In this document: positions 1-45,983 of the stretch, in pieces
Numbering within the stretch: position 1 is the stretch's first letter
How the letters are laid out: the number at the start of each line of letters is the position of its first letter
IMG/VR virus record: IMGVR_UViG_3300001460_005661
Span: 15,384 to 61,366 of that record
DNA length: 45,983 bases
Source of the DNA: a virus
Strand: one strand, 5' to 3'
Position numbers and translations under genes: made by a program
The notes under the pieces: model-generated
What the model was told of the DNA's origin: nothing
Database searches by the model: none
Seen by the model: the letters and a program-made list of their open reading frames with translations, nothing else

Positions 1-3000
1 ATAATGCTAGAGATATAACATCACCAGAAAATATTCGATATACTACAATACTCAATAATATGCCAGGATTTTTCTTAAATTTAGAAAAACTTCCACAAGC
101 AGATTCTTTATTATCTAAGTTTAGCAGTTATAAGTTATTAACAACAGATACTGGTGCCTTTAACGGAAATGGCGAAAAGAAAGACTGGGCATCAGCTAAT
201 CTTACCGCTTATCCTCCAACTGGTGAAATATGCTTTGCATCAGGCGCAGTATTAAGTGGAGTATACCAAAGTGCAAACAAAGGAGAATATGCAACTCCAA
301 CTAGTGTACTAATTGACGATAATCCTACTTATGTTAAACAATTTAACAATGCAGGCGGAACTGCATTTAAATATATGTGGTCAGAAGTAGTTGCAGGAAG
401 CCTACCTCCCGGATTAACTCTTACTGATAATACTATAATTGGTACACCTGTTAGTCAAAACTCTACAACAACATCAACATTTACTGTAAGATTACATGAT
501 AATTTAGGTTATACAGAAAGAGAACTAAGCATAAAAGTTCTAGCAGATTCAAACTATAGCGTTTGGAATGTGCCTAGCCCATATATTTTAGGAAGATATT
601 TAGAAAAAACAAATCAAAATATTTTATTACCAATTGATCAATCTAACAATCCTACTGTAGCATTAATATCAGGTTCATTACCCGCAGGAATGAGACTCGA
701 CGGCTACACATTAAAAGGAGCTCCATTTGAAGTATCAAGATTAACAACTTTTAAATTTGTTTTAAGAGCTACACTAAATGGCGAAATAGCTGATAGAGCA
801 TTTGAAATAACTATAGAAGGTGAAGATGCACCAACATGGCAAACACCTGCAGGTCCATTAAATATAGGATCTACATTTACACAAAGTATTTGGCTTGACC
901 AACTTAATTCACAATTTGGTATATACTCTACAATAAATTACGTTAGTTATACAGTTACAGTAGCACCTGGTACTAATCAATATGGTGTAGGCAACAAATA
1001 TTATATAGCAGGATTTAGTGGACCAAGTCCTATTTTAGAATTAAAAGAAGGAAGCACATATAGATTTGATGTATCAAGCACAACAGTTACAACTCATGGT
1101 TTGAGATTTTCAACAACACCAAACGGCATATGGGCAGGTGGCGTCGAATATACAAAAGGTGTAACTGTCGTAGGTATAGCGGGTAGTGAGGATGCATATG
1201 TAGAAATTACTGTTCCAAGAGGTGCACCTACTTTATACTACTATTGTATTAACCATAGTGGCATGGGAAACACAGCAAATACATCTATTGCAAATACATA
1301 TACAAAACAAACTGTAGCATTTACTACAGGTATTCCAAGCAATACTACAGGACAAAATGGCAATTATCTTTATGACTCGCAAAATAGTGTATTCTATTTT
1401 AAGTATAACGATAAATGGCAATTAGTAAATCAAACCTCATTACAACGTGCATATGGAAATAACACAAGACTTGAAACAAGTGCCACAACACCAAATCCGT
1501 TGACTGTGAACTTTTGGTTCAATATAAATCCTATCAATTCCGGACTTACTTTAAGATTACTTAGATACGATAATGAAATTTTAACTTGGTTACCAATAAG
1601 GTATACTTTACATTCTACTGCTCCTATTGGACCAGAAGATAAAAATGTTTGGATTCAATATTTTGAAAATGATACTAAACTTATATTTAGGCAGTGGGAT
1701 AAAGATGAATCACAATGGATTGCATTACCTTATGTTGCACAGAATATACCTCCTAGCAGATCATCACAAGCGTATTTTGTAATTGATAATAGTAAAATTG
1801 ATTTTCAATTACAAGCAATCGATCCTGATATAACCGCAGGAGATAATTTAAAATTTTATATTGCTCAAGATGATGGAGAATTACCTCCTGGACTTGTATT
1901 ATCTAGTACAGGAAATATAAGCGGATTTGTAGATCCAATACTTGCCTTAGACGCAGATAACTATGATCCTTATGGTGATAGCACTAGATTACAACAAGGA
2001 GTTACAGATACAGAAGGTTTTGCTAGTTTTGCTTATGACACACAATTTTACGGATACGGATTACCAAGTAGAAATCCAAGAAAGCTTAATAGAACTTATG
2101 ATTTTGTAGTTTCCGTAGCCGACGATGTAAGCGAAAGTAAACGTGCATTTAGTATCTATGTTGTTAGTGATGATTTTTTAAGAGCAGACAATACAATACT
2201 TAAATCTGCTACAGGACTTTTCACTGCTGATGTCACATATTTACGTAGACCAATTTGGCTTACAAAAGGCGACTTAGGAAACTTTAGAGCTGATAATTAT
2301 CAAACAATTTTAATTGAAGTATTTGATCCTAATTACTTGCTAGGATCTGTAAACTATAGTTTACGCTTATACAACGATGATGGCACCGAAAGTAAACTAC
2401 CAGAAGGACTCGCCTTAGACACCACTACAGGCGAAATAGCAGGAATTATACCATATCAGCCTGCTGTTGAAAAAGAATATAAATTTACGCTGGAAGCAAC
2501 ACGATCTGAACAAGATCAAGAAATTTTTACAGTTAATACAAAAATTTATGAAGATACTCAAGCTGGAGCAGATCAATTAAGAGTAACAAAAATTTCTAGA
2601 GATATGACTGACGGCGTAGACGATGTCAAACAATTAATTGATAAACAAGTTACTATAGAAAACAACGATTACTTAGTAACAGGTGTTAATGGAGAAAATG
2701 AATTATATGACATTTTAGAATTTGCATATCCATTACTACCTAGTAATACTTACAAACCATTGACTATAAAAGAACCAATTGCTAACGGACAAGCAATAGC
2801 AATAGGATATTCTAACACTTTAACACAACAAGACATTGATAAATGGATAGGACGTAATATAAGATTTAGCAACACAGATAATGTTGTAAAATCAATATCA
2901 TTTTTAAATAATTACAGGTTGCAAGGACCAAGTAATCAAGATATAGGTATAAATCATATTGCCGCAAACATCAATATTATACCTGGAGAACAATTACAAA

Positions 3001-4748
3001 CTACAATAAAAAGAGCTTTGAGTTCTGTTACTAAAATTGCTACTGATTTAATTATTGTTGATACTGGTGATCTTACTAGTATAGGCGTTACTTTACCTCA
3101 GACAGCTTTAAGTAATAATAGATATCTTTTAGAAAGTGTATTTGATGCAGAGGATAGTTCTTCTGTTGATAGTATAGTTGAAGATGATACAATTAAGATT
3201 GAATTTAATACTGCATGGAGTGTTGGTGTAGCAGAAAATACACAGTTTTCTATAGGTGCAATAAAAGATAAATCTATTTCAAAACGTATTTCACTTGGCT
3301 TGACTGAATTTACAACCACAAGTAAAACTTTTACACTTACTGTATTAGGAAATGTAGAAAGTACTATTGCATGGACTACTCCTGCAAAATTACCAAGCTT
3401 AGGAGCAAATAGAGTAAGTTATCTAAAAGTTGTTGCAACTACTACATTACCAGGAGCATCTTTACGTTATGATATTGTTTCAGGTGTGTTACCGCAAGGA
3501 TTAATTTTAAAAAGAGATGGCGAAATTACAGGAATAGTTGCTCAGTTTGGAACTGCAACCGAACCTGGTTTAACAACTGTAGATGACCGAACAACAACAT
3601 TTGATGGTAGGACAACTAGTTTTGATAGAGACTATACTTTTAAAGTAATTGCAAGAGATAGATTTGGTTATAGTGCCGTAACAAGAACGTTTACATTATC
3701 GATAAATGATACTGATAATAAGCTATACAGTAATGTGTATATGCAACCTTTTTTACATCAAAACCAAAGAAATATATATGAAGATTTTATAAATGACTAC
3801 ACAATTTTTACTCCTGCTTTAATTTACAGACCCTTTGATTCTAATTTTGGTTTACAAACAAATCTGCGTACATTAGCATTTGCAGGAATAGAACAAAAAA
3901 GTTTAGCAGACTTTGCTTCAGCTGTACGTCAAAATCATAGCAAGAAAAAGTTCTTATTTGGAGAAATAAAAACAGCAGTAGCAAAAACTCCAGGTACAAA
4001 TGATATCATATACGAAGTTGTATATGTAAATGTTATTGATCCTGGCAAGCCTACAAAAGGTAATACACAAACTAGAACAAAAATAAGAACTGGAACTGAA
4101 TTAAAAGTAAATCAAGTTAAATTAGAAGTGATTGACGACGATACTGCAAAAAATCAAGGAATTGGGTTTTTTAGTATACCTACAAGATCAGGAAGTATTG
4201 TTAAAATTGAAGAATCTACAGGTGGAATAGAAATTACTTCATCAGACGGTGCTACTAAAATTACAGTGGCTACAAATGGATCGTTAGGTATTATTGGTAG
4301 GGCAGGTACAATTACAGTTCTAACCACAGCTTTAACAACAGATAATAGTGGAGATCCATTTAGATTTAGACCAAACGGAGATGTAATAACTGTTGATCAA
4401 AATTCTGTGTTATCAAGTCAGTCAAAAGATCAATATAGGTATCCAGCAAATATCGGTACTATGCGACAACGTATTAAGTCAATAGGTGCTAATGAAAGAG
4501 AATACTTACCACTTTGGATGCGAACAGCACAAGAAGGAAGTCTTTCTGAAATTGATTATGTAACTGCATTACCTTTATGTTATACAAAACCAGGTGGTTC
4601 ATTAACTATAAAAGAAAATATACAGAATGCACAATTTGATTTTTCTGTAATAAATTATGAAATTGATAGATATATAATTGATAAAACTTCTGATAGAAAT
4701 GAAGAAACATATGTGTTATTTCCAGATCATAGGTTTAATGTAGTATGA
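1..4748 (+). CDS. Large virion structural protein with Ig-like repeats and a cupredoxin-like domain (5' truncated by window edge)
   Basis: The frame stays open to the left edge (first full codon at base 3), so the ATG at 60 is probably internal and the N-terminus lies outside the window. Counting from that ATG (1562 residues), I see He_PIG-type putative Ig repeats with the signature LPPGL/LPAGM...GTP at about 110-160 and 200-253, then near 610, 775 and 1145. A cupredoxin-like domain at about 295-410 has His346 and a C-x2-H-x2-M cluster (Cys396, His399, Met402) that could bind copper. Such Ig-rich giants are virion surface, tail or baseplate proteins in marine T4-like phages. That is family knowledge; the exact location in the particle is not readable here. 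A late-type box and a second virion gene follow directly. Confidence 0.75.
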   Translation, partial: NARDITSPENIRYTTILNNMPGFFLNLEKLPQADSLLSKFSSYKLLTTDTGAFNGNGEKKDWASANLTAYPPTGEICFASGAVLSGVYQSANKGEYATPTSVLIDDNPTYVKQFNNAGGTAFKYMWSEVVAGSLPPGLTLTDNTIIGTPVSQNSTTTSTFTVRLHDNLGYTERELSIKVLADSNYSVWNVPSPYILGRYLEKTNQNILLPIDQSNNPTVALISGSLPAGMRLDGYTLKGAPFEVSRLTTFKFVLRATLNGEIADRAFEITIEGEDAPTWQTPAGPLNIGSTFTQSIWLDQLNSQFGIYSTINYVSYTVTVAPGTNQYGVGNKYYIAGFSGPSPILELKEGSTYRFDVSSTTVTTHGLRFSTTPNGIWAGGVEYTKGVTVVGIAGSEDAYVEITVPRGAPTLYYYCINHSGMGNTANTSIANTYTKQTVAFTTGIPSNTTGQNGNYLYDSQNSVFYFKYNDKWQLVNQTSLQRAYGNNTRLETSATTPNPLTVNFWFNINPINSGLTLRLLRYDNEILTWLPIRYTLHSTAPIGPEDKNVWIQYFENDTKLIFRQWDKDESQWIALPYVAQNIPPSRSSQAYFVIDNSKIDFQLQAIDPDITAGDNLKFYIAQDDGELPPGLVLSSTGNISGFVDPILALDADNYDPYGDSTRLQQGVTDTEGFASFAYDTQFYGYGLPSRNPRKLNRTYDFVVSVADDVSESKRAFSIYVVSDDFLRADNTILKSATGLFTADVTYLRRPIWLTKGDLGNFRADNYQTILIEVFDPNYLLGSVNYSLRLYNDDGTESKLPEGLALDTTTGEIAGIIPYQPAVEKEYKFTLEATRSEQDQEIFTVNTKIYEDTQAGADQLRVTKISRDMTDGVDDVKQLIDKQVTIENNDYLVTGVNGENELYDILEFAYPLLPSNTYKPLTIKEPIANGQAIAIGYSNTLTQQDIDKWIGRNIRFSNTDNVVKSISFLNNYRLQGPSNQDIGINHIAANINIIPGEQLQTTIKRALSSVTKIATDLIIVDTGDLTSIGVTLPQTALSNNRYLLESVFDAEDSSSVDSIVEDDTIKIEFNTAWSVGVAENTQFSIGAIKDKSISKRISLGLTEFTTTSKTFTLTVLGNVESTIAWTTPAKLPSLGANRVSYLKVVATTTLPGASLRYDIVSGVLPQGLILKRDGEITGIVAQFGTATEPGLTTVDDRTTTFDGRTTSFDRDYTFKVIARDRFGYSAVTRTFTLSINDTDNKLYSNVYMQPFLHQNQRNIYEDFINDYTIFTPALIYRPFDSNFGLQTNLRTLAFAGIEQKSLADFASAVRQNHSKKKFLFGEIKTAVAKTPGTNDIIYEVVYVNVIDPGKPTKGNTQTRTKIRTGTELKVNQVKLEVIDDDTAKNQGIGFFSIPTRSGSIVKIEESTGGIEITSSDGATKITVATNGSLGIIGRAGTITVLTTALTTDNSGDPFRFRPNGDVITVDQNSVLSSQSKDQYRYPANIGTMRQRIKSIGANEREYLPLWMRTAQEGSLSEIDYVTALPLCYTKPGGSLTIKENIQNAQFDFSVINYEIDRYIIDKTSDRNEETYVLFPDHRFNVV

Positions 4749-4778
4749 TCAGTTTAATTCATTATCATTTTATAAATC

Positions 4779-4785
4779 ATAAATA
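4779..4785 (+). promoter_or_regulatory. T4-type late promoter box (ATAAATA)
   Basis: ATAAATA lies 17 bases upstream of the ATG at 4803, followed by an AGAGGAAC ribosome-binding site. It resembles the T4 late -10 box TATAAATA and recurs before other late-class genes in the window. Confidence 0.55.
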
Positions 4786-4802
4786 CAAAGAGGAACAAGT
4801 TT

Positions 4803-5390
4803 ATGGCAAGTAATATAATTTCAAGTACAATCGATGATACATATCCGGTAGCGGGTGTGGACAATGATACACAAGGTTTTCGTGATAACTTTAATGTTAT
4901 TAAAACTGGATTAACAACTGCAAGCTCAGAAATTACAAATTTGCAAAATAATACACCAAAAACAAATGCAACATCGTCATTTAATAATAATTCTATTACT
5001 ACTGTTAATTTACTAGGATCAACCAAAGAAGCAAATTCAACAAATGTGCTAGGCGAATCAACATTAACATTAAGTTTTGTAAGTTCACATTTTTTTAGGC
5101 TTTTAAATATTAATGGTACAGTTACAGTAACACTTGACGATTGGCCTGAAACTAACAAATATGCAGAAATTCTTATTCATTTTTCAGGAAATGGAAGTGG
5201 AACACAAGCAGTTACATTTGCAAGCGATGGAGCAAGTACAATATACACTGACGGAAATTCTGAATGGACAAATAGAGCTATAAATGTACCAGCATCAGCT
5301 GACCAAAGTCATTTGGTAAGGGCATACACATATGACAACGGGCTAAACGTTTTTCTAGCATACCTTGGCAAGTTTGTAACAACAACTTAA
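4803..5390 (+). CDS. Probable virion structural protein (tail or fibre associated)
   Basis: 195 residues, acidic and rich in Thr, Ser and Asn, with alternating beta-type sequence after residue 75. The N-terminus carries TYPVAGVDNDTQGFRDNF, a segment I recognise from structural proteins of marine T4-like phages, followed by a short helix. Composition and position after the giant Ig-like protein suggest a virion component such as a fibre or baseplate decoration. The start is supported by AGAGGAAC eight or so bases upstream and by the late-type box. No enzymatic motif is visible and the precise role is unknown. Confidence 0.55.
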   Translation: MASNIISSTIDDTYPVAGVDNDTQGFRDNFNVIKTGLTTASSEITNLQNNTPKTNATSSFNNNSITTVNLLGSTKEANSTNVLGESTLTLSFVSSHFFRLLNINGTVTVTLDDWPETNKYAEILIHFSGNGSGTQAVTFASDGASTIYTDGNSEWTNRAINVPASADQSHLVRAYTYDNGLNVFLAYLGKFVTTT

Positions 5391-5391
5391 A

Positions 5392-5622
5392 ATGCATCCA
5401 TTAGTTAATGATTTATCAGATGTAAGTACTAGTGAATTACAACAAAAAATTATAAATCTACAAAAGAAATATTTTGTATCACATAATTCAGATGTACAAA
5501 ATCAAATAGTTTTGCTAATTGATACCTATAATTTAGAACTAGAACAACGACAGCGTTCAAAATCTAAAAAAGAAACAACAAACGATAATAATGATCTTGA
5601 CAAATTAATAAACATATCGTAA
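5392..5622 (+). CDS. Small helical protein of unknown function
   Basis: 76 residues starting one base after the stop of the preceding gene, so probably translationally coupled. The sequence is predicted helical with a heptad-like core (ELQQKIINLQKKYF) and a charged Lys/Asn/Asp tail, suggesting a short coiled coil. It lies between virion genes and may be a minor structural or assembly factor. No family is recognised. Confidence 0.55.
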   Translation: MHPLVNDLSDVSTSELQQKIINLQKKYFVSHNSDVQNQIVLLIDTYNLELEQRQRSKSKKETTNDNNDLDKLINIS

Positions 5623-5631
5623 TATAAATTA

Positions 5632-6192
5632 ATGCTTATGAAAACAGACAAACTTGGTATACCCAGATTTTCTAACAAGGATCTTGTAGACTTAATATAT
5701 ACTGGCAATGCAGAAAAGTGCCATGTTGTATTATGTGATGAGTCTGCTGATGTGGATAAATTTAATTCAGTTATGGAAGAGCAAGGGTTTAGTAAACTTA
5801 CAAAATATATACCATTAGATGTAAATAAAGAAATATTTGACAATGCTTGCCAAAGCGAGTGGTATATGCCTGATGAATATAAGCAGATTGATTTATTACA
5901 TTGGCTATTTGCTAAATGTATGGATGAAACACAAATAAGTGATTATGACAAACTTCGTGTATCGACACAATGGCAAAGAACAAAAGAAGAATTTAAAGCA
6001 TATGCTGATCGCGATTTAGATGACCTACTACGTTATATGATATATCTTGTAGACTTTATGAGAGAAAACAACATAATATGGGGTGTAGGAAGAGGATCAA
6101 GTGTAGCAAGTTACATATTATACTTGATAAATGTACACAAAATAGACAGTATAAAATACAATTTAGACTGGCGTGAATTTTTACGTGACTAA
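5632..6192 (+). CDS. Small protein with a bacterial DNA polymerase III alpha-like motif
   Basis: 186 residues. Residues 150-184 (GVGRGSSVAS at 151-160, then IDSIKYNLDWREFL) resemble the segment of bacterial DnaE/PolC that reads GPGRGSGAGS followed by IDPLKYDLLFERFL. The rest of DnaE (PHP domain, thumb, fingers) is absent, so this cannot be a complete polymerase. ATGs at 5632 and 5638 are both possible and neither has a strong ribosome-binding site. The last codons overlap a late-type box. It sits among virion genes, so it may be a nucleic-acid-binding or structural derivative. The resemblance is seen in sequence; the function is unknown. Confidence 0.55.
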   Translation: MLMKTDKLGIPRFSNKDLVDLIYTGNAEKCHVVLCDESADVDKFNSVMEEQGFSKLTKYIPLDVNKEIFDNACQSEWYMPDEYKQIDLLHWLFAKCMDETQISDYDKLRVSTQWQRTKEEFKAYADRDLDDLLRYMIYLVDFMRENNIIWGVGRGSSVASYILYLINVHKIDSIKYNLDWREFLRD

Positions 6193-6195
6193 ATA
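6189..6195 (+). promoter_or_regulatory. T4-type late promoter box (CTAAATA)
   Basis: CTAAATA overlaps the stop codon of the preceding gene and lies 19 bases upstream of the ATG at 6215, which has an AAGGAG ribosome-binding site at 6203-6208. Confidence 0.5.
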
Positions 6196-6214
6196 TCTAT
6201 ACAAGGAGAAGTCA

Positions 6215-6637
6215 ATGGGAATGAAACCAAAAGCAAAAAAAGTCTATCGCTCAATGCAAGGTAAGATTGTTGACTTAGATAGACTTATAAAAAGAAACGA
6301 GTTGACTCCAGCTGTAGGTAATGCAAGAGTTAATGCTCGAGGAGACGAACTAGGTCCAGGTGGACAAATCGTCAGGAAAAGAGAAGAAGTTGTAAGAGAA
6401 TATTATGAAGGTAACAGACCTGTTGCTGACGAAGTTCCTGTAAAATCCGACGTTACTATAGCAGAGAAAACTGAATTGGAAGAATTTGATAACGAACCAA
6501 TTCCTCCGAAACCCGCAACGATGCTGGCAAACGCAAAACCAGTAGTGCAACCTAAAAATCCTGCTCCTGCTCCTGTAAAGGAAAAAGCAGAGTGGATTGA
6601 AGACAAAGACGGTAATTTTATAAAAAAAGGTGAATAA
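6215..6637 (+). CDS. Conserved marine T4-like phage protein, probable virion or assembly role
   Basis: 140 residues when started at the ATG at 6215, chosen because AAGGAG lies six bases upstream and the late-type box precedes it; an in-frame ATG at 6173 is inside the previous gene and lacks a site. The basic N-terminal half contains ELTPAVGNARVNARGDELG and ends in REEVVREYYEGN, a pattern I associate with conserved proteins of T4-like cyanophages and pelagiphages. The second half is Pro/Glu/Lys-rich and probably disordered, ending WIEDKDGNFIKKGE. Its stop overlaps the start of the GroES-like gene by one base. Function is not known. Confidence 0.6.
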   Translation: MGMKPKAKKVYRSMQGKIVDLDRLIKRNELTPAVGNARVNARGDELGPGGQIVRKREEVVREYYEGNRPVADEVPVKSDVTIAEKTELEEFDNEPIPPKPATMLANAKPVVQPKNPAPAPVKEKAEWIEDKDGNFIKKGE

Positions 6638-6996
6638 TGGCTTTAAACAATTATAATACTATTAATGGACAAATTCGGCCTATCGGAAAAAGAGTTTTAA
6701 TTTCCGATATGCATTTTGGAGAACAGACAACTAAAGGTGGACTTATAATTAGAGACGATGACGGAACTTCAAGAGGTATATATCCTCGTTGGGGTAAAGT
6801 ACATTCTAAAGGTCCCGACAACGTTGATGATTATGATATTGGAGATTGGGTGTTAATTGAACATGGACGCTGGACTCGTAGTGTAGATATTGATGAAGGC
6901 AATGGTGCAACAGAATTACGCATGATAGATGAAGATGCAATTCTTGGATTTTCAAACGAAAAACCTGAAGATGTGTCTATTGGTGAAGAGGTGTAA
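6637..6996 (+). CDS. GroES-like cochaperonin (T4 gp31-type)
   Basis: 119 residues, close to the 95-115 of GroES and T4 gp31. The N-terminus IRPIGKRVLI matches the GroES opening (IRPLxDRVLV), followed by TTKGGLIIRDDD in the place of the mobile loop that binds GroEL, then a GKVHSKGP/IGDWVLIEHG beta-barrel. Phage cochaperonins replace or supplement host GroES so that host GroEL can fold the large capsid protein. The gene is coupled by a one-base overlap to the upstream gene and directly abuts the MazG-like gene. Confidence 0.75.
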   Translation: MALNNYNTINGQIRPIGKRVLISDMHFGEQTTKGGLIIRDDDGTSRGIYPRWGKVHSKGPDNVDDYDIGDWVLIEHGRWTRSVDIDEGNGATELRMIDEDAILGFSNEKPEDVSIGEEV

Positions 6997-7359
6997 ATGA
7001 CCGAGCCTACAAACCCGTTCAGCGATATTGAACGTTTTGGTTCTGCTTGTGATCAACCAGCAAGCCCTGAAAACTACGGAATGTATCTTGGTTTAATTGA
7101 CGAAGAGTACGAAGAGCTTTTAGAAGCAGTAGTAAATCAAGATAAGTTAGAGCAACTAGACGCACTAATAGATATTCTAGTTGTAACCATGGGTGCGATA
7201 CGTGCCGCAGGCTGGGACGGAGAATCAGCTTGGAATGAAGTGATGCGAACCAATTTTGCTAAAATAGATCCTGATACAGGAAAAGTTCGCAAAAGAGAAG
7301 ACGGCAAGGTTCTTAAACCTGAAGGTTGGAAACCTCCCGAGCTTGCTCAATTTTTGTAA
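6997..7359 (+). CDS. MazG-like NTP pyrophosphohydrolase
   Basis: 120 residues, all-alpha. It shows the EExxE-type metal-binding helix (DEEYEELLEAV, about residues 35-45) and a second acidic helix (LDALIDILVVT) as in the MazG/PRA-PH superfamily. These enzymes hydrolyse nucleoside triphosphates to monophosphate and pyrophosphate; in phages they are proposed to alter nucleotide pools or alarmone signalling. The C-terminal tail (GKVRKREDGKVLKPEGW) is typical of phage MazG-like proteins. It directly follows the GroES-like stop. A second, smaller MazG-like gene lies at 8813. Confidence 0.75.
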   Translation: MTEPTNPFSDIERFGSACDQPASPENYGMYLGLIDEEYEELLEAVVNQDKLEQLDALIDILVVTMGAIRAAGWDGESAWNEVMRTNFAKIDPDTGKVRKREDGKVLKPEGWKPPELAQFL

Positions 7360-7369
7360 GGAGTAATAT

Positions 7370-8041
7370 ATGGAAACAGTACAAGGACGTAGTCAAGTAG
7401 AATTTGACCAAGGGCTAAGGCAACTTATGCTTACAATGTACAACCATACTGCCAGTGGACTAGCTGTCAGTGGTGCAGTAGCATGGTTAACCTATAGTTC
7501 AGGACTATTGTATGCAATGGGCAGTTTGCTTTATGTAGCAATGTTTGCACCATTAGGTATGATACTTTGGTACAGTTTTACAGGACAGAACTGGGATATC
7601 AAAAAACTTACGTTGTTTTATTATGCATTTGTAACACTAATGGGACTTAGTTTGAGTACTATTTTTGCAGTGTATACAGCAATGAGTATAACGCAAGTAT
7701 TTTTTATTACTAGTGCTACATTTGCTGGTGCTAGTTTATATGGATACACAACCAATAGAGATTTGACCTCATGGGGTAGTTTCTTGTTTATTGGTTTGAT
7801 TGGAATTGTAATTGCAAGTATTGTAAATATTTTTATGGCCAGTACTGCATTGATGTTTGCAATTAGTATTATAGGTGTTCTAATCTTTACAGGTTTGACT
7901 GCTTATGATACACAGACTGCAAAAGCAATTTTCTTACAAACCAGAGACGAAAGATATGGTATTAAGTTTGCAATCAGTTTGTATCTTAATTTTATCAACT
8001 TGTTTCAAATGCTACTATTTTTATTAGGAAATAGAGAATAA
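7370..8041 (+). CDS. Bax inhibitor-1 (BI-1/YccA family) membrane protein
   Basis: 223 residues with about seven hydrophobic segments, the usual size of bacterial BI-1 proteins (220-240). The opening FDQGLRQLMLTMYNHTASGL closely resembles alphaproteobacterial BI-1 (FDEGLRxYMLxVYNYMASGL), and GLTAYDTQTAKAIF near residue 182 matches the family's conserved aspartate-containing helix (the calcium/pH sensor region in BsYetJ). BI-1 proteins are inner-membrane calcium-leak channels or regulators of membrane proteases such as FtsH. A phage copy could modulate host membrane stress or lysis timing; that is inference. AAGGAG is placed well before the ATG. Confidence 0.8.
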   Translation: METVQGRSQVEFDQGLRQLMLTMYNHTASGLAVSGAVAWLTYSSGLLYAMGSLLYVAMFAPLGMILWYSFTGQNWDIKKLTLFYYAFVTLMGLSLSTIFAVYTAMSITQVFFITSATFAGASLYGYTTNRDLTSWGSFLFIGLIGIVIASIVNIFMASTALMFAISIIGVLIFTGLTAYDTQTAKAIFLQTRDERYGIKFAISLYLNFINLFQMLLFLLGNRE

Positions 8042-8047
8042 AAATAG

Positions 8048-8076
8048 TTGACTTTCTGTGTTTGTTATGCTATAAA
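8048..8076 (+). promoter_or_regulatory. Sigma70-like early promoter
   Basis: TTGACT at 8048-8053, 17-base spacer, TATAAA at 8071-8076. A second -10-like TATAAT lies at 8082-8087. It serves the exonuclease gene starting at 8112. The promoter is embedded in a long inverted repeat (8051-8104). Confidence 0.65.
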
Positions 8077-8104
8077 TTAACTATAATATAACAACACAGA
8101 AAGT
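8051..8104. repeat. Long imperfect inverted repeat around the early promoter
   Basis: Left arm 8051-8068 (ACTTTCTGTGTTTGTTAT) and right arm 8088-8104 (ATAACAACACAGAAAGT) are reverse complements over 17 pairs, with one extra T in the left arm. They are separated by a 19-base AT-only-rich loop that contains the -10 elements. The right arm ends eight bases before the ATG at 8112 and includes its likely ribosome-binding region. It could be an operator or an RNA hairpin present only in read-through transcripts. Confidence 0.8.
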
Positions 8105-8111
8105 GGACAAT

Positions 8112-8639
8112 ATGGCCGTACATGGCATGATAGATCTCGAAACTTTAGATGTAAAGCCTGGAGCAACTGTGCTTACAATAGGTGGTGTAAAGTTTGATCC
8201 TAAATCAGATTTAGAACCACATAGCGAGTTTTACTTTAAATTAGATATAGATTCCCAAGATCGTAGTGTAAACGACGATACTATTGCATGGTGGGGTAAA
8301 CAAAGTAAAAAAGTACAAGAAGAAGCGTTTGGTACAGACGGAAGAGTGCATATAGATACTTTTTTAGATGCATTACCAAAATGGATGGTAGGTGTTGATG
8401 TATTGTGGGGACACGGTTATGGATTTGATGTAACTATAATGGAAGATATGCTGAGACAAAATAACAGAAGCATTCCTTGGCAGTTTTGGCAAGTGCGTGA
8501 TTCACGCACATTGTTTAGTATGGCTAAAGTTGATCCTCGTAAAGCAATGCAAAGTGACTTGCATAATGCACTAGCAGATGCATATTTTCAAGCAAAAGGC
8601 GTACAAATGGTGTATAAGGAGCTATCACTTGTCAAATGA
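8112..8639 (+). CDS. DexA-like 3'-5' exonuclease (DEDDh fold)
   Basis: 175 residues from the ATG at 8112; an in-frame GTG at 8103 lies within the repeat arm and is less likely. Exo I is MIDLETL (Asp8, Glu10), the second motif is GHGYGFDVTIMED, and the last is HNALADA (His151, Asp156), completing DEDDh. DTIAWWGKQSKKVQEEA parallels the STIEWWKNQSPEA segment of T4 DexA, and FWQVRDSRTL also fits. T4 DexA degrades DNA or RNA 3' ends; relatives of the Rv2179c type act on RNA. Expected early because of its own sigma70-like promoter. Confidence 0.75.
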   Translation: MAVHGMIDLETLDVKPGATVLTIGGVKFDPKSDLEPHSEFYFKLDIDSQDRSVNDDTIAWWGKQSKKVQEEAFGTDGRVHIDTFLDALPKWMVGVDVLWGHGYGFDVTIMEDMLRQNNRSIPWQFWQVRDSRTLFSMAKVDPRKAMQSDLHNALADAYFQAKGVQMVYKELSLVK

Positions 8640-8823
8640 TGATGTAAAAAAACGCATGGAAGAATTGTGTGAACCTATTGATAGACAGATACTAATGTGC
8701 GATAATAAAAATGATATATTAATGCTTGGTTGTGCAATGCTAGAAAAAGTAAAAACAATTTTAGATTCGCAAATTGGAAAAGAAGGTAGGCAAATAATTA
8801 TAAAGGAAGCAAATGAAAGATAG
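8629..8823 (+). CDS. Small hypothetical protein, TTG start
   Basis: 64 residues. I start it at TTG 8629 because AAGGAG sits at 8616-8621, seven bases upstream; an in-frame ATG at 8578 has no site and lies deep in the exonuclease gene. The start overlaps the exonuclease stop by 11 bases. The protein is helical and charged (KKRMEELCEPIDRQILM...MLGCAMLEKVKTILDSQIG) with three Cys and no known motif. It overlaps the next MazG-like gene by 11 bases, so the three genes form one coupled unit. Confidence 0.55.
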   Translation: MSNDDVKKRMEELCEPIDRQILMCDNKNDILMLGCAMLEKVKTILDSQIGKEGRQIIIKEANER

Positions 8824-9094
8824 TCCTATTAACAAACATCAGCAACTTATGATTATTACAGCCGAAGAATGTGGAGAACTTACACAACGTTGTAGTAAAA
8901 TGATAAGGAAATATAATACATTTGAAGAAATTGATGAAGAGCAACGTATTAAGTTTGTGGAAGAAGTTGGTGATGTGTTTTGCATGATAGAACTAATTGT
9001 AGGACACGGACTAACTGATTGGAAAGAAATTCACGATCGTTGCGATGTGAAAAAAAATAAACTAAAAATTTGGAGTGATCTAATTGATGGCTAA
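8813..9094 (+). CDS. Second, short MazG-like nucleotide pyrophosphohydrolase
   Basis: 93 residues, all helical. EECGELTQRCSK (about residues 18-29) is the EExxE metal-binding helix and FVEEVGDVFCMIELI supplies the second acidic helix (ExxD), the pair that defines dimeric MazG-like/dUTPase-fold phosphohydrolases. The likely reaction is NTP or dNTP hydrolysis to the monophosphate. The start has AAGGA eight bases upstream. It is distinct in sequence from the MazG-like protein at 6997, so this phage carries two. Confidence 0.65.
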   Translation: MKDSPINKHQQLMIITAEECGELTQRCSKMIRKYNTFEEIDEEQRIKFVEEVGDVFCMIELIVGHGLTDWKEIHDRCDVKKNKLKIWSDLIDG

Positions 9095-9491
9095 ATTTAT
9101 GCGTGATGATTTAATGGTGCAACAACAAGTTGATAATACTTGGCAACATTTTGTTGGTGTAATTTGCTTAAATTGTACAGGAAGGAAACAAGTAAAAAAA
9201 GTATTACCTGTGTTATTCAGTGTTGCTCCTACGCCTGTACATTTTTTAAATACACCAGAAAAAACTGTAAAATGTATTATTGAAAGTTTAGGTATGGTTA
9301 ATATTAGATATAATCGTTTGCTACAAATGAGTAATGATTACTTGACATGGGACGGAGAAGATGCTACAATGCTATATGGCGTCGGTAAATACGGAAGTGA
9401 TAGTTATAGGTTGTTTTATAAAAACGAAATACCCAGTAACATTGGTGATCATGAATTAAATCGTTATGTTGAGGAAGAATTAAATGTATAA
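9087..9491 (+). CDS. Minimal MBD4-like HhH-GPD DNA glycosylase
   Basis: 134 residues from ATG 9087. The whole protein aligns by eye with the C-terminal glycosylase domain of MBD4: NTWQHFVGVICLNCTG with its PWKLLIATIFLNRTSG; LYGVGKYGSDSYRLF (96-110) with LHGIGKYGNDSYRIF, the helix-hairpin-helix; and GDHELNRY with PEDHKLNKY, placing the catalytic aspartate at Asp121. There is no Fe-S cluster cysteine set, as in MBD4. MBD4 removes T, U or 5-hydroxymethyl-U opposite G. The start overlaps the MazG-like stop by eight bases. Substrate in the phage is unknown; fold and catalytic residue are well supported. Confidence 0.75.
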   Translation: MAKFMRDDLMVQQQVDNTWQHFVGVICLNCTGRKQVKKVLPVLFSVAPTPVHFLNTPEKTVKCIIESLGMVNIRYNRLLQMSNDYLTWDGEDATMLYGVGKYGSDSYRLFYKNEIPSNIGDHELNRYVEEELNV

Positions 9492-9999
9492 AGTTACAGC
9501 CTATTTTAAAGATTACAAAATATCAAAAATGTTTTATAGTATCTATGATGCTATAGATTTTAAGGAAAATGCTGACGCACACTATCCTAAAAAAGTAGAA
9601 CTTAACAAAGGAGTTTTTTCGATGAGAGAATGGATTTATGATGCTTGGGGGCTTATTATGGATGATAGGCGAAATCCTTTAAAGAACATACCTGACTTAA
9701 TGGTACGTCACTTAATTATGCAAGTACTAGCATGGATGTGGTGCATTGCTTTTGCAATTATTGTAGGTAGCTATACTGTTTTTGCAATAAGTGCTATTGC
9801 ACACGTTGCATTAATAGCCGCAGTAGTTGTTACAGTTGGCACCTTTAAAGTAGCGGAACACAGACCTGAAGCTTTTGAATTTGTAAAAGGTTACCATAGT
9901 TATGGTAGAGGTAGAGGGTCTACAATTTTTAGAGATAAAGAAGGAAAAGCTCACAAGGTTCCATTAGATAAAGGAGATCCAGGCGGCGAGCATGAGTGA
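9484..9999 (+). CDS. Membrane protein of unknown function, possible internal start at 9622
   Basis: 171 residues. GAGGAAG upstream supports the ATG at 9484; a second in-frame ATG at 9622 has AAAGGAG at 9607-9613 and would give a 125-residue form. The first 45 residues form a small soluble segment (MYKVTAYFKDYKISKMFYS). The rest has MREWIYDAWGLIMDDRRNP, two transmembrane helices (about 76-97 and 100-122) and a Gly/Arg-rich polar tail. The second part alone resembles conserved hypothetical proteins of marine T4-like phages, so the gene may be a fusion or make two products. Confidence 0.6.
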   Translation: MYKVTAYFKDYKISKMFYSIYDAIDFKENADAHYPKKVELNKGVFSMREWIYDAWGLIMDDRRNPLKNIPDLMVRHLIMQVLAWMWCIAFAIIVGSYTVFAISAIAHVALIAAVVVTVGTFKVAEHRPEAFEFVKGYHSYGRGRGSTIFRDKEGKAHKVPLDKGDPGGEHE

Positions 10000-10198
10000 T
10001 ATAAAAAAAGTTGCAGAAGAACAAGCAACTGAAGCATATGGGCTATTTGTAAAATTTATAAAATATTTCACATATGTTGTCATAGTTGGCCTAGTGTTTG
10101 TAGCAAGTTGTAATTTTGGTGTGGATGGTACAGGTGGTAAATATGATCCAAGTCAGGATTTAAAAGACGAGTATCGTAGTAACATGGGATTAGATTAA
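9992..10198 (+). CDS. Small single-pass membrane protein
   Basis: 68 residues with one transmembrane helix (about 26-42) preceded by a short charged N-terminus and followed by a polar tail. The pattern ATEAYGLFVKFIKYFTYVVI vaguely recalls the short aa3-type cytochrome oxidase subunit IV of alphaproteobacteria (one helix after a TYxxFxKxxK segment), but the match is too short to name it. It overlaps the upstream membrane protein gene by eight bases and the clamp loader start by one base. Function unknown. Confidence 0.5.
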   Translation: MSDIKKVAEEQATEAYGLFVKFIKYFTYVVIVGLVFVASCNFGVDGTGGKYDPSQDLKDEYRSNMGLD

Positions 10199-11112
10199 TG
10201 AAAGATTTATGGGTAGAAAAATATCGACCAAGTACAGTTGATGGTTATGTTTTTAGGGATGACGCACAACGGAATCAAGTTAAAACTTGGATTAAAGATA
10301 AGTCTATTCCGCATTTGCTGTTTAGTGGTAATGCAGGAATAGGCAAAACTACACTTGCAAAGTTACTATTCAACGAGTTAGATCTAAACGATCTTGATGT
10401 TTTAGAAATAAATGCAAGCCGAACAAATTCAGTAGATGATGTACGTGATAAAATAGTTGCATTTGTACAAATGATTCCATTTGGTGACTTTAAAGTTGTG
10501 TTATTAGATGAGGCTGATTATCTAAGTCCAAATGCACAGGCGGCACTACGTGGTGTTATGGAAGAATACCATACAACGAGTAGATTTGTTTTGACTTGTA
10601 ACTATCCTAATAGGATTATCCCAGCAATACACAGTAGATGCCAAGGCTTTCATATTGCAAAAATAGACCAAACAGAGTTTACTGCAAGAGTAGCAGAGAT
10701 ATTAATTACAGAAGGTGTCACGCCAGATTTAGATACACTTGATACGTATGTAAAAGCTACATATCCAGACTTGCGAAAGTGTATTAATACAGTACAAATG
10801 AATGTGCAAGATAATAATTTACTAAAACCAAATGAAGGCGATACAGGTGAAAGCGACTGGAAACTTGAAATGGTTGAACTATTTAAAGCAGGCAAAATAG
10901 AACAAGCAAGAAAACTTCTTTGTGGAACAATTAGGGCAGAGGAAATGGAAGAAGTTTACAGATGGATGTATGATAATATAGAAATATTCGGAGATAATGA
11001 TAACCAAGATAAAGCAGTTTTAATAATTAAACAAGGCTTGGTTGATCATACATTAGTTGTAGACCCAGAAATAAACTTAGCCGCTACGTTGATACGGCTA
11101 GGTAATTTATGA
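10198..11112 (+). CDS. 44: Clamp loader large subunit ATPase (T4 gp44-like)
   Basis: 304 residues (T4 gp44 has 319). [12 protein letters not shown] opens the AAA+ domain as in RFC and gp44; Walker [10 protein letters not shown] at 44-52, Walker B VVLLDEAD at 100-107, and the SRC motif with the trans-acting arginine at 146-148. The C-terminal half is the helical collar region. It opens and loads the gp45 clamp (encoded at 36071) onto primer-template using ATP. T4 places 44, 62 and 45 together; here ferredoxin follows, no gp62-like gene is evident in the window, and the clamp gene is 25 kb away. Confidence 0.9.
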
Positions 11113-11450
11113 CATACATAGTAAATGATGCTTGTATACGTTGTAAACATATGGATTGCGTAGAAGTTTGTCCTGTTGACTGTTTTTACGAAGGCGAGAA
11201 TATGCTGGTAATAAATCCACAAGAATGTATTGACTGTGGAGTTTGTGAACCAGAATGTCCTGCTGATGCAATTTTACCAGACACTGCACCTGGTGCATCT
11301 GAGTGGGTTGACTTTAATCAAAAATGGTCTGATATTTGGCCAAATATAACAGAAATGCGTTCCGAAGATGTACCAGAAGATGCAGAAGAATGGCACGGAG
11401 TAGAAAATAAAATGGAACATTTTTCAGAGGAGCCAGGTAAGGGTGACTAG
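11109..11450 (+). CDS. fdxA: FdxA-type 7Fe ferredoxin
   Basis: 113 residues, matching bacterial FdxA (about 107-112). Cysteines at 9, 12, 17, 21, 25, 40, 43, 46 and 50 give the 3Fe-4S plus 4Fe-4S arrangement, with [19 protein letters not shown] and [16 protein letters not shown] nearly identical to alphaproteobacterial FdxA, and a family-like tail including WPNIT. It transfers single electrons at low potential. It overlaps the clamp loader by four bases (ATGA). Possible phage partners are the heme oxygenase at 43911 or a radical-SAM enzyme outside the window; the pairing is inference. Confidence 0.9.
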
Positions 11451-11625
11451 TAACAAAAAACTGATAAATGATATTGTACGCATAAGTGTACTTGAAGAAG
11501 AACTTGAATACTATAAAACTTTAATACAAGAACATGATACAGGACACATACATACTACAATAAGTTTTATAAAAGAAAGACTTAATATACTTAAAGGAGG
11601 AGAAAAACAATGGCCGTTCGTTTAA
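11443..11625 (+). CDS. Small conserved phage protein, GTG start
   Basis: 60 residues beginning at GTG 11443, overlapping the ferredoxin stop by eight bases. It is helical: [18 protein letters not shown] followed by [17 protein letters not shown] recognise the [10 protein letters not shown] pattern as recurring in marine T4-like phage small proteins, but no function is known. The gene ends inside the start region of thyX (16-base overlap), placing it in the gp44-fdxA-thyX unit. Confidence 0.55.
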
Positions 11626-12287
11626 TTAGTTATACTAAAGCCACAGAAGAGTTTGAAGCAGAAGGCTTGACTAATTTACAAGAGTTAATTGCGTTTTGTG
11701 CTAAAGTAAGTAATCCTGCCGCACAAATTAATACAGAAACTAGCGAAAAACTTATTAAATATTTGATCAAACATCAACATTGGTCACCGCTTGAAATGGT
11801 TAATGCAGTATTAGAAATTGACACTACACGTGATATTGCCCATCAAATTGTAAGACATAGAAGTTTTGCATTTCAAGAGTTTAGCCAGCGTTATGCTAAT
11901 CCAAAAGATATGGAAGAAGTATTTGTTACCAGCGAAGCACGTTTACAAGATACAAAAAATAGACAAAATAGTATTGAACTTGATTTAGGCGAAGAAGGTA
12001 TGTCTGAGCTTATGATTAAATGGGAAGAATTACAACAAGATGTATGTTATACTGCTGGAAAAGCATATGATTGGGCTATTGAAAATGGTATTGCTAAAGA
12101 AGTAGCACGTAAAGTATTACCAGAAGGACTTACTAAAACAAGACTATACATGAATGGTACAATACGCAGTTGGGTACATTATATCGCATTACGGAGTGCT
12201 AACGGAACACAAAAAGAACATATGGAGATTGCAAAGGCTTGTGCAGAAGTTATAGCAAAAATATTTCCCCTAGTAGATAATATTTGA
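11610..12287 (+). CDS. thyX: Flavin-dependent thymidylate synthase ThyX
   Basis: 225 residues. The ThyX signature RHR-x7-S is intact at Arg82-His83-Arg84...Ser92, followed by QRY, and the C-terminal region has LPEGLTKTRLYMNGTIRSW and HMEIAKACAEVI, which form the dUMP/FAD site. It makes dTMP from dUMP using methylene-tetrahydrofolate, NADPH and FAD, supplying thymidine for phage DNA. The start has a strong AAAGGAGGAG upstream. It overlaps the small GTG gene at its 5' end and the next small gene by one base. Confidence 0.95.
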   Translation: MAVRLISYTKATEEFEAEGLTNLQELIAFCAKVSNPAAQINTETSEKLIKYLIKHQHWSPLEMVNAVLEIDTTRDIAHQIVRHRSFAFQEFSQRYANPKDMEEVFVTSEARLQDTKNRQNSIELDLGEEGMSELMIKWEELQQDVCYTAGKAYDWAIENGIAKEVARKVLPEGLTKTRLYMNGTIRSWVHYIALRSANGTQKEHMEIAKACAEVIAKIFPLVDNI

Positions 12288-12505
12288 TGGGAGCCAACTG
12301 GCAAAAAGATGATCCTCAACATTCTTATGAGGAGAAGTTTGCTTGGTGGCCTGTACGTAGTAGCAGTAGAAAGTTAATATGGTTAAGCAAATATAACGTT
12401 CGTTATACTTACTACGATCATAATGGTAAACCGCCTCTAAAAGGTCCTTATTGGGGATACGTGTATACGAAACACGAATTTTTATTAGCACAGTTGAAAG
12501 GTTAA
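12287..12505 (+). CDS. Small conserved protein, tandem paralogue 1
   Basis: 72 residues from ATG 12287, overlapping the thyX stop (TGATG). The core EEKFAWWPVRSSSRKLIWL then KYNVRYTYYD matches the core of the next gene (KYAWKPVITESKKIVWLRKY), so the two are tandem paralogues. Trp/Tyr-rich, no known domain. Small proteins with KFAWxPxRxxxGKxIWL occur in other marine T4-like phages; function unknown. Confidence 0.6.
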   Translation: MGANWQKDDPQHSYEEKFAWWPVRSSSRKLIWLSKYNVRYTYYDHNGKPPLKGPYWGYVYTKHEFLLAQLKG

Positions 12506-12517
12506 AATGGACAATAT

Positions 12518-12739
12518 TTGAAACATATAAGTGCAATAATTGGTAAAATATCTTCTAATAAGGAATGGCAAATAAAATATGCATGGAAACCTGTAATAAC
12601 AGAATCCAAAAAAATTGTTTGGTTACGAAAATACTATATGTGCTACTTGACTTACGACTGGCCACCTGGTAAGATTCAGTCCGATACTATCACATATCAT
12701 ACCTATAATGAAGGGTTAGTCGCTATGCTTGATGCATAG
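12518..12739 (+). CDS. Small conserved protein, tandem paralogue 2, probable TTG start
   Basis: 73 residues if started at TTG 12518; there is no in-frame ATG close by and the ribosome-binding site is weak, so the start is uncertain. Its core parallels the preceding gene (K[FY]AW.PV....KK..WL.KY), followed by a divergent C-terminus. Its stop is seven bases from the phoH stop on the other strand, with no obvious terminator between the convergent genes. Confidence 0.5.
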   Translation: MKHISAIIGKISSNKEWQIKYAWKPVITESKKIVWLRKYYMCYLTYDWPPGKIQSDTITYHTYNEGLVAMLDA

Positions 12740-12746
12740 CAACCAT

Positions 12747-13469
12747 TTAAACTAAGTCTCCATAAATTTCTAAAACCTCTTTCACTGCTTCGTGGCGTTC
12801 GATATCTTCTTTTTTAAAAGTACAAACATCAATATGCTTTGTGTCTTTCCGTTTTATTTGATTAACAAAATCGATAAGTCCATTATCGCTAAGTCTATCA
12901 GCTTGAGCTAGATCACCTGTTACAGCCATTTTAGAATATGTTCCTATACGTGTTAATAACATTTTCATTTGATTGGGCGTAGCATTTTGCATTTCATCTG
13001 CAATAATAAATGAATTTTTAAAAGTACGTCCTCTCATGTATGCTAACGGTGATATTTCAATTACTCCTTCCCTAATCATAGTCTCAATTTCACCCGAATA
13101 AAAATATTCACGTAAAACATCAAATATTGGTCTAGTCCACGGTGCCATTTTTTGCTCTAAAGTTCCTGGTAGAAATCCAAGATCTTCGTCAGCACTTACG
13201 GCCGGACGTGTAACAATAATTTTACTAACATTATTTTCTAAAAAATTCTTTACCGCCGCCTGACAGGCTAATAAAGTTTTTCCTGTACCAGCAGGTCCTA
13301 TACCAAAAACAATACTTTTAGATTCGTTTAGTAATGATAGTGTATAAGACTCTTGGTTGCGGTTTCTAGGTATAATCTCAATATTCTTATTCTTTTTTGG
13401 AAGTAGATAATTGTTAAATTTTACAACATTGTTGCTTGCTTGCCTTTTGGCTCTAGCTTTTGCACCCAT
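12747..13469 (-). CDS. phoH: PhoH-like P-loop ATPase
   Basis: 240 residues from the ATG at 13469, chosen because GGAG lies seven bases upstream; the open frame extends further but the extension has no family similarity. Walker A GPAGTGKT at 58-65, then TRPAVSADEDLGFLPG, the Walker B region FIIADEMQNATP and TRIGTYSKMAVTGD, all diagnostic of PhoH. In marine phages phoH is widespread; it is a Pho-regulon gene in E. coli, and relatives have RNA helicase or RNase activity. It is the only minus-strand gene here. Its leader holds a strong hairpin (13496-13526). Confidence 0.9.
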   Translation of the reverse strand: MGAKARAKRQASNNVVKFNNYLLPKKNKNIEIIPRNRNQESYTLSLLNESKSIVFGIGPAGTGKTLLACQAAVKNFLENNVSKIIVTRPAVSADEDLGFLPGTLEQKMAPWTRPIFDVLREYFYSGEIETMIREGVIEISPLAYMRGRTFKNSFIIADEMQNATPNQMKMLLTRIGTYSKMAVTGDLAQADRLSDNGLIDFVNQIKRKDTKHIDVCTFKKEDIERHEAVKEVLEIYGDLV

Positions 13470-13495
13470 TAAGTGTCTCCTTATTATGGAATTAC

Positions 13496-13526
13496 GCAGG
13501 TGGTAACCTAAGCAGGTTCTACCCGC
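13496..13526 (-). promoter_or_regulatory. Hairpin in the phoH leader
   Basis: A GC-rich hairpin in an AT-rich spacer: arm 13496-13509 pairs with 13514-13526 through about 12 Watson-Crick pairs, with one mismatch (A498/C524), one G-T pair and one bulge, closing on a four-base loop. In the phoH mRNA it lies 26 bases before the start codon. It is not followed by a T run, so it is not an ordinary terminator. It could be a cis-regulatory or mRNA-stabilising element. Confidence 0.6.
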
Positions 13527-13530
13527 AAAT

Positions 13531-13538
13531 GTATTTAC
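13531..13538 (-). promoter_or_regulatory. Possible late-type box for phoH (GTAAATAC)
   Basis: On the minus strand GTAAATAC lies just upstream of the leader hairpin and about 60 bases before the phoH ATG. It deviates at the first bases from the ATAAATA boxes elsewhere. Confidence 0.35.
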
Positions 13539-13599
13539 TTTAATGAATAAATCATTAACTACGCATTTTGGAAACTGCAATGTAAAAAATTTGATATAG

Positions 13600-13606
13600 A
13601 TAAATA
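13600..13606 (+). promoter_or_regulatory. T4-type late promoter box (ATAAATA)
   Basis: ATAAATA lies 20 bases before the ATG at 13627, followed by the ribosome-binding sequence GCGAGGA. Spacing matches the boxes at 4779 and 6189. Confidence 0.55.
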
Positions 13607-13626
13607 TACTAAAGCGAGGAATAACT

Positions 13627-14142
13627 ATGGCTATTTTAGATACTTTAGACGTTATCAAAACTCTACAAAATGTACACGAAAACGATAAAGCTTTTCATAT
13701 TCTAAAGGATTTTGAAAGAGTTGTAGATAATCTTGGGTTGTATGTTTTTGATAATTGGGAAAATGGAGAATTAGTTCAAGGACCTGTTATTAAAAGACAT
13801 TGGGTTAAATGTTCTTTTATGTGGCCACGTACACGAATGCCAGATCCGGCAGGTGGAAAAATTTTAACTGACTATGACTGCAAAGTAGGATATGAAAAAA
13901 GTTTTGTAATGAAAGCTAGACAAATTAGAAAACCATCTGATATTCGTCCGGGTACTAAAAAAGGAAGACTAGATAAATTACCAGTATGGTTAGTACATAT
14001 AGCTATTCCTAAATCATTAATGTTAGATATCTATAGCGGTGATAAAAATGCATATTCAAAAGAAGAAGTAGAGCCTAATGCACCGCCAACTGTTGCACCA
14101 ATGCCGGCCGCAGATGCACCAATAGAGGAGCCAGTGGTATAA
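13627..14142 (+). CDS. Conserved protein of marine T4-like phages, unknown function
   Basis: 171 residues. The N-terminus is helical (LDVIKTLQNVHENDKAFHIL), the middle contains HWVKCSFMWPRTRMPDPAG then a DYDCKVGYEKSFVMKARQIR segment, and the C-terminal 35 residues are Pro/Ala/Glu-rich and probably disordered. I recognise the WPR..MPDPAGGK pattern from other T4-like marine phage genomes but know no function. It is preceded by a late-type box and overlaps the next gene by one base, so it is probably a late virion or assembly gene. Confidence 0.6.
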   Translation: MAILDTLDVIKTLQNVHENDKAFHILKDFERVVDNLGLYVFDNWENGELVQGPVIKRHWVKCSFMWPRTRMPDPAGGKILTDYDCKVGYEKSFVMKARQIRKPSDIRPGTKKGRLDKLPVWLVHIAIPKSLMLDIYSGDKNAYSKEEVEPNAPPTVAPMPAADAPIEEPVV

Positions 14143-14852
14143 TGGGGTTACAACAAGGTGATTTGATGGATTTAGTTTTACCTGTATTTGAAGTTGATAG
14201 CTTCAAAAGTAAAATGGGTGACGACGAAGATATTGTAGTTGTTAGTTTTAGTTTAAAAGAACAAAATGCGGCAAATGATTTAGTAGACTTTATAGAAAAG
14301 TCATATAACTTTGTTCTAGATGCAGATAGTACAGTAAGTGAATTAGATCAAGGTTCATATAAAGTTTTTGTTGAAATAGAAAGAAACAGAAAAATTAATA
14401 ATAACATAATGGAAATGTTATATGGTATTGGTAAATTATCCAAAATGGAAAGTTTTAAGTTTAGGTACCATAAAGATTTTACAAGTCGCGAAGCAAATAT
14501 TGATAACTTACAAGAAATGGTTCCAATTGATGCTAATACATATGTGTTAACACGAAATCCAATAACAGAAAATGCAGAAACCTTTTTTGCAAAAACTCCG
14601 TTTGAAAATATTGAATTTGTTAACGAAACAATTTTTATTAAAAAACCATTTGCTGATATTTTACACATGGAAGTAATAGATTTTGATAAAAACGATAAAA
14701 TAATGGAAAGTACCAAAGAAACATTTGATGTTAATGCTTTTCCAGAAATTTTATTTCTAACAAAATATCTTGGTGAGTATAATATAAACAAGTATGGTGA
14801 TAAACTATTGCTAGAAAGCAATGGTTATACATTAGTCGCCAAAAGAACATAA
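14142..14852 (+). CDS. Conserved phage protein, probable late function
   Basis: 236 residues, start coupled to the previous stop (TAATG). The sequence alternates strands and helices: a ferredoxin-like N-terminal stretch (VVVSFSLKEQNAANDLVDFI), a central RNRKINNNIMEMLYGIGKL helix, and a beta-rich C-terminal half ending with LLLESNGYTLVAKRT. No catalytic motif is seen. The strict pairing with the upstream gene under one late-type box suggests the two proteins act together. Confidence 0.55.
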   Translation: MGLQQGDLMDLVLPVFEVDSFKSKMGDDEDIVVVSFSLKEQNAANDLVDFIEKSYNFVLDADSTVSELDQGSYKVFVEIERNRKINNNIMEMLYGIGKLSKMESFKFRYHKDFTSREANIDNLQEMVPIDANTYVLTRNPITENAETFFAKTPFENIEFVNETIFIKKPFADILHMEVIDFDKNDKIMESTKETFDVNAFPEILFLTKYLGEYNINKYGDKLLLESNGYTLVAKRT

Positions 14853-14870
14853 AGATACTCTAACAAATCA

Positions 14871-14877
14871 ATAAATA
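14871..14877 (+). promoter_or_regulatory. T4-type late promoter box (ATAAATA) with very short leader
   Basis: ATAAATA ends eight bases before the ATG at 14886. If initiation occurs about seven bases downstream, as at T4 late promoters, the transcript would start almost at the start codon. The box also serves the lysis genes that follow. Confidence 0.5.
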
Positions 14878-14885
14878 GCTATACA

Positions 14886-15035
14886 ATGCAAACCTATTGC
14901 CAAAATTGCGGACATCAATCCCATTGCGGAATTCCTGCAAATCGTGAAGAAAAAGATTACGATGGTAGGATTTATATAATAAAAATTTGTGGCTGTTGTC
15001 GCTGTGATAATTGCAAGGAGAAAGAAAATGGGTAA
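14886..15035 (+). CDS. Cysteine-rich zinc-ribbon-like microprotein
   Basis: 49 residues. Cysteines at 5, 8 and 14 (CQNCGHQSHC) and at 35, 37, 38, 40 and 43 (CGCCRCDNC) with two His form two knuckles separated by a charged spacer, suggesting one or two bound zinc ions. No ribosome-binding site is visible and the late-type box is only eight bases upstream, so translation may be leaderless. Its 3' end supplies AAGGAG for the endolysin start and overlaps it by eight bases. Function unknown. Confidence 0.55.
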   Translation: MQTYCQNCGHQSHCGIPANREEKDYDGRIYIIKICGCCRCDNCKEKENG

Positions 15036-15876
15036 AGAACACTTTAAATTTGAGTTTGAAGAATGGATGGCTGAAGAGCTTATCCATAGAGAGGACTGGA
15101 AAGATTGGTACAATGCAATGTGCGAAATACTACCATTATGGGGAGTAGATACTGTGGAAAGAGTAGCAGGATTTATTGCACAATGTGGACACGAAAGTGG
15201 TGGATTTAGAGTTTTAAGTGAAAATTTAAATTATAGTGCTAAAGCACTTAATACTATATTTCCAAAGTACTTTAGAAGAGCTGGTAGAGATGCTAACCCG
15301 TATCACCGTAAACCAGAAATGATTGCCAATGTAATTTATGCAAGTCGAATGGATAATGGCGATACTGCCTCTGGCGATGGTTGGCGTTTTAGGGGTGGTG
15401 GAATACTTCAACTCACAGGAAGATACAACTACACAGAATTCGCAAAAGCAGTAGAAATGTCACCAGAAGAAGCAGTTGATTATGTACGTACAAAAAAAGG
15501 TGCTCTTGACTCAGCTTGTTGGTTTTGGGATACAAATAATATAAACAAATATTGTGATAATCAAGATATAGTTGGTATGACAAAACGTATTAATGGTGGC
15601 ACAATTGGTCTAGATGATCGTAAAAAACATTACATTCATGCTTTAGATGTATTTGGTGGTGATTTTGAAGAACCAGAAACTGATTACAACCAAACTATAA
15701 GACAAGGTTCTAGAGGTCCTCTTGTAGCAGAAGTACAAGAAAAACTTGATATTTCACCTGCTGATGGTATATTTGGTCCAGGAACTGCTAAAATTGTAAA
15801 ACATTGGCAAAGTTCAAACGGACTAACAGCAGACGGAATAGTTGGTCCTAAAACTTTGGGAAAGTTATTAGGGTAG
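15028..15876 (+). CDS. Endolysin: GH19 chitinase/lysozyme-like domain plus peptidoglycan-binding domain
   Basis: 282 residues from ATG 15028 (AAGGAG at 15015-15020). The catalytic domain has AGFIAQCGHESGGF with the general acid Glu56, then WRFRGGGILQLTGRYNY and TKRINGG, the core GH19 motifs seen in many endolysins. From about residue 215 a PG_binding_1 domain follows (LRQGSRGPLVAEVQEKL-like repeat, DGIFGPGTAKIVKHWQ, DGIVGPKTLGKLL). There is no signal peptide, so release needs a holin. It opens the lysis cassette. Confidence 0.9.
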   Translation: MGKEHFKFEFEEWMAEELIHREDWKDWYNAMCEILPLWGVDTVERVAGFIAQCGHESGGFRVLSENLNYSAKALNTIFPKYFRRAGRDANPYHRKPEMIANVIYASRMDNGDTASGDGWRFRGGGILQLTGRYNYTEFAKAVEMSPEEAVDYVRTKKGALDSACWFWDTNNINKYCDNQDIVGMTKRINGGTIGLDDRKKHYIHALDVFGGDFEEPETDYNQTIRQGSRGPLVAEVQEKLDISPADGIFGPGTAKIVKHWQSSNGLTADGIVGPKTLGKLLG

Positions 15877-15881
15877 GAGGA

Positions 15882-16370
15882 ATGGGTTCTAAATTAGCAA
15901 TAGTTATGTTTTTGTTATTATTAGGTGCAGGTGGCATCGGTTATTGGTATTACAATGACACACAAGAACGCTTGGCTATCTTAACATCAAACAATGCTAA
16001 ACTTAACACCGCAGTAGAACTAAATGAACAAACAATAAGTTCGCTAGAAACTGACTATGCAAAAGCTTCTAGCGAACTTGCAACATTAAATGAGCAATAC
16101 TCGGCAATACGTAGGCAGAATCAAGCACTAGCAGATAAACTGCAAGAAATAGATTTAACCGCGGCCGCTATTGCAAATGCAGATGGTATAGAACGTGCAG
16201 TAAATAGAGGAACAAAAAATGCAGGAAGATGCTTTGAACTTTTATCAGGTGCGAAACTAAACCAAAAAGAAAGGACGGCAGAAAATGGCATCGCTTTTAA
16301 TAAAGAGTGTCCTTGGCTTTACGATACTTATAAGTCTCGCGGCTTGCTCGATCAAACCACAGCAGATTGA
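15882..16370 (+). CDS. Inner-membrane spanin candidate (Rz-like)
   Basis: 162 residues: N-terminal transmembrane anchor (about 5-24), then a long periplasmic coiled coil (about 30-95; LNEQTISSLETDYAKASSELA and similar heptads), then a small Cys-containing C-terminal region. This is the architecture of i-spanins. TAGGAGG precedes the ATG, five bases after the endolysin stop. The 3' end overlaps the downstream lipoprotein gene by 86 bases in another frame, as in embedded or overlapping Rz/Rz1 pairs. Confidence 0.65.
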   Translation: MGSKLAIVMFLLLLGAGGIGYWYYNDTQERLAILTSNNAKLNTAVELNEQTISSLETDYAKASSELATLNEQYSAIRRQNQALADKLQEIDLTAAAIANADGIERAVNRGTKNAGRCFELLSGAKLNQKERTAENGIAFNKECPWLYDTYKSRGLLDQTTAD

Positions 16371-16680
16371 ACTATCAACAATACCAGTTGAAAAACCTCA
16401 ACTAACATTACCGCCAGTTGACGAATTAAATATGCGTGGAGTTGAGTGGATAGTTCTTAATGAAGACAATGTTGATGCAGTCATAGAAAAGTTACAAAAA
16501 GAAGGCAAAGCGTTTGCTTTATATGCATTAACTGGTGAAGGCTATGGAAATTTAGGATTAAATTTTTCTGATATACGTGCGTTAGTTCAACAACAACAAG
16601 CAATTATTGCCGCTTATGAAGGATATTATTCTGAAGCAGAGCAAGTATTAGATAACGCTGTTATTATAGAAGAGGAATAA
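16285..16680 (+). CDS. Outer-membrane lipoprotein, o-spanin candidate (Rz1-like)
   Basis: 131 residues. A lipoprotein signal peptide ends in the lipobox SLAAC with the lipidated Cys21; a Pro-rich stretch follows (IPVEKPQLTLPPVDELN), as in Rz1 proteins, then a mixed C-terminal domain (about 45-131) longer than classical Rz1. It starts inside the i-spanin gene in a different frame, with AAAGGA upstream. Together the two would fuse inner and outer membranes at lysis. The overlap and lipobox are seen; the spanin role is inferred. Confidence 0.65.
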   Translation: MASLLIKSVLGFTILISLAACSIKPQQIELSTIPVEKPQLTLPPVDELNMRGVEWIVLNEDNVDAVIEKLQKEGKAFALYALTGEGYGNLGLNFSDIRALVQQQQAIIAAYEGYYSEAEQVLDNAVIIEEE

Positions 16681-16683
16681 ATA
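16677..16683 (+). promoter_or_regulatory. T4-type late promoter box (ATAAATA)
   Basis: ATAAATA overlaps the stop codon of the o-spanin candidate, 21 bases before the ATG at 16705, which has AGAGGG upstream. Confidence 0.5.
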
Positions 16684-16704
16684 CACATATATTAAGAGGG
16701 CGTT

Positions 16705-17001
16705 ATGTGGGAAATAATTGAAAGAATGGCTAGCGATCGCTTGTGGATTTACACGGCACTTGCTGGTAGTATATTTGGTGCTATATTTGTAGCATACATA
16801 AGCACAACACGTATCGGTCTATGGGGTTATGCCCAAGTAGATAGGGCAACAGATTATCTTGTAGCACGTTGGGGACTTACTTGGCTAGAACAGCCAGCAG
16901 ACGCATGGCGTAAAAAGTATCCACACGTTACTAAAAAGATAGACGAACTAGAGGGTAGATTACAAAAATTGGAGGGTAAAAATGCCAAGAAAAAAACTTG
17001 A
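16705..17001 (+). CDS. Small membrane protein of the lysis region
   Basis: 98 residues with one transmembrane helix (about 17-35) and a basic, partly coiled-coil C-terminus (KKIDELEGRLQKLEGKNAKKK). It has its own late-type box and overlaps the next membrane gene by 20 bases. Position just after endolysin and spanins suggests a holin accessory, antiholin or membrane organiser. No family assignment; a non-lysis role remains possible. Confidence 0.5.
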   Translation: MWEIIERMASDRLWIYTALAGSIFGAIFVAYISTTRIGLWGYAQVDRATDYLVARWGLTWLEQPADAWRKKYPHVTKKIDELEGRLQKLEGKNAKKKT

Positions 17002-17353
17002 AGAATTAGACGATTCACCAGCAGTAGAATCTAAACCGGATGCAGTAGTTGTTAGTACACAAGACTCAACAACACGTAAAGTTAAACTAGACTTAGAAGT
17101 TGACACAACTGTAAAAGACTTAGGGCCTAACCCGTATGTTAAACTTATACATATGGCAAGAGCAATCGATGCTTGGAGAATTTTTCCAAGAATGTTTTTA
17201 ACTGTTTACATTGTACTATTATATAAAGTAGTAATATGGTTTATGGAGTTACCTGCTCCAAGTTTTGAACAAAGTGGTCTTGTTAGTATTGTTGTTGGTG
17301 CAGGTGCGGCATGGTTTGGACTTTATACCGGATCTAGTAAATCTAAAAAATAA
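16982..17353 (+). CDS. Holin candidate (two transmembrane helices)
   Basis: 123 residues. A polar N-terminal 50 residues is followed by MARAIDAWRIFPRMFLTVYI, two hydrophobic helices (about 72-90 and 97-115) and a short basic tail GSSKSKK, a common holin layout. The segment ARxxDAWRxFPR...WFMxLP...VVGAGAAWFGLY is one I recognise from conserved small membrane proteins of marine T4-like phages. GGAGGG precedes the start. Immediate proximity to endolysin and spanins supports a holin role, which is inferred. Confidence 0.5.
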   Translation: MPRKKLEELDDSPAVESKPDAVVVSTQDSTTRKVKLDLEVDTTVKDLGPNPYVKLIHMARAIDAWRIFPRMFLTVYIVLLYKVVIWFMELPAPSFEQSGLVSIVVGAGAAWFGLYTGSSKSKK

Positions 17354-17370
17354 CACAAATAAGTATTAGT

Positions 17371-18168
17371 ATGGAATATTATAACATACTTGGTGTTAAC
17401 AAAAACTCTCCACCGGAGGATATTAAAAAAGCTTACAAACAGTTAGCTATGAAACATCATCCTGACCACGGTGGTGATGGAAATCAGTTTGCAAAAATTA
17501 ACGAAGCATACGAAACACTTAAAGATCCTATAAAAAAGAAAGAATACGATAATCCACAACCACAAATAAATTTTAACACAGGAAATATGAATGATATTTT
17601 TTCATCTTTCTTTGGAGGGGGCAGGCCTGTTAGGACTAATCCTGATATTAATATTACAATAAGAATTGGATTAGAAGATGCTATGTATGGAAAAAATATA
17701 TTAGGAAGATACACATTACGATCCGGCGAAGAATCAGTAGCCAATTTAAATATACCTAGTGGTATAGAAAGTGGACAAATATTCCAAGTTAGAGGGTTAG
17801 GAGATAACTTAAATCCTAATTTACCTAGAGGTAATTTAAATGCAAAAATAATTGTACTTTCTCATCCTAAATTTGAAAGAGATAGGTTGCATTTAAGAAC
17901 AAAATGTAGTATAAATGTATTAGAGCTTATCTTAGGCACTGAAACAGATATTGAAACATTAGACAAAAAAAATATTAAATTAAAAATACCAAAAGGCACA
18001 AATCCAGGCACAATTATGAGCATAGCAGGATATGGTATTCGTAACCATATCACGCATAAAATAGGTAACTTGTATGTAGAAATAAAAGGAGTTACACCTA
18101 AGGTTGATGATTGGGATAAAATTAAAAAGGTAAAAGAACTAAATGATGAACTTAATACTCGCACCTAA
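17371..18168 (+). CDS. DnaJ-family cochaperone (J domain, no zinc finger)
   Basis: 265 residues. J domain at 1-62 with the HPD motif (MKHHPDHGGD) that stimulates DnaK, a Gly/Phe-rich linker (FSSFFGGGRP), then two beta-sandwich substrate-binding domains (ITIRIGLEDAMYGK; LRTKCSINVLELILGTE). The zinc-finger of classical DnaJ is missing, making it CbpA/class-B-like but shorter (CbpA has 306). It probably redirects host DnaK during infection. Upstream of peptide deformylase and ClpA, it heads a proteostasis block. No clear ribosome-binding site precedes the ATG. Confidence 0.85.
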   Translation: MEYYNILGVNKNSPPEDIKKAYKQLAMKHHPDHGGDGNQFAKINEAYETLKDPIKKKEYDNPQPQINFNTGNMNDIFSSFFGGGRPVRTNPDINITIRIGLEDAMYGKNILGRYTLRSGEESVANLNIPSGIESGQIFQVRGLGDNLNPNLPRGNLNAKIIVLSHPKFERDRLHLRTKCSINVLELILGTETDIETLDKKNIKLKIPKGTNPGTIMSIAGYGIRNHITHKIGNLYVEIKGVTPKVDDWDKIKKVKELNDELNTRT

Positions 18169-18679
18169 CGTTATGTTAGAAAATGCTGTACAACGCTATC
18201 CATTAGCAGATTTGCATCCTGCGCCTGTGGCACTAGAAATGGTGGAGTTAATGAATAAAAATAGTGGCTTAGGTTTAAGTGCAAATCAAGTTGGATTTGA
18301 TGGACAAATATTTGTTATGAGAGCTTTACTTAACAAAGAATTTGGTTCTAATACTATAGTTATAAACCCTATAGTAAAAGGACTTAGTAAAGAGCAAGAG
18401 CTAGGTGTAGAAGGATGTTTAAGCCACCCTGATTTATTGTTAAAAATTAAAAGACCTATTAGTTGTATGGTTGAATTTGATACACTTACTGAAGATTTAA
18501 AAACAGTTGTACACGTCGAAACAAAATTTGATGATATTGATGCAAGAATATTTTTACATGAATATGATCATTTACACGGCATACAGTTTATAAATCGAGT
18601 AAGTAAGTTTAAGTTAGACTTTGCTGAGAAGAAAAGAAAAAAAAGGATTAAAAGGAAAGTAAATGGTAGAACCGTCTAA
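18143..18679 (+). CDS. def: Peptide deformylase
   Basis: 178 residues. All three PDF motifs are present: GLGLSANQVG (motif 1, with Ser for the usual Ala), EGCLSHP (motif 2, Cys metal ligand) and HEYDHLHG (motif 3, HExxH). It removes N-formyl groups from nascent proteins; phage versions are known from cyanophages and vibriophages and usually lack the C-terminal helix, but this one keeps a very basic C-terminal tail (KKRKKRIKRK) that might contact ribosomal RNA. Start overlaps dnaJ by 26 bases. Confidence 0.9.
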   Translation: MMNLILAPNVMLENAVQRYPLADLHPAPVALEMVELMNKNSGLGLSANQVGFDGQIFVMRALLNKEFGSNTIVINPIVKGLSKEQELGVEGCLSHPDLLLKIKRPISCMVEFDTLTEDLKTVVHVETKFDDIDARIFLHEYDHLHGIQFINRVSKFKLDFAEKKRKKRIKRKVNGRTV

Positions 18680-20909
18680 AACATTGCAAGCAGTTTTTGA
18701 CAAAGTTGTTAAAGATGCAATTAAACTTCGACACGAATATGTTACATTAGAACATTTGCTATATGCAATGTTGTGTGAAACTAGTTTTGCAGATATAATT
18801 TCTGGATATGGAACTGATATTGTTTTTATGAAAAAGAATCTGGAACATTATCTAAAAAAGAAACTAAAAAATATAGTAATAGAAGATAAAAAACAAGATT
18901 ATAAACCTATAAAAACGCAGACTGTCGAACGAGTTTTGAACAGAGCATTTACACAAGTGCTTTTTAGTATGAGAAACGATATACAAATTGCTGATGTATT
19001 TCTATCAATTTTAAGTGAAAAGAAAAGTTATGCATATTTTGTAACTCAACAAGCCGGAATAGTAAAACAAGATTTTGCCGATTATGTAAGCACTGAATTA
19101 GATAATAGAATTGACGATCCAAGAGAAAATGCAGGTATTGCTAATAGGGCATTAAAAGAATTTACTGTAGATTTAAATGCAGAAGTCAAAGCAAATAAAA
19201 TCGACCCAATTATAGGCAGAAGTGACGAACTTGAAAAACTGGCACTTGCACTGGGTAGACGTACAAAATCAAATGTGCTTATGGTAGGCGATCCTGGGGT
19301 AGGTAAAACTGCTATTGCTGAAGGATTAGCATTTAAGATTGTTAATGAAACTGTTCCTGACTTTTTAAAAGAATATAATGTATACACACTAGATATAGGT
19401 AGTTTACTAGCTGGTAGCAAATACAGAGGAGACTTTGAAGAAAGATTTAAGTTAGTTATACAAGCATTACAGACTAAAGGAAAAACCATAATGTTCATCG
19501 ACGAAGCACACATGATTAGCGGTGCAGGAGCAGGTGGACAGGGTGCAAGTAATGATTTAGCAAATTTACTTAAACCTGCTCTTGCTAAAGGAAACCTAAA
19601 AGTTGTTGCAAGTACAACCTGGGAAGAGTATAGAAAACACTTTGAATCAGATCGTGCTTTAATGAGACGATTTCAAAGAGTAGGCATAGATGAACCTTCA
19701 AAAGAAAATACTGTAAAAATTTTACAGGGTATAAGGCAATACTATGAAAGCTATCATAATACTAAAATTACCGACGATGCTATAGATGCCGCAGTAAATC
19801 TCAGTATTAAATACCAGCCAGACAAAAAATTACCAGATAAAGCAATCGACCTAATTGATGTGGCTTGTAGTAGATTTAAAGTAAAAAATCAGTTAGAAAA
19901 TAAAGTTGTTACTGAAGATAGTGTACAATTTGAATTAGCAAAAATGATTGATTTGCCAGAAGAACAAGTAAAAGAAAAAGAAAGTGAAAATTTAGTCAAT
20001 CTTGATACAAATTTAAAAAGTTCTGTATTTGGACAAGACAAAGCAGTTGAAGATATAGTAGATAAAATACTTGTTGCTCAAGCAGGACTTAAAAATGAAG
20101 ACAAACCTGTTGGTAGTTTTGTTTTTATGGGACCTACTGGTGTTGGTAAAACAGAGTTATCTAAACAATTAGCACATCATATGGGTGTAAAACTTGTTAG
20201 GTTTGATATGAGCGAATATCAAGAAAAACATAGTGTAGCAAAACTAATTGGTGCTCCTCCTGGTTATGTAGGATTTGAAGATGATGCTGGACAACTTATT
20301 ATTAAACTTCAAGAAAATCCTAATTGTGTATTATTGCTTGACGAAATAGAAAAAGCACATCCTGATGTAAGTAATATTTTGTTACAACTAATGGATAATG
20401 GTAAAATAACTGGAAGTAATAGCAAAGAAGCAGACGCAAGGAATTGTATTCTAATACTTACTACAAACTTAGGTGCAAGAGATGCTGAAAAAAATGCTAT
20501 AGGGTTTGGTGAAGATTTAGATAAAGATTATGAAGATACTGATTTTAAAAAGTTTTTTCCGCCTGAGTTTAGAAATAGACTTGACGGTATAATAACATTT
20601 GGGAAACTTGATAAACCTGTAATGATGAAAATTGTAGGCAAATTTTTACTAGAATTAAAAAAACAAGTGCAAGAAAAAAATATTGATATATCTGTTACAG
20701 ACGAAGCATTAGATTATCTTGTTGATAAAGGGTTCAATCCTAAAATGGGTGCAAGACCGTTACAACGAGTAATCGATCAAGATATTAAACGCCCATTAAG
20801 TAAAAAAATGTTGTTTGGTGAACTTAAAGATGGAGGCAAACTAACTATTGACTTTAAAGATAATAAGTTACAACTAGACTGCCAAGTAAAACAAAATGAA
20901 ATTGCGTGA
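18663..20909 (+). CDS. clpA: ClpA-like AAA+ unfoldase
   Basis: 748 residues, near-identical in length to bacterial ClpA (758). N-domain with two repeats (1-145), AAA-1 with Walker A GDPGVGKT (209-216) and IMFIDEAHMI, AAA-2 with Walker A GPTGVGKT (490-497) and VLLLDEIEKAHPD, plus PEFRNRLD with the arginine finger. An IGF tripeptide at about residue 612 sits where ClpA has its IGL ClpP-docking loop, so docking to host ClpP is likely. There is no ClpB-type middle coiled coil. It overlaps def by 17 bases. It could direct host ClpP to chosen substrates. Confidence 0.9.
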   Translation: MVEPSKTLQAVFDKVVKDAIKLRHEYVTLEHLLYAMLCETSFADIISGYGTDIVFMKKNLEHYLKKKLKNIVIEDKKQDYKPIKTQTVERVLNRAFTQVLFSMRNDIQIADVFLSILSEKKSYAYFVTQQAGIVKQDFADYVSTELDNRIDDPRENAGIANRALKEFTVDLNAEVKANKIDPIIGRSDELEKLALALGRRTKSNVLMVGDPGVGKTAIAEGLAFKIVNETVPDFLKEYNVYTLDIGSLLAGSKYRGDFEERFKLVIQALQTKGKTIMFIDEAHMISGAGAGGQGASNDLANLLKPALAKGNLKVVASTTWEEYRKHFESDRALMRRFQRVGIDEPSKENTVKILQGIRQYYESYHNTKITDDAIDAAVNLSIKYQPDKKLPDKAIDLIDVACSRFKVKNQLENKVVTEDSVQFELAKMIDLPEEQVKEKESENLVNLDTNLKSSVFGQDKAVEDIVDKILVAQAGLKNEDKPVGSFVFMGPTGVGKTELSKQLAHHMGVKLVRFDMSEYQEKHSVAKLIGAPPGYVGFEDDAGQLIIKLQENPNCVLLLDEIEKAHPDVSNILLQLMDNGKITGSNSKEADARNCILILTTNLGARDAEKNAIGFGEDLDKDYEDTDFKKFFPPEFRNRLDGIITFGKLDKPVMMKIVGKFLLELKKQVQEKNIDISVTDEALDYLVDKGFNPKMGARPLQRVIDQDIKRPLSKKMLFGELKDGGKLTIDFKDNKLQLDCQVKQNEIA

Positions 20910-21585
20910 TACAAGACGGTTACATTATAACAAATATCTTTATAAGTTAGTAATACCTAATCAGTGTGCAAGTTATTTTCGTACTGAATTTCAAAAGGAT
21001 TCTCGACTTAGTTATACAAGAGAAAAACTTGATATTGCACACTTTCATCATGAAAAGACAAAAAGTCATATAAGTATTCCGTATACAAATATGAAATACG
21101 TCACTTCTATACCAGTAGAACACTATTATGATGCGATAGAAATATACAGGCATCTTAAAAACAATGAAGATTACATGGTAAGGTGTCATAGAGGAGAACT
21201 AACCTTATACAGTAATGATAGAAAATTTTTAATTAGACTATCTAACAAGTTAAAACATCCTGGAATAGAATTTTATGAACCAGATCCTGAAAAAGTCGAT
21301 GTATTATTAACAGAAAAAAATATTGTTCTAGTTCCATCTAAACCAAAATATGAATATAAATGCACATTAGGTAAAAAACTAGGTATTTCGTCATTAGCAA
21401 ACTGGATAGATGCTAATCCTCATTTAGCAAAGATAGGCGATACTGCTAGAGAAAGTGTATTAGCAGAGAGTTGGGTAAAAGGTTATTATTTTTATGTAAG
21501 AGATAAAAAATCCTTATTAATAGCCCAAATGCTAATTGGCGATAACCTACAAAGAGTAGAGCGTTTAGTTTATACAGATAAATAG
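20896..21585 (+). CDS. Conserved phage protein of unknown function
   Basis: 229 residues, basic, overlapping clpA by 14 bases. N-terminus RRLHYNKYLYKLVIPNQCASYFRTEFQK, read with breaks, resembles conserved proteins in marine T4-like phages. The middle alternates strands and helices and the end holds KKLGISSLANWIDANP and a YYFYVRDKKSLLIAQMLIG segment. No catalytic signature is visible. Membership in the dnaJ-def-clpA run may only reflect coupling. Confidence 0.5.
   Translation: MKLRDTRRLHYNKYLYKLVIPNQCASYFRTEFQKDSRLSYTREKLDIAHFHHEKTKSHISIPYTNMKYVTSIPVEHYYDAIEIYRHLKNNEDYMVRCHRGELTLYSNDRKFLIRLSNKLKHPGIEFYEPDPEKVDVLLTEKNIVLVPSKPKYEYKCTLGKKLGISSLANWIDANPHLAKIGDTARESVLAESWVKGYYFYVRDKKSLLIAQMLIGDNLQRVERLVYTDK
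21578..21584 (+). promoter_or_regulatory. T4-type late promoter box (ATAAATA)
   Basis: ATAAATA overlaps the stop codon of the preceding gene, 27 bases before the ATG at 21612; an eight-base palindrome GTTATAAC follows it. Confidence 0.5.
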
Positions 21586-21611
21586 TTATAACACTAAATT
21601 AGGATATTGTT

Positions 21612-21791
21612 ATGAAAATGATAGAAATCGACGAAGGCGTAAAGCAATGGTTATCACGCCAATTCTCAGGCGATCCGCAAGCAAAGGCTTGGTACGCCAA
21701 ATATAAAGTTGACCCAAAAGCCGCAGAAAGAATGGTTGGACCAAGGGTACACAAACAATTTATACAACAGTATGTTGGGGGTATGTCATGA
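21612..21791 (+). CDS. Small conserved phage protein
   Basis: 59 residues, basic and helical: KQWLSRQFSGDPQAKAWYAK followed by PKAAERMVGPRVHKQFIQQY. It has a late-type box upstream, TTAGGA before the ATG, and overlaps the next gene by four bases (ATGA), so it is very likely real. It may be a virion-internal or assembly protein like its neighbours; function unknown. Confidence 0.6.
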   Translation: MKMIEIDEGVKQWLSRQFSGDPQAKAWYAKYKVDPKAAERMVGPRVHKQFIQQYVGGMS

Positions 21792-22144
21792 AACTTAATG
21801 AATTAAACGATTTTGATTTTTCTGAAGAACTTGTTTTTGACGATGACGATGATTTTTATAATAATTTTGGCGTATTGTATTTCAATGAAGATGAAATAGT
21901 AGATGAAGCAGAGTATCAAGGACGTACAGTTAAGCTAGGCAAGCCAACGGCAGGTGATGTTAAAAAATTTAAAGTATATGTAAAGAATCCAAAGGGTAAT
22001 GTAGTAAAAGTTAATTTTGGACAAAAAGGTGCTAGAATTAAAAAGTCAAATCCAAACCGTCGGAGAAGTTTCCGTGCTAGACATAACTGCGATAATCCTG
22101 GACCGCGTCATAAGGCACGTTATTGGAGTTGTAGAAAATGGTAA
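21788..22144 (+). CDS. Conserved phage protein with RHNCDNPGP C-terminal motif
   Basis: 118 residues: a strongly acidic N-terminus (DDDDD at about 18-22), a central VKLGKPTAGDVKKFKVYVKN and GNVVKVNFGQ strand region, and a conserved basic C-terminal motif FRARHNCDNPGPRHKARYWS ending CRKW. The Cys/His pattern might bind metal. This C-terminal motif recurs in many tailed phages; the protein is probably packaged or assembly related. Start coupled to the preceding small gene. Confidence 0.6.
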   Translation: MKLNELNDFDFSEELVFDDDDDFYNNFGVLYFNEDEIVDEAEYQGRTVKLGKPTAGDVKKFKVYVKNPKGNVVKVNFGQKGARIKKSNPNRRRSFRARHNCDNPGPRHKARYWSCRKW

Positions 22145-22722
22145 AAATAAATGAATTTGCAGATCTAGATATCCCCAATGAGATCTTTCCAAAACCAGAT
22201 TACGATGTAAAAGAAGATTTAAAAATTTATATGCGTAATGATCCTATGTTTTATAGAAAAGCTTTTTTCCCTGCAATGGATGAATATAGCAAAACAAAAA
22301 ATAAAAAATGTCTAAATGACATGGTTGACAATGGCTTAAAGAACTATTGTTCTAAATTTGGAATAGCACACAAGCCCGAGGATATCATTAGTAAAGCTGA
22401 ACTTTATAATTTAGTAGATGAAATAATAAGAGATGAGCAAGAAGATATACATGAATCTTATGATCCAAAGTACGGACATGATACAAATAGTCATGTTGTT
22501 AAACAAAAAGATGATAACGGAAAAGCTTTTTGGGCTGTTTACAACCACGAAGGTAAAATAGTAAAAACTTTTTATAGTGAGAAAAGTGCAAGTGCGTATG
22601 CGGAAAAAAATCATAATGCTTTAATGAAAAATGACATTAAAGCAAACGAAGGAAAAAGTCCACATAAAAAAGGTACAAAAAAGTATAAAAAGCACATGGC
22701 GGCTATCCACGCAGGAAGCTGA
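22138..22722 (+). CDS. Conserved phage protein, probable virion or scaffold role
   Basis: 194 residues. The first half has a RNDPMFYRKAFFPAM motif followed by MVDNGLKNYCSKFGI; the second half has HVVKQKDDNGKAFWAVYNHE and ends in a Lys-rich segment (GKSPHKKGTKKYKKHMAAIH) that could bind DNA. I recognise the first motif from T4-like marine phages. It overlaps the upstream gene by seven bases. Function is unproven. Confidence 0.55.
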   Translation: MVKINEFADLDIPNEIFPKPDYDVKEDLKIYMRNDPMFYRKAFFPAMDEYSKTKNKKCLNDMVDNGLKNYCSKFGIAHKPEDIISKAELYNLVDEIIRDEQEDIHESYDPKYGHDTNSHVVKQKDDNGKAFWAVYNHEGKIVKTFYSEKSASAYAEKNHNALMKNDIKANEGKSPHKKGTKKYKKHMAAIHAGS

Positions 22723-22723
22723 A

Positions 22724-22924
22724 ATGGATATTAAGGACTTACAGCACCTAGCAGGTATACGTAATAAGTTTACAGGGTTTACACCTTATGTGCCAGAAAA
22801 TATAAGCATAACAGGCACAGAAAAAGCAAAAATACAGCGTAAGAAGAAAATACAACCTGGCACGGAAGAATGGTTTAAACTGTGGTTTAGTCAACCTCAT
22901 CTTACAGGAGAAAAACCTGTATGA
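22724..22924 (+). CDS. Small hypothetical protein
   Basis: 66 residues from ATG 22724, chosen because it follows the upstream stop by one base and has GGAAG upstream; an earlier in-frame ATG lies within the preceding gene. Helical start MDIKDLQHLAGIRNKFTG, basic centre (KAKIQRKKKIQPG) and a Trp-containing end (EEWFKLWFSQPHLTGEKP). Overlaps the CCA enzyme start by four bases. Confidence 0.55.
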   Translation: MDIKDLQHLAGIRNKFTGFTPYVPENISITGTEKAKIQRKKKIQPGTEEWFKLWFSQPHLTGEKPV

Positions 22925-24840
22925 AAATCCAACAAGTGATAGAAGATATTGTAAACTACACTCCTACATCTGAGTTAGAAAATTTAGACAAACTTTTTAA
23001 AAAAAGCGGATATGAAATAAGAATCGTAGGCGGTGCAGTGCGTGATATTCTTTTAAAAAAAGATCCAAAAGATGTTGACTTAGCAACCGATGCTACTCCT
23101 AAAGAGATGATGGATTTATTAGGTAAAGCAGGTATTAAACATATACCCACAGGTATAGAACATGGAACAATTACAGCAGTTTTAAATAATGAACCTTTTG
23201 AAATTACTACTCTTAGGGCGGATGTTGATACTGACGGCAGAAGAGCTACTGTACAATATGTTACTAGCTGGGAAGAAGATGCTAAACGTAGAGATTTAAC
23301 ATATAATGCAATGAGTATGGATTTAGATGGTAAAATTTACGATTACTTTGGAGGAATGGACGATTTACAAAACAAAGTAAGTAAATTTGTTGGTGATCCT
23401 TCTGAAAGAATTAAAGAAGATTATCTACGCATATTAAGATATTTTAGATTCCAAGGTAGAATTAGTAAACCAGACTTTGATAAAGATACATTATTAGCAA
23501 TAAAAAATAATGTTTCTGGCTTATCTAAAATAAGTGTAGAAAGAGTATGGCAAGAAATGAGTAAAATGCTTGCTGGAGAAAACATTGCTGATATATTAGA
23601 TCATATGGATAAAACCGGTGTTCTAAAAGCTATTAAATTAGATACACAAGATACTAATACAGTAATAGATAAACAAGACGCTATAATTAACTTAGCAAGA
23701 ATAGCTAAAAATCCAGCAATAGGAAAAGTATGGAAAATGAGTAATGAGGAATATAATTTACTTATATTCTTACACGCTTATAAAGATAAAGATGTAGATC
23801 AAAAATGGTATTCTGAAAAAATGGTTGACAAAGTGGATCGAAATATGCTACAAATGTTAGCAACACTAAAAGATCAGAGGGATATGATTAAACATATAGA
23901 ACAATTTAAGGCACCAGTGTTTCCAGTCACAGGAAATGATTTGATTTCTAAAGGAGTAAAACCAGGTCCTCAATTAGGCCAAACCTTAAAAGCTCTTAGA
24001 GATAAATGGAAACAAAGTAATTTTACTGCAAGCAAAGATCAGCTTATTAATAATCTAAACGAAGGTGTAGGAAGAATTGTTAAAGGTGTAAACACCACTC
24101 CTGATGTAGGACCTAATGAAATATCAAAGCAAGCCGCTAAGTTTGGAAATAAAGTTGATAAAGATGGCAGGCCACCAACCCTTAGTAAAAAAGTCAAAGG
24201 TAAATCAACCAATGTACTGTTTAATCTCGGCCTTGCAGAAAGTACAAAAAGAAATGTTTTACTAACATTAGCTAAATCAAAAATTTTACAGCAAGTAAAT
24301 ATTGTTAATTTACATGAAGCATATTCGCTTAATCCTAATACCGAAATTTATGTTGATATGGATGGTGTACTAGCAGACTTTTTTGGTGAATGGGCTAAAA
24401 TTATGCAAGTTAGTCATTATACTCAAATTAACAAACAACATAGTATAGATGATGCATTACAAAAAATAAGAGATACAGACGAATTTTGGCTTAAACTACC
24501 ATTATTGCCACAAGCAATGGAACTATTAAAACTAATTAAAAAAGTTAAAGGTGCTTACAATATATGCAGTACTCCTTTAGCAGATGATCCAAATTCAGAC
24601 CCTCATAAACGTGAATGGTTAAGACGTAACTTATCATTTTTTCCGCCGAAAAAAGTTTATATTACACATAAGAAAGATCAATTCGCACAAAATAAAGATG
24701 GATCACCTAATATTTTGATTGACGATTATGGAATAAATATAAATGCATGGGAAGATGCAGGTGGCATTGGATTTAAATATAAAGATCATAAATTTGAACG
24801 AACTGCATCTGCAATAAAGCAAGCTATAGCGCCAAGGTGA
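22921..24840 (+). CDS. CCA-adding enzyme/poly(A)-polymerase-like nucleotidyltransferase fused to a HAD 5'(3')-nucleotidase domain
   Basis: 639 residues. Residues 1-370 are a class II tRNA nucleotidyltransferase: RIVGGAVRDILL with GG at 37-38, the catalytic DVD at 51-53, RRDLTYNAMSMD, and RILRYFRF. A linker at about 390-430 (TPDVGPNEISKQAAKFGNKV) is of a type I recall from phage assembly proteins. Residues about 470-639 are a HAD domain with DMDGVLAD at 479-486, ICSTPLAD and LIDDYGINI, like mitochondrial/cytosolic 5'(3')-deoxyribonucleotidase. The first domain may repair tRNA 3' ends; the second may dephosphorylate nucleotides. The single open frame shows no interruption. Confidence 0.8.
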   Translation: MKIQQVIEDIVNYTPTSELENLDKLFKKSGYEIRIVGGAVRDILLKKDPKDVDLATDATPKEMMDLLGKAGIKHIPTGIEHGTITAVLNNEPFEITTLRADVDTDGRRATVQYVTSWEEDAKRRDLTYNAMSMDLDGKIYDYFGGMDDLQNKVSKFVGDPSERIKEDYLRILRYFRFQGRISKPDFDKDTLLAIKNNVSGLSKISVERVWQEMSKMLAGENIADILDHMDKTGVLKAIKLDTQDTNTVIDKQDAIINLARIAKNPAIGKVWKMSNEEYNLLIFLHAYKDKDVDQKWYSEKMVDKVDRNMLQMLATLKDQRDMIKHIEQFKAPVFPVTGNDLISKGVKPGPQLGQTLKALRDKWKQSNFTASKDQLINNLNEGVGRIVKGVNTTPDVGPNEISKQAAKFGNKVDKDGRPPTLSKKVKGKSTNVLFNLGLAESTKRNVLLTLAKSKILQQVNIVNLHEAYSLNPNTEIYVDMDGVLADFFGEWAKIMQVSHYTQINKQHSIDDALQKIRDTDEFWLKLPLLPQAMELLKLIKKVKGAYNICSTPLADDPNSDPHKREWLRRNLSFFPPKKVYITHKKDQFAQNKDGSPNILIDDYGININAWEDAGGIGFKYKDHKFERTASAIKQAIAPR

Positions 24841-24843
24841 TAA

Positions 24844-25194
24844 ATGAAAAATATATGTTTAGTAATATTAATTTTATTAGCAAGCTGTCATCCTGTACAA
24901 GCAGGCGAATGGAATGATAAGCCAGTAATATGTGCTACCGAAGAAGAAACATTTTCATCTATGGCTCCCAAAGGTGAATTGTTAATAGGTATTGCAAACC
25001 AACTTACACCTGTTTTAGACCCAGATGAAGATAGCGGAATATCAGCGAATAGACCTGTGCTACCTTGGGCATTATATGCAAATTTGGACACTGGTACTTT
25101 TACAATATTAGAATATCACGCGACACCATATAATACATATTGCGTTATAGGACACGGAGTTGACTTCCGGTTTATTAAGGAGATAACAAAATGA
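24844..25194 (+). CDS. Small exported lipoprotein candidate
   Basis: 116 residues. Signal peptide with lipobox LASC and lipidated Cys15, followed by a small domain with two further Cys (about 30 and 98) that may form a disulfide in the periplasm. Sequence in between (PKGELLIGIANQLTPVLDP, RPVLPWALYANLDTGTFTI) is beta-rich. It lies between the CCA fusion gene and a PG-binding protein gene. Roles such as superinfection exclusion or lysis accessory are possible but not shown. Confidence 0.6.
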   Translation: MKNICLVILILLASCHPVQAGEWNDKPVICATEEETFSSMAPKGELLIGIANQLTPVLDPDEDSGISANRPVLPWALYANLDTGTFTILEYHATPYNTYCVIGHGVDFRFIKEITK

Positions 25195-26009
25195 AAATGA
25201 AAGACATTGATGCCAAGGCAATGAATGAAACAACAGCATCAAGTGTAGCAACTGTGGTAGCTCCTGTTGGCGGAATAGTTAGTAGAAATAATACTTTTAA
25301 AAATGCATTAGATAGCAATACAAATTTAATGGGCGGACCAGCTAAAAAGAAAAAGAAGAAAAAGACTGTTAGCGAAGCAAAAGAAAAGTCTTCCTTAGAT
25401 ATTTTACAAGGCATTGACACAAGTTCAAGTCAATGGAAGAAAACAAAAAAAGGTGCAATTAAAACAGATGAGCTAATGGCTTTGCAAAAAATACTAAATG
25501 ACTTAGGTTTTAACACTGGTAAACCAGACGGATGGTTTGGCAAAAATACTGCCCGTGGTGTGAAAAAATTCCAAAAGGCACATGGATTAACTGTTGATGG
25601 TGATCCAGGAAAGAATACAATTGGTAAAATGATTTCAGTACTTAGTAAGGATGCTAAGAAAGATGACGAAATCAAAACAACATATTTAGATAAAGATGGT
25701 AAGGATACTGGTGTTCCTGCAAAGCTTAGAGGTAAAGCACATACAGGTCGTAAAAGCTATGACTATGGTGTTGATAAAATTGCATACGATGTAGGAAAAG
25801 CAATTGATGCCAGTAATAATCCAAAATATAGTGCAATGCAAGGACCTAAAGCTAAGTTTATAGATATAGTTTCTGCAATGCGTAGTGCTAATGCTGGAAA
25901 AGTAAATATTGGCGACATTGTCCTTATTGATGGTGAACCTGCAGAAGTAAAACAGACAATGGGCATGGCTTATTTTGTAAAACCCGGAACAACTATTCCT
26001 ATCAATTAA
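25191..26009 (+). CDS. PG_binding_1-domain protein, probable virion component
   Basis: 272 residues; ATG 25191 has AAGGAG at 25177-25182. A Lys run (KKKKKKK at about 53) is followed by a peptidoglycan-binding domain at about 80-145 (DELMALQKILNDLGFNTGK, DGWFGKNTARGVKKFQ, VDGDPGKNTIGKM). The C-terminal 100 residues include YGVDKIAYDVGKAIDASNN and a compact beta segment (IGDIVLIDGEPAEVKQTMG). No catalytic residues are evident. It overlaps the lipoprotein gene by four bases. It may anchor a virion part to the cell wall during entry. Confidence 0.6.
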   Translation: MKMKDIDAKAMNETTASSVATVVAPVGGIVSRNNTFKNALDSNTNLMGGPAKKKKKKKTVSEAKEKSSLDILQGIDTSSSQWKKTKKGAIKTDELMALQKILNDLGFNTGKPDGWFGKNTARGVKKFQKAHGLTVDGDPGKNTIGKMISVLSKDAKKDDEIKTTYLDKDGKDTGVPAKLRGKAHTGRKSYDYGVDKIAYDVGKAIDASNNPKYSAMQGPKAKFIDIVSAMRSANAGKVNIGDIVLIDGEPAEVKQTMGMAYFVKPGTTIPIN

Positions 26010-26030
26010 ATTTAAGAAATACATTTACTG

Positions 26031-26037
26031 ATAAATA
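26031..26037 (+). promoter_or_regulatory. T4-type late promoter box (ATAAATA)
   Basis: ATAAATA lies 28 bases before the ATG at 26066 and is followed by a perfect 14-base palindrome (26040-26053) and TTGGAGC as ribosome-binding site. Confidence 0.5.
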
Positions 26038-26039
26038 GT

Positions 26040-26053
26040 ATAGTATATACTAT
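26040..26053. repeat. Perfect 14-base palindrome in a late leader
   Basis: ATAGTATATACTAT reads the same on both strands and sits between the late-type box at 26031 and the ribosome-binding site of the gene at 26066. All bases but two are A/T, so it may be chance. Confidence 0.5.
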
Positions 26054-26065
26054 TGGAGCATTAAA

Positions 26066-26569
26066 ATGACAGATAAAGCCACAAAAGAAAGCGGCCTACA
26101 AAGACATATCGGTATTAAAAAATACGGTAAAAAAGGCTTTGAAGAACTACAGGCCGCTGGTCGCAAAGGCGCAAGCGAAGAAGAAAAAGGCGCAATTAAA
26201 GATAAGCATCTTCCTAAAAAGAAAACAAATGAAGGATTAGCGGATCTTGCTGATATGGCAGAACGTGATCACGAAGTACAGATGGCACGTAGCGATTTGT
26301 ATAAAATTGCAAAATACGCAATCAAGCTACACGAAATGATGAAAAATATTTCTGAAGCAGAAGGACTAGAAGGCTGGCAACAATCTAAAATTACAAAAGC
26401 CGCAGATTATATGGATAGTGTTTATCATAGTTTAGATTATGAAATGAATATGGATAAAGCTATGATGCCAGAATCGATGAAACCAAAACGTTTCAAACCA
26501 ACTTTAACCAATGAAGAATACACCACATATAAAGGAAGTCTAAATAGCAAGCTAAAGAAAAAAATGTAA
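26066..26569 (+). CDS. Conserved helical phage protein, possible prohead core or scaffold
   Basis: 167 residues, highly charged. The N-terminal 50 residues are Lys/Gly/Glu-rich (GLQRHIGIKKYGKKGFEELQ). The central segment ADMAERDHEVQMARSDLYKI then AKYAIKLHEMMKNISEAEGLEGW and KITKAADYMDSVYHSLDYEM is a conserved block in T4-like marine phages that I associate with prohead core-like proteins. It has its own late-type box. The role is inferred from composition and neighbours. Confidence 0.55.
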   Translation: MTDKATKESGLQRHIGIKKYGKKGFEELQAAGRKGASEEEKGAIKDKHLPKKKTNEGLADLADMAERDHEVQMARSDLYKIAKYAIKLHEMMKNISEAEGLEGWQQSKITKAADYMDSVYHSLDYEMNMDKAMMPESMKPKRFKPTLTNEEYTTYKGSLNSKLKKKM

Positions 26570-26578
26570 GGTAGACAA

Positions 26579-27199
26579 ATGGACTATAATGCACTACAAC
26601 ATAAACTCTTTTCAATGGATCCAACAGATCCTGCAGATGATTTACGAAAACTTCAAGCACAAGCAGGCGGCGGTAATGCTCCAGCATCTGTACCTGAAAC
26701 CTTTGAAGTTATAAATGAAACTGCACAAGTTCCTGAAGGATCGTTACAATTAGATAAAAATTATTCTGTAAATGATTTTGCTAAACTTGCAGGTGTTACT
26801 GAAACGCAGAAAACAGGTAGTGAAGGACAAGCCAAAGGCAAAGATCCTATGCCAAAGAAATCAAAACCTACAACTTCAGGTGAAACACCTCATCCATTAA
26901 AAGATAAACTAGTAGGTGAGGCAGAGGAAGATAGAATAACAGCATTAGAACGTAGGATTGATGCACTAGAAGAAATGCTCAGTGAGCGTGAACTAAGTAA
27001 GCCTGAAGAAAAAGAAAAAGAGCGTCTTGTAAAAGGAATGAAGAAAAATACTTCAGATTTTAAAAAGCGGTATGGTAAAGACGCTAAAGCAGTTATGTAT
27101 GCTACTGCAACAAAAAATGCAAAAGCAAATGCAAGTATTGATACAAGTAACATAAAAAATAGATTATACGATGCATTAAATAAGAAAATGGGCATATAA
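26579..27199 (+). CDS. Conserved charged phage protein, possible prohead core or scaffold
   Basis: 206 residues. Low-complexity N-terminal half with Gly/Ala/Pro/Lys; central SVNDFAKLAGV; a coiled coil at about 120-145 (DRITALERRIDALEEMLSER) and a conserved tail RLVKGMKKNTSDFKKRYGKD followed by AKAVMYATATK. The tail is typical of proteins in T4-like marine phages near head genes. It abuts the 912-residue protein gene with a one-base overlap. Confidence 0.55.
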   Translation: MDYNALQHKLFSMDPTDPADDLRKLQAQAGGGNAPASVPETFEVINETAQVPEGSLQLDKNYSVNDFAKLAGVTETQKTGSEGQAKGKDPMPKKSKPTTSGETPHPLKDKLVGEAEEDRITALERRIDALEEMLSERELSKPEEKEKERLVKGMKKNTSDFKKRYGKDAKAVMYATATKNAKANASIDTSNIKNRLYDALNKKMGI

Positions 27200-29937
27200 T
27201 GAAACTTTTTGATGTACTTAAAGAAAATGCGTTAAGGCAGTTCGCAAGTAATTATAATCCTAATGTATATATTGGTCCAGATACTACAGATAAAGAATTA
27301 GTTTCAGAAGTTCAAAAAGCATTATCAAAACATAGTCTTGCTATTGGTAAAAGACCAGAAGGACAATATTGGGATAATTCTAGAAAAGGATGGACTGGTG
27401 GCGTAACTGGAATTTATGATAACAACTTAAAAGCGGCTGTAATGGCTTGGCAAGAAAGCGTTAATAACCAAATTAAAGATATGGCTCCATCAGATCAAAT
27501 AAAACCGTTGCTTATAAACGGAGTTATTAATCAAGAAGATGCAAAAGTTTTAACAATTCCTTTAGATAAACGTGGTTTCTTAAGCAATACTAAATTAGAT
27601 AGTGCAATAAGAAATTATGAATTAGTAAGACGTGAGTTTACAGATAAAAGATTAGTAGCTACAGATGTAAATGACATTAATTCATTTAGTGATTTTATGA
27701 ATGGTATTGGCAGAGAAGGTTGGTTTACTATTCTTACTCCTATTGTACGTGTTAAATATAAAGGAGATACTTGGGATCCAAGCAAACCAAATAAAGACAT
27801 AATTAATTTTTTAAATGATAGTACAGCTAAAATTTTAAAAGCAAGAAATAAAAATGTATTGTTTAATACTTTACGTGAAGTATTACGTCCTTTATCTCCC
27901 AATTTTCAAGCAAAAACCAAGTCGGGCAAAGATGTAACGCTTATACCAGACGAAGCAAGATTGTTAAAGTTAGCCACAACATATAATACTCCTAACTATA
28001 AAAAATTAGGTATATTAAATACTCCTAAATCACTTTATATTCATTTTGCAGGAATAGCTATGTATGAATTTGGCTTAGGCGTTCAATCTGCACAGAAACA
28101 AGTGCAGGCAAAAGAAAAAGAAGATCAAAAATCTTTACAAAATGATACACCTAACTTAAATGAACTTGATGCAAGACGACTTGCTGAACAATTAATTGTT
28201 GCATTTGAAAACAACTATTGGGCTATATTTTCATCAGCTCGTGTATCAGTTGATGAAGCTAGTGTAGAACAAATTTTACAGCAGTTAGCAAATGCCAAAG
28301 ATTATGATGAAGTAGCTAAACAATATCTTGCACTTACACAAGAGCATCTTTCAGTTCGTATGCTTAAAGAGCTTAGTAAAGACGATCTATATCAAAGAAT
28401 TTTTATTGCACATATGAAAAGGATTAGACGTATTAATCCTCCACTCCTACATAGTACAATAAACTTTGATGATGCTAATACTCCTATAGCAGTTACAGAT
28501 AAAAATAATAAAACATACGAAGTTACAAACGAAATGGTTGAAGGTAGGCCAATAATTAAACCACAAGTTGTTGATGTAATATTGGAAGACTATTTGTTAC
28601 GTGAGGCTATAACAAAAAGCGGTGGCACTATTCCAAGTTTAATTGTACAGCCAACAGAAGAAGATCGTATTAAAGCAGTTGATGTATTTGTTAATAGACT
28701 AGAAGCTACATATCCAGAACTTACTAGCTTTTATGCACACTTACCTCCGTTTAGTGAATATTCACCAATTGGCTTAATGCGACTTAAAGGTATAATCGAA
28801 GAAGCAATAGTATATACTTCAGCTGGTTCAGATCCAACACTTTTTATAGAAAGATCTTTAAAAGAGGACAGAATATGGCTAGTTGGAGATGGATCTGATG
28901 GTGACGGGGACGGCGAGCCAGATCCTGGTAATGCAAATATATACTTTGATCCACGATATAGTGAAGAGGGATTACGAGCCGATCCTGAAAGATTTGATCC
29001 AGCAGGTGTTGACGATGAGGACCTTGAACTTTCAGAAGATGATTTAGATATAATTGGAAAATTAGCAAGTGGAAAAGACGACTTAATAACTGCTGGTATT
29101 GAACAATTATTTGCAATGAATAATGCAAGAACACATTACACTAGTGTAATTTATCCAGGATATAACAAAGTAAATAGTTCGTTTATAGAACAAACCTTAG
29201 GAATAGACGGAAAAAATGATTGGGTGACTAGTTATTATTTAGAAGGAGATGCTACTCCTAATATGCCAATGTTTGAACTATTACTAGATAAATTTGCTGG
29301 TAATGGTGATATGAATAATGTAATAGCATTTGTTGCACCAGCAGGTGTAGCAAAAGTATTTGAAGAAATACTAGGTGCAAACTTTGACCTAGATGAAAAG
29401 GTACTCACGAAACTTGTAATGTCTGTGCAAAATAAAGATGATTTCAATTTGGTTGAAAAATATTATGAGAACGGTAGTGGTAATTTAAGAGACGATATCA
29501 AAAAAGCTGATTGGTTTAGCGATAAAATATATCAAGATTTACTTAAAAAAGTTGGTATAGATATAGAAAAACAAGATGCATTAAAATCTATTGAAGAATG
29601 GGAAGAACTAGTTGGACAAAAAATTGGACACATTAAACGTTATAGGCAACTTAAAAGAATGTCTAATATAGATATTGCAAAAGAAAATGAAGCTAAAGAA
29701 CAGATAGGCAATATGCAGGACTTTATGGATGATTTTACATTGTTTGTAAAAGACTTTGTAGATAATAAAGACAAAAATAAAAAATTAAAGACCAATGAAA
29801 TCACAAGACTGATTGCTATGCTCGGACAGTTCGGAGGCTTATCACTAGAAGAAGAAGGTAATGAAGAATTATTTGAATTGCCTGGGTGGAAAGAAGCAGG
29901 CAACGCATGGAAAACGCTAAAGAATATTAGAACTTAA
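27199..29937 (+). CDS. Large phage protein of unknown function with annexin-like helical repeats
   Basis: 912 residues. The N-terminal 130 residues look like a degenerate peptidoglycan-binding domain (SEVQKALSKHSLAIGKRPEG, IYDNNLKAAVMAWQ). Helical repeats around 355-405 (VDEASVEQILQQLANAKDYD; HLSVRMLKELSKDDLYQRIF) and near 740-775 resemble the annexin-like repeats of bacterial proteins, where a short acidic loop precedes an LxxxL helix bundle. A Gly/Asp-rich acidic segment near 565-580 (DGSDGDGDGEPDPG) could bind calcium. No enzymatic motif. Size and neighbours suggest a virion or injected protein. Confidence 0.5.
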   Translation: MKLFDVLKENALRQFASNYNPNVYIGPDTTDKELVSEVQKALSKHSLAIGKRPEGQYWDNSRKGWTGGVTGIYDNNLKAAVMAWQESVNNQIKDMAPSDQIKPLLINGVINQEDAKVLTIPLDKRGFLSNTKLDSAIRNYELVRREFTDKRLVATDVNDINSFSDFMNGIGREGWFTILTPIVRVKYKGDTWDPSKPNKDIINFLNDSTAKILKARNKNVLFNTLREVLRPLSPNFQAKTKSGKDVTLIPDEARLLKLATTYNTPNYKKLGILNTPKSLYIHFAGIAMYEFGLGVQSAQKQVQAKEKEDQKSLQNDTPNLNELDARRLAEQLIVAFENNYWAIFSSARVSVDEASVEQILQQLANAKDYDEVAKQYLALTQEHLSVRMLKELSKDDLYQRIFIAHMKRIRRINPPLLHSTINFDDANTPIAVTDKNNKTYEVTNEMVEGRPIIKPQVVDVILEDYLLREAITKSGGTIPSLIVQPTEEDRIKAVDVFVNRLEATYPELTSFYAHLPPFSEYSPIGLMRLKGIIEEAIVYTSAGSDPTLFIERSLKEDRIWLVGDGSDGDGDGEPDPGNANIYFDPRYSEEGLRADPERFDPAGVDDEDLELSEDDLDIIGKLASGKDDLITAGIEQLFAMNNARTHYTSVIYPGYNKVNSSFIEQTLGIDGKNDWVTSYYLEGDATPNMPMFELLLDKFAGNGDMNNVIAFVAPAGVAKVFEEILGANFDLDEKVLTKLVMSVQNKDDFNLVEKYYENGSGNLRDDIKKADWFSDKIYQDLLKKVGIDIEKQDALKSIEEWEELVGQKIGHIKRYRQLKRMSNIDIAKENEAKEQIGNMQDFMDDFTLFVKDFVDNKDKNKKLKTNEITRLIAMLGQFGGLSLEEEGNEELFELPGWKEAGNAWKTLKNIRT

Positions 29938-29938
29938 T

Positions 29939-30451
29939 ATGTTTGAAAATTCAGTAAAAGACTGGATAACAAATTTTCTCAGTACTAAAAATCCTGCATT
30001 TAATAATTTACCACCTTGTCCGTTTGCAAAACAAGCATTATTAGAAGATAAAATTGTTTTCCATTATTTAAATCCAATAGACCGTTTAACAATGTCAGAA
30101 TATATAAGTTGTGAACTTGAAAATTTCAGTTATCATTGGCCTAAAGGAAAAGAAGTAGTAGTAATTGGATGTGACCCAACTTTAATTACATCAGATGAAT
30201 TAAGTGAATCTGTAGATAGAAGCAATGAAAAGTTTTTAGATAATCGTGGTTATATTGCTTTAGAAGACCATCCAGATGAAAAAGAAAAAGTATTAGATGT
30301 ATCCCTTAATCAAGGCGTGTATGTTTTAGTGTTGCTACAAGAAAAAACTAAATTATTTAAAGCAAGAAGGATTTTATCCAAGCAAAACTATTATAAATAT
30401 TGGACGGAAGAGTATTATTCAGAAGTGGTAACAAATGACGACACGAGTTGA
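29939..30451 (+). CDS. Conserved hypothetical protein
   Basis: 170 residues, one base after the preceding stop. N-terminus WITNFLSTKNPAFNNLPPCP then FAKQALLEDKIVFHYL; the PPCPFA segment recurs in unnamed proteins of marine phages. The middle has GKEVVVIGCDP and the end VSLNQGVYVLVLLQEKTKLF with a KARRIL segment, suggesting an alpha/beta fold. No known catalytic signature. Overlaps the next gene by 17 bases. Confidence 0.5.
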   Translation: MFENSVKDWITNFLSTKNPAFNNLPPCPFAKQALLEDKIVFHYLNPIDRLTMSEYISCELENFSYHWPKGKEVVVIGCDPTLITSDELSESVDRSNEKFLDNRGYIALEDHPDEKEKVLDVSLNQGVYVLVLLQEKTKLFKARRILSKQNYYKYWTEEYYSEVVTNDDTS

Positions 30452-30872
30452 TTTGCGAAAAACAAATTATAAAATTATAGACCATAAAATACTATCCAGT
30501 AAACATTTTTTAGAGTGTGAACAAATATATAAACAATACATAATATACAAAAAATTTGACGAAATCTATCCAATATTTAGAGAGGATTGGGATCACGGAA
30601 CTACAATTGGTTACTATGATAATGAAAAATTAGTAGCATGGAGTTCTTATTATACATATCCAAGTAAAAAAACTGTCCATGCTGATCAATTTGCTTGGAA
30701 CTATGATAATCCTAATTTAAAGTTAGGTTACAAATCTTTACGTAGCGAATGTGCATATTTCAAATCAAAAGGTTTTGATTATCTCATCTTAGGTGATATA
30801 TATTCTTATAAACAAGATTTGAAAGGCTTTGAAACTATCCAAATTGATTCTCCTGGTGCATTTGAGTCTTGA
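30435..30872 (+). CDS. GNAT-fold acyltransferase-like protein
   Basis: 145 residues. GTTIGYYDNEKLVAWSSYYT is a typical GNAT beta hairpin, and LGYKSLRSECAYFKSKGFDY followed by LILGDIYSYKQDLKGF resembles the C-terminal part of GNAT proteins of the arginyl/leucyl-tRNA-protein transferase group. The usual acetyl-CoA pyrophosphate loop is not clear, so activity is uncertain. Its 3' end carries the -35 element of the dsbA promoter. Confidence 0.4.
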   Translation: MTTRVDLRKTNYKIIDHKILSSKHFLECEQIYKQYIIYKKFDEIYPIFREDWDHGTTIGYYDNEKLVAWSSYYTYPSKKTVHADQFAWNYDNPNLKLGYKSLRSECAYFKSKGFDYLILGDIYSYKQDLKGFETIQIDSPGAFES

Positions 30873-30897
30873 CTTATTGTAAAAAGTCGTATATAAT
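30869..30897 (+). promoter_or_regulatory. Sigma70-like early promoter for dsbA
   Basis: TTGACT at 30869-30874, 17-base spacer, perfect TATAAT at 30892-30897. The -35 overlaps the stop codon of the previous gene. AAAGGAG precedes the ATG at 30924. Confidence 0.8.
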
Positions 30898-30923
30898 AAG
30901 AAATAATAATAAAGGAGCAGGAT

Positions 30924-31187
30924 ATGAGTGATAGGACATATGGGCCAGAAGAAAAGGCAAAATTAGAACGACTTGTAAAAGAAGGTGTTACTGTATTACA
31001 AGAAGTAGAAGACCTACAAGGTAGTTTGAAAGAAACTATAAAAGCAGTAGCTGAAGAACTTGATGTTAAGCCTTCTCTTATTAACAAAGCAATAAAGATT
31101 GCACAAAAAGGTGATTGGGAACGTGTTTCCGAAGAATATGATGATTTAGAAACAATGGTAACAACTGTTGGTGCAGATAAAGCATGA
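30924..31187 (+). CDS. dsbA: DsbA-like dsDNA-binding protein
   Basis: 87 residues (T4 DsbA has 89). LKETIKAVAEELDVKPSLIN and KAIKIAQKGDWERVSEEYDD align by eye with T4 DsbA (IRIRAKDELGVDGKMFNRLL, KDNRDVFEAETEEV). T4 DsbA binds double-stranded DNA and stimulates late transcription. It stands under a strong sigma70-like promoter, fitting early synthesis ahead of late genes, and overlaps the next gene by four bases. Confidence 0.7.
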   Translation: MSDRTYGPEEKAKLERLVKEGVTVLQEVEDLQGSLKETIKAVAEELDVKPSLINKAIKIAQKGDWERVSEEYDDLETMVTTVGADKA

Positions 31188-31489
31188 AACGTGTTTATAG
31201 ATCAGATAGAGTTGGAAAAATAAAAGATTTTATAATCGAATCGCATCGACTCTCTCCTTTTGCTTTTTATTGTGAAATGGTTGAAACAGTATTATTACTT
31301 ACTGCTTCTGCTGTTTTAACTTTCACAGTTTTAGATCCAGCAACAGAAATATTCATTCCTTTATATCTAGCTGGTAGTATATTAGGAGTTATAAGCACAG
31401 TAATACGCAAAGCATTTTTTGCAATAATATTGTGTGCATGGTTTGTGATGATGAATTCACTTGCTTTAATACAACTATTCGTGTTATAA
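31184..31489 (+). CDS. Small integral membrane protein next to DNA polymerase
   Basis: 101 residues: basic N-terminus (MKRVYRSDRVGKIKDF), the segment SPFAFYCEMVETVLLLTASA, then two or three hydrophobic helices filling residues 28-101. The FAFYCEMVE pattern recurs in small membrane proteins beside the polymerase gene in marine T4-like phages. Function unknown. Its distal part contains the promoter for gene 43. Confidence 0.55.
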   Translation: MKRVYRSDRVGKIKDFIIESHRLSPFAFYCEMVETVLLLTASAVLTFTVLDPATEIFIPLYLAGSILGVISTVIRKAFFAIILCAWFVMMNSLALIQLFVL

Positions 31490-31490
31490 T
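31461..31490 (+). promoter_or_regulatory. Sigma70-like promoter with extended -10 for DNA polymerase
   Basis: TTGCTT at 31461-31466, 18-base spacer, TATAAT at 31485-31490 preceded by TGT (extended -10). AAAGGAG lies before the ATG at 31513. Confidence 0.65.
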
Positions 31491-31512
31491 AAAAGAAGGT
31501 AAAGGAGATTAA

Positions 31513-34176
31513 ATGCCATACGTAGATGCTTTTTTTGATAGAGATGCAGATATTATTAGAGCTGTAGAACGTCGAGATGGCAAACGTCATTATCAAGAAT
31601 ACCAGGCCAAGTATACATTTTATTATGAAGATGTTAAAGGCAAGCATAAAAGCATATATGGAGATCCATTAACACGTATTGTATGTAAAAATACAAAAGA
31701 CTTTCGTAAAGAACTTGCTATAAACAAAGGCAAGAAAATGTTTGAGTCTGATGTAAATCCAATATTCCAATGCTTGAGTGAACATTATTTAAATCAAGAT
31801 GCACCAAAAATGAATGTTGCATTTTTTGATATCGAAACTGATTTTGATCCAGAGCGTGGATTTGCAGATCCTAGTGATCCTTTTATGCCTATTACTGCTA
31901 TTACTGTGCATTTACAATGGTTAGATGCATTAATAACATTTGCTATGCCGCCAAAGACACTTACTATGGAACAAGCACAAGCAGAGTGTTCTAATTTTAG
32001 TAATACATACTTGTATGAAAAAGAAGGCGATATGCTACAAGCATTTCTTGATATTTTAGAAGATGCAGATATTATGAGTGGATGGAATAGTGAAGGTTAT
32101 GATATTCCTTATACTGTAAATCGTGTTTCACGAGTATTAAGCAAAGATGACACAAGACGTTTTTGTTTGTGGAAGCAACTTCCTAAAAGACGTGAGTTTG
32201 AAAAGTATGGTAAAACTGCTGAAACATTTGATACTATTGGTCGTGTGCATATGGACTATCTTGAACTGTATCGCAAGTATACATATGAAGAACGACATAC
32301 ATACAGACTAGATGCTATTGGTGAATTGGAAGTTGGTGAAAACAAAACAGTGTATGAAGGTACACTTGATCAACTTTACAACAATGACTTTAAAAAGTTT
32401 ATTGAATATAATAGACAAGATGTTGCATTACTTGATAAACTAGACAAGAAACTACGTTTTATTGATCTTGCAAACGAAATTGCACATGACAATACTGTGC
32501 TATTGCAAACAACAATGGGTGCGGTAGCAGTTACAGAACAGGCAATAATTAATGAGTCACATAATAGAGGTATGATTGCTCCAAATAGGAAAGAACATGA
32601 AGGACAGACTGCCGCGGCAGGTGCATATGTTGCATATCCTAAAAAAGGTGTGCATGAATGGATAGGATCAATGGACTTAAACAGTCTATATCCAAGCGTG
32701 ATTCGTGCAATGAATATGGCTCCAGAAACTATTATAGGACAGTTGCGTCCTGACATGACAGATGAAATGTTGCACAATGCTACAACACTAGAAAAGAAGT
32801 CATTTGCGGCCGCTTGGGAAGGCAAGTTTGGTAGTTTAGAATATGAAGCAGTTATGGAGCAACGTAAAGATGTTAGTTTAACATTTGATTTAGAAGATGG
32901 CACTAGTCATGTACTAAGTGGTGCAGAAGTATACAAACTTATTTTTGATAATAATCAACCATGGATGCTAAGTGCAAATGGTACTGTTTTTACTTGGGAA
33001 AAAGAAGGTGTTGTCCCAGGTTTACTGAAACGTTGGTACAGTGAACGTAAAGATCTGCAAAAAATGTTAAAGAAAGCAAAAGATGCAGACAATGAAGCTG
33101 AGATTACTTTTTGGGACAAAAGACAACTTGTTAAAAAAATTAACTTGAACAGTTTGTATGGTGCTATTCTTAATCCAGGTTGTAGATTCTTTGATAAACG
33201 TATTGGACAAAGTACAACACTTACTGGCAGGCAAATTGCAAAGCATATGAGTGCCGAAGTAAACAAGATTGTAACTGGTGAATATGATCATGTTGGTAAA
33301 GCAATAATTTATGGTGATACTGATAGTGTGTATTTTAGTGCATATCCTATGCTAAAACCAGAAGTTGAAGCAGGTTCTATACCTTGGGGTAAAGATAATG
33401 TTATTACCCTATATGATCAAATATGTGAACAAGCAAATACAACATTTCCTGCATTTATGATGAATGCATTTCATTGTCCTAAGCAACGTAGCGATGTAAT
33501 TGCGGCGGCTAGAGAAGTTGTTGCAGACACAGGCTTATACATTACAAAAAAACGTTATGCAGTTCGTGTATACGATTTAGAAGGCTTTAGAACAGACAGT
33601 GATGGTAAAGAAGGCAAAGTTAAGGCAATGGGCTTAGACTTGAAACGCAGTGATACTCCTGTTTTTATGCAGGACTATTTAAAAACTTTGCTCGATATGG
33701 TATTAAAGCTAAAGCCTGAACAAGAACTATTAGAAAGTATTAGTGCATTTAGACGTGAGTTTAAAGAACGTCCAGGATTTGAAAAAGGTTCACCCAAACG
33801 TGCAAACAAGATTGGACATTATCAGCGTCTTGAAGAAAAACTAGGCAAAGCAAATATGCCCGGACACGTAAGAGCAAGTATTAACTGGAATACATTGAAA
33901 CGTATGAATGGCGACAAGTACTCTCAAGAGATTGTAGACGGAATGAAAGTTATTGTGTGCAAACTAAAACAGAATCCGTTAGGCTATACAAGTGTTGCGT
34001 ATCCAACAGACGAACTACGCATACCAGATTGGTTTAAAGAACTGCCATTTGACGGTGATGCAATGGAAGAAGTTATTATTGACAACAAACTAGACAACTT
34101 GATTGGTGTGTTGAAATATGATTTAGAAAGTACAAAACAAAAAACAACATTTAACAACTTATTTGAATGGGATTAA
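31513..34176 (+). CDS. 43: Family B replicative DNA polymerase (T4 gp43-like)
   Basis: 887 residues (T4 gp43 has 898), uninterrupted by intron or intein. Exonuclease motifs FFDIETDFD (about 103), GWNSEGYDIPY and YNRQDVALLDKL; polymerase motif A DLNSLYPSVIRAMN (about 388), motif B KINLNSLYGAILNP (about 541) and motif C YGDTDSVYF (about 600). All catalytic carboxylates are present, so both polymerase and 3'-5' proofreading activities are expected. It replicates phage DNA with the gp44 loader and gp45 clamp, both in this window. It has its own sigma70-like promoter. Confidence 0.97.
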   Translation: MPYVDAFFDRDADIIRAVERRDGKRHYQEYQAKYTFYYEDVKGKHKSIYGDPLTRIVCKNTKDFRKELAINKGKKMFESDVNPIFQCLSEHYLNQDAPKMNVAFFDIETDFDPERGFADPSDPFMPITAITVHLQWLDALITFAMPPKTLTMEQAQAECSNFSNTYLYEKEGDMLQAFLDILEDADIMSGWNSEGYDIPYTVNRVSRVLSKDDTRRFCLWKQLPKRREFEKYGKTAETFDTIGRVHMDYLELYRKYTYEERHTYRLDAIGELEVGENKTVYEGTLDQLYNNDFKKFIEYNRQDVALLDKLDKKLRFIDLANEIAHDNTVLLQTTMGAVAVTEQAIINESHNRGMIAPNRKEHEGQTAAAGAYVAYPKKGVHEWIGSMDLNSLYPSVIRAMNMAPETIIGQLRPDMTDEMLHNATTLEKKSFAAAWEGKFGSLEYEAVMEQRKDVSLTFDLEDGTSHVLSGAEVYKLIFDNNQPWMLSANGTVFTWEKEGVVPGLLKRWYSERKDLQKMLKKAKDADNEAEITFWDKRQLVKKINLNSLYGAILNPGCRFFDKRIGQSTTLTGRQIAKHMSAEVNKIVTGEYDHVGKAIIYGDTDSVYFSAYPMLKPEVEAGSIPWGKDNVITLYDQICEQANTTFPAFMMNAFHCPKQRSDVIAAAREVVADTGLYITKKRYAVRVYDLEGFRTDSDGKEGKVKAMGLDLKRSDTPVFMQDYLKTLLDMVLKLKPEQELLESISAFRREFKERPGFEKGSPKRANKIGHYQRLEEKLGKANMPGHVRASINWNTLKRMNGDKYSQEIVDGMKVIVCKLKQNPLGYTSVAYPTDELRIPDWFKELPFDGDAMEEVIIDNKLDNLIGVLKYDLESTKQKTTFNNLFEWD

Positions 34177-34177
34177 T

Positions 34178-34591
34178 ATGCGAGTAGGATTTACGTGTTC
34201 AACTTTTGATTTACTTCATGCCGGTCATATCGGTATGTTGCGAGAAGCAAAAGCAAATTGTGATTATTTAATTGTAGGATTACAAAGCGATCCAACTATA
34301 GATAGACCAGACACTAAAAACAAACCAATACAAACAATGGTAGAACGATATGCACAATTAAATGCACTACACTTGGTTGATGAAATTGTTCCCTATCAAA
34401 CTGAACAAGATTTGATAGATATATTAGAATTGTTTGCTATAAATGTAAGATTCTTAGGCGAAGAATATCGAGAGAAAGAATTTACAGGAAAAGATATATG
34501 TCGCAAGCGTGGAATTGATTTACATTTTAACAAACGTGATCACAGGTTTAGTACAAGTGATCTAAGAAAAAGGGTGTGTAAAGATGCATAA
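34178..34591 (+). CDS. Cytidylyltransferase-like protein (TagD/glycerol-3-phosphate cytidylyltransferase type)
   Basis: 137 residues from ATG 34178, one base after the polymerase stop; an in-frame ATG at 34163 is within the polymerase gene. Nucleotide-binding HAGH motif in TFDLLHAGHIGMLREAK, GLQSDPTIDRP, and FSTSDLRKR in place of the RTxGISTS motif. Family members transfer CMP or AMP to glycerol-3-phosphate or sugar phosphates. Followed by a phosphomannomutase-like and a nucleotide-sugar dehydrogenase gene, all overlapping by eight bases, so it probably serves sugar-nucleotide synthesis. Actual substrate unknown. Confidence 0.75.
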   Translation: MRVGFTCSTFDLLHAGHIGMLREAKANCDYLIVGLQSDPTIDRPDTKNKPIQTMVERYAQLNALHLVDEIVPYQTEQDLIDILELFAINVRFLGEEYREKEFTGKDICRKRGIDLHFNKRDHRFSTSDLRKRVCKDA

Positions 34592-35288
34592 ATTTATCTT
34601 CGATGTAGATGGCACAATTACTCCAAGCCGTGGACAAATTAATTTAGAATTTAAAACGTTCTTTAACACATTTTGTTCAACAAATGATGTATACTTAATA
34701 ACCGGTAGTGATAAAGAAAAAACTATAGAACAAATAAGTGAACACACATATAACCTAGCAAAAGTTGTTTATAATTGTAGTGGTAATGACGTATGGAGCC
34801 AAGGAGTAAATGTACATACAAGCAACTGGAAAGCAACAAAACCTTTAATGGAATTAATGCTAGGATGGCTTCAAGGAAGCTCTTTTCCTTGTCGTACTGG
34901 AAATCATATTGAAGAACGTCCTGGTTGTCTTAATTTTTCTATTGTAGGTAGAAATTGTACACTTGGTGAAAGAAAACTATATATGGAACATGACGAAGCA
35001 AACCGTGAAAGAGAAAGTATTGCATATCAAATAAATTCTGAATTTAATGATATAACTGCTAAAATAGGAGGTGAAACAGGCATTGATGTTTACCCTACTG
35101 GCTGTGATAAATCACAAGTTATAAATGAGTTTAATGGATTTGACAATTTAATATTTTTTGGTGATAAAATGGAACAAGGTGGGAATGATGAACCACTTGC
35201 AAAAGCTATTAAAAACAGAGGAAACGGAAAATCATATCATGTAAGAGATTGGAAACATACCTGGGAGATACTAAAAGATTATGCTTAG
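34584..35288 (+). CDS. Eukaryotic-type phosphomannomutase-like HAD phosphatase
   Basis: 234 residues (eukaryotic PMM about 245). FDVDGTITP gives the HAD nucleophile pair Asp7 and Asp9; RPGCLNFSIVGRNC parallels RNGMLNVSPIGRSC of PMM, IGGETGIDVYPTGCDKSQV parallels IGGQISFDVFPDGWDKRYC, and FFGDKMEQGGND the metal-binding FFGDKTxxGGND. PMM interconverts mannose-6-phosphate and mannose-1-phosphate. Bacteria usually use the unrelated ManB fold, so this form is unusual. Sits in a sugar-nucleotide run with a cytidylyltransferase and a dehydrogenase. Confidence 0.8.
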   Translation: MHKFIFDVDGTITPSRGQINLEFKTFFNTFCSTNDVYLITGSDKEKTIEQISEHTYNLAKVVYNCSGNDVWSQGVNVHTSNWKATKPLMELMLGWLQGSSFPCRTGNHIEERPGCLNFSIVGRNCTLGERKLYMEHDEANRERESIAYQINSEFNDITAKIGGETGIDVYPTGCDKSQVINEFNGFDNLIFFGDKMEQGGNDEPLAKAIKNRGNGKSYHVRDWKHTWEILKDYA

Positions 35289-36033
35289 AGTTGGTATTGC
35301 CGGGTATGGGTATGTAGGACAAGCTCATCACGAGGCACTAAAAGAATACTACGAAATACTAATAAGTGATCCTGCTAAAGGACACTATGCTGATTTACGT
35401 CATTGCGACTGTATATTAATATGTGTAGCAACACCGGAAGCAGAAGATGGTACCTGCAATATGCAAAATGTATATGATATACTTAACGATGCTAAGAATG
35501 TACCAATCTTAATCAAAAGTACAATAAGTATTGAAGGGTGGCAGTATATCCAACGAACTTTTAATAATATAAGTTTTTCTCCAGAATTTCTAAGAGCAGA
35601 ATCTGCACTAGAAGATTTCCGTAACAATAAGACAATACTTATAGGAGGCGATAGTGTAGGCTTTTGGCAAGACTTGTTTTTAAATGCAATGGGGAAGATT
35701 AATATTGATGTTGCAAAACCAGAAGATCTTATACTAGTAAAGTATTTTAGAAATAGCTTTCTTGCTACAAAAGTTTCTTTTTTTAACGAAATTTTTGACT
35801 TGTGTCAAAGCACAGATAGCAACTTTAAAAGAGTTGCAGAACTAATTGCGTTAGATTCACGTATCGGAAGCAGTCATACAGATGTCACAGAACAGCGTGG
35901 CTTTGGTGGTCATTGTTTTCCAAAAGATGTAAATGCTATATTAAAAACGGCAGACAATTTTGGAATTGATCTAAATATACTCAAAGCCGCTAATGAATAT
36001 AATAAAAAGATCAGAAAAAACCTTGACAAATAA
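35281..36033 (+). CDS. Short nucleotide-sugar dehydrogenase (UDP-glucose/GDP-mannose dehydrogenase family)
   Basis: 250 residues. N-terminal Rossmann fold GIAGYGYVGQAHHEA, ICVATP, STISIEGW, SPEFLRAESAL, and the catalytic cysteine in GFGGHCFPKD (near residue 212). Full-length enzymes are about 390-450 residues and have a third, UDP-binding domain that is missing here; the gene ends cleanly, so this is a compact family member or a natural truncation rather than a frameshift I can see. Its 3' end contains the clamp promoter -35. Confidence 0.75.
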   Translation: MLRVGIAGYGYVGQAHHEALKEYYEILISDPAKGHYADLRHCDCILICVATPEAEDGTCNMQNVYDILNDAKNVPILIKSTISIEGWQYIQRTFNNISFSPEFLRAESALEDFRNNKTILIGGDSVGFWQDLFLNAMGKINIDVAKPEDLILVKYFRNSFLATKVSFFNEIFDLCQSTDSNFKRVAELIALDSRIGSSHTDVTEQRGFGGHCFPKDVNAILKTADNFGIDLNILKAANEYNKKIRKNLDK

Positions 36034-36051
36034 TAACTTAAGCCGTATAAT
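36023..36051 (+). promoter_or_regulatory. Sigma70-like consensus promoter for the sliding clamp
   Basis: TTGACA at 36023-36028, 17-base spacer, TATAAT at 36046-36051: a perfect consensus. The ATG at 36071 has AGGAGAA upstream. Probably the strongest promoter in the window. Confidence 0.85.
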
Positions 36052-36070
36052 TAAACAATAGGAGAATAAT

Positions 36071-36799
36071 ATGCAAGATATACTACAAGACATTGTAAGC
36101 CATACACACAAACTTGGCTTTATAACAACACTTAAAATTACAGCAGAAGCCGATACAATGATCGAAAGTATGGCAGATGATCGTAGTGTGATTATGACTG
36201 CTACTACGCATTCACCAGTAGGTGATTTTGATGGTACTTTTGGTATGCCGGATTTAGGAAAACTTGCTTATCACCTAAGTAATCCTGAATACAAAGAAAA
36301 CGCTGATATTAACGTTGTACAAGAAGATAGGAATGGTGAAAATATTCCTACACATATACATTTTGAAAATAAAGGCGGTGACTTCCAGAATGATTATCGA
36401 TTTATGAACAAAGCAATAATTGAAGAAAAATTAAAAAGTGTAAAGTTCAAAGTTAATACATATGATGTTGAACTAGAGCCAAGTATAGCATCAATTGGTA
36501 GAATGAAACTAATGGCAGGTGCTCACGCTGAAGAAAGTGTTTTTCAAGTAAAAACTGAAAACAACAATTTAAATTTTTATTTTGGTGATGCAGTAACACA
36601 CGCAGGTAATTTTACATTTCAAAATGATATTGAAGGTGAATTAAAACATACATGGGCTTGGCCAGTTGCACAAACACTTTCTATATTAAATTTAGATGGT
36701 GATAAAAAAATGTCTATTACTGATCAAGGTGCAATGATGATTAGTGTAGATAGCGGAATGGCAAAATATGATTATATTTTACCTGCACAACAAAAGTAA
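36071..36799 (+). CDS. 45: DNA polymerase sliding clamp (T4 gp45-like)
   Basis: 242 residues (T4 gp45 has 228). Two-domain clamp fold signature with beta-alpha-beta pattern; SYHLSNPEY-like LAYHLSNPEYKENADI, FMNKAIIEEKLKSVKFK and the end DSGMAKYDYILPAQ match gp45 proteins of T4-like phages. The trimeric ring tethers gp43 to DNA and, in T4, also activates late transcription. It stands under a consensus sigma70 promoter and overlaps the following membrane gene by one base. Confidence 0.85.
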   Translation: MQDILQDIVSHTHKLGFITTLKITAEADTMIESMADDRSVIMTATTHSPVGDFDGTFGMPDLGKLAYHLSNPEYKENADINVVQEDRNGENIPTHIHFENKGGDFQNDYRFMNKAIIEEKLKSVKFKVNTYDVELEPSIASIGRMKLMAGAHAEESVFQVKTENNNLNFYFGDAVTHAGNFTFQNDIEGELKHTWAWPVAQTLSILNLDGDKKMSITDQGAMMISVDSGMAKYDYILPAQQK

Positions 36800-37140
36800 T
36801 GCTAGACCATCTTAGAAAATGGATAGGACTTTATTTGACGGCAATTATATTGCCGTTTATGTTTGGATATGGTGTAAGTGAAGAACACCCAATTTGGGTA
36901 TGGTGGATAGCGTTTGCTCTTATCATATTGAAAACTCCTCCTTACAGTATTAGTGACCGGTTTTGGGGAGCCTATACTAGATTAGTAGAATGGGTATTAA
37001 CACCATTATTGAGAAGAGTAAAAACATGGCCTTGGTGGGCTAGGACCATTATAGCAATAGCCATATTATACTTTATAGAAGAAGTATTCCTAGCATCATT
37101 TGGTTATACAATGTTACCTTGGCGTATGGATTTTGGTTGA
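36799..37140 (+). CDS. Membrane protein of unknown function
   Basis: 113 residues, Trp-rich, with three hydrophobic helices (about 8-24, 31-46, 85-103). The loop between has basic residues (LLRRVKTWPWWAR). It is coupled to the clamp stop (TAATG). No family recognised. Confidence 0.5.
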   Translation: MLDHLRKWIGLYLTAIILPFMFGYGVSEEHPIWVWWIAFALIILKTPPYSISDRFWGAYTRLVEWVLTPLLRRVKTWPWWARTIIAIAILYFIEEVFLASFGYTMLPWRMDFG

Positions 37141-37144
37141 TAAT

Positions 37145-38602
37145 ATGAATAACGATTTAACTACAGAACAAAAAGACTATGCAGTATTTTTACCAAGTAT
37201 AAGTGGATTTTATGCTACATTTATAGGCAAGCAACGATTTAGTGAGTATGTTGATCCAATGCGTATTCCTAGCGGATTAAACGGTATGGAAGGAATGAAC
37301 TTCCTAAATTCTAAAGAAGGTGCTTTTGAATATAAATGGGCGTTGTATAGTGCAGGACACGCAGATCTAGACATAACAAAACACGTTGAAAAAGAAGACA
37401 TGGTTCGCAATCGTGACAGAAATACTTCTTGGTTGTTAGGAGATTCAGGAGGCTTTCAAATTGCTAAAGGACTTTGGGAAGGAGATTGGAAAAATCCTAA
37501 TTGTCCAAAAGCACAAAAGAAAAGAGAACTTGTTGTTAATTGGATGGAAGAATATATGGATTATGGAATGATGTTGGATATTCCAACTTGGACATTTCAA
37601 GATCCAAAAGCTTCTAAAGCTAGTGGTATACACAGTTATCAAGATGCAGTAGATGCAACACATATTAACGCAGACTATTATATGAAGAATAGACGTGGAA
37701 ATTTTAAAGTACTAAATGTTTTGCAAGGTACAAATCACAAAGATGCAGATAGCTGGTATGAAGAATTTAAAGGATATTGTGATCCAAAACAATATCCAGA
37801 TACACACTTTAATGGGTGGGCAATGGGTGGACAAAATATGTGTGATGTTCATCTTATATTGCATAGGCTGGTTAATCAAATACATGATGGGTTACTAGAA
37901 GAAGGCTTACATGACGTTATGCACTTCCTTGGTACAAGTAAATTAGAATGGGCAGTATTGCTTACAGATATACAAAGAGCAGTTCGTAAACATCATAATC
38001 CTAACTTTATGATTACATATGATTGTGCAAGTCCTTTTCTTGCTACTGCAAATGGTCAAATTTATCATACAATACGTATTGAGGATAGAGGCAAGTGGAG
38101 TTATATGATGGGTCCAAGTGCTGATGATAAAAAATATTCAACTGACACAAGATTGTTTAGTAACGGTGTTATTGCTGATAACGTGTTTGAAAAATTTGAA
38201 GATTCTCCAATTAGTAAACATTTTAATATGAAGGATATTTGTATTTACAAACCAGGTGATTTGAATAAAATTGGTAAAGAAGGAAAAACAAGTTGGGATA
38301 GTTTTAGTTATGCGTTACAAATGGGTCATAATGTTTGGATGCATATAGAAAGCACACAACGAGCCAATAGAGAATATGATCAAGGTAAATATCCATATAT
38401 GCTAATAGATGAACGGTTTAATAAAGTTGAGTTTAAAAACGTGGTCGAAGAAATTTTTAGTTTAAAAGATAGACAAAAAAGTTTAAATCTTATAGAAGAA
38501 TATTCTAAGTTTTGGATGCAAGTAATAGGCACCAGACTAAATGTTGGCAAAAAAACAGTAAATGCAAGTACAAAATTTTCAGAATTATTTGAGGAGAAAT
38601 AG
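37145..38602 (+). CDS. tRNA-guanine transglycosylase/DpdA-like protein
   Basis: 485 residues from ATG 37145. A TIM-barrel TGT-superfamily pattern is visible: GDSGGFQIAKG with Asp100, the general acid/base position of TGT DSGGFQ; FNGWAMGGQ for the GYAIGGL segment; LGTSKLEWAVLL; and MITYDCASPF with Asp293 at the nucleophile position (TGT DCVxPTR). The C-terminal CxCxxC zinc site of tRNA TGTs is absent and about 100 extra residues follow. These traits suit DpdA-type enzymes that insert 7-deazaguanines into DNA, but tRNA modification is also possible. FolE at 45157 and a QueD-like candidate at 39483 would feed the pathway. Confidence 0.65.
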   Translation: MNNDLTTEQKDYAVFLPSISGFYATFIGKQRFSEYVDPMRIPSGLNGMEGMNFLNSKEGAFEYKWALYSAGHADLDITKHVEKEDMVRNRDRNTSWLLGDSGGFQIAKGLWEGDWKNPNCPKAQKKRELVVNWMEEYMDYGMMLDIPTWTFQDPKASKASGIHSYQDAVDATHINADYYMKNRRGNFKVLNVLQGTNHKDADSWYEEFKGYCDPKQYPDTHFNGWAMGGQNMCDVHLILHRLVNQIHDGLLEEGLHDVMHFLGTSKLEWAVLLTDIQRAVRKHHNPNFMITYDCASPFLATANGQIYHTIRIEDRGKWSYMMGPSADDKKYSTDTRLFSNGVIADNVFEKFEDSPISKHFNMKDICIYKPGDLNKIGKEGKTSWDSFSYALQMGHNVWMHIESTQRANREYDQGKYPYMLIDERFNKVEFKNVVEEIFSLKDRQKSLNLIEEYSKFWMQVIGTRLNVGKKTVNASTKFSELFEEK

Positions 38603-38603
38603 T

Positions 38604-38813
38604 ATGAGTGATACGGATAAACGACTTCGCAGACTAGAAGAACTCCGTACAAAGCATAAAGAGCTTGACAGTCATATAAAAAAATTATATAATAATGCTA
38701 TAACCGAAGAGTTGCGTAAACTAAAGACAGAAAAACTTTGGTTAAAAGATGAAATATATAGAATAGAACGAGAATTAATAAGCGAAGGCGTTTATGTAAA
38801 TGGATATCACTGA
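38604..38813 (+). CDS. YdcH/DUF465-like small coiled-coil protein
   Basis: 69 residues from ATG 38604 (GAGGAG at 38591-38596). RLRRLEELRTKHKELDSHIK then LRKLKTEKLWLKDEIYRIER follows the DUF465/YdcH pattern RLxxLxxxHxxLDxxI...LKKxKLxLKDEI. YdcH proteins are abundant small coiled coils of proteobacteria with unclear function. Overlaps the next small gene by 14 bases. Confidence 0.6.
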   Translation: MSDTDKRLRRLEELRTKHKELDSHIKKLYNNAITEELRKLKTEKLWLKDEIYRIERELISEGVYVNGYH

Positions 38814-38973
38814 GAAGACCCTTAAACTACAAGCACTAGAATTGTCTCTGGAAGATTTAGATAATATCATAAGAAATATGAAAGAGAATAACTATCCTGA
38901 CGAACAATTACAGGAATATCTAAAAAAACGCTTTAACACTTGGAATGAAATACATAAGGTAAAAAATGCATAG
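38800..38973 (+). CDS. Small helical hypothetical protein
   Basis: 57 residues filling the space between the YdcH-like gene and the gene at 38966, overlapping both (14 and eight bases). Amphipathic helices: LKLQALELSLEDLDNIIRNM and QLQEYLKKRFNTWNEIHKV. The tight overlaps and full use of the interval support it as real. AGCGAAGGCG upstream is a weak ribosome-binding site. No family recognised. Confidence 0.5.
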   Translation: MDITEKTLKLQALELSLEDLDNIIRNMKENNYPDEQLQEYLKKRFNTWNEIHKVKNA

Positions 38974-39478
38974 ACCATATGATAAAGTTATTGATAATGA
39001 TAGCTCTGCTGTAAACTTCTTTATAGGTACAGAAGTTGAGCATACTCCTCAATATAATAAAAAAACCTTATTTGTAGTTGGATTACAAAATATTGAAGAT
39101 ATTTTACTCCATGCAAAAAATAAAGGCGTTAATCATATCTATCTTGGAGCAAATATGAGTTTCGAACCAGTAGACGGTTATGACGATATGATATTTCCAT
39201 TATTGAAAGAGGGCTACTGGGTAACTTTAGACTTTCCTAATACTGACATTGAATGGGTATTAGAATCAGGCTATACAGAACATAATCGTTTTATTCCAAT
39301 GATTAGTGTACCACTGCCGTATATTGAACAGTTAGGTTATAATGCTTGCTTAAAGATTGATGACAGAGATTTTGATAGCACTAATCCAGGTGTATGGGTG
39401 CATAGAGTGCATGAATTAAAAATTAAAGAGTGTTTTACAGATTGGTCTAAATACACTATGGACGAAATAATAGGTTGA
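38966..39478 (+). CDS. Conserved marine phage protein of unknown function
   Basis: 170 residues. VNFFIGTEVEHTPQYNKKTL, LFVVGLQNIEDILLHAK, IYLGANMSFEPVDGYDDMIF and NRFIPMISVPLPYIEQLGYN are blocks I recognise as conserved among T4-like marine phages. The alternation suggests an alpha/beta barrel-like or nucleoside-binding fold. WVLESGYTEHNRF and the acidic KIDDRDFDSTNPG follow. It lies between the TGT-like gene and the QueD-like candidate, which makes a role in the same pathway possible, but no motif proves it. Confidence 0.55.
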   Translation: MHRPYDKVIDNDSSAVNFFIGTEVEHTPQYNKKTLFVVGLQNIEDILLHAKNKGVNHIYLGANMSFEPVDGYDDMIFPLLKEGYWVTLDFPNTDIEWVLESGYTEHNRFIPMISVPLPYIEQLGYNACLKIDDRDFDSTNPGVWVHRVHELKIKECFTDWSKYTMDEIIG

Positions 39479-39503
39479 CAAAATGCAACAAGAAGGTTAT
39501 TAT
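39475..39503 (+). promoter_or_regulatory. Sigma70-like promoter overlapping the start of the next gene
   Basis: TTGACA at 39475-39480, 17-base spacer, TATTAT at 39498-39503. Predicted initiation near 39510 is downstream of the ATG at 39483, so transcripts from it would be translated from the ATG at 39543, which has GAGAGAGGAAG upstream. Confidence 0.55.
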
Positions 39504-39938
39504 GAATATATGCAACGTCGAATGAGAGAGGAAGATACAAAAATGAACGAAACAAATAAATTAAATAATGCTAAACGTAGTATTTGGGTAACATTTCGTA
39601 AAGAGGGTATTCATTTGTATCCTGCGGCAAAAGACGATCCGGCACTTGCAACAGGCGGGTGGGATGATGTAAGTTTTCTAGGTGTTGCACATAGACATAT
39701 TTTTCATTTCAAAGTACAAATCCAAGTAACACATAACGATAGAGATATAGAGTTTATACAGTTTAAACGTTGGTTAGAAAGTTTATACGATAGTAGTGTA
39801 CTAGAACTTAACCATAAGTCATGTGAAATGATTTCAGATGATTTATATAAAGAAATTAACACAAAGTATCCCGGCCGCTTTGTTGTTATTGATGTCGCTG
39901 AAGATGGCGAAAACGGCTGTCAAATTGTTTACCCTTAA
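39483..39938 (+). CDS. QueD/6-pyruvoyl-tetrahydropterin synthase-like candidate
   Basis: 151 residues from ATG 39483, or 131 from ATG 39543, which has the better ribosome-binding site and lies downstream of a sigma70-like promoter. The layout recalls the T-fold of QueD: an early His (EGIHLYPAAKD), then GVAHRHIFHFKVQIQV in the place of LHGHxFxVxV, DIEFIQFKRWLESLY for the MVxDFxxLK helix, LNHKSCEMISDDLYKEI for LDHxxLN...AE, and VIDVAEDGENGCQIVY for the final strand. The zinc histidines are plausible but the match is remote. If correct it would make carboxy-tetrahydropterin from the FolE product. An unrelated conserved protein remains possible. Confidence 0.45.
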   Translation: MQQEGYYEYMQRRMREEDTKMNETNKLNNAKRSIWVTFRKEGIHLYPAAKDDPALATGGWDDVSFLGVAHRHIFHFKVQIQVTHNDRDIEFIQFKRWLESLYDSSVLELNHKSCEMISDDLYKEINTKYPGRFVVIDVAEDGENGCQIVYP

Positions 39939-39957
39939 AAGAAAAGGAAAAAGGTAA

Positions 39958-40146
39958 ATGACTATCAAAAATCCGGTAGTAAATAAAGTTTTTAACGACC
40001 TTGAAGAACTGCATAACTATTGCAGAACTGAAGGTTATCCATTTAACGAAGCTGACTTATATAAGTCAGAAGCTAGGGTATGGCAGGCTTTCCAAAAATA
40101 TAAAAATTGGATACGTGCCAAAAGCCGAAACAAAGGAAGGCGATAA
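39958..40146 (+). CDS. Small conserved phage protein
   Basis: 62 residues, basic C-terminus. VFNDLEELHNYCRTEGYPFN then EADLYKSEARVWQAFQKYKN is a pattern seen in short proteins of T4-like marine phages. AAAAAGG precedes the ATG. Its stop overlaps the glycosyltransferase start by one base. Function unknown. Confidence 0.55.
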   Translation: MTIKNPVVNKVFNDLEELHNYCRTEGYPFNEADLYKSEARVWQAFQKYKNWIRAKSRNKGRR

Positions 40147-41312
40147 TGAGAAAACTGTTTTATATGGGCCTAGAGCCTTACGAAGGCAGATACACATTAC
40201 AATTAGAAGAATGGAGTAGGCGTACATTTCAACGCAGAAACATTGACTGGGTAAGTGTACCTGGCACAACTATAGACAACACAAAGTCGATACAAGTTGG
40301 CCAGGTACTAGATGCCCATGGCAGAAGCTATTTCGCTATGTCGCAAATGATGAATCTTGTACAAATGATGCGTAACGGTGAAGTTACAGGTGAAGATATA
40401 GTTTTCTTTGAAGATATGTTTCAGCCTGGAATGGAGTCGTTACCTTATATTATGGACCAGATTCCAGTAGAAGAACGCCCACAAGTTTGGATACGTTGTT
40501 TAGCACAAGCAGTTGATCCAGATGACTTTGTACACGTTTGGGGTATGGGAAAATGGATGAGTTTGTATGAAGAAATGTGCAATGAATTTGTTACAGGCGT
40601 GTTGGCTAGTAACGAAGAAATGATTGCACATATGAAAATAGCAAACTGGAAAGCACCACTTTACAATATTAGCGGACTTGCTTTTGATAAAGTTGAAGTG
40701 CAACTTAGAGTAGGCAATATAATGCCTTGGAATGAACGCGAAAATAGAATAGTTTTTGCGGCACGATTTGATCAAGAAAAACAGCCTGACTTCTTTATGG
40801 ATCTAGCAGAAAAGCATGAATTTATAGATGGCATGAAATTTGCTATTGTGCAAGGTGGGCCGTTAAGAAGTAATAATCCAAAATACATCGAACGTGCAAG
40901 ACAATTAGAAGCTCGAGGTGTAATAGAAATTTATGAAAATCAAAAGAAAAACGATTATTATAATATTCTAAATAATAGTAAAGTACTATTTAATTGTGCT
41001 TTACAAGACTGGACAAGTAATACAGTAAGTGAAGCTGATGCATTAGGTTGTAATGTTTTGTTTCCTGCATATAGAAGTTTTCCTGAGATATTTGCAAATT
41101 GCCATGAACGTATGTATATTCCATGGAGTATTACAGATGCATTTAATAAATTAGGTCAATTGATACAATCTCCACATAGAGATATTGGAAAAATTAGTGA
41201 TTGGACTAGTGCTACTATTGACAGATATATTGATATAATGCAAGGCGATGGCGAACAATGGCGCAGAGATACAAATCGTTATAGAGATCACGTAGCGGAG
41301 ACAAAATATTGA
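40146..41312 (+). CDS. GT-B glycosyltransferase (GT1/GT4-like)
   Basis: 388 residues from ATG 40146 (AAGGAAGG upstream). The N-terminal half is a Rossmann-like domain (IVFFEDMFQPGMESL). The C-terminal half has the glycosyltransferase signature order: RIVFAARFDQEKQPDFFMDL, KFAIVQGGP, VIEIYENQKKNDYYNILNNS and NTVSEADALGCNVLFPAYRS, where the Glu of SEA contacts the nucleotide-sugar. It transfers a sugar from an NDP-sugar to an unknown acceptor (modified DNA base, host surface glycan or virion protein). The epimerase gene follows with a four-base overlap and probably supplies its donor. Confidence 0.75.
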   Translation: MRKLFYMGLEPYEGRYTLQLEEWSRRTFQRRNIDWVSVPGTTIDNTKSIQVGQVLDAHGRSYFAMSQMMNLVQMMRNGEVTGEDIVFFEDMFQPGMESLPYIMDQIPVEERPQVWIRCLAQAVDPDDFVHVWGMGKWMSLYEEMCNEFVTGVLASNEEMIAHMKIANWKAPLYNISGLAFDKVEVQLRVGNIMPWNERENRIVFAARFDQEKQPDFFMDLAEKHEFIDGMKFAIVQGGPLRSNNPKYIERARQLEARGVIEIYENQKKNDYYNILNNSKVLFNCALQDWTSNTVSEADALGCNVLFPAYRSFPEIFANCHERMYIPWSITDAFNKLGQLIQSPHRDIGKISDWTSATIDRYIDIMQGDGEQWRRDTNRYRDHVAETKY

Positions 41313-42184
41313 AAGTTTTAGTCACAGGCTGTAATGGTTATATAGGTAGTCATGTTGTAAAATTACTTTCTCAACACGGACATACTGTTACAGGGTGGGA
41401 TATCAATATACACGGAGAATATAATAATGTAGAACATTATCTACACAAATATGAACTTACAGACGTAACAAGTGATGTAATACCTCACAAGAGTTATGAT
41501 GCAGTAGTGCATTTAGCAGGACGTAGCGTTGTTCCAGATAGTTTAAAAGAACCTACAGAATATTATCGTGTTAATGTTATGGGTACAGCAAATATGCTTA
41601 ATTGCATCGATACTAATCATTTCCTATTTGCTAGTACAAGTAGTGCTTGGGAAATGGCATCACCATATGCTAGAAGTAAAGTTGGTGCAGAAGACGTAAT
41701 TAAGGAAAAAGCAAATGGTTATACCATATTTAGATTCTTCAACGTTAGCGGCACTGACGGAGTCAACAGGCAGTTGGGCGATGCTACTCATCTTATCCGT
41801 GTTGCTTCTCTTGCTTCTACCGGAAGACTCCCAGAAATAAAAGTTTATGGAACAGATTATGATACTAGAGACGGTACGTGTATACGTGATTATATACACG
41901 TTGTTGATTTAGCAAATGCAATAGTAAAAGCAGTAGATTCAGGTCCACAAAATACGCCATACGAATGTTTAGGTAGTAATACTGGATTTTCTGTAAGAGA
42001 AGTTTTAGATACTATGCAAAAGGTAACAGGTAAAAAATTAAAAATTGTTGAGGCTCCTAGAAGAGAAGGAGATGCAGTTATAAGTATAGTAGATGATCTA
42101 TCTAATTTTGTTACTTTAACAAAAACAATTGAAGATATGTGTTTAGACCAGTATAATTTAGAAAGGAGTAAAAATGCATTCTAG
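41309..42184 (+). CDS. NAD-dependent NDP-sugar epimerase (GalE-like), TTG start
   Basis: 291 residues starting at TTG 41309, overlapping the glycosyltransferase stop (TTGA) with GCGGAG upstream. Rossmann motif TGCNGYIGSH (GxxGxxG), VHLAGRSVVPDSL, catalytic Tyr120-x3-Lys124 in SPYARSK, FRFFNVSG, and RDGTCIRDYIHVVDLA as in UDP-glucose 4-epimerases. Slightly shorter than GalE (about 330). Likely converts UDP-glucose to UDP-galactose or a related pair for the adjacent glycosyltransferase. Confidence 0.85.
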   Translation: MKVLVTGCNGYIGSHVVKLLSQHGHTVTGWDINIHGEYNNVEHYLHKYELTDVTSDVIPHKSYDAVVHLAGRSVVPDSLKEPTEYYRVNVMGTANMLNCIDTNHFLFASTSSAWEMASPYARSKVGAEDVIKEKANGYTIFRFFNVSGTDGVNRQLGDATHLIRVASLASTGRLPEIKVYGTDYDTRDGTCIRDYIHVVDLANAIVKAVDSGPQNTPYECLGSNTGFSVREVLDTMQKVTGKKLKIVEAPRREGDAVISIVDDLSNFVTLTKTIEDMCLDQYNLERSKNAF

Positions 42185-42455
42185 TGAATTAAAAGAACAG
42201 GATAATATCTATTGGATGGTATTACGTGCAGTTGAATACTTAGATGAAGGAGAATTTTTAGAAGGAATTATGTGGTTTGAAGATACTGCAAAACACGTTC
42301 TAAATGATATTGACGAATGGCCTGAGCGTCCTGAGATGCTTGATGATTGTCGAGAAATTCAAGAAATGATACAAAACGAAGATTGGCCAGGTGTTTTAGA
42401 AAATATGGAAAAAATACGTGGCCATATGGAAGCATTAGGATATTACGATGACTAA
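42174..42455 (+). CDS. Small acidic hypothetical protein
   Basis: 93 residues, very acidic (many Glu/Asp) and helical: YWMVLRAVEYLDEGEFLEGI, MLDDCREIQEMIQNEDWPGV, ENMEKIRGHMEALGYYDD. A strong AAAGGAG precedes the ATG. Overlaps the epimerase by 11 bases and the next gene by eight. Acidic composition might suggest DNA mimicry, but that is speculation. No family recognised. Confidence 0.55.
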   Translation: MHSSELKEQDNIYWMVLRAVEYLDEGEFLEGIMWFEDTAKHVLNDIDEWPERPEMLDDCREIQEMIQNEDWPGVLENMEKIRGHMEALGYYDD

Positions 42456-42822
42456 GTCAATGGCTCCAGATGAAAGTGGATTTGGTTGGTATGAACTTGA
42501 TAATGGAACAATTACTATAACTACTGAAGACACACACAATTATAGTTTTAGTAATGATGAAGTAATCAATGTATCCTTAGATTCAGATACAACATTCAGT
42601 ACAAATGATACAACTACCGTAACAGGCGATTACAATCCTCACTATGATATAAATATTAATTCATTGCCTAAAGAAGAATTTGTAGATATATTGCCCAATA
42701 TTAAAAAAGTAAATGAAATGTGTAAAAATTATCCAGCACTTGATAAAGTTTACGAGCAATTCAAAACAATATATCATATGGTTCATCAAGATTATACAGG
42801 AAAGAAAAAAGCAAAAGGTTAA
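42448..42822 (+). CDS. Hypothetical protein
   Basis: 124 residues. The N-terminal 65 residues are beta-like and Thr/Asp-rich (WYELDNGTITITTEDTHNYS, DSDTTFSTNDTTTVTGDYNP); the rest is helical (FVDILPNIKKVNEMCKNYPA) ending in a basic tail (TGKKKAKG). No known domain. Coupled to its neighbours by an eight-base overlap upstream. Confidence 0.5.
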   Translation: MTKSMAPDESGFGWYELDNGTITITTEDTHNYSFSNDEVINVSLDSDTTFSTNDTTTVTGDYNPHYDININSLPKEEFVDILPNIKKVNEMCKNYPALDKVYEQFKTIYHMVHQDYTGKKKAKG

Positions 42823-42825
42823 TTT

Positions 42826-43071
42826 ATGCATCATACTATTGAAGATTTAATTAGTAGAATAAATGTAATGCACGAAAAAGCAATTCTGCTTCATAGAACT
42901 AGAAACCAATACAGTAAATTGGCTAATAAAGATTACGATTTACTTGCCTGCAAAGAGCTTGTAAATGATATACAAGCACTAGCATTATCAATTGCTCACG
43001 ATAGAGGCAATCCTGATGAAATTAAAACAGAAATGGAATATAAAAATTATGATAAAGAAACATTATTATAG
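42826..43071 (+). CDS. Small helical hypothetical protein
   Basis: 81 residues, predicted mostly helical (IEDLISRINVMHEKAILLHR, YDLLACKELVNDIQALALSI), with four His and no motif. It starts three bases after the previous stop. Its 3' end overlaps the phosphoribosyltransferase start by 23 bases. Confidence 0.5.
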   Translation: MHHTIEDLISRINVMHEKAILLHRTRNQYSKLANKDYDLLACKELVNDIQALALSIAHDRGNPDEIKTEMEYKNYDKETLL

Positions 43072-43597
43072 TTGGCAAGATATTGAAACAATGTGTACAA
43101 ACATTGTAAAACAAATGTATAAGACCTCATGGAAGCCGGATTATATAGTTGGAATTACAAGAGGTGGCAATGTTCCTGCTACCATTATTAGCAACATGAC
43201 AGGCATACGTTGTGAAGCACTCAAAGTAAGTTTACGTGATGACGATAGAGATAGCGAAAGTAACTTTTGGATGGCAGAAGATGCATTTGGCTATGTTAAA
43301 AAATATGCTACAGAAGAAGGCACAAGTAATCCTAAAGCACGTAAGCAAATACTTGTTGTTGATGATATTAACGATACTGGGGCAACATTTAATTGGATCA
43401 AACAAGACTGGCAAGCAAGTTGTTTGCCTAACAGCGAAGCGTGGGAAGATATTTGGCAAGAAAATGTTCGTTTTGCAGTGCTGACTGAAAATACTGCAAG
43501 TGAGTTTGGTAGCGTAGACTATCTTGTGCATGAAGTAAACAAAACAGACGAAGATGTTTGGCTAGTTTATCCATGGGAAAATGTAGGAGAATATTAA
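43049..43597 (+). CDS. Type I phosphoribosyltransferase
   Basis: 182 residues from ATG 43049; an earlier in-frame ATG at 43016 is possible and neither site is strong. YIVGITRGGNVPATIISNMT is the N-terminal PRTase segment with the RGG pyrophosphate loop, and ILVVDDINDTGAT is the PRPP-binding motif. WLVYPWEN at the end is typical of xanthine/hypoxanthine-type PRTases. It probably salvages a purine or related base to its nucleotide; the base is unknown. In the context of FolE and a TGT-like protein, salvage of guanine or a deazaguanine is worth testing. Confidence 0.8.
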   Translation: MIKKHYYSWQDIETMCTNIVKQMYKTSWKPDYIVGITRGGNVPATIISNMTGIRCEALKVSLRDDDRDSESNFWMAEDAFGYVKKYATEEGTSNPKARKQILVVDDINDTGATFNWIKQDWQASCLPNSEAWEDIWQENVRFAVLTENTASEFGSVDYLVHEVNKTDEDVWLVYPWENVGEY

Positions 43598-43914
43598 TGC
43601 TTGTTTTTATTATTGGATATTTAATAATGTTTTTTAATGAAGGATTTGTGATAATGCGTCACGTAAGTCCTTGGTTTGCAAAAAAACGGATGTTATTACA
43701 TTTACGATTTGGTAGAGAACGAATAAAACGTATCCACGGACTAACTGATTGGTCATGGATAATTTTGTTAACATTAGGAATATATTTAGATTTTGACAAT
43801 TGGAAAGTGTACGCAGTGCTTGTGTTTGCTTTCTGGATCATTGTAGCAGTAGGAGTTTATCTTCCTATGCTATATAGAAAAATAAGAAAACAGCCAACAG
43901 GATATGTAAAATGA
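43597..43914 (+). CDS. Small membrane protein
   Basis: 105 residues from ATG 43597 (AGGAG at 43585-43589), overlapping the PRTase stop by one base. Hydrophobic helices at about 1-18, 49-63 and 70-90, a basic loop (AKKRMLLHLRFGRERIKRIH) and a basic C-terminus. No family recognised. Overlaps the heme oxygenase start by four bases. Confidence 0.5.
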   Translation: MLVFIIGYLIMFFNEGFVIMRHVSPWFAKKRMLLHLRFGRERIKRIHGLTDWSWIILLTLGIYLDFDNWKVYAVLVFAFWIIVAVGVYLPMLYRKIRKQPTGYVK

Positions 43915-44444
43915 GCAAATTAAAAGAACTTACTTGGGAAAATCACAAAAAAGCAGAACGCAAAGCGATTGCTAAAAAGCTAATAAAAGGCATGGAACCT
44001 AGAGAATACCATACTTTCCTTTATAATCAATATGTCAACTATGCGGCATTAGAAAGTGTTGCTAGAGAAGCAGGCGTGCTTGAAGGTATTGAAACTATAT
44101 GTAGAGCATCAGGATTTCTTAAGGATATGCAAGAACTAGAAGATACACACGGAATTGAAAGAGATGCAGAAGTTTTAGTTGATGTTATACCAGAGTATGT
44201 TGATTATGTTACTAAACTTGATAACGAAGGATTATTAGCACACATTTATGTTCGACACTTTGGTGAACTACATGGCGGACAAATGATTAAAAAACGTGCT
44301 CCAGGTAGCGGTACTGTTTATGATTTTGAAGATCCTAAAAAAATTATCAGCGATGTTCGTGAAAAACTACATGACGGAATGGCACCAGAAGCTAATGTGT
44401 GTTTTGAATTTGCAATGAAAATGTTTGAACAATTAGAGGCATAA
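43911..44444 (+). CDS. Heme oxygenase-like protein
   Basis: 177 residues, slightly shorter than HO-1-type enzymes (200-240). His12 in WENHKKAERKA matches the proximal heme ligand (THxxAE), and AHIYVRHFGELHGGQMIKKR matches the distal helix (YxRYLGDLSGGQ), with HGG for SGG. HO cleaves heme to biliverdin, CO and iron using ferredoxin electrons. Marine cyanophages carry ho1 for bilin synthesis; in a non-photosynthetic host, iron release or heme turnover is more likely. The ferredoxin at 11109 is a possible electron source. Confidence 0.75.
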   Translation: MSKLKELTWENHKKAERKAIAKKLIKGMEPREYHTFLYNQYVNYAALESVAREAGVLEGIETICRASGFLKDMQELEDTHGIERDAEVLVDVIPEYVDYVTKLDNEGLLAHIYVRHFGELHGGQMIKKRAPGSGTVYDFEDPKKIISDVREKLHDGMAPEANVCFEFAMKMFEQLEA

Positions 44445-44445
44445 A

Positions 44446-44712
44446 ATGATTATCGACTGGCAAGTTAGAGATATCGTAAATGAAATAAATAAAATTAGTC
44501 GAGCCGCAAACGATCCATACATGGACGGATTCAATACATGGGGAGCAAAACAAGATTTGTATCAAATCTTATGGCACGTTGAGTCACAATTAAAAAAATG
44601 TAGTACGTATGCTGGTGAAGACGATTATGTGAAAGAACATGAAAAAAGATTAACATTTGAAGCACTAGGAGGGAAAAATGGGTTGCGGATGCAGAAGATC
44701 ACCAACAGGTAA
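44446..44712 (+). CDS. Small conserved phage protein
   Basis: 88 residues, one base after the heme oxygenase stop. DPYMDGFNTWGAKQDLYQIL, then LKKCSTYAGEDDYVKEHEKR is a pattern recurring in T4-like marine phages. Helical, no catalytic motif. Its last 35 bases overlap the next microprotein gene in another frame. Confidence 0.55.
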   Translation: MIIDWQVRDIVNEINKISRAANDPYMDGFNTWGAKQDLYQILWHVESQLKKCSTYAGEDDYVKEHEKRLTFEALGGKNGLRMQKITNR

Positions 44713-44791
44713 GTGTATTGGTTGGCATAATCTGTCAGAAGAACAGTATCAAATAAAAAAAATTGAATATGAAGAAAGACAAAAACAATAA
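44678..44791 (+). CDS. Cysteine-containing microprotein
   Basis: 37 residues: GCGCRRSPTGKCIGWHNLSE followed by a charged helix (EQYQIKKIEYEERQKQ). Cys3, Cys5, Cys13 and His17 could bind one metal ion. An AGGAGGG ribosome-binding site lies just upstream, the strongest in this neighbourhood, which supports translation although the start is inside the preceding gene. The pattern resembles other marine phage microproteins. Confidence 0.5.
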   Translation: MGCGCRRSPTGKCIGWHNLSEEQYQIKKIEYEERQKQ

Positions 44792-45089
44792 AATGTCTAT
44801 TGCAGAACAGTACCCTGATGGGTATAGTATAGAATGGCGAAAATTAGACGACCAAGTTTACATTAATAAGGAGAAAAAAATGAAACCAGGCGAAGCAATT
44901 ATACTAGCGGCAAAAGCACAAGCTGAAGGAGAAATAGCAGTGCATAAAGCAAATATTATGGTTTATCAAACTATGCCAGCTGGAATCGGCGAACATTCTG
45001 ATGTTACCGAAGCTGTTATAGAAGAACTAGATAAAATGGCCGCGGCCGCAGATAGATTAGAAATGATAGAAAAATATTTTAGTTCTTGA
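44769..45089 (+). CDS. Conserved small phage protein with a strong internal start at 44880
   Basis: 106 residues from ATG 44769 (other in-frame starts: ATG 44793 and ATG 44880). The ATG at 44880 has AAGGAG at 44868-44873, by far the best site, and the 69-residue product MKPGEAIILAAKAQAEGEIA...IGEHSDVTEAVIEELDKM resembles a conserved marine phage protein by itself. The upstream stretch (YPDGYSIEWRKLDDQVYINK) is also open and protein-like, so either an N-terminal extension or a former separate gene has joined it. The Ala run near residue 92 is written GCC GCG GCC GCA. Confidence 0.55.
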   Translation: MKKDKNNKMSIAEQYPDGYSIEWRKLDDQVYINKEKKMKPGEAIILAAKAQAEGEIAVHKANIMVYQTMPAGIGEHSDVTEAVIEELDKMAAAADRLEMIEKYFSS

Positions 45090-45114
45090 CAAAAGATCTA
45101 AATAATGTTACTAT
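45086..45114 (+). promoter_or_regulatory. Sigma70-like promoter with extended -10, and leader of folE
   Basis: TTGACA at 45086-45091, 17-base spacer, TACTAT at 45109-45114 preceded by TGT. The -10 lies in a small palindrome (TGTTA CTA TAACA, 45106-45118). The leader has a five-pair hairpin (AAGAC 45124-45128 with GTCTT 45135-45139) and CGGAG before the ATG at 45157. Confidence 0.6.
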
Positions 45115-45156
45115 AACAACTATAAGACATCCTCGTCTTTAACTCGGAGAAAAAAT

Positions 45157-45888
45157 ATGACAAATACAATAGAAGGACTGGATACAGATAATGTAGATCC
45201 GGTAAAAGTTAGCGAAGTGGTACGTGAAAGACTTCGTAAAAATAATGTTCGCTTTTTTGCAAATGATAATATTAGTGAACACGTTAGTGAATTTGAATTA
45301 CAAGAAATACAAAATGAACTAAGTTATAAGTTTCAAGATGTACTCGAAACATTAATTATTGATACAGACAATGATCCTAATAGTGAAGGTACTGCAAAGC
45401 GTCTTGCTAAAATGTATATAAACGAACTTATGAGCGGGCGTTACTTTCCGCAACCTAAGGCTACAGCATTTCCTAATGATAACGAAGATCGTTATGAAGG
45501 TATGTTAGTTGTAAGAAGTGAACTTAAGAGTGTATGTTCACATCATCATCAGCCAGTAGCAGGTATTGCGTACATTGGTATTATTGCCGCAGATAAACTG
45601 ATAGGCTTGAGTAAGTATACACGTATTGCACAATGGTGTGCTAGACGTGGTACACTACAAGAAGAACTTGCAGGTGATATTGCAAAGCAAATTATAGCGG
45701 CAACTGATGCAAATGATGTCGGTGTTTATATTCAAGCAACACACGGTTGTTGTGAAAATAGAGGCATAATGGCACATAGTAGTCTAACACAAACAAGTGT
45801 GCTTAAAGGTGCATTTAAGGACGATGCAAGTACAAAGAAAGAGTTCTTTGATAATATCAAACTACAGCAAGAGTTTGCACCAAGATGA
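45157..45888 (+). CDS. folE: GTP cyclohydrolase I (FolE)
   Basis: 243 residues (E. coli FolE 222). Zinc ligands and active site in SVCSHHHQPVAGIAYIG (Cys near residue 127 and His) and THGCCENRG (Cys near 197); TAKRLAKMYINELMSG, KLIGLSKYTRIAQWCARR and LQEELAGDIAKQI complete the family signature. It converts GTP to dihydroneopterin triphosphate, the first step of both folate and 7-deazaguanine (preQ0/queuosine) synthesis. It has its own sigma70-like promoter, and a flavodoxin gene overlaps its stop by four bases. Confidence 0.95.
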   Translation: MTNTIEGLDTDNVDPVKVSEVVRERLRKNNVRFFANDNISEHVSEFELQEIQNELSYKFQDVLETLIIDTDNDPNSEGTAKRLAKMYINELMSGRYFPQPKATAFPNDNEDRYEGMLVVRSELKSVCSHHHQPVAGIAYIGIIAADKLIGLSKYTRIAQWCARRGTLQEELAGDIAKQIIAATDANDVGVYIQATHGCCENRGIMAHSSLTQTSVLKGAFKDDASTKKEFFDNIKLQQEFAPR

Positions 45889-45983
45889 GAATAGGTCTTA
45901 TGTTTGGATCAACAACTTCAAATAGTGAACGTACTGCGGAAACTATTTGGAATACTATGCAAGAAACTGAACTACACGATATT
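45885..45983 (+). CDS. Flavodoxin (3' truncated by window edge)
   Basis: Thirty-three residues are visible, starting with an ATGA overlap on folE. RIGLMFGSTTSNSERTAE is the N-terminal strand and FMN phosphate-binding loop (G-S-T-T-S-N-S/T) of flavodoxins, followed by helix 1. Flavodoxins donate electrons to radical-SAM enzymes such as QueE, so the position next to folE is suggestive. The remainder lies outside the window. Confidence 0.75.
   Translation, partial: MRIGLMFGSTTSNSERTAETIWNTMQETELHDI

Follow-up and report, generated by a model that had tools for sequence, protein, structure and literature searches.

A marine phage seems to carry a QueC-less 7-deazaguanine DNA-modification cassette

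A marine phage seems to carry a 7-deazaguanine DNA-modification cassette that dispenses with QueC, and whose genes would make an altered guanine and exchange it for the normal base in DNA. The features described here all lie on the plus strand of the window, the whole 45,983-nt stretch of phage DNA that was analysed. What is known of modified guanine in phage DNA mostly concerns preQ0 and its derivatives. With moderate confidence, the cassette is best read as a QueC-independent pathway that branches at 7-carboxy-7-deazaguanine (CDG) rather than continuing to preQ0 and uses a previously unrecognised DpdA-like transglycosylase; its end point is possibly a glycosylated base. Such a pathway suggests a new flavour of phage armour against bacterial restriction enzymes. 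All the parts listed by a sequence-only reading were present in the window, namely a TGT-like ORF, a QueD-like ORF, FolE, the start of a flavodoxin and a phosphoribosyltransferase. Relatives of the TGT-like protein were encoded in 185 IMG/VR stretches, 80 loci were syntenic in gene order, and dN/dS was 0.06-0.11 where dS was unsaturated, which together place the cluster beyond chance. A cassette that seemingly skips QueC and includes a glycosyltransferase occurs both in a widespread group of viruses and in several unrelated phages in culture, including jumbo phages of Pseudomonas aeruginosa (PA5oct and Paride, for example). Since cultivated members exist, the modified base is directly measurable. 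The cassette also provides a candidate function for phrog_17812 and for a family of large TGT-like proteins now without annotation.

The TGT-fold DpdA-like protein

The putative base-exchange enzyme is encoded at 37145..38602, from an ATG at 37145 to a stop at 38602, and comprises 485 aa. Its AF2 model had a pLDDT of 74.5 and a pTM of 0.80. Foldseek matches 1-14 were all TGTs (E 3.8e-6), and VIA gave a Z score of 19.6 against 2ash_A (rmsd 4.6, 308 aligned), so that both comparisons find in the predicted model the TGT-type barrel that marks the TGT superfamily. The two catalytic aspartates of the superfamily were present as D100 in DSGGFQ and D293 in YDCASPF, and both were invariant across 26 viral sequences plus the homologues of PA5oct, Phosso and Vibrio phage 2.275.O. 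The only cysteines, at positions 120, 212, 233, 294 and 366, are dispersed, and the CxCxxC zinc motif is therefore absent. The proposal of a TGT-superfamily protein with Asp100 and Asp293 and no zinc site was thus borne out, and structure prediction placed the protein inside the TGT fold. Assignment as a tRNA-guanine transglycosylase proper was rejected on the missing zinc site.

Sequence searches against DpdA and TGT families, which the earlier reading had recommended, gave a divided result. The protein had no Pfam match, no significant PHROG match and no useful NCBIfam family; no tRNA TGT family matched it in sequence, and a PDB sequence search returned chance ribosomal matches only. Comparison by hhalign linked the window family, at Prob 86.9 and E 4.2e-6, to DpdA2-type proteins, with the DSGG[FL]Q and YD motifs of the two aligned, and the BFVD matches of the model included R9TGF0 of Vibrio phage nt-1, a predicted-fold match. 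A distant relationship to nt-1 DpdA2 is suggested by these alignments. Assignment to DpdA2 of the nt-1 type was rejected, as neither the window protein nor homologues P0002-P0004 matched phrog_10773 and the profile match was only distant; within the window family, the phrog_10773 profile found nothing in PA5oct or Phosso and was marginal for Vibrio phage 2.275.O. No hhalign match to the DpdA of Enterobacteria phage 9g was obtained, possibly because a profile was lacking on the 9g side. A tblastn search yielded neither a Campylobacter nor a halovirus match, and an IMG/VR scan with PA5oct DpdA as query found nothing. The 485-aa protein represents a candidate new DpdA subfamily.

The TGT fold and DSGGFQ motif are also those of tRNA TGTs, and some relatives carry a YhhQ-type transporter, as might be expected if the cassette raised queuosine in host tRNA during infection, with the TGT-like protein working on tRNA. 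However, the zinc site and any sequence match to tRNA TGT families are missing, the profile link goes to DpdA2-type proteins, no full-length QueC was found, and the conserved glycosyltransferase would have no known role. Furthermore, the gene adjoins a DNA polymerase, in a synteny that extends to FolE and QueE. We regard action on tRNA as very improbable. Under the favoured DNA-modification pathway, the DpdA-like enzyme would insert the base into the DNA of the phage by exchange, D293 serving as nucleophile.

Supply of the base and the QueD-fold paralogue

FolE, a GTP cyclohydrolase I encoded at 45157..45888 (PF01227, E 1.4e-38), would provide dihydroneopterin triphosphate. A flavodoxin N-terminus cut by the contig end (45885..45983) overlaps the folE stop with its start. 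The 33-aa stub alone matched no Pfam family, and a near-identical N-terminus in a related locus (L072) belongs to a longer PF00258 flavodoxin, so that both FolE and the flavodoxin joined to it were as first described. QueE falls outside the window, since the record stops at that point; it had been expected just downstream, and a predicted QueE indeed lies directly 3' of FolE in several relatives. Of 22 large related contigs, 20 carried QueE. The flavodoxin is likely the electron donor for QueE, which would convert CPH4 into CDG. CPH4 would itself come from QueD, supplied by the host or, in some relatives, encoded by the phage itself. No genuine QueD was found in 16 of the 22 contigs, all possibly incomplete, and the pathway may therefore depend on the host.

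The QueD-like candidate at 39483..39938 matched phrog_17812 (E 1.6e-32). The best Foldseek matches of its model were E. coli QueD, and VIA gave Z scores of 10.7-11.7 against QueD/PTPS proteins; a comparison of profiles gave weak similarity to phage QueD (Prob 36), and the fold was accordingly settled by structure comparison. The PTPS fold and the HxH motif of QueD, with a predicted zinc-type site, were retained, whereas the catalytic Cys and Asp-His were lost, the alignment having Leu at the Cys position and no FDHT segment. The likeness to QueD previously noted thus holds for the fold and the metal-site motif and not for the catalytic residues. Since phrog_17812 coexists with a genuine QueD in six phages (ACP17, phiST, BUCT-ZZ01, RHph_I1_18, PA5oct and Phosso), it is not simply QueD. 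It probably acts on CDG, and removal of the carboxyl group to give 7-deazaguanine would be the simplest alteration. Cui et al. 2023 (NAR) reportedly described a CDG decarboxylase, DpdL, together with further DpdA subfamilies, DpdA3 and DpdA4; phrog_17812 would fit DpdL.

QueC had likewise been expected just downstream, an expectation that the searches did not bear out. No full-length QueC was detected in the window contig, the 22 large related contigs, themselves possibly incomplete, gave short partial matches only, and among 11 cultivated phages with phrog_17812 none had a full-length QueC, two giving partial matches only. The same search scored 180-238 bits in 9g, nt-1 and phiSM. With QueC, which the preQ0 pathway requires, unrecognised at full length throughout this group and the QueD catalytic residues lost, preQ0 as the end product, as originally proposed, was not supported. 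A standard preQ0/archaeosine-type route would need a host or divergent phage QueC, with phrog_17812 as a diverged QueD and DpdA inserting preQ0. In its favour, the DpdA-like homologue of Vibrio phage 2.275.O is followed by QueF, YhhQ, QueC and FolE, showing that the family is not confined to QueC-less phages; some related contigs encode, elsewhere, divergent PP-loop proteins of QueC type, with SGGADS and a cluster of Cys residues, that by sequence could act as QueC; and the 16 contigs without a genuine QueD would fit phrog_17812 as the QueD step there. Nevertheless, the missing catalytic residues, the genuine QueD alongside phrog_17812 in six phages and the lack of a full-length QueC in phrog_17812 phages make this route unlikely.

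Between the DpdA-like and phrog_17812 genes lies a conserved companion protein (38966..39478), recovered in all 67 loci having at least 1.5 kb downstream. It shares 33.6% identity with ASD50402, and a homologue precedes DpdA2 in Acidovorax phage ACP17.

Glycosyltransferase, sugar-nucleotide and phosphoribosyltransferase genes

Genes for a glycosyltransferase and sugar-nucleotide enzymes are interleaved with the cluster and had been overlooked by the sequence-only reading. The GT4-type glycosyltransferase (40107..41312, probable ATG at 40146; PF00534) occurred in 66 of 67 loci and was 70% identical to UTS52032 of the BUCT-ZZ01 cluster. Homologues lie within the clusters of PA5oct, Phosso, ACP17 and X1, and six phage lineages have the glycosyltransferase in the cluster. 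An NAD-dependent sugar-nucleotide epimerase/dehydratase (41309..42184; PF01370, E 9.5e-36) was present in 52 of 53 loci having at least 3 kb downstream. Upstream, a cytidylyltransferase-like protein (34163..34591; PF01467, E 1.2e-12), a phosphomannomutase-like HAD protein (34584..35288; PF03332, E 1.7e-26) and a UDP-glucose/GDP-mannose dehydrogenase-like protein (35281..36033; PF00984, E 5.1e-25) may supply sugar nucleotides.

The linked glycosyltransferase may decorate the DNA product. A glycosylated 7-deazaguanine, made from CDG processed by phrog_17812 with a sugar attached by the GT4 enzyme using the phage sugar-nucleotide genes, in a logic comparable to the glucosylated cytosine of T4, is a tentative proposal that we rate well short of probable; if true, it would represent guanine hypermodification in phage DNA. 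None of the accessible papers on DpdL, DpdA3 or glycosylated deazaguanine settles the product. Alternatively, within the CDG-branching pathway, the sugar genes could serve cell-surface or virion glycosylation and be chance neighbours, leaving a plain 7-deazaguanine derivative in the DNA. Large phages commonly carry sugar-nucleotide genes, and phiST has phrog_17812, QueD, QueE and FolE with no glycosyltransferase of the cluster family found. In contrast, searches of 50,697 phage records with two queries recovered this family in just 4 and 19, nearly all with a deazaguanine cluster, and the gene adjoins DpdA in ACP17, X1 and PA5oct. On this near-exclusive distribution chance adjacency was judged less likely, at somewhat under an even chance.

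The phosphoribosyltransferase noted earlier was confirmed (42992..43597, inner ATG at ~43049; PF00156). Its best NCBIfam match, below the cut-off, was xanthine phosphoribosyltransferase, and it resembles the XGPRT beside QueE in BUCT-ZZ01. It looks xanthine/guanine-like by sequence and would salvage the guanine freed by base exchange.

Comparison with known phage systems

The DpdA2 cluster of Vibrio phage nt-1 (phrog_10773; Hutinet 2019, PMC6884629) also places a TGT-fold enzyme beside FolE, with the motif alignment and fold match given above. It differs in having QueC beside DpdA2 and was not retrieved by the phrog_17812 or glycosyltransferase searches. Enterobacteria phage 9g, with its archaeosine pathway, shares FolE, QueE and the base-exchange logic of a TGT paralogue, whereas its QueC is fused to a Gat domain (PMC6884629), and its DpdA lacked an hhalign match to the window family. 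ACP17 carries QueD, FolE, the companion, a TGT-fold enzyme, the glycosyltransferase, phrog_17812 and QueE in one run, and no full-length QueC was found there; its enzyme, however, is of the DpdA2 type, and the run has no annotated epimerase or phosphoribosyltransferase. PA5oct differs from the window in having genuine QueD genes elsewhere in the genome and no FolE annotated in the cluster stretch examined. Its DpdA-like family member shares 36% identity with the window protein, and its cluster combines the polymerase, the DpdA-like protein, the glycosyltransferase, phrog_17812, the epimerase, the phosphoribosyltransferase and QueE.

Fold and relatives of the TGT-like protein

The window covers bases 15384-61366 of a virus record totalling 61,366 bases, and therefore ends where the contig ends. 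We read its family-B DNA polymerase (31513-34176; phrog_262, E 5.9e-197) as marking the replication region of a T4-like virus. The product of 36071-36799, for which the profile libraries gave only phrog_12062 (unknown), was read from its sequence and position as a putative sliding clamp.

The 485-residue TGT-like protein (37145-38602) had no match in Pfam, no significant one among the PHROGs and no meaningful one in NCBIfam or among PDB sequences, and its relatives are encoded on 185 IMG/VR stretches. An AlphaFold2 model was obtained from an alignment of 26 sequences (mean pLDDT 74.5, pTM 0.80). The top 14 PDB matches of this model in Foldseek were tRNA-guanine transglycosylases (TGTs) without exception, and VIA-align superimposed it on T. 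maritima TGT with Z 19.6 over 308 residues. D100 and D293 were invariant, while the TGT zinc site was absent, the cysteines being too few and dispersed. The dN/dS of the gene was 0.06-0.11 against four relatives with measurable dS, two more relative pairs being saturated.

BFVD matches of the model included the nt-1 protein R9TGF0 (464 residues), which agrees in length and phage with the phrog_10773 protein adjoining FolE and QueC in nt-1; in our reading, the latter is the DpdA2 described by Hutinet et al. in 2019 (PMC6884629). Profile comparison of the window's family with DpdA2-type proteins gave Prob 86.9 and E 4.2e-6, with the motifs DSGGFQ/DSGGLQ and YDCAS/YDSST at the same positions. A weak fold match (E 0.14) was to R4THZ2 of Halovirus HCTV-1 (L102 5643-6806, 387 aa), equal in length to HCTV-1 gp64, which adjoins FolE; by this modelled match, R4THZ2 could be an archaeal-virus transglycosylase.

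Homologs were found by tblastn in 13 phage records, comprising PA5oct-like Pseudomonas jumbo phages (36% identity), Sinorhizobium phage Phosso and Vibrio phage 2.275.O. The gene order in PA5oct is polymerase, DpdA-like protein, glycosyltransferase, phrog_17812, small protein, epimerase, phosphoribosyltransferase and QueE. In 2.275.O, an unknown protein comes after the homolog, and then QueF, a transporter of family PF02592, QueC, an aminohydrolase and finally FolE. A YhhQ-type transporter also lies between glycosyltransferase and epimerase in related loci L008, L063, L068 and L069 (PF02592 in L068), and perhaps imports a deazaguanine precursor.

A probable pathway with QueE and without QueC

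The sequence-only reading had proposed a DpdA-type pathway ending in preQ0, with QueE expected downstream. The pathway type was right, and so was the expectation of QueE, which lies downstream of FolE (45157-45888 in the window) in 21 related loci. It overlaps FolE by a few bases in seven of them, among these L002, which encodes a DpdA-like protein with 93% identity to the window's. Of 22 large related contigs, 20 had a QueE match by profile search, and 19 of these matches exceeded 170 bits. Several phage QueE proteins (L002 14007-14903, PA5oct, nt-1, BUCT-ZZ01) carry an insertion of ~40-50 residues between Cys 2 and Cys 3, and their radical-SAM motif reads CxxxC ... CDS/T, not CxxxCxxC. The flavodoxin start (45885-45983) overlaps the folE stop, and related locus L072 encodes a PF00258 flavodoxin with a near-identical N-terminus. 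In L044, L045, L056 and L061, we read the proteins after FolE as periplasmic substrate-binding-like and 2-oxoglutarate-oxygenase-like.

The preQ0 endpoint was not supported. No QueC was detected in the window's 61,366-base record, the 22 large contigs gave only short partial matches (≤35 bits), and 11 cultivated phrog_17812 phages gave none apart from two partial matches (32.8 and 16.2 bits); for comparison, 9g, nt-1 and phiSM scored 180-238 bits. In some related contigs (minus strand; L081 1495-2109, L083 1495-2148, L085 1495-2172), divergent PP-loop proteins that resemble QueC, have SGGADS and contain a cluster of cysteines adjoin radical-SAM genes, and these proteins could serve this pathway. 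That a phage lacking QueC alone could have 7-carboxy-7-deazaguanine (CDG) in its DNA was already remarked by Hutinet et al. (PMC6884629).

The QueD-like protein (39483-39938) belongs to phrog_17812, a PHROG of unknown function. Its model (pLDDT 83.8) had E. coli QueD as first Foldseek match and aligned to QueD/PTPS with Z 10-12 in VIA-align, although other tunnelling-fold enzymes matched too. Compared with four phage QueD proteins, it keeps the HxH motif, but has leucine at the catalytic cysteine position and lacks the Asp-His segment. Since genuine QueD coexists with phrog_17812 in PA5oct, Phosso, ACP17, phiST, BUCT-ZZ01 and RHph_I1_18, phrog_17812 likely catalyzes a separate reaction. The data are best read as a variant that does not depend on QueC and uses an unrecognised subfamily of DpdA-like enzymes; in it, the QueD-fold paralogue would act on CDG and a glycosylation step may follow. 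dCDG, 7-deazaguanine and a CDG decarboxylase, DpdL, were reportedly described by Cui et al. in 2023.

Sugar genes and phosphoribosyltransferase

The glycosyltransferase (40107-41312) was present in 66 of the 67 related loci with enough sequence. Its BUCT-ZZ01 counterpart is 70% identical, in a phage with a DpdA2-type enzyme in place of the DpdA-like protein, and related glycosyltransferases of PA5oct, Phosso, ACP17 and X1 each lie inside a deazaguanine cluster. Among 50,697 phage records, the window query retrieved four and the PA5oct query 19. Apart from four Xanthomonas/Erwinia records, all of these came from phages that carry the cluster, and of the four at least PhiXhv-12 has a QueE match. 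Cytidylyltransferase-, phosphomannomutase- and UDP-glucose-dehydrogenase-like genes lie upstream in the window. This distribution and the upstream sugar genes suggest, without proving, that a sugar is added.

The top NCBIfam match of the phosphoribosyltransferase (42992-43597) was xanthine phosphoribosyltransferase, below the cut-off, and an annotated xanthine-guanine phosphoribosyltransferase adjoins QueE in BUCT-ZZ01. Guanine salvage would be a reasonable role, because base exchange releases guanine. A heme oxygenase gene (43911-44444; PF01126, E 1.1e-15) was present in only two of 80 related loci.
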